From the IMG/VR virus record IMGVR_UViG_3300010430_000458, positions 1 to 23,644 of that record: a stretch of DNA of 23,644 nt; one strand, 5' to 3'. A program made the position numbers and the translations under genes. Within the stretch, counting starts at the first letter, position 1. The number at the start of each line of letters is the position of its first letter. Below, one piece after another: positions 1 to 23,644 of the stretch. The notes beneath the pieces are model-generated. The model worked only from the letters and a program-made list of their open reading frames with translations, ran no database searches and was not told where the DNA came from. This DNA is from a virus.

Positions 1-2117
1 AACCCGCGCAAGTCTCGCTTCATCAGATGATCAACGCAAGCTTTCCACCCGTCGCCGTGCATCCAGTCCCATCGCTGGCACCAATAGTCACGCCAAGCGG
101 GCAGCATGTCGCCCCGTGCGTCGCGCGGGTTGAAGTCTGACCACACCGCATAGTACCGGCGGCTGCTTCCGTCGAGCCTGATGGGGATGATGGAATTGGA
201 TGTCATCGTGCAATTGACAATATTGCGCACGCTCACCCGTGAGATGCCTTTCCTGTTTATAGGGATCGTCTCCGGCGGAGCGCTTGCCATCGGCTTCAGC
301 TTCGCGGCAATCTTCTTCGCGTCTTTGTAGTCACCCAGCTCGATCTCGTTAATGTGCAGGTACTTGGTGCTGAGTAGGTACTCGTTGAAGCCTTCCAGCA
401 GTTCTTCCCCGCTGATCACTTCCGCATTGTCACCCATCGCTTTGATGAGCGGATATAACAGGAAGTCTTTGCCGCACCCCTCACCGCCAGAAAGTATTAA
501 CGCGTGATTGATCTTGTGTTCTGGGTGCTGAAGCGTGTAGGCCATCCAGTTGAGCATATGCTCCTTATTCTCGCCCCAGTCGAGCACGTCCCAGTGATCG
601 AGCCACCAGCTACAGTCGCCCGGCGCGCCCGCTTCTTGGCTCTCGTCGCTCCATGTGTTGCCGTACGTCTTGCCCTTATGCTGGAAGATCTGAGGCTGTT
701 TCGGTGCATAGTCGAGATGATCTACCTTTTTCACAAGGCCTTCTTGCAATGCGCTTTTGCGGGCTTCTGCGTCCTGATCGCAATAGCTGTTCTGCATCGC
801 CTCGGCAGTGTAGAAAATGCGCGTGTGTCGGTCATAAAACTGATTGATGTCGCGCACGTAGACCAGCGCGTCGTAAAAGTCGGCAGTTTTTGCTCGCTCA
901 CCGTACCACTGCTTTCTAAGATCGGTGAGTATGTCCTTGAATGCCTGCGCGTTCCAGTCCATCAGATCCCGCACCTGATCATGCCAGACTTTTTGGTCGA
1001 TCTTTGGCATGGAGTCGACGTGCTTCAGGATCAACGCGGCAGTGTCGCGCGCTTCCTGACTCGTAGGCCGCTCTCGCCGGAGTCTGTCCAGCATTGAGTC
1101 AAGCGGGTCTGCCTTCGCTACCTGCGCGGGTGTGTCGGGCAAAAAGCTCACCATAGGCGGCGGAGGGACGACCGGAGCCGACGCTGGCGGAGGCGCTACC
1201 CCCGCAACGTCGCGGCAAAGCTGCCAAGTCCTAAGCTCGGTGTCAAAGCTTGGTCTAAAAGTGCGGATATAAGCCAGCAGATCAGCACCAGTCCGAGACT
1301 GACAAGCACCGTGGTGGCATTTAAAGCCGAAGCTTCCGTCAGCGTTCGTGAAGATGGCCGCACCATTGTCAATATGGTCAGTGTGCTCACCCACCCAAGG
1401 ACAAGTAATATCAAATCTACCATCGCTGCGTACCTCTTTAACCTGAATCTGTTCAACACTTAATAACGGGTGATCCGCCACGTCTGCGGCACCGTCAACA
1501 CGGGTGTCCCGTCGCTGTGCATCCAGATCGACGCAGAACGGCGCGGCAAGCTGCTCAAGGGTGACGCGCTGGAAGGGCGACCATGTCGTCAGTCGACACT
1601 TAAAAAGCCCCTTGCTGCGCTTGTTGTTGATGCCGTCAGGCAGCCTCACGTAACGCGTCACGCCTTTCATGCCGGGATCTTTCCCGTCTGGCGCGAGGCC
1701 TTGCGCAACGAGGCCGTCCAGAAGGTTCTCCACTCTGGCTCGATCTGTACATGGAGTTGCGAGGATGTACCCCCACTGCTCGGAGCCTTCGCTCGTCTCT
1801 AGCACCCAAGAAGGGGCCGGCAGGCGCTGGCAGGCCTCAACGGACAGTTTTTCTTTAACGTCGTCCAGAACGATGCAGTTAGTCTGCCTGAATAGCGCCT
1901 TGCGGCGTCTGGCGTGTCCGTTCTCGTCCGCGTAAAACAGCGAGATCGTGAAGTATTGATTCGTGTCCGGCTCGATTTGAGCGCGGCAAGCATAGTCACC
2001 CTTCCACGCCTGCATATGGCGGTCGGTTGGTATGTCATCGGGTGGATATGCGAAAGATGTGACGTGGGACCAGGGGGCATTCTCCCCGAATATAGCTGTC
2101 AAAAATTCCTGATTCAT
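1..2117 (-). CDS. Phage primase-helicase (AEP-type primase plus DUF5906-like ATPase), C-terminus beyond window
   Basis: The frame is open from an ATG at 2117 to the left edge, giving 705 visible residues, so the protein is partial. It probably primes and unwinds DNA at the phage fork. The N-terminal part resembles RepB/AEP primases: an hhhDD motif (IVLDD, about residues 82-86), a TSEGSEQWGY segment (about 108-117) and a RYVRLPDGINN segment (about 155-165). A Cys/His zinc-binding cluster follows (C239, H245/H248, C267, H268/H269, C272). After a Pro-rich linker (about 308-330) comes a superfamily 3-like or DUF5906-like ATPase: Walker A GGEGCGKD at about 544-551, a Walker B-like LHINEIE at about 587-593, and an arginine-rich SSRRYY at about 651-656 as a possible arginine finger. 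An AAGG ribosome site lies about 8 nt before the ATG. The gene is transcribed away from the other replication genes. Domain names are from recalled motifs, not a search. Confidence 0.88.
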   Translation of the reverse strand, partial: MNQEFLTAIFGENAPWSHVTSFAYPPDDIPTDRHMQAWKGDYACRAQIEPDTNQYFTISLFYADENGHARRRKALFRQTNCIVLDDVKEKLSVEACQRLPAPSWVLETSEGSEQWGYILATPCTDRARVENLLDGLVAQGLAPDGKDPGMKGVTRYVRLPDGINNKRSKGLFKCRLTTWSPFQRVTLEQLAAPFCVDLDAQRRDTRVDGAADVADHPLLSVEQIQVKEVRSDGRFDITCPWVGEHTDHIDNGAAIFTNADGSFGFKCHHGACQSRTGADLLAYIRTFRPSFDTELRTWQLCRDVAGVAPPPASAPVVPPPPMVSFLPDTPAQVAKADPLDSMLDRLRRERPTSQEARDTAALILKHVDSMPKIDQKVWHDQVRDLMDWNAQAFKDILTDLRKQWYGERAKTADFYDALVYVRDINQFYDRHTRIFYTAEAMQNSYCDQDAEARKSALQEGLVKKVDHLDYAPKQPQIFQHKGKTYGNTWSDESQEAGAPGDCSWWLDHWDVLDWGENKEHMLNWMAYTLQHPEHKINHALILSGGEGCGKDFLLYPLIKAMGDNAEVISGEELLEGFNEYLLSTKYLHINEIELGDYKDAKKIAAKLKPMASAPPETIPINRKGISRVSVRNIVNCTMTSNSIIPIRLDGSSRRYYAVWSDFNPRDARGDMLPAWRDYWCQRWDWMHGDGWKACVDHLMKRDLRG

Positions 2118-2214
2118 GCGTTGACCTTATTATATGACCATTGTGAAAAGGAAGCGCGGCAACCTGGTCAAAGGGCTGTCCACCGGTGGCCAAACCGATG
2201 TAAGCCGCACCCTC

Positions 2215-2243
2215 ATGCTAGTAACTTTTTATTAAAAACTCAA
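2215..2243 (-). promoter_or_regulatory. Candidate leftward promoter for the primase-helicase
   Basis: On the minus strand TTGAGT (2243-2238) and TAGCAT (2220-2215) are separated by exactly 17 nt, which fits a sigma70-type promoter. It lies in the 144-bp AT-rich gap between the zinc-ribbon gene and the primase gene and would leave a leader of roughly 90 nt. A perfect 10-bp palindrome (CCACCGGTGG, 2180-2189) lies in that leader and could be a protein or RNA control element. Nothing else convincing is visible in the gap; a 28-codon minus ORF and a 33-codon plus ORF there lack support. Confidence 0.4.
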
Positions 2244-2261
2244 ATAGCGAATACGACAAAA

Positions 2262-2558
2262 TTACGTTCTAGCCCGTTTCACTTGAGCTTTTAAGTTGCG
2301 CCTCACGCGCTTCAACTCTTCGACCTCTTTGTGCAGTTGATCTCTCTCATGCTTTAAGTGTCCAACCTGAAAAACGAAACTTTGTTGCTGTTTTGCTTCG
2401 CGCATCAAAAAATCAAATGGGTCGATAATCTTTTCGCAACTCTGGCATTGAAGCATTCGTGTATCTTCAACAACGAAAACGTTTGTGCAGCGACAGAGAC
2501 CCCTTGAGCGTTTTGGCTCTAATCGCAAGCTTGAAGAAAGGTTTATCACATCTGCCAT
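2262..2558 (-). CDS. Small zinc-ribbon and coiled-coil phage protein
   Basis: This 98-residue protein has a CxC-x13-CxxC pattern (C22, C24, C38, C41), as expected for a zinc ribbon. An IDPFDFL segment follows directly, then a highly charged heptad-like helix rich in Lys, Arg and Glu over about residues 50-95 (predicted coiled coil, basic tail). Small proteins with a zinc ribbon, a DPFD segment and a basic helix occur, as I recall, in other phages of environmental bacteria, without a known role. The basic tail suggests nucleic-acid contact, which is inference. GAGGAA lies about 9 nt before the ATG. It is the last of three small leftward genes before the primase and is AT-rich compared with the replication operon. 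Confidence 0.8.
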   Translation of the reverse strand: MADVINLSSSLRLEPKRSRGLCRCTNVFVVEDTRMLQCQSCEKIIDPFDFLMREAKQQQSFVFQVGHLKHERDQLHKEVEELKRVRRNLKAQVKRART

Positions 2559-2587
2559 TTAATTTTTCCTCGCGACAAATTAACTAT

Positions 2588-2821
2588 CTAGCTTTGTAAA
2601 TCTGACTCGAATTGAGCTACATCAACTTGACTGATATAGCTTTTCGCCTTCTCGATGTCGTTTTCATCAAGCGCTTTTTCTATTAGCTCAAGTCGCAGAA
2701 TTTCATGATCAAGAGACCAGGCGCGGCATAGATCGCTCTGAGCATATTTGCCTACAATATTGTGACCCTCTTTCGTCTCACTCTTAAAAACGAGAGTGGT
2801 GTACTTGGTTTTTATGCTCAT
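2588..2821 (-). CDS. Hypothetical small protein in the leftward early block
   Basis: I do not recognise this 77-residue protein. It looks soluble: there is no signal peptide or membrane segment, the first 30 residues are mixed in character, and residues about 40-70 look helical and acidic (IEKALDENDIEKAKSYISQ). A strong AAGGAG ribosome site lies 8-9 nt before the ATG, which supports translation. It sits 30 bp downstream of the 106-residue gene and 29 bp upstream of the zinc-ribbon gene, so the three are probably one transcript. The base composition is AT-rich relative to the rest of the window. Host-takeover or regulatory roles are common for such early genes, but nothing in the sequence shows one here. 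Confidence 0.7.
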   Translation of the reverse strand: MSIKTKYTTLVFKSETKEGHNIVGKYAQSDLCRAWSLDHEILRLELIEKALDENDIEKAKSYISQVDVAQFESDLQS

Positions 2822-2851
2822 TCTGCTGTCTCCTTAAGCGACAAATTTGCT

Positions 2852-3172
2852 TTACAGATCGCCATCAGTAAGTTCCACAAGGCCCAAAGAAAGTAAGAGA
2901 GCTTTTGCTGTTGGGTGGAGCTTAGCCTTATCAAAACGAGAAAGGTAAAAATTTGAATTACAGGCGTACTTGGGTTGATCATTCATGCCTTTATTAATTC
3001 GTTCATCCAGTTCGCGCTCAGACATTTTTAAAGGCAAAGTGATACTTTTAGTTTCGCGCTCAGCACTCAGCCTTTTCATTCGGTTAAGCCCAGCGGTATT
3101 ACCTGTTTCTGCGTAATGATCCGCTTCTTTTAACTCTTCTTTAGTAAGGTTTCGGTATGCTTTTAAAGTCAT
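2852..3172 (-). CDS. Hypothetical protein, first gene of the leftward early transcript
   Basis: This 106-residue protein is not recognised. The N-terminus is charged and helical (about residues 8-45, rich in Lys, Glu and Arg), and the C-terminus contains a hydrophobic helix (AKALLLSLGLVEL, about 88-100) that is too short and interrupted for a clear membrane span. No obvious helix-turn-helix is visible, so I do not call it a repressor, although its place as first gene from a divergent promoter would suit a regulator. GAGG lies about 10 nt before the ATG. The leftward promoter found at 3237-3208 would start transcription about 30 nt upstream. Confidence 0.7.
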   Translation of the reverse strand: MTLKAYRNLTKEELKEADHYAETGNTAGLNRMKRLSAERETKSITLPLKMSERELDERINKGMNDQPKYACNSNFYLSRFDKAKLHPTAKALLLSLGLVELTDGDL

Positions 3173-3207
3173 ATTTGGTTACCTCGACATTATTTAGCAT
3201 TGACCCC

Positions 3208-3237
3208 ATCTTAGACTCCCTAATTCCATTTTGTCAA
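3208..3237 (-). promoter_or_regulatory. Leftward early promoter
   Basis: On the minus strand a perfect -35 TTGACA (3237-3232) and a -10 TAAGAT (3213-3208) are separated by 18 nt. Transcription would begin near 3201, just ahead of the ATG at 3172. The -35 box is one arm of the inverted repeat shared with the rightward promoter, so one protein bound between them could control both. Confidence 0.6.
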
Positions 3238-3253
3238 ACTTTTATGTTGACAA
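3231..3253. repeat. 7-bp perfect inverted repeat, possible operator spanning both -35 boxes
   Basis: TTGTCAA (3231-3237) and TTGACAA (3247-3253) are perfect reverse complements separated by 9 bp. The arms contain the -35 hexamers of two divergent promoters, so the symmetry may simply be two back-to-back consensus hexamers. The 23-bp size and even spacing also suit a dimeric regulator. No repressor is identified in the window. Confidence 0.5.
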
Positions 3254-3275
3254 GCGCCATTTTATTCCCTAACTT
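3247..3275 (+). promoter_or_regulatory. Rightward early promoter of the replication operon
   Basis: A perfect -35 TTGACA (3247-3252) is followed 17 nt later by TAACTT (3270-3275), which keeps the key T, A and final T of a -10 box. Transcription would begin near 3282 and the first ATG is at 3308. It is the only good promoter seen ahead of the plus-strand operon. Confidence 0.55.
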
Positions 3276-3307
3276 TACCCTGCGAACTGAAAAACGAGGA
3301 AACGCAC

Positions 3308-3508
3308 ATGGCAGAACTGAATGGGGATCTGCGGGTGAAAGTGAGCAGTCAAGAGCTTGAGATTTTTATTCAGAAATCTGAGCGACAACTGCGCAAGCCT
3401 TACCCGCATTTTATCCGAGAAATCATCTCAGCATATAACGACGGGCGCTTACGCATCGTCCCCACTGAAGATCAAAAACGTGAACTTGGAGAACTTTATG
3501 AGCATTGA
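3308..3508 (+). CDS. Small protein, possible ribbon-helix-helix DNA-binding protein
   Basis: This 66-residue protein is the first gene behind the rightward promoter. Its layout is a short beta-like stretch (DLRVKVSS, about residues 7-14), a helix of about 13 residues, a turn (RKPYPH) and a second helix (FIREIISAYN) followed by DGRLRIVP. That order resembles Arc/MetJ-type ribbon-helix-helix regulators, and the tail resembles small phage proteins of that kind, but no family is assigned. GAGGA lies about 9 nt before the ATG. Its end overlaps the next gene by 11 nt. As the promoter-proximal gene beside an inverted repeat, it is a reasonable candidate for binding that repeat; this is inference. 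Confidence 0.65.
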   Translation: MAELNGDLRVKVSSQELEIFIQKSERQLRKPYPHFIREIISAYNDGRLRIVPTEDQKRELGELYEH

Positions 3509-3956
3509 ACAACAACTAGAGCGTATCGCAGTCGCAACGGAAGCAACGCTTGACGTGCTGCAAGGTTTGGCGGCAAAAGTGGAGCACATTGGGTGTGCAG
3601 TGGAGACTGTGCAGGCCGCAGAACCCACCGTCGCCCCAAAGCCACAGGCGCCTGCCCCTGTTGCGGCACCCCAACCGGCTGCGCCAGCGACTCAGATGGC
3701 TGCCCCTCCTGTTGAGGCACCCCCAGCAGCACCCGCAGCACCCGCAGCACCCGCAGCACCCGCAGCGCAGGTCGCGCTGACTCTTGAGCAGATGAACGAG
3801 CGCCTGATCGCAGAAGTGAAGCGGCTCACGGATGCAGGCGTCGAGGGCTACCCGAAGATCGTTGAGATTATGAAACAGTCTTTCGGTGTAGACGGCTTAC
3901 AGCAGCTCCCTGCGGAGAAGTACCAAGAGCTGCTTGACCAGGTAGCGCAGCTATGA
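3498..3956 (+). CDS. Ala/Pro-rich protein of unknown function in the replication operon
   Basis: I start this 152-residue protein at 3498, where GGAG lies 8 nt upstream. The same frame is open further upstream (from 3357), but that stretch overlaps the preceding gene heavily. The N-terminus is a helix (SIEQQLERIAVATEATLDVLQ, about residues 2-22) suited to oligomerisation. Residues about 40-92 are a disordered Ala/Pro linker that includes four perfect 9-nt repeats. The C-terminal 60 residues look like a small folded helical domain (LTLEQMNERLIAEVKRL onward). Similar helix-linker-domain proteins occur beside phage recombination genes, as I recall, without a known role. Its stop overlaps the start of the nuclease gene as ATGA, indicating translational coupling. 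Confidence 0.75.
   Translation: MSIEQQLERIAVATEATLDVLQGLAAKVEHIGCAVETVQAAEPTVAPKPQAPAPVAAPQPAAPATQMAAPPVEAPPAAPAAPAAPAAPAAQVALTLEQMNERLIAEVKRLTDAGVEGYPKIVEIMKQSFGVDGLQQLPAEKYQELLDQVAQL
3726..3761 (+). repeat. Four perfect 9-bp tandem repeats encoding Ala-Ala-Pro
   Basis: The unit GCAGCACCC is repeated four times in frame, with degenerate Pro/Ala codons on both sides. It encodes part of the disordered linker of the 152-residue protein. The unit differs from the tract in the ssDNA-binding protein gene (CCC rather than CCA for Pro), which suggests separate expansions. Confidence 0.85.
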
Positions 3957-5257
3957 GTCACGCGAGACTAGGACCAAGCAACCGCCGGTGGCCGCACTGC
4001 CCCGGCTCCGTGCGCGAGGAAGCCCGCTTTCCTGACGTATCGGGCGAGGCAGCGGTTGACGGCACAGGGTCGCATCTGCTGCTTGAGATGTGCTTAACAG
4101 ACGGGGCCGACGCTCGCCAGTACGAATTGATAGGAGTCGACCACCCAGAGAAGCCGGAAGGATGGCTCGTTGACGATGCGCGGGCAGAGCGGGTGCAGGT
4201 CTGCCTGGACTACGTCAAACGCCGCGTGAAAGAGCTGAAAGACACGTTCCCGAACGCCCTTGTCAATGTGCAGGCGGAGGCGAAGGCAGACGTCGGGGGC
4301 ATGTTTGGTCGCACGGATTGGTGGGGCACGGTGGACATTACGATTACCGCGCTAAATCCTGCGGGCGGGCTGCACTTCATCGAGATCATCGACTACAAAG
4401 ACGGTCGCGGATGGGTGGATGAAGTCGACAACTCGCAGCTTCTTTCATACTGCGCAGGGCAGATGCGCGCCTATGTCGGAAGCGGGCCGGAGTTTGTCCG
4501 TCCGTTTCGCACGGATCGCGTCGGCGGATGTCGCATGACGATTGTGCAGCCGAAGACTAGCAAGCCGATACGCCCTTACGACTGCTCTGCGCAAGCGGTA
4601 ATGTCGAGAGTGGAGAAGCTGGTAGAAGCTGCACGACTCACCGACGACCCGAACGCACCCTGCGTACCCGGTGAGTGGTGCCTGTGGTGCAAAGCGAACC
4701 CTAAGCGAGGCGGAGACTGTACCGCAGCGCTGGATGAAGCAATCGAAAAGGTGAATTTTATGACTACCGAAAATTCAGACAGCAATAGCTTAAGTCTGTT
4801 CGAGGCAGTACAGAAGGGGCTCACGGACGTAAAGGCGCTGGACGACACAACGCTTGCGGACGTGCTCGATGCAGAGGATGCGTTCCTCTCCGTCTTCGAT
4901 CAACTCCGAAAAGAAGCAGAAGAGCGCATCGAGAGCGGGGTCGAGATCCCAGGCTACGCGATGCAGCCGGGTCGAGGGTCACGCGTCTGGAATGAAGACG
5001 CCGAAACCGTGGAGAAAAAGCTCAAAGGTAAACGTCTCACCAAGGACGACATTTACCCACGCAAGCTGGCCTCTCCTGCGCAGATCTTAGGGCTGCCGGA
5101 TGACAAGCTTTCCAAGTCGCAGAAACAGCGCGTCGAGGAGGAGCTAGTTTCATTCAAGGCAGGCAAATTGAAACTAACCAAAGTCGCACGAAAGCAGCAG
5201 ACTGCTGAGCAGATGTTCGCTGACGTGCAAGAAGTCAAACCACTTTCATTCCTATAA
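3953..5257 (+). CDS. RecB/Cas4-like PD-(D/E)XK nuclease, DUF2800 family
   Basis: This 434-residue protein carries a full RecB-type nuclease motif set: GTGSH with H41, GTVD with D128, IIDYK with D147 and K149, and QLLSY with Q162 and Y166. One N-terminal cysteine (C16) and a C-terminal trio in a CLWC-x9-C arrangement (C243, C246, C256) match the pattern of iron-sulfur-bound Cas4/AddB nucleases. An iron-sulfur cluster is therefore likely, though not proven. The expected activity is 5' or 3' end resection of DNA for recombination or replication, working with the neighbouring ssDNA-binding protein. The C-terminal third (about 270-434) is helical and charged and ends with a TAEQMFADV peptide also found in the next gene product. 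The start overlaps the previous stop (ATGA), and an 10-nt gap precedes the next gene. Confidence 0.88.
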   Translation: MSHARLGPSNRRWPHCPGSVREEARFPDVSGEAAVDGTGSHLLLEMCLTDGADARQYELIGVDHPEKPEGWLVDDARAERVQVCLDYVKRRVKELKDTFPNALVNVQAEAKADVGGMFGRTDWWGTVDITITALNPAGGLHFIEIIDYKDGRGWVDEVDNSQLLSYCAGQMRAYVGSGPEFVRPFRTDRVGGCRMTIVQPKTSKPIRPYDCSAQAVMSRVEKLVEAARLTDDPNAPCVPGEWCLWCKANPKRGGDCTAALDEAIEKVNFMTTENSDSNSLSLFEAVQKGLTDVKALDDTTLADVLDAEDAFLSVFDQLRKEAEERIESGVEIPGYAMQPGRGSRVWNEDAETVEKKLKGKRLTKDDIYPRKLASPAQILGLPDDKLSKSQKQRVEEELVSFKAGKLKLTKVARKQQTAEQMFADVQEVKPLSFL

Positions 5258-5267
5258 GGACACAATT

Positions 5268-6080
5268 ATGCAACTCAAAATACATGGCATTTTATCTTTC
5301 CCGCACATTTTCCAGGCACGCGCAGTGCAGCAGGGAGATGATCCGAAGTTCAGTTGTGCGGTGTTGGTCGCCAAGAACGATCCGCAACTGGCACAGATTC
5401 AGCAGGCTATCGACACTGAGAAGGCGAACAAGTGGCCGACGGGATTCCCGGCTAAGGGCAAAGTCTGCTTGAAAGACTGCGCAGTTGAGAACCCGGACAA
5501 TCCGGAACTGCACAATTACATGGTGATCAGCGCGACATCGAAGGCGGATCAAAAGCCTATCGTCGTCGATGCGAACATGCAGCCCGTGCTTGATCCGTCA
5601 CTTGCCTACCCTGGCGCGATGGCGTGGGTGCAGATCAACACGTTCACGTACGACCTGCCCACCAGTAAGGGCGTTGGCGCAGGTCTGAACGGGGTCATGC
5701 TGACGGGGCAAGAAGGGCCACTTGGTCGTCTCGACAATCGACCTACGGCAGAGCAGATGTTCGGCGATGTCGGCGGCACCGCACCGCAAGCACCAGCAGC
5801 AGCACCAGCAGCACCAGCAGCACCAGCAGCACCAGCAGCACCAGCAGCACCAGCAGCACCAGCAGCACCAGCAGCAGCACCAGCAGCAGCACCAGCAGCA
5901 CCAGCAGCACCAGCAGCACCAGCAGCACCAGCAGCACCAGCAGCACCAGCAGCACCAGCTCCGGGATTGGTGATGACGGCAGCGGCGAACGGGGCGACAT
6001 ACGAGCAGTACACTGCGGCAGGCTGGACTGACGAGCAGATGATCGCGCAGGGCGTAGCAATCCGCCCGAGCTTCGCGTAG
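5268..6080 (+). CDS. ssDNA-binding protein, DUF2815/Enc34 type, with expanded Ala-Ala-Pro linker
   Basis: This 270-residue protein resembles the phage Enc34-type ssDNA-binding family (DUF2815). The N-terminal 150 residues fit the OB-fold region (GILSFPHIFQ near the start; AMAWVQINTFTYD at about 117-129; GVGAGLNGVML at about 135-145). Residues about 175-230 are an almost pure Ala-Ala-Pro tract, far longer than a normal linker. It ends in a distinct tail (YEQYTAAGWTDEQMIAQG and on, about 246-263). The layout of fold, disordered linker and C-terminal tail recalls bacterial SSB and T7 gp2.5, where the tail contacts partner proteins. AAGGA lies 8 nt before the ATG. It follows the nuclease by 10 nt, a common phage pairing of nuclease and ssDNA-binding partner. 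Without the tract the length is normal for the family. Confidence 0.85.
   Translation: MQLKIHGILSFPHIFQARAVQQGDDPKFSCAVLVAKNDPQLAQIQQAIDTEKANKWPTGFPAKGKVCLKDCAVENPDNPELHNYMVISATSKADQKPIVVDANMQPVLDPSLAYPGAMAWVQINTFTYDLPTSKGVGAGLNGVMLTGQEGPLGRLDNRPTAEQMFGDVGGTAPQAPAAAPAAPAAPAAPAAPAAPAAPAAPAAAPAAAPAAPAAPAAPAAPAAPAAPAAPAPGLVMTAAANGATYEQYTAAGWTDEQMIAQGVAIRPSFA
5790..5957 (+). repeat. 168-bp GCA/CCA tandem tract (9-bp unit) encoding Ala-Ala-Pro repeats
   Basis: The tract is made only of GCA (Ala) and CCA (Pro) codons, mainly in the 9-bp unit GCAGCACCA, with two or three places where an extra GCA makes AAAP. Near-perfect nucleotide identity, not just peptide identity, points to recent replication slippage. 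All unit changes are multiples of 3, so length can vary without breaking the frame. Other frames read as Gln/His-rich (+) and Gly/Ala-rich or Leu/Val-rich (-) and are shadows. Confidence 0.95.
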
Positions 6081-6088
6081 GAGGCCTC

Positions 6089-6316
6089 ATGGTTACAAAA
6101 GCAGAACTTGAGGAAAAGCTGCACGCCGCAGAAGTTCTTCTAGAAGAGTACCGCTCGAACACCAACGGTGTGTCAGTCTCGAACTGTCACATTGAGTGCG
6201 GAGACTCGCCCGAAGTACAAGCAATTGCTAACGCGGTGGCCGAAGGCATGAAAGCGCTCCAAGGAATAGCAGAGCGTCACACCTATGGCATGTACTTTGG
6301 GCAGAAGCCAGAATAA
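6089..6316 (+). CDS. Hypothetical small protein in the replication operon
   Basis: This 75-residue protein is not recognised. It begins with a coiled-coil-like helix (KAELEEKLHAAEVLLEEY, about residues 4-21) and has a second helical segment (VQAIANAVAEGMKALQGIAE, about 43-62). Two cysteines (C33, C37) sit in a short central loop. The two helices suggest a small oligomeric or partner-binding protein. A strong AGGAGG ribosome site lies 5 nt before the ATG, and the gene starts 8 nt after the ssDNA-binding protein gene. A hairpin follows its stop codon. Confidence 0.75.
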   Translation: MVTKAELEEKLHAAEVLLEEYRSNTNGVSVSNCHIECGDSPEVQAIANAVAEGMKALQGIAERHTYGMYFGQKPE

Positions 6317-6326
6317 GTTCCCTATT

Positions 6327-6361
6327 GGCGCGGCTTCTGTGGTGGGGGCCGCGTCCTTTTT
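6327..6361 (+). terminator. GC-rich hairpin with U-tract, possible intrinsic terminator or attenuator
   Basis: An 8-bp stem (6327-6334 with 6348-6355, one G-T pair) encloses a 13-nt loop and is followed by C and five T residues. It lies in the only sizeable gap (58 bp) inside the plus-strand operon, upstream of the 110-residue gene and the polymerase. It could lower expression of the distal genes rather than end the transcript. A GGAG ribosome site follows immediately. Confidence 0.5.
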
Positions 6362-6374
6362 ACCGGAGTCAACC

Positions 6375-6707
6375 ATGAATATCGACGAACAAATCGAAGT
6401 AATGCAGGCGTATCGCGACGGGAAGACGATTCAAGTCGTCACCAACGTCGAGAACTTTAAGGACGGAAAAGTTCAGGAGTTCAACAAAGAAGCCGACCGA
6501 GGTGCGAATCGGACGTTCAACTTCACCTACTCAAAGCACCGAGTGAAGCCTGTGCAGCGGGAATTTTGGCTGGTAGTGAGCCTCAGCTCGACCGCTCCCG
6601 CAAGCGTGTGGTGGAAGCAGGAGGGAGCTCGGGACATGAAGAAGGCTCGTCTGGCGCAGGGAGACGCGTGCGAGATCGTACACGTTCGAGAAGTTATCGA
6701 TGAATAG
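6375..6707 (+). CDS. Hypothetical protein preceding the DNA polymerase
   Basis: I start this 110-residue protein at the ATG at 6375, with GGAG 6 nt upstream; the open frame extends to 6285, but that would read through the hairpin and overlap the preceding gene. The N-terminus (NIDEQIEVMQAYRDGKTIQV) is typical of small phage proteins in which a short helix is followed by beta strands, and the centre has aromatic strand-like stretches (FNFTYSKHRVKPV; REFWLVVSLS). I cannot name a family. Its last codons overlap the polymerase start by 8 nt, so translation of the polymerase is probably coupled to it. Confidence 0.75.
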   Translation: MNIDEQIEVMQAYRDGKTIQVVTNVENFKDGKVQEFNKEADRGANRTFNFTYSKHRVKPVQREFWLVVSLSSTAPASVWWKQEGARDMKKARLAQGDACEIVHVREVIDE

Positions 6708-8658
6708 GCTGCACTTGGACTATGAGACGCGCAGCGAGATCGATCTGCGCACGGCAGGCGCGCACAAGTACGCGATGCACGAATCTACTCGGGTGCTTAT
6801 GCTTGGCTGGGCGGTGAACGACGGTCCCGTCAACTTATGGGAGCCCCACAAGGAGCCCTTGCCGGTCGAGCTGGCAGGCTACATTCTCAGCCCGGAGTAC
6901 ACCAACGTTGCGTTCAACGCGACATTCGAGCGCCTGATCACCGAACACGTGCTCGGGCTATTTACTCCGATCCAGAACTGGCGCTGCACCATGATCGAGG
7001 CGTACTACTTAGGCTTCGCAGGGGGCCTTGATCAGATCCTCAGTGCAATAGGGCTGGAGAAAAAAGATAAACGCGGCGGCCAGTTGATTAACTTGTTCTG
7101 CACCCCCGCACCAAAGAATCACAAAGCGACATGGTACGACCACATTAACCGGGCGGCGGAGTGGGATGAATTCTGCAACTACTGCCGACAAGACGTAAAG
7201 GTCGAGCGGCAGTTGTGGCATTGGCTCCGGCAGTTCCCGACAATGGCGCAGTGGGACTGGGATCGCTACGCACTGGACCAGAAGATCAATGACCGCGGTG
7301 TGCCCATGAATACCGACATGGCGCACGGTGCCGTCGAGATGTGGGACGATGAAAAAGTCGACCTGACGCAAGCGCTGAAGAACGTCACAGGCTTGGGCAA
7401 AGTCACCCGCGAGCCCTTCGCAGCTTGGCTACAGTCGCGCAATTGCGAAGTGGACAACTTGCAGAAGGAAACGCTATCACAAGTCGCCGCGCTTCCGCTA
7501 ACACCGCCAGACGTGAAGCATGCGATAGATTTATGGCTGCAAAAAGAAGCCAAAGCGGTGAGTAAGTACGTTGCCGTGCTGAAAGGCACTTGCGACGATG
7601 GCAGAGCACGAGGCATGTTTCAGTTCAAAGGCGCGTCACGCACCGACCGTACGAGTGGACGACGCATTCAGTTGCAGAACCTGAAGCGGGCGTTTTTGCG
7701 CATGGATCAAATCGATTACGTGGTGAGCTTGGTCGAAAGACGCCAGCGCACGGGCCTCAAGCTACTGACCGGCAAAACTGTCGCAGACACTTTAGGCGGA
7801 TCAATCCGGCACGTCATCAAGGCGCCAGAAGGCAAGGCGCTGGTCGTCTGCGACCTGACGTCCATAGAGTCCGTGGTGCTGGGATGGCTGTGCTATTGCA
7901 GCCTAATCGACGAGACGTTTCGCGCCGGACGAGACAGCTACCGTGTCTTCGCGATGAAGTATTTCAACATACTGTACGAGGAAGTCACCAAAGAGCAGCG
8001 CAGCTTTAGCAAGCCCCCTGTTCTCGGGTGTGGGTATATGCTCGGCTGGCGTGGTCTGATTGCGTACTCAGAAGGCTACGGGGTGGACATGGACGAAGAG
8101 TCTGCGAGGGCGGCAGTGGACACGTTCAGAGGCATGTACCCCGAGATCCCCGAATTCTGGCGGTGGATTGAAAAGGCAGTCAAGTACGTCATTCAGTCCG
8201 GCAACTCGCTGGACGGCTACCGGCTGCACATTGAGCGCGATGACCATTTCCTGCGCATCTGGCTGCCATCAGGACGCGCACTGTCCTACTACCAACCCGA
8301 CGTTCAGATGCGCCCGGCGCCGTGGGATGCATCGAAAGAGATCGCCAACACCTGCTACATGGGCACGAACGACAAGAACCAATGGTGCCGCATCTTCGCG
8401 CATGCCGGCCTGTTCACCGAGAACATTGTGCAGTCAATCGCCATGGACATCCTGTTCCACGGGCTGACCGAGGCAGATAAGTACGGCATGACGCCAGTGC
8501 TGCAAGTTCACGACGAGATCGGGTGCGAAGAGAACGTCGCAGAGGCGAACGAGAAGCTAGAACTGCTTCGCTCCTGCATGACGACCCAGCCGAGCTGGGC
8601 ACAAGACATGTGGCTCGGCGCAGACGGCTACGTATGCAAACACTATACCAAGGACTAA
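6700..8658 (+). CDS. Family A DNA polymerase with 3'-5' exonuclease domain
   Basis: This 652-residue protein is the replicative polymerase of the phage. The N-terminal proofreading domain shows ExoI DYET (D7, E9), ExoII NATFE (N73-E77) and ExoIII YCRQD (Y161, D165). The polymerase domain shows motif A DLTSIE (D385), a motif B-like SKPPVLGCGYMLGW with K438, and motif C VHDE (H604, D605, E606). The two catalytic aspartates are present and a Tyr occupies the motif B aromatic position. There is no separate 5'-3' exonuclease domain, as is usual for T7-like phage enzymes; at 652 residues it is a little shorter than T7 gp5. It overlaps the previous gene by 8 nt and is followed after 3 nt by a small zinc-finger gene. 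Function is assigned from intact catalytic motifs. Confidence 0.95.
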   Translation: MNRLHLDYETRSEIDLRTAGAHKYAMHESTRVLMLGWAVNDGPVNLWEPHKEPLPVELAGYILSPEYTNVAFNATFERLITEHVLGLFTPIQNWRCTMIEAYYLGFAGGLDQILSAIGLEKKDKRGGQLINLFCTPAPKNHKATWYDHINRAAEWDEFCNYCRQDVKVERQLWHWLRQFPTMAQWDWDRYALDQKINDRGVPMNTDMAHGAVEMWDDEKVDLTQALKNVTGLGKVTREPFAAWLQSRNCEVDNLQKETLSQVAALPLTPPDVKHAIDLWLQKEAKAVSKYVAVLKGTCDDGRARGMFQFKGASRTDRTSGRRIQLQNLKRAFLRMDQIDYVVSLVERRQRTGLKLLTGKTVADTLGGSIRHVIKAPEGKALVVCDLTSIESVVLGWLCYCSLIDETFRAGRDSYRVFAMKYFNILYEEVTKEQRSFSKPPVLGCGYMLGWRGLIAYSEGYGVDMDEESARAAVDTFRGMYPEIPEFWRWIEKAVKYVIQSGNSLDGYRLHIERDDHFLRIWLPSGRALSYYQPDVQMRPAPWDASKEIANTCYMGTNDKNQWCRIFAHAGLFTENIVQSIAMDILFHGLTEADKYGMTPVLQVHDEIGCEENVAEANEKLELLRSCMTTQPSWAQDMWLGADGYVCKHYTKD

Positions 8659-8661
8659 GCC

Positions 8662-8853
8662 ATGAAGATAATCGAGTTTAAGATCTGCGAAGTGTGCAAG
8701 AAAGAACATAAACGAAAAGGGGCGACGTGTGGTGCGAAGTGCGGGGCCGTCCTGCGATGGCAGAAACGCAAAGCCGAAGAGCTGCGCAAGCAAACAGAAG
8801 AAGGGCTGAACTCGCCCGTCAACAGATACTTGAGGGGGAAGTATGGGTGTTAG
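8662..8853 (+). CDS. Small zinc-finger protein between polymerase and VRR-NUC
   Basis: This 63-residue protein carries CxxC-x10-CxxxC (C9, C12, C23, C27), a pattern of treble-clef-type zinc fingers, followed by a basic helix (VLRWQKRKAEELRKQ, about residues 30-44). It probably binds nucleic acid or a replication partner; no family is named. It starts 3 nt after the polymerase stop, and its last 11 nt overlap the VRR-NUC gene, so it is translated within the operon. Confidence 0.75.
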   Translation: MKIIEFKICEVCKKEHKRKGATCGAKCGAVLRWQKRKAEELRKQTEEGLNSPVNRYLRGKYGC

Positions 8854-9136
8854 AGAGAATAAAGTCGAGACATACCTGGACGAGCAGATCAAGGCCATCG
8901 GAGGCATTACTCGCAAGTGGGTGTCGCCAGGTCGCACAGGAGTGCCGGACCGCATCGTCATCATCAACGGCGACGTGTGGTTCGTTGAGCTGAAAACCAT
9001 GGACGACGGCAGGCTGAAGTCCCACCAAGAAAGGGAGCAGGAGCGTCTGCAAGCACATGGCGCGAAAGTCGTCACGCTTGCGGGACATTCACAAGTAGAC
9101 GAATTCATCTACGCACTACAAAAGGTACATTCATGA
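8843..9136 (+). CDS. VRR-NUC domain nuclease
   Basis: This 97-residue protein is essentially a single VRR-NUC domain of the PD-(D/E)XK superfamily. It has the GVPDRIV motif with D36, the VELK motif with E49 and K51, and a conserved Gln helix (HQEREQERL, about residues 61-69). Stand-alone phage VRR-NUC proteins are known to act on branched or Holliday-type DNA, so it may clear recombination or replication intermediates here. That is family knowledge, not shown in this sequence. The ATG overlaps the preceding stop by 11 nt and a GAGGGGG stretch lies 3-9 nt upstream. Its stop overlaps the next ATG as ATGA. Confidence 0.92.
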   Translation: MGVRENKVETYLDEQIKAIGGITRKWVSPGRTGVPDRIVIINGDVWFVELKTMDDGRLKSHQEREQERLQAHGAKVVTLAGHSQVDEFIYALQKVHS

Positions 9137-9345
9137 AAATCATAATGACGATGGCAGGCCTTCTTACCATGGTGTTCGGGATTGGCATGCTCACCGCGCT
9201 GCACGAAGTCATCTCGCTGGGAATTTTTAACGAAGGGCTTTGGTATAAGGAGAAAGTGGCGTATGCCCTGATAAGTGCGACGATCATGTCAGGCTGCTGG
9301 ACGACGTTACACGCAGTAGTCGGAGGCTGGGATGCTCAATCCTGA
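9133..9345 (+). CDS. Small two-span membrane protein inside the replication operon
   Basis: This 70-residue protein has two hydrophobic segments, about residues 4-30 and 43-64, joined by a short polar loop (NEGLWYKEKVAY). It is probably an inner-membrane protein. It shares ATGA with the VRR-NUC gene and overlaps the helicase gene by 14 nt, so it is co-translated with DNA-processing enzymes. Possible roles include membrane attachment of replication or an early host-envelope function such as exclusion of other phages; the sequence does not discriminate. It is not near the late lysis cassette, which argues against a holin. Confidence 0.75.
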   Translation: MKIIMTMAGLLTMVFGIGMLTALHEVISLGIFNEGLWYKEKVAYALISATIMSGCWTTLHAVVGGWDAQS

Positions 9346-10810
9346 ACAGCTCTACGACTACCAGCGCGAGTGCGTCCTGCACCAACTTCAGCACCCGGAC
9401 TCGATGCTATGGCTTCAGATGGGGCTGGGGAAAACGCCCATCACGCTGACCACCATCGTGGACAGAATGCGCGCAGGACAAGTGCAAAAGACTTTGGTGT
9501 TCGGCCCGCTGCGAGTCATCCAAGCGGTGTGGGCTCGTGAGGCGCGCAAGTGGAGCCATACGAAACACCTACGTTTCAGCGTCGTGCACGGCACCAAAGA
9601 CAAGCGCACCCGCGCACTGTTCGCCAACGCCGACGTATTCTTGGTGAATTATGAGGCGATGAATTGGCTGGCGCAGACGCTGGATCATTACTACCTTTCA
9701 CAGGGCAAGCCGCTGCCCTTCCAGATGGTTGTCTATGATGAAGTGTCGAAGCTGAAGAACAGTACGTCGCTGCGCATGCAGGGCGGCAATCGCGACCGGA
9801 AACAGAAAGGGGGGCATCTCAAGGTCAAGTTCACAGGTTGGCGCAAGATCATCCCGCACTTCAAATACAGAACAGGACTCACGGGGACTCCTGCGTCAAA
9901 CGGCTATCTGGATCTGTTCGGCCAGTACCTCGCAGTAGACGGAGGCAAACGCCTCGGGGAGTTCGTGACGCACTTCAAGAATGATTACTTTGTTTCGGAC
10001 TACAACGGGTGGAACTACACCCCGACGGAGTTGGGCAGAGAGGCCATCGAAAAGAAGATCGCGGACATCACCAAAAAGATGGATGCGAAGGACTATCTAG
10101 ACCTGCCTGAAGTTAAAGTCACTAACATGGTCGTGGATCTGCCGCCTGCCGCACGTAAAGCGTACAACGATGTCGAGGCGGAGATGTTCACCCAGTTGGA
10201 GAACGGCAGGGAGATCGAAGTATTTAGCAGGTCTTCGGTGTCTAACAAGTGCCTTCAGTTCGCCAACGGGACTCCCTTTCTGAGTTCAGAATCCAGAGAG
10301 ACTGAGGCGCTGCACGACGCCAAACTGGACGCATTGGAGGAAGTGCTCGAAGAAGCAGGCGGAGCCCCTGTGCTGTGCAGCTATTCGTTTGTTCCAGATG
10401 CGGAACGAATCATGGCACGCTTTAAGAAGTACCGACCTGTGAACTTGACCAAGACTGCATCAAAGGATACTGAGAAAGTCATCAACAAATGGAACAGGGG
10501 GGAGATTAAGCTGTTGATCGGTCACCCGGCATCTATGGGGCACGGCGTCGATGGCTTGCAGGAATCCGGCAGTATCTTGGTGTGGTTCGGAGTTAACTGG
10601 TCGCTTGAGCTGTACGATCAGATGAACGGTCGTCTAAACCGGAACGGCCAAAGCAAGCCGGTCTCGATCATCCGCATTCTCGCGAGGGACACGGTGGACT
10701 TCGCCGTCGTGGATGCCCTAGAGCGCAAAGACGACGACCAAGAAGGCCTGAAGAAGTCGCTCGAACGGTATCGACGCGGAGCGGCTACTGGCGAGCTAAA
10801 CTTCCTCTAA
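9332..10810 (+). CDS. SNF2/superfamily 2-type DNA helicase
   Basis: This 492-residue protein has both RecA-like lobes of an SF2/SNF2-type ATPase. Motif I is QMGLGKT (about residues 29-35). Motif II is the variant VVYDEVSKLKN (D136, E137), common in phage SNF2-like helicases in place of DEAH. The second lobe has GHPASMGHGVDGLQ (motif V region, about 405-420) and motif VI QMNGRLNRNGQ, with R434 and R437 as arginine fingers. The N-terminus LYDYQRECV holds the Q-motif-like entry. A role in fork remodelling or recombination is expected. It is the last gene of the plus-strand operon; its stop codon overlaps the stop of the opposing fibre gene by 4 bp, leaving no room for a terminator between them. 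Confidence 0.92.
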   Translation: MLNPEQLYDYQRECVLHQLQHPDSMLWLQMGLGKTPITLTTIVDRMRAGQVQKTLVFGPLRVIQAVWAREARKWSHTKHLRFSVVHGTKDKRTRALFANADVFLVNYEAMNWLAQTLDHYYLSQGKPLPFQMVVYDEVSKLKNSTSLRMQGGNRDRKQKGGHLKVKFTGWRKIIPHFKYRTGLTGTPASNGYLDLFGQYLAVDGGKRLGEFVTHFKNDYFVSDYNGWNYTPTELGREAIEKKIADITKKMDAKDYLDLPEVKVTNMVVDLPPAARKAYNDVEAEMFTQLENGREIEVFSRSSVSNKCLQFANGTPFLSSESRETEALHDAKLDALEEVLEEAGGAPVLCSYSFVPDAERIMARFKKYRPVNLTKTASKDTEKVINKWNRGEIKLLIGHPASMGHGVDGLQESGSILVWFGVNWSLELYDQMNGRLNRNGQSKPVSIIRILARDTVDFAVVDALERKDDDQEGLKKSLERYRRGAATGELNFL

Positions 10811-12078
10811 ATCACGGACGAGATGATGACGGACAGTGCCTCGACGGTGATGTCTGTCGCAGCAGTATTGTTCTCGACAAAGACTTCCACGTAGTCGTTC
10901 TCCGCTAAATCCACCACGGTCTGTGCGATGACGTTCTCAAGGCGGCCCGCGCTGTTAGCAGTAGCGTAGGTTTCGCTGTCGTCGACAACTGATCCATTTT
11001 TCGCGATATACGTGCCAACTTCGTTGTTCGACCCCGCGGAAAAGCTGCTCACTACGGAAACCCGAAACCGGCGCTGTATTGCGCCTGCGTATGTTAGCCG
11101 GTTTGCTGTATGGGTGAACTTCTCCGTCGTCGGACCCACGACCGTCGTGCCTGCCACCTTTACAGGCGTGCCCGTTGCGCCTATCGTCGTCGCAGTGGCG
11201 TTGTTTTGCATATACATGTGACCTGCGGAAGACGAGTTGTTAACTCCTACGCAGTTCACCCAAAGGGCCTTGTTGTCGTCGTAAGCCACGCCGGACGTCG
11301 CAGTGCCAGCCCCGCTGAAGTTTATGGTGTCCAGGATGTAGCTTTCTACGGGGATCGTCGCACTACCGGACACATTAATGCCAATAGAACCCGAACCTGT
11401 GACCACCGCTGAGTAGATCACACGGAAGCGTCGGGTAAGTTCCGCTGTTGCAGGGACTGTGATCGCGTCCCCGCCGTCAAAAGACTGAAGTAGGCACTTA
11501 TCCAAGCTTACGGTGCCTATCGTCCCGCCGAAAGTCATGCCCGACGAATTCAGCCAAGCGCAACTTGTCAGAATGACGTTACTGAAATTTTTGATCGTGC
11601 CAATCGTTGCGCAGTTAAGAAAGTTCACCCCGAACCAATCGATTGCTTGATCAGGGTTTGCGCCTGCGTCCAGGCCCAACGCGGTGCCATGGCTGAATGC
11701 CATAAACCTGCAAGGCAACGAGAATTCACTGCTGACAAGGGCAGTGCCAGAGTCGAGTCCCGTGCTGGACAGGACGCAGTTCTCAGAGCTGCCCCCAATC
11801 AAAACGGAGTTGCGCCCTCCGACTATGCGCGCCCCCAGGAGGTCTACATCATTGAGCAAGAAGTATGTGGCGTCATCCGCCAGCGATATCACACCTCCCA
11901 CAGCTTCAGGGAAGTCTTCCACACTTTTGACAAACACCCCCGACGCACTTGACGAATACACGTCTGCGAAGTCGGAGTCAGACAAGGTCTGTTGCACTTT
12001 CAGCCTGCCGCCGTCCACCTGAAGACGTAAGCCCCCATCAGTGGTCTGTCTATCTTTCAGGTGAAACCAGTCAGGCAT
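10807..12078 (-). CDS. Second fibre-like structural protein, beta-rich, probable receptor-binding
   Basis: This 423-residue protein is beta-rich with no catalytic motif. The first 55 residues (DGGLRLQVDGGRLKVQQT and on) look like an attachment segment. Residues about 55-300 contain repeated short strands with Gly, Ser, Asn and single Cys positions suggestive of a parallel beta-helix. The last 110 residues (KFTHTANRLTYAGAIQRRF onward to SVIISSVI) resemble the jelly-roll (TNF/C1q-like) heads at the tips of phage fibres. Proteins of this layout are found in marine phages, as I recall. GAGGA lies 8 nt before the ATG. It is the last late gene, after the lysis cassette, and converges with the helicase gene. 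Confidence 0.72.
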   Translation of the reverse strand: MPDWFHLKDRQTTDGGLRLQVDGGRLKVQQTLSDSDFADVYSSSASGVFVKSVEDFPEAVGGVISLADDATYFLLNDVDLLGARIVGGRNSVLIGGSSENCVLSSTGLDSGTALVSSEFSLPCRFMAFSHGTALGLDAGANPDQAIDWFGVNFLNCATIGTIKNFSNVILTSCAWLNSSGMTFGGTIGTVSLDKCLLQSFDGGDAITVPATAELTRRFRVIYSAVVTGSGSIGINVSGSATIPVESYILDTINFSGAGTATSGVAYDDNKALWVNCVGVNNSSSAGHMYMQNNATATTIGATGTPVKVAGTTVVGPTTEKFTHTANRLTYAGAIQRRFRVSVVSSFSAGSNNEVGTYIAKNGSVVDDSETYATANSAGRLENVIAQTVVDLAENDYVEVFVENNTAATDITVEALSVIISSVI

Positions 12079-12088
12079 AAGTCAGTCC

Positions 12089-12262
12089 TCAAGAGTGGTC
12101 GCGGTCACGCAATTCAAGCAACTTGTCCGTGTTGGCGTTGATATGCTCTGCCAGTTCTTCGTCTGACATGTCGGGATTGTTCACTGCGGCACGATACTGC
12201 TCGACGGAGATCCCGAGCTGCACCAGCACCCGCATTAACTGTACGATTGCTTGAGCGTTCAC
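12089..12262 (-). CDS. 57-residue protein with GTG start, coupled to the lipoprotein gene
   Basis: The minus frame starts at GTG 12262, behind a strong GGAGGGGG sequence, and ends at TGA 12091-12089. The start overlaps the lipoprotein stop as GTGA, and the stop lies 10 nt before the fibre-gene ATG, so the gap is filled by a coupled gene. The product is helical and acidic: a hydrophobic helix (AIVQLMRVLVQLGI, about residues 5-18), then DMSDEELAEHI and a C-terminal charged helix. No family is recognised. The tight fit to its neighbours and the ribosome site support it despite its size. An internal ATG at codon 10 is a weaker alternative start. Confidence 0.75.
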   Translation of the reverse strand: MNAQAIVQLMRVLVQLGISVEQYRAAVNNPDMSDEELAEHINANTDKLLELRDRDHS

Positions 12263-12567
12263 AATGCCCCCTCCACTTCTTGTAAAATCAAATCAATACA
12301 CTGGTACTTGTTTTCGGCACCCTCGCACTCCACCAGATCGGTGAACAGCGCGCTGGTGTCTCCGAGCAATCCATTCGCAAAGATTAGTTTATCGATAAAC
12401 TCGTCGCCGTCGGCCTCAGACAGTACGCCCGCAGCTTGCGCCCGCACCACCTGCTCCGCCAGCATTACGATCTGGTCAGACGTGAACGCAGTCGCGTTAT
12501 TCGGCTTGTCTTCAAACAGACTGCACCCGCTAAAAAGTAGTAGCAGCACAAGGACGCAGTGCTTCAT
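12259..12567 (-). CDS. Small lipoprotein, candidate outer-membrane spanin subunit
   Basis: I start this 102-residue protein at ATG 12567, 8 nt after AAGGAGGCG; the frame is open upstream but would cover the holin gene. The N-terminus is a short lipoprotein signal (Lys-His, then about 8 hydrophobic residues) with lipobox LFSGC (C15), so it is probably cleaved and lipidated. The rest is acidic and helical and contains two further cysteines (in VECEGAENKYQC). Its position in the lysis cassette, two genes after an inner-membrane coiled-coil protein, suggests the outer-membrane spanin of a two-component pair. It lacks the Pro-rich layout of many such proteins, so the spanin call is moderate. It shares ATGA with the holin candidate. 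Confidence 0.7.
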   Translation of the reverse strand: MKHCVLVLLLLFSGCSLFEDKPNNATAFTSDQIVMLAEQVVRAQAAGVLSEADGDEFIDKLIFANGLLGDTSALFTDLVECEGAENKYQCIDLILQEVEGAL

Positions 12568-12743
12568 GACTTCGCCTCCTTGATGTATGAGAACAGCCCT
12601 GTGAAGATCAGCGCGATGGCCGCCTCGCCGCCCGTTGGAAGTTGAGCAGTGAACTCCGGCTGAAAGTAGCCCAGAACCCACAGCAGAAGGCACGCAAGCG
12701 CACCGCCAAGACTTAGATCAGTTACAGTGGTTTTGTTGTTCAT
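12564..12743 (-). CDS. Candidate holin, 59 residues, two membrane segments
   Basis: The frame from ATG 12743 to TGA 12566-12564 encodes 59 residues. Hydrophobic spans lie at about residues 12-28 (GGALACLLLWVLGYF) and 41-55 (AAIALIFTGLFSYI), separated by a short loop with QLPTGGE, and it ends in a charged KEAKS tail. Size and topology fit small phage holins that release the endolysin through the inner membrane. GGAG lies 7 nt before the ATG. It overlaps by 4 bp with both neighbours (coiled-coil membrane protein upstream, lipoprotein downstream), showing tight coupling in the lysis cassette. The call rests on topology and location. Confidence 0.78.
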   Translation of the reverse strand: MNNKTTVTDLSLGGALACLLLWVLGYFQPEFTAQLPTGGEAAIALIFTGLFSYIKEAKS

Positions 12744-13048
12744 TCTTGCTTCTCCAGTAGCTTACGGATTTCCGCGAGGGCTTTGCCTTGCTGCTTAATT
12801 TCCTGCAAATCCCTCGCGGTGTACTTCTGTTCAAGCTTTATCACCTCCAATGACGTCTTGATGACCTGAAGCTCTCGCTTCATTTCAACCATATCACGGG
12901 AGATAGCAGCGGTTTCTTCTTGCGACGCGTTCACCTTCTCATTGAGTGAGGCCCACGCCATGCCCCCCACAAATATGAGCGAGATTGCCATCCCGAGCAC
13001 TTCAATGCTCAGGAATTTCCCCAGCTTCCCGTTAGTCATGTCCGCCAT
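12740..13048 (-). CDS. Inner-membrane coiled-coil protein, candidate inner-membrane spanin
   Basis: This 102-residue protein has a short cytoplasmic N-terminus, one membrane span (about residues 14-33, VLGMAISLIFVGGMAWA) and a long periplasmic-type coiled coil (about 35-100, rich in Glu, Lys and Leu with heptad spacing). That is the layout of an Rz-type inner-membrane spanin, which joins a lipoprotein partner to fuse the membranes at lysis. A holin-accessory membrane protein of the XhlA kind is the alternative, although that family has the coil before the span. AAGGAG lies 8 nt before the ATG; it overlaps the amidase by 17 nt and the holin by 4 nt. Confidence 0.68.
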   Translation of the reverse strand: MADMTNGKLGKFLSIEVLGMAISLIFVGGMAWASLNEKVNASQEETAAISRDMVEMKRELQVIKTSLEVIKLEQKYTARDLQEIKQQGKALAEIRKLLEKQE

Positions 13049-13478
13049 TGAGTAGACTCCTTACGTCAAAGTTGGGGCACGTCTTTGTCACCCCTGGAAT
13101 GTCCCGATGCCCTCGGGCCTGAATGCCATTGTAGCGTGCGCGGTAGTAATCCCACAAACTCTTGAGGCTCTGCACCTGTTCCAGCGTGAAGTCAAAGTCG
13201 CCATGCCACCCGCCAACAAGACAGATCCCGACCGAGTCGGCATTGTGTCCGAACGCATGTGCCCCCGCGTCATCGTCCACTTCGCCATCGCCGTCTAAGT
13301 CGCGGCCTTTCTCGATGACGCCATCGCGCCGGATCACCCAGTGGTAGCCAATATCTGACCAACCGTTGTCGTTAACATGCCAATCGCGGATCTCGTCCGC
13401 ACCGATGTCCATGTTCGGCGGTGTGGCAGAGCAGTGTACATAGAAGAAGTTAACAGGCCTCACGTTTGACGTCCTCAT
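13032..13478 (-). CDS. Endolysin: T7 lysozyme-type N-acetylmuramoyl-L-alanine amidase
   Basis: This 148-residue protein cleaves the peptidoglycan amide bond at lysis. It aligns with T7 lysozyme: HCSA with zinc ligand H15, GYHWVI with Y45, GHRD with H124, and TKTCPNF with K132 and C134, matching T7 H17, Y46, H122, K128 and C130. Between GRD and GAHAFGHN there is an acidic insertion D60-D70 (DLDGDGEVDDD) absent from T7 lysozyme that looks like a calcium loop. The ATG at 13478 has no clear ribosome site; an in-frame GTG at 13463 has GAGG 9 nt upstream and may be the true start, leaving the catalytic part unchanged. In T7 this protein also inhibits the phage RNA polymerase; none is seen here. Confidence 0.92.
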   Translation of the reverse strand: MRTSNVRPVNFFYVHCSATPPNMDIGADEIRDWHVNDNGWSDIGYHWVIRRDGVIEKGRDLDGDGEVDDDAGAHAFGHNADSVGICLVGGWHGDFDFTLEQVQSLKSLWDYYRARYNGIQARGHRDIPGVTKTCPNFDVRSLLNGGHD

Positions 13479-13495
13479 TTATTTTATTTTCATGC

Positions 13496-15376
13496 CTAGG
13501 AGGATATCACGCCGTTGCTGGTTAAGGTGTTGACAACTTCGGAGGTGCCGCCAGTGCCGCCGTCAAAGTTAATCCACGAGCCCGTCAGCGCCCTTACGTC
13601 TGAGGGGTCTGGGGCCCCTCCTTTCTGGGCATTTACATTCCTGGCGTTACACCAAGATCCGTGCTCTATGCTGATACCAAAACTAGCACAACCACTGGCG
13701 TCTGCGTTGCTCGCGTCGATTCTCCCGCCCTGAAAAGCCCGAATTCCTACGCCGTTCCCCCCCGTGGCGCCGGATGCCGTGACCCCCTCCGCGCAAATCT
13801 CACCGCCATTGCCGGCATAAACACCTTCTTGGCATCCGGTGGCGGTAGCATTTTTACAATTTATCCTGCCTCCATTATTGGTGGAGAATCCGACCAAAGA
13901 GTTTGAACCATCTGCTTGTTCTGCATTAATTTGACTACCGTCTGAGGAATGGTAAGCAGTGGACAGACAACCCGTTGCTGTAGACTCCCTTGCAGAGATC
14001 AAGGAACCCTCATTTGCGAAAAACCCTCTCCCATACGTTGTATTAAAATTACTCTCATAGGCTAAAACCCTCGCCCCTAAATTCGCAAGAACTCCGTACC
14101 AGCCACATCTACGAATGCCCGATAATCTACCCACTTCTATACTTGACCCGGGACCATAGCAGAGGACCCCTACATTTCTAAAAGTAGGGTCTTGCGCAGT
14201 GAACCCCATATCAAACATCTGATCAATCTTAGGCCCGGACCCTCCGGCATATACCCCAAACGCGGGGTAATATGTTGAACTGTAATTGTCAACCCCCGTT
14301 GACGGAGATTCAGTTAAGTAGGAGCTGTCGATAGTTGTCTCTGCATCATCCCCTGTGATACGAATCCAAGATAGGTCTATGCCCCATGCAAAAACTTGCT
14401 CCTCCATTACGAAGCCTGTCCGCAAGTTTATGACAGCTTTCGGTTGTGGTGTGGCTGTAGGAAATCTACCGATTAAGTGCGCTATGGCTTCGTTTATGGT
14501 GGTGAAATCCCCTCCAGAGCCTACCGACACTGTGACTTCGTTAGCGTTGGAGCCTAGTCTTGTCACATTCACGGTAGCGTTGTCTGAGTAAAAGTCTCCG
14601 AAACAGACAAAAGAGTACTGAGAGAAGTCTCCCGAGCTAACGACGGCGGTCCCTTCAGGAAGCAGAATAGTTTTAGTGAGCCCTGCGGCTGTTGCTGCAT
14701 TTGAGAAAGCAGACGAGTCCTCGGTCACTCCGTCCACTGCGGCCCCGAAATCTTTAACGTTGACCACATGCCGATTTTGTAAGTAACGGGCCAAGGTGTA
14801 TGTGTCGCTATCTTCCGCGTGGAAGATAAATTCAGTGTCATTAGTGCCAGCATTCGACGCGACGTTAATCGCAGCCTGCACCTGTGCGCTGGTGTACGCA
14901 GTAGCTTCGGGGTCTCCTGTGGTCCCGAACGTAAGCAGCTTGCCGACTCGCGCAGCAGCCGCAGGCATGTCCCCGATGGCAGAGTCCTGCTTCGGCGCTT
15001 TAAGTGCTCGATCCGTGATCTCAATCAGCTCTTGGGCCTCCATGACTCGCTCGTCGATGCCCCGCTCGTGAGTCTCTGCGGGAAACGGGTCTCCTGACAC
15101 GTAGTCAATGTCTTGGGTGAACGGCATCTTTCGTCTAAGCACCAGCGCCTCTCCTGAAGCTGGGGCAGTCGCCATAGTGACGTCTCCGCCTCCCGCGTCA
15201 CCCGCACCTGCTACGGTGTAGTGCGTTGTCAGAGTCTGGACTGTTTCAACGCCGCTGCTGCTCACCAAGATGACTTCTAGATGCGTCTCGTCCAGAATTC
15301 TGAAGTTGTAGGCAAAGACCGTCGTAGAGCCGCTGCCGCTGTACTCGATTCGCTTGTTACTGGTGTTAACTGTCAT
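13496..15376 (-). CDS. Tailspike with T7 gp17-like N-terminus and beta-helix (pectate-lyase-like) body
   Basis: This 626-residue protein has an N-terminal domain of about 150 residues resembling the T7 gp17 attachment region (RIEYSGSGSTTVFAYNFRIL near the start; THERGIDERVMEAQELIE at about 104-121). A pectate-lyase-type beta-helix entry follows (VVNVKDFGAAVDGVTEDSSAF, about 206-226), then a second entry-like segment (VGSGGDFTTINEAI, about 279-292). A long ladder of Gly-Gly-x-Ile and Asn-Ala/Cys rungs runs to near the C-terminus (for example GGRINCKNATATGC, GGEICAEGVTASG, GGRIDASNADASG). Such spikes usually bind and often cleave a host capsule or LPS; no catalytic residues can be named. Its start overlaps the end of the large ejection gene as ATGA. 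Confidence 0.85.
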   Translation of the reverse strand: MTVNTSNKRIEYSGSGSTTVFAYNFRILDETHLEVILVSSSGVETVQTLTTHYTVAGAGDAGGGDVTMATAPASGEALVLRRKMPFTQDIDYVSGDPFPAETHERGIDERVMEAQELIEITDRALKAPKQDSAIGDMPAAAARVGKLLTFGTTGDPEATAYTSAQVQAAINVASNAGTNDTEFIFHAEDSDTYTLARYLQNRHVVNVKDFGAAVDGVTEDSSAFSNAATAAGLTKTILLPEGTAVVSSGDFSQYSFVCFGDFYSDNATVNVTRLGSNANEVTVSVGSGGDFTTINEAIAHLIGRFPTATPQPKAVINLRTGFVMEEQVFAWGIDLSWIRITGDDAETTIDSSYLTESPSTGVDNYSSTYYPAFGVYAGGSGPKIDQMFDMGFTAQDPTFRNVGVLCYGPGSSIEVGRLSGIRRCGWYGVLANLGARVLAYESNFNTTYGRGFFANEGSLISARESTATGCLSTAYHSSDGSQINAEQADGSNSLVGFSTNNGGRINCKNATATGCQEGVYAGNGGEICAEGVTASGATGGNGVGIRAFQGGRIDASNADASGCASFGISIEHGSWCNARNVNAQKGGAPDPSDVRALTGSWINFDGGTGGTSEVVNTLTSNGVISS

Positions 15377-18171
15377 TGTTCATCCTCGGACGTTGCTGCA
15401 CTCACCATTGACTGCATGAGCCACGCGTTAATCTGACGCGCCTGAATCTCGACGGCCTCCGGTGTGTCGGCCTTCTGTAGTAGTTTAACTAAAAAGTCTT
15501 TATCGTTCAGCGCCTGAATAAGCAAGTCGTCAACTTTAGCAGTGGTCAACTTCTGCGCGATGATGTTCGCAAAATTGGCACCGGCCGCATGCGCTTGGAT
15601 GCTCGCCCCTTTGCCTGTGACCGTTTTGCTTGCTGCCCCGACGACTGACGTGCCCGCCATCCGCGCAATAAGACTCAGAGCAGCGTTGCTTACGTTCTCT
15701 CCGGACTCAAAAGCGTGACCAGGCGTGTGCGACGTGCGTATCTTCTCCATGACACGCAACACGGTGTCGATGGATTTCTTATGATCTGCATCCAGCACCT
15801 TCGCCGATGTCAGAACCTCCAATGGCGACGGCCCTTTCACGCCGGAGGGCTTAGTCAAGATCGCCATGTAGCGCTCTAAGTTGAGCACCCCGTCAGAGTC
15901 TGTAGACTGTCTGCGTGCTGCCGCCAGAACGGACGCAGATAGCGCTTGCTTGGCCTGCTCTCCGTCGAATCCTGCAACAGCTCCGCCTTTTGTTAAACTG
16001 ACCAACTTGCGCAGCTCTTTCTCGGAGGCTGCCGAATCCAGCGCCCTTTGCGCCAAGGTGATCGGGTCTTTGCCGAGCGCCTGCTCAAACGCCTTGATGC
16101 GCTCGACCGCCTTGAGCTTGCCGCCCACCCAATCCGACATCGCCTTGCGTTCGGCTTCTGACGTCAACGCTTTGTGGACTTGCTCTTTCACTTCTGGGAA
16201 TCGGTTCAGTAATGCCTCGTTTTCACGTACTAAAGTCTTCAATCGCTTCTCGCCGACGAGCCCTGTGACAGGGTCGACCGCGTTTGCGAACATTAATCGG
16301 GTAAAGCGCTCTTGTGCATCCAGCACCACCTGCGCGGACTCTTGCGTCACGTCGGTGCCCATGCCTCGCACATCCAAGAACTGCGTCGCGTCCTGTAGCT
16401 GTTGAAAATTAATGTCTGCCGCGTCTTTACCGGATGCAAGGGCCTTGTGAAGCGTCAGCTCAGGAGCCACACGGTCGCCGTACTTACCTTGCCCCGTGAC
16501 GCGTCCAACAAATGAGCGGGTGAATACGTCGTTCATCTCTTTAGAGAAGCGTCGCGCATTGTCGTAAGCATCATCGCCTGCCTGCGCGAACGCTTTATCG
16601 ATGTCATCCAGCGCCGCCTCGGCTAAATCGCTGTATATGCGCGCTTGGCTAAAGTTGCCTGCGTTAGTGGACTCCCTCGCCATGTCCATCAGCTCAGACC
16701 GCAACTGCTTCAGCTCCCCCGTGGTCGCCGTCGTAGGCATACCAAAAGGCTGCTGCGCCGACCGGAACTCGTCAGGGATGAAGATTACAGAACCAGAGCC
16801 CTTCGCCTCCGCCGCCTTTCTGGACAAGAAGCTCGCGACCGTTTTCGGCAGTTTCTGGTTCACCAACTCAGGCAACATAGTCGCCTTAAGATCGTCGAAC
16901 GTAGACTGTAGGCTGCTGATCTCTGCCGACACTTGGTCCGGCACCTGTGCCCATAGTGACCTTTCCGTCTTGCGCACTTCGGACACTACACTCATCAGGG
17001 CGTCTCGGGTCGCAGTGCTCAACTCCATACGGGCTTCTGGCGAATCGACCGAGATCTTGCGCGCCTGAAGCAGGGCTTCGTCGGTCTTATTATCCACCAG
17101 TGCCTGAAGCAGAGAGCGCACATACTGTGACTTCATCTCTGCGGCAGTCGTCAGCGCCTGAGGGTCTCCCGTCTTGCCCAGCAGTGAGATGATCCCGCGC
17201 ATGGCGTCCAGAGACTCCTGTTCTTGCTTGGAGAGCGCTGCTTTGAATTCAGGATTCGTGTCTGCCAAGTATTTCTGCAACGCACCAAGGGCTTCGGAGC
17301 CTGTGCGCTGCGCGTTGTTCAGGGATTCGTCCAGGATCTTACCCTGTTCATCCATGACGCCGTTGATCTTGAGCATTTCGACCACGGCAGTTGGGTCTTC
17401 GCCCGCCTTGTCAAACATTTCAGTCAACATGCGACCGGCTACCGTCTCCCGTGACGACTCTGACATCTTGCTGATAACATTGCGCACGGCTCGGGACGTT
17501 GACCGATACGCTTTTACAGTTAGCGCACCCGGTGCGAGCATGCCCGCCGTAATTTCCGCGCCAACACGGATGCCAGTCTCTCCCGGCGCAACTTCCTCCG
17601 CTATCCCTGCCGCCGTTGCCGCAGAGATCGCCGCAACGCCTTCTACAGCGCCGAATACTTTGGGCTGAGTTTTTGCAGTTTGTATGATCTGATTTGCGAG
17701 CTTCCCGACTCCTGAGTCCGTGAGAACTACGCCCCGCTGTGCTGCCACATAGGGTGCGGCGATAAAAGGTACAGCGCCTCCGAGGGATCGAGACGCATAC
17801 GCAAGCGGACGTTGATCTGGAGGCAAGTCTTCTGGTGCGGGAACGTCGGCGATGTCTAGCGCTTCGTTCACCAAAGCACTTCCGCCGAACAGACCTGCAA
17901 CGCCGCCGCCAATCACCGCCGCCCCTTTTAACAGTGGATGGGGTATCGGCAGCGCTAGAGCCGCTTTAGCTCCTGCGAGGCCCCCTGCAAGGCCGCCAGA
18001 GCCTTCTGCGGCTCCTGCGGCGAATTGCTGCCCCGCCATAGCCATGTCGCCCATGACAGGTCGCGCAGGGTTGAACGGTGCCCAGTCGTCCGCCTCAGTC
18101 TGTGGGATGCCTTCCGCCTTTACGTTGGCTCGAAAGTCCGCCCATTCGTCTTTGTTAGCCTCATTCGCCAT
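15373..18171 (-). CDS. Large internal virion/ejection protein in the T7 gp16 position
   Basis: This 932-residue protein is not recognised by motif but sits in the position of T7 gp16, next to the tailspike. The N-terminus has Gly/Ala-rich hydrophobic stretches (about residues 45-105 and 170-215) that could insert in the inner membrane. The remaining 700 residues are charged and largely helical, as in ejection proteins that build a DNA channel. I see no transglycosylase motif, unlike T7 gp16. It overlaps the preceding gene by 11 nt and the tailspike by 4 nt. Function is inferred from synteny, size and composition. Confidence 0.65.
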   Translation of the reverse strand: MANEANKDEWADFRANVKAEGIPQTEADDWAPFNPARPVMGDMAMAGQQFAAGAAEGSGGLAGGLAGAKAALALPIPHPLLKGAAVIGGGVAGLFGGSALVNEALDIADVPAPEDLPPDQRPLAYASRSLGGAVPFIAAPYVAAQRGVVLTDSGVGKLANQIIQTAKTQPKVFGAVEGVAAISAATAAGIAEEVAPGETGIRVGAEITAGMLAPGALTVKAYRSTSRAVRNVISKMSESSRETVAGRMLTEMFDKAGEDPTAVVEMLKINGVMDEQGKILDESLNNAQRTGSEALGALQKYLADTNPEFKAALSKQEQESLDAMRGIISLLGKTGDPQALTTAAEMKSQYVRSLLQALVDNKTDEALLQARKISVDSPEARMELSTATRDALMSVVSEVRKTERSLWAQVPDQVSAEISSLQSTFDDLKATMLPELVNQKLPKTVASFLSRKAAEAKGSGSVIFIPDEFRSAQQPFGMPTTATTGELKQLRSELMDMARESTNAGNFSQARIYSDLAEAALDDIDKAFAQAGDDAYDNARRFSKEMNDVFTRSFVGRVTGQGKYGDRVAPELTLHKALASGKDAADINFQQLQDATQFLDVRGMGTDVTQESAQVVLDAQERFTRLMFANAVDPVTGLVGEKRLKTLVRENEALLNRFPEVKEQVHKALTSEAERKAMSDWVGGKLKAVERIKAFEQALGKDPITLAQRALDSAASEKELRKLVSLTKGGAVAGFDGEQAKQALSASVLAAARRQSTDSDGVLNLERYMAILTKPSGVKGPSPLEVLTSAKVLDADHKKSIDTVLRVMEKIRTSHTPGHAFESGENVSNAALSLIARMAGTSVVGAASKTVTGKGASIQAHAAGANFANIIAQKLTTAKVDDLLIQALNDKDFLVKLLQKADTPEAVEIQARQINAWLMQSMVSAATSEDEQ

Positions 18172-19948
18172 CGGTCACGCCTTGCTGTTCTGGAACCTGT
18201 AAGACTTCGCCCTTCGGATTTACAAACCAAGTACCGGGGGCAAGCTTCATCGCGTCGTCAGGAGTCTTGACTCTGCGCACTTGTAGTCTTGCGAGGGCTT
18301 GCTGGATATTGTTAGATAGCGTAATCGCATCACGGCGCTCTTGTACCGTCGAAGGCACTTCGCCGTCCGCGATGGACCGCAGCTCTGTCAATCGATCGCG
18401 CAGCTTGGTGTCCATGTCCGCCAATTTGGTGCGGTATGCCATGTCGTTCTCAAACACCTTCGGCTCGATATTCACCAAGGACATTAGCTCTTGTCGGTAC
18501 TGATCCGCGATTTTCCCTTCGGGGCGTATGCCTCGGACAATGTTTTCCTGTAACCATCGAGCTGCTGACGCGGCTCTCTGGCTTCTTGGGTCCCCTTCCC
18601 CTGTCAGCCCGTAAATAGTCCGCTCTGCCGCACTGAAAGGCCCAGAAACAAACTCTGCTTCATCCCAAAGCGGGGTGCCCTCAAGCGCGTCCATGGGCTG
18701 AGTGCCTGCTGGAGCTGGCTCGCTGCCCATGACTCCTGGGTCGACGGTGCCGTAGGTTGCAGCCCCCGTCTCAAGCGCTTGCCGCACTGCGGGAGGCATA
18801 GATGGCTGAGATCGAGTCCGCGCGCCCGTCACCGGGTCGGTGTATTCTTTCACGCCATATGCCTCGTAGACTGCGCTTTGGAACTCGACAGCTTCTTGCT
18901 GGCTGAGAGTCCCGCGCGAGTACGAATTCAGCCCGCTGTTAATCGTTTCAAGCGCACGGCCCCTTAAGCTGTTGCCAAAGTTAGAACCTGCGTCGATGTT
19001 ATACATGTCGTCTACTACGGACTGCGGCGCGGGCTCACCCGTGACAAGCTCATACTCTGCGATTTTATCCGCAGTAGTCATGTCTTTCTTGGCGGGCAGA
19101 AGCTTGACTCTCGCCATCTCTTCAGGGGTCAAGTTTCGCTTAGTCAACGCGGTAAACTTGGCGACTTTGTCGTTGAACGCCTGCTCCTGTGCCCGCGCTT
19201 CCGACGCTTGCTCCGCCACGTCCATGCGCAACTTGCGAGATGTGGCAGGGCTGAGTGCCTCCGCGTAAGGTTTCGAGTCCATTAGCGCTTTTGCTGATTG
19301 GTAGTCGCCGCGCTCCAGATAGCTGCCTATCGCACCCGTTAAAATCGTTTCGCGGCCCTGTCGACGGTACTCTACCTCCTGCTCCTTGGTGAGAGCGGGG
19401 GACAGTTCGTCAATGCGTACGTCCAACTCTTCTAGCGCGTCTTCCAACACGTCAGGCGCTTCAGTTGTCACCGAGGCAAGTCGATTGGTCAGACCTTTGA
19501 CGTTGTCGACGATCATAAACTGTTGCGCTTTGATCTGGTCGGCTGTGATCTGCTTAATGTACTGCCCTGCGGAGTTTTCCAAAGAAGCGCGCAGCTGCTC
19601 TTTGCTACCTGGAAGCCCTTTATGTGCCTCCATGACCGCATTCATCTGCTCACTTAGTCGCTGCTTAAACACGCCGACCACTGCGGGGTCTGACATGTCT
19701 TCGGTGTCCATGACTTCTTGTCGCAGACCCATCGCAGATTCTTCAAATATGTTCTGTTGACGTACTCGGTCGATTACATCCGCCCGCATCTTGGAGCGCT
19801 GCTCGATCTCCGCAAGAGCGTTGCCCACGTCTGAGACCGCGCCACCTGCTTGGGCAATGGCGGCCCCTGTTCCGGCCCCAAAAGCCGCCGCAGTTGCTGG
19901 AGCCGCCTGTGCTATCGTCTGTTGTTCTTGGACTTTAAAGCGTGGCAT
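18161..19948 (-). CDS. Internal virion/ejection protein in the T7 gp15 position
   Basis: This 595-residue protein is mostly helical and charged, with an Ala/Gly-rich N-terminus (about residues 12-45) followed by long helices containing repeated Gln/Glu/Lys heptads. There is no signal peptide, no strong membrane span and no recognisable enzyme motif. It lies between a gp14-like core protein and the 932-residue protein, the place of gp15 in T7-like phages, and is probably ejected with the DNA. Its ATG overlaps the preceding stop by 1 nt (TAATG) and its end overlaps the next gene by 11 nt. Assignment rests on gene order and composition. Confidence 0.65.
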   Translation of the reverse strand: MPRFKVQEQQTIAQAAPATAAAFGAGTGAAIAQAGGAVSDVGNALAEIEQRSKMRADVIDRVRQQNIFEESAMGLRQEVMDTEDMSDPAVVGVFKQRLSEQMNAVMEAHKGLPGSKEQLRASLENSAGQYIKQITADQIKAQQFMIVDNVKGLTNRLASVTTEAPDVLEDALEELDVRIDELSPALTKEQEVEYRRQGRETILTGAIGSYLERGDYQSAKALMDSKPYAEALSPATSRKLRMDVAEQASEARAQEQAFNDKVAKFTALTKRNLTPEEMARVKLLPAKKDMTTADKIAEYELVTGEPAPQSVVDDMYNIDAGSNFGNSLRGRALETINSGLNSYSRGTLSQQEAVEFQSAVYEAYGVKEYTDPVTGARTRSQPSMPPAVRQALETGAATYGTVDPGVMGSEPAPAGTQPMDALEGTPLWDEAEFVSGPFSAAERTIYGLTGEGDPRSQRAASAARWLQENIVRGIRPEGKIADQYRQELMSLVNIEPKVFENDMAYRTKLADMDTKLRDRLTELRSIADGEVPSTVQERRDAITLSNNIQQALARLQVRRVKTPDDAMKLAPGTWFVNPKGEVLQVPEQQGVTDGE

Positions 19949-20373
19949 TACGAAAATACTCCTGTCTGATAACCTGCGCCAATAGTCTGCGCACCGCCAG
20001 AGAGCAGTTGCGCCCCAGCACTGATTCTTGCACCTTTACGTGCGGATTTCGCCTCAAACCTGCGCATTGTGGCGCTGGTCTCGCCTGCGTAAATCGCGTT
20101 CAGGGCGTCCAACTCGATGTTAGCCGCCGACTCTGCGAATGCGTCCATCGGGCTGCCCTCCATGCGAACCCCTGACCTTGCTATAGACGTTCGCATTGTG
20201 CCGAGAGCCCTGCGTCCGCGCTTTCGCACCAAGTCGGCTCTGCGCCGCCCTGCATCTTCTTCAATCTGAGCGTTGTATTCCGCAGCGCGTGCGGATGCCT
20301 CCCCCTGTGCGAGAGTGCCTGCGATGCCAAGGAGAGTCCCCCCTGCCATCATCGCCATCGCTGGTACGCCCAT
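19948..20373 (-). CDS. T7 gp14-like internal virion core protein
   Basis: This 141-residue protein has the usual gp14-family pattern: a hydrophobic Gly/Ala N-terminus (MAMMAGGTLLGIAGTLAQ), an AEYNAQIEEDAGRRRADLVRK helix (about residues 32-52), a helical GTMRTSIARSGVRMEGSPMDAFAE segment and a Gly-rich end. The AEYNAQ motif and the SGV...GSP...AFAE segment recur in gp14-type virion core proteins. In T7 this protein forms part of the channel across the outer membrane during ejection. It starts immediately after the gp12-like stop codon (TAGATG) and ends overlapping the gp15-position gene. Confidence 0.82.
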   Translation of the reverse strand: MGVPAMAMMAGGTLLGIAGTLAQGEASARAAEYNAQIEEDAGRRRADLVRKRGRRALGTMRTSIARSGVRMEGSPMDAFAESAANIELDALNAIYAGETSATMRRFEAKSARKGARISAGAQLLSGGAQTIGAGYQTGVFS

Positions 20374-22572
20374 CTATCGATCCTGTGTCACAAGTTGCGG
20401 CATAATCGCCAAAATACTACACGGTAATGGTAGCCTATGTTGCAAAGTTACTCTAGCATCCTGTTCGTAGCCTTCTGGCCAAGGGAGCGGGCCTTTGTCC
20501 CCGTCGAACAGCGGGACTGCGACCCCCATCGCCATCGATGTTTCCCGGAAGTTGATCTCGTCCATCTCCGTGGTGTTCGCGCCGTACCAGAGTCCTGGTC
20601 CCGTTTGATACAGTCTGACCGTGCAGTTCGTAAGTCGCTTAGTCTTGCCCTGTGCAGTTCCGTCCGCCGCACCCGCCTCGATCCGCATAGTCTGAAGTGT
20701 GGCGTCATACCCGAGGCCGACGTGGACCACCGACGCAGATCTGTCTAGATTAATCGCACCAGATGACACTACTTTGGATGCGTGAGAAGCGCCGTCCGCC
20801 AATACAGTGACCGTCTCGCCTTCAAGATGGTCGAGGCCTGACAGGGACGTGACCGCAGACCCGTCATACGTCAGACCTGAGTCAACAAAGAACGCGTCTT
20901 CGATGTCATTCGCAGTGTCCCAAACCTTCTCCAAGTGCTCGACGTACTGCACCGTGCTGCCGTCAATCGTGCGCTCGACGATTAGCCAAAGTTGGTCTTG
21001 GTCGCCATCGGGGTGTGGGATTGCTGCAACGGACTTGACCTTAGCGTTTGTTCCTCCCAGAACATGACGATGCCAGCAGAATACCTGTTCCGTGCGCTCG
21101 TAGGTAAAGCCGAGCAAAACTCCGTCTGATCGCACGCACCAAAGGATTTGGCTTGGCTGCCCCTGGTAGGCCATCTCGGCGACGCTCGGCGACGTAATAT
21201 GTTCTGACAATAGAGTGATGTCTTTCGCTTGGTAGGAGTCGCTGTCAAAATCGTACTTCATCTCACGCAACTTTCTGCCTGCACGCTGGATAAACAGCGT
21301 CGCGTTGCCGACTCGCATCGCTCGTAGTGCTTTACTGCCGAACTGTGTCTCTTCACTAACTCGGACGTTTGTAGGCGTGATCGCCTCGTCCAAAGAACTG
21401 GCGCGCATGGCGAACTCACCGCCTAGAGTCCCGATAAGCAGCACCTTCTCGGGACTGAGCCACTGGATCGCGTTCACTTGGTCAGTGTTGATCGTATACT
21501 GGTACGCATCGTCGTCGTTGGTGCCGCTTTGGTGGTTTTCGTAGTCGCCGGACTTGGACCCCCAGATTGTTTGCGGGTTGTTCGTCGTTCCGGCCCACAA
21601 CAGTCTGTCCTCGTAGAACGTCACTGAAGACGGGAAGCCGTTTTCTGCGGACCAAGCACCAATCGCCCATCGATACGTTGCGTTGCCTGACCCAATGACG
21701 CTCGCAGGCAGTAAAGCCCCTACGCCCTGCGCAGATACCTGCGTGCCTGACGTATACGCCGTGATCTTGACGTAAGTAGAGCCAGAGTGAAGGTATTCCC
21801 AGTCCGTAATGCTCCCGTCCGTTTCTGTGCCCACCGTGTGGATGGGCGGACGAGTGCCCGCAGTGCCTCCCGCAGCCGATGAGTATACGTTATTGCCGAA
21901 TCGACGGGTTTCACCGCCTAAGATAGTTGCGCCAGGCTCCCAAAGATCATGCTGAGAGAAGATGTTTTCGCTGAATTTGAAATATCCGTCGACCATGTCA
22001 GCGGTGAAAATCGCGGAGCTTGCCACCAAGTTGAACGTACCGGTCGACGCAGATGCGTACACTGTCACGCTCTCGTCGGCGTTGTCTGGCAAGAAGGCAG
22101 GCCAGTCGAACTCGATCTCCGTCAAGGTCCAAGAAGTGTCGCCTGTGCGGCTTAGTTTTCGAGGCGCATACTCTCGATGTGCTAAGTACAGAACGTCCGC
22201 AGATTGTGCGAACTGGAGGCCTGACAAGTCTCCGGAGGCGTATGGCGTGGAGATTTCATAAGCTACAGATGGGCTTGACTCGACCACGCCGCTGTCCTTG
22301 TATACGCGCATGTACTGATCGCCAAACTCAAGAACGTAGGCCTGCAAGGTGCTGAACTCGAAAGGGATTAAGCGCGTTGCATTAGCACTGTTCTTGACTT
22401 CCGCAACGAAACGAGTGCCCGTGCGCTTTTCCGCATTGCCATGGATCTGCGGAATGAAGTTCTCTAGGACTCGACAAGCGCTCTGGTACTTCTCTTGCTG
22501 GTCTCGGCCCTCTAGTTTAGGGCTCCACTCTCCCGCGTTGAACGCCGTAATGATCGGACTTGATTTTGGCAC
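20374..22572 (-). CDS. Tail nozzle protein, T7 gp12 (tail tubular protein B)-like
   Basis: This 732-residue protein fits the T7 gp12 family (794 residues in T7). The N-terminus is typical: ITAFNAGEWSPKLEGR (about residues 8-23), a CRVLENFIPQIHGNAEKRTGTRF segment, then RLIPFEFSTLQAYVLEFGD (about 67-85). The body is beta-rich, as in nozzle propeller domains, with recurring conserved Trp and Gly (for example ENGFPSSVTFYEDRLLWAGT, about 310-330). It forms the tip of the short tail with the adaptor below the portal. The start is a GTG placed directly after the gp11-like TAA. Confidence 0.93.
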   Translation of the reverse strand: MPKSSPIITAFNAGEWSPKLEGRDQQEKYQSACRVLENFIPQIHGNAEKRTGTRFVAEVKNSANATRLIPFEFSTLQAYVLEFGDQYMRVYKDSGVVESSPSVAYEISTPYASGDLSGLQFAQSADVLYLAHREYAPRKLSRTGDTSWTLTEIEFDWPAFLPDNADESVTVYASASTGTFNLVASSAIFTADMVDGYFKFSENIFSQHDLWEPGATILGGETRRFGNNVYSSAAGGTAGTRPPIHTVGTETDGSITDWEYLHSGSTYVKITAYTSGTQVSAQGVGALLPASVIGSGNATYRWAIGAWSAENGFPSSVTFYEDRLLWAGTTNNPQTIWGSKSGDYENHQSGTNDDDAYQYTINTDQVNAIQWLSPEKVLLIGTLGGEFAMRASSLDEAITPTNVRVSEETQFGSKALRAMRVGNATLFIQRAGRKLREMKYDFDSDSYQAKDITLLSEHITSPSVAEMAYQGQPSQILWCVRSDGVLLGFTYERTEQVFCWHRHVLGGTNAKVKSVAAIPHPDGDQDQLWLIVERTIDGSTVQYVEHLEKVWDTANDIEDAFFVDSGLTYDGSAVTSLSGLDHLEGETVTVLADGASHASKVVSSGAINLDRSASVVHVGLGYDATLQTMRIEAGAADGTAQGKTKRLTNCTVRLYQTGPGLWYGANTTEMDEINFRETSMAMGVAVPLFDGDKGPLPWPEGYEQDARVTLQHRLPLPCSILAIMPQLVTQDR

Positions 22573-23130
22573 TTAATACCTCGCATTGACCCAGTCGTCT
22601 TCCTCTAGGTCAGTTCGGCCCTGCTCTTGGGCATCTCTGACGCGGGCGTCCTGTAAGCACATTTGGTACTCACGCAGCGCTGCGTCCTTCTTGGAATTAC
22701 TCTGCGTCATCTCTTCGCACAACTCATACGCAAGACGGGCCGCCATCGTCTCCACCAAAGAGACGTCGTACTGGTTCGGGTCTTCTTCTCGCTTTTGATA
22801 CACGATCTCGAGAGTCGCACCTTCATCGGTAGCAATCGTCCGGCCCTCGACGAACCATTGCAGTGGGGTCTCCACGTGGTGCAGCTTTAAGCAGTCCGAG
22901 GGCAGTTGGTACGCGTACGCGAAGGTGTGCGTAGGTGCCGTAGACAGTGGTGCAAGGGTGGCCCGAGCCATCGTGCAGTTCCACGGGTGTGTCCGCAGCA
23001 CGTAGTCCCTCACGTATGGATACGCATGGTTACATGCTTTCGCGGCCTTGTTGTTATCGGACAGCGAAGTGATGCGTATCTGCCCGAGTTTAGACAGCGC
23101 CCTGTTACAGATGTCTACCACACTAGCCAC
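22573..23130 (-). CDS. Tail adaptor, T7 gp11 (tail tubular protein A)-like
   Basis: This 185-residue protein fits the gp11 family of podoviruses. Diagnostic stretches are DICNRALSKLGQIRITSL at the N-terminus, ACNHAYPYVRDYVLRTHPWNC (about residues 32-52), the proline-containing YAYQLPSDCLKLHHV segment (about 72-86), and the helical C-terminus VETMAARLAYELCEEMT. In T7 it forms the dodecameric ring joining the portal to the nozzle. The start codon is GTG with GAGGG 9 nt upstream, and the gene overlaps the preceding repeat-protein gene by 8 nt. Confidence 0.92.
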   Translation of the reverse strand: MASVVDICNRALSKLGQIRITSLSDNNKAAKACNHAYPYVRDYVLRTHPWNCTMARATLAPLSTAPTHTFAYAYQLPSDCLKLHHVETPLQWFVEGRTIATDEGATLEIVYQKREEDPNQYDVSLVETMAARLAYELCEEMTQSNSKKDAALREYQMCLQDARVRDAQEQGRTDLEEDDWVNARY

Positions 23131-23644
23131 GTGTCAATCCCTCAGTGATGTCTGACGTAATACCTGCGGTGATTGAGGAAGTATATCCCAAAGAGCTTTC
23201 AGGCGCAGCCGATGTCGTAAAGCTGGAAGAGCTCACTACGTTCGACTCGTTGGCTGCCGCGTCGTCCTGTACGTAGTGCAGGTAGTAAGTCCCTTCTGCT
23301 GCTAGTCCTCCAAACCCGACGGACTGCGAGCCTGTCGCAGTTACCGCCTGACTGCTCCCGCTCGCCTTAATAGTGGCCGCCGTCTCAGACGCGTTCGCAG
23401 ATGCCAAGAAGTAAAGGGTCCCGTTACCCTCATCAGTGCTGACTGTGCCGGACGCGGCATACGCGCCGTTTGCACTTCCTGTAGGGCTGGACAGCACAGG
23501 GGCCGTAACGTCGGCAGAGGCGTCAGTAGTAAAGCTAGCAGAGCTTACCACGTTCGACTCGTTGGCTGCCGCGTCGTCCTGCACGTAGTGCGCATAGTAG
23601 GTCGTAGACGCCGTAAGGCCGGTAAAGCTTACCGCTTGACTGCC
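23123..23644 (-). CDS. Ig/FN3-like repeat structural protein, N-terminus beyond window
   Basis: The frame is open to the right edge; only the C-terminal 173 residues are visible. They contain one full and one partial copy of a domain with period 104 residues, ending in SQAV..FTGL, YY.HYVQDDAAANESNVVSS and SFTT. The strand pattern is that of an immunoglobulin-like or FN3-like domain, a type found in several marine phage structural proteins, as I recall. Sited just before the gp11-like gene, it occupies the spot where T7 has the capsid gene, so it could be a head decoration protein or the C-terminal part of a capsid/virion protein. The two copies are also very similar in DNA sequence. Function is uncertain. 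Confidence 0.72.
   Translation of the reverse strand, partial: GSQAVSFTGLTASTTYYAHYVQDDAAANESNVVSSASFTTDASADVTAPVLSSPTGSANGAYAASGTVSTDEGNGTLYFLASANASETAATIKASGSSQAVTATGSQSVGFGGLAAEGTYYLHYVQDDAAANESNVVSSSSFTTSAAPESSLGYTSSITAGITSDITEGLTRG
23238..23279 (-). repeat. Copy 1 of a 312-bp-spaced near-identical segment in the Ig-like gene
   Basis: This 42-nt stretch matches 23550-23591 with one mismatch (position 23270 T versus 23582 C); the first 32 nt are identical. It encodes the conserved HYVQDDAAANESNVV end of the domain. Such DNA identity suggests recent duplication or gene conversion. Confidence 0.9.
23550..23591 (-). repeat. Copy 2 of the 312-bp-spaced segment in the Ig-like gene
   Basis: This is the partner of 23238-23279, 312 nt away (104 codons). 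Flanking bases also match partly (AGCT at 23230 and 23542), so the similarity continues beyond the core. More copies may lie beyond the window. Confidence 0.9.

Follow-up and report, generated by a model that had tools for sequence, protein, structure and literature searches.

Phage endolysins of the T7-lysozyme type are zinc enzymes, and an acidic, calcium-loop-like stretch inside one of them raises the question of whether such an enzyme may carry a second metal, of what kind the site would be, and what it would do for lysis. The virus record analysed here (23,644 bases, taken as a whole and called the window) carries an ORF of this type on its minus strand (13032-13478, 148 aa, ATG start). 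From the letters of the DNA, the original prediction had described an acidic insertion in a T7-type amidase, resembling a dockerin or EF-hand loop, that might make activity or stability depend on calcium, a dependence thought fitting for marine or saline surroundings. Here we ask what the enzyme is, how its loop is conserved and distributed among relatives, and which reading of the loop these data favour.

Identity of the amidase and position of the loop

The 148-aa protein matches the Pfam family Amidase_2 (PF01510; E 2.1e-16; 60.9 bits, well above the cut-off of 26) and the phrog_822 family 'amidase' (E 5.1e-49), and its best match is T7 lysozyme 1LBA (phmmer E 1.5e-31). The zinc ligands and catalytic residues of T7 lysozyme are named in PMC4573324, and the zinc His/His/Cys and catalytic Tyr/Lys are all present in the window enzyme (H15, H124 and C134; Y45 and K132; Table 1). 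As these residues are kept, the loop represents an addition to the enzyme and not a replacement of part of it. An Amidase_2 match was also obtained for 40/40 rows of the alignment of loop-bearing amidases (E <= 0.1).

The likeness to T7 lysozyme (PDB 1LBA, 1ARO) and to the phrog_822 amidases covers the predicted fold, the Amidase_2 domain, the zinc ligands and the catalytic lysine. The difference lies after GR, where these proteins have a turn of five residues and the window enzyme has a 12-residue Dx[DN]xDG loop, inserted between GR and GAH. The alignment with T7 lysozyme has a seven-residue gap directly after GRD, which, together with the family matches, bears out the predicted insertion in a T7-type amidase. 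The residues given for it, D60-D70 (DLDGDGEVDDD), are also correct and correspond to codons running from 13301 down to 13269, while the end originally given, 13302, is one base too many.

Table 1. Coordinates of the amidase, its loop and the adjoining genes in the window
Feature	Positions	Strand	Basis
T7-lysozyme-type N-acetylmuramoyl-L-alanine amidase (endolysin), 148 aa	13032..13478	-	Pfam Amidase_2, phrog_822, 1LBA by sequence and predicted fold
H15, zinc ligand by homology (T7 lysozyme His17)	13434..13436	-	H in 40/40 rows
Y45, equivalent of T7 lysozyme Tyr46	13344..13346	-	Y in 40/40 rows
12-residue loop D60-A71, where most T7-type amidases have a 5-residue turn	13266..13301	-	spacing 12 also in 60 scanned loci; spacing 5 in 117/120 amidases among the matches listed
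Dx[DN]xDG motif, D60-L-D62-G-D64-G65, putative side-chain ligands 1, 3, 5	13284..13301	-	position frequencies in 60 loop-bearing amidases; motif definition PMC3123361
D69-D70 (loop positions 10, 11), candidate later acidic calcium ligand	13269..13274	-	D/E at both in 60/60 loops vs 10/117 short turns
H124, zinc ligand by homology (His122)	13107..13109	-	H in 40/40 rows
K132, catalytic lysine by homology (Lys128)	13083..13085	-	K in 39/40 rows, R in 1
C134, zinc ligand by homology (Cys130)	13077..13079	-	C in 39/40 rows, gap in 1
102-aa protein, one hydrophobic stretch near the N-terminus, charged tail; probable lysis-cassette partner (holin or spanin type)	12740..13048	-	sequence, overlap with amidase 3' end; PHROG matches weak, their function unknown
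Small lipoprotein-like ORF (MKHCVLVLLLLFSGC... from internal ATG), possible outer-membrane lysis partner	12259..12567	-	sequence; no PHROG match

Conservation of the loop

A first scan of viral contigs, based on letters (D-x-[DN]-G-[DN]-G-x6-GAH), returned 36 stretches, from which 20 T7-type amidases were picked by reading; their consensus is GRDLDGDGDvxDEvGAH. Since a scan of this kind selects for the motif itself, two further scans were made blind to the letters of the loop. One of them, complete for the viral contigs, fixed the spacing only (GY-x12-GR-x12-G[AS]H-xx-G-x-N, with the 12 loop letters free) and gave 60 stretches, all of them T7-type amidases by reading.

The six letters that open the loop in the window are DLDGDG, and the loops of the spacing-only set follow the same scheme: position 1 is D in 60/60, position 3 is D (50) or N (10), position 5 is D (57) or N (3), and position 6 is G in 58/60, with one A and one D. 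Further along, position 7 is D in 50/60, position 8 is mostly V, I or T, position 10 is E (37) or D (23), and position 11 is E (52) or D (8), so that both of these last positions are acidic in every loop, versus 10/117 short-turn amidases with acids at both equivalents. Position 12 is I, V, T, M, F or Q and is an acid in 0/60. A hydrophobic residue at position 8 is also suited to EF-hand loops. The window differs from the set in its A71 at position 12, a residue absent from that position in the other 60 loops, and has D at position 11, where E is commoner elsewhere.

Variation is free at positions 4 and 9 (2.6 and 3.1 bits) as opposed to 0 to 0.6 bits at positions 1, 3, 5, 6 and 11. As far as the letters go, this alternating conservation at 1, 3, 5, 6 and 10/11 is the pattern of a chelating loop. 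The original prediction had proposed an alignment of amidase homologues around the loop, and both the calcium-type motif Dx[DN]xDG and the acids at 10 and 11 come out of it conserved. A chance acidic stretch is ruled out by the conserved letters found with a scan that fixed only spacing.

When the 60 loops were grouped by an ungapped 80% identity rule, 41 clusters were obtained, and 38 of them have the strict Dx[DN]xDG motif. The other three (L310, DTNNNADYFDDI; L388, DLNGNDDPFDDI; L381, DLNKNGEVTDEI) have Asn for Asp, and Gly at position 6 is lost in two; they may represent decaying or altered metal sites.

Distribution among relatives

The second scan blind to the loop used a viral-contig pattern for the GAH..G.N....G.C.VGG segment alone and sampled at least 120 amidases. 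Among the matches listed, the turn has five residues in 117/120 and 12 residues in 3/120, and no other length occurs. The loop is, on these counts, a minority trait among T7-type amidases, and, since 117 of the 120 among the matches listed lack it, it is not needed for catalysis in general. A whole-protein search led in the same direction, with 30/33 relative loci lacking all seven residues, and the remaining three (L029, L030 and L032) having other letters at the insertion site. Two of these, L029 and L030, carry a different insertion there (SFDDNGIVEWNEIANG), which is acid-rich and lacks the Dx[DN]xDG pattern. In sequenced phages, the best 60 of 819 records were all without the loop (102 bases for 41 query residues).

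The nearest relative that we met is L364, which has 59% identity and a loop of its own (DLDRDGNVDEEV). Named phages that align with the loop ungapped are marine Vibrio phages (58/60 and 30/30 rows among the matches listed), and nearly all of the Vibrio phage loop matches listed are near-copies of one 47-kb type; two further sets of 30 matches listed have a gap at the loop site in all rows. A representative is the 47-kb Vibrio phage 19E33.1, whose lysin (MW824414, annotated 'lysozyme') is of the same enzyme type, carries the loop, which reads DLDGDGDVEDEI, and is 48% identical to the window amidase. In a separate group of loci (L222-L225 and L227-L229) the loop is followed by GAGA or AGA, with Gly replacing the otherwise invariant His of GAHA.

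The alignment of loop-bearers comprises 39/60, since near-copies were dropped, as was any row in which less than 40 residues followed the pattern; for the tree the loop columns were removed and 77/117 short-turn rows remained after thinning at 75%. The loop is scattered on this tree, with 13 changes, at least three of which are forced by well-supported branches. A single clade of loop-bearers is not rejected (p-AU 0.234), and gain, loss and exchange are thus indistinguishable.

Outside viruses, a profile of the loop-bearing amidases had matches in 44/369 bacterial genomes of one class. At 30 loci of that class the turn was readable in seven, where it was the short turn of five residues (7/7) and no loop was seen, and these readable turns led us to reject an origin of the loop from bacterial chromosomes for that class. 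The letter-based pattern D-x-[DN]-G-[DN]-G-x6-GAH gave at least 129 matches in genome contigs. Those listed resembled frame noise and the calcium repeats of beta-propellers, and none of the seven that passed a crude filter was amidase-like. Solved structures (27 by phmmer, 31 by profile) have a gap at the loop site in all eight alignments inspected (five and three). No description of this loop in a T7-type amidase was found in the main texts of the open-licence papers searched.

Predicted structure

AlphaFold2 models were built from 17 and from 40 loop-bearing sequences, with mean pLDDT values of 85.2 and 91.9, and means of 65 and 90 for residues 61-70, respectively; the loop pLDDT follows the alignment supplied and says nothing about metal. 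The first model matches 1LBA with a Foldseek E of 1.4e-11, and the second with Z 21.0 and rmsd 2.1 over 134 aligned residues. The loop is placed between strand 55-57 and strand 82-87, and the model is free of helices from residue 39 to residue 81.

Lacking flanking helices in the model, the loop is not an EF-hand, and this type is further ruled out by the 0/60 acids at position 12 and by the lack of any EF-hand family match in Pfam. A dockerin is likewise ruled out by the single loop, by the lack of a helix after it in the model, and by the lack of a dockerin match in Pfam. The resemblance to these two families noted at the outset holds for the loop sequence itself and does not extend to its flanks or to family membership.

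Because the loop runs into the conserved GAH..G.N segment, it would lie beside the substrate groove. In the amidase-2 domain of LysGH15 a conserved Asn is reported to bind peptidoglycan (PMC4022735); N79, present in 40/40 alignment rows, may be its counterpart.

A probable structural calcium site and its alternatives

In the Dx[DN]xDG motif, as described by Rigden and co-workers 2011 (PMC3123361), calcium is held by three side chains (positions 1, 3 and 5), by the backbone carbonyl that follows them, and by an acid further on, at a widely varied spacing, in many unrelated folds and mostly at extracytoplasmic sites. The T7-type loops share with this motif positions 1, 3, 5 and 6, a later acid, and an extracytoplasmic place of action. 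The same source describes a subtilisin in which a calcium insertion is found in a fold mostly without one, as is the case for T7-type amidases; the words amidase, lysozyme, phage, endolysin and peptidoglycan are all absent from its main text. It also bears on the alanine at loop position 12, which the original prediction had correctly noted but counted as a weakness: position 12 is not an acid in any of the 60 loops, and in known sites the spacing of the later ligand differs. The acids at loop positions 10 and 11 correspond to spacings of 3 and 4, respectively, between motif and later ligand; for a spacing of 4 Thermococcus subtilisin provides a precedent (PMC3123361), and Ala at 12 is therefore no objection.

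Taken as a calcium-type loop, the insertion is well supported by its conservation; calcium as the ion, the choice of the last acid ligand, the groove-side position and the effect on stability are what we infer beyond it. The reading that we favour, with a probability of about two in three, is that the loop is a single structural calcium site of the Dx[DN]xDG kind in a PGRP/T7-lysozyme fold, which would order the loop and stabilise the enzyme. D60, D62 and D64 would hold calcium with their side chains and E66 with its backbone carbonyl, the last protein ligand would be an acidic side chain at position 10 or 11 (D69 or D70), and water would complete the shell. Binding of the ion would order the charge-rich 12-residue loop that leads into GAH..G.N beside the substrate groove, and the enzyme would be stabilised once it has reached the periplasm, which is rich in calcium, or has left the cell. 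The zinc site would remain in charge of catalysis, with calcium acting on stability instead.

A bolder alternative is that calcium works as a switch, the enzyme staying inactive or loose in the bacterial cytosol, where calcium is nanomolar (PMC5615198), and becoming active once the holin admits it to the periplasm. The loop does abut the conserved GAH..G.N segment, and a calcium site near the groove switches the CHAP domain of LysGH15 on and off (PMC4022735). LysGH15, like the window enzyme, is a phage lysin with a 12-residue calcium-type loop, located near the active-site groove in the former and presumably so in the latter. However, the CHAP domain is another fold, and its calcium ligands are at positions 1, 3, 5, 7 and 12, whereas the T7-type loops never have an acid at position 12 and have one at both 10 and 11 in every case. 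Moreover, T7 lysozyme and 117/120 relatives (among the matches listed) do without the loop, and PepX, which has a comparable loop, shows activity little changed by EDTA or excess calcium; a double Asp mutant of PepX is inactive (PMC10536834). A switch would be more exciting than a structural site, but nothing here favours it, and we regard it as unlikely. Its most far-reaching version, that of a scattered subfamily of T7-type endolysins with a removable calcium module gating lysis, near-inert in the cytosol and locked on in the periplasm or in seawater, i.e. a second-metal safety catch on a zinc enzyme, is a speculation to which we give slightly less weight.

A loop that is kept acidic for the geometry of its turn, for the charge of the surface, or because it touches the substrate or the host wall would need no metal at all, and metal binding is indeed deduced from sequence, with a few members having N at 3, N at 5, or A or D at 6. 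Nevertheless, alternating conservation at 1, 3, 5, 6 and 10/11 with free positions 4 and 9 goes beyond what charge or a turn would need, which makes this explanation improbable. The loop could also hold another divalent ion (Mg, Mn) or aid zinc loading: one crystal structure has manganese bound at a Dx[DN]xDG site (PMC3123361), and the T7-type amidase Ts2631, which may or may not carry such a loop, loses all activity in EDTA and is restored by Zn, Mn or Ca (PMC4573324). Yet all proteins tabled in PMC3123361 are stated to be calcium binders, and the zinc ligands of the window enzyme are complete without the loop, so that we consider this very unlikely. As Ts2631 can be restored by Zn or by Ca, tests with chelators must separate zinc from calcium. 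Removal or addition of the loop in purified enzymes makes an effect of calcium on an endolysin directly testable.

Genomic neighbourhood

A structural calcium site would be carried here by one member of what is probably a lysis cassette (12259-13478), made up, to judge from the ORFs, of the amidase, the overlapping 102-aa protein and the lipoprotein-like ORF. On the other side of the amidase gene, positions 13496-15376 code for a tail protein, probably a depolymerase spike, whose N-terminus is of the T7-fibre type and which also has a pectate-lyase-like (epimerase) region. Elsewhere in the window, a 9-base tandem repeat of about 19 copies (5789-5959) codes for an Ala-Pro linker in a Gp2.5-like single-strand binding protein (5268-6080), and a nearly identical unit, repeated about 4.6 times (3726-3766), codes for such a linker in another ORF upstream.
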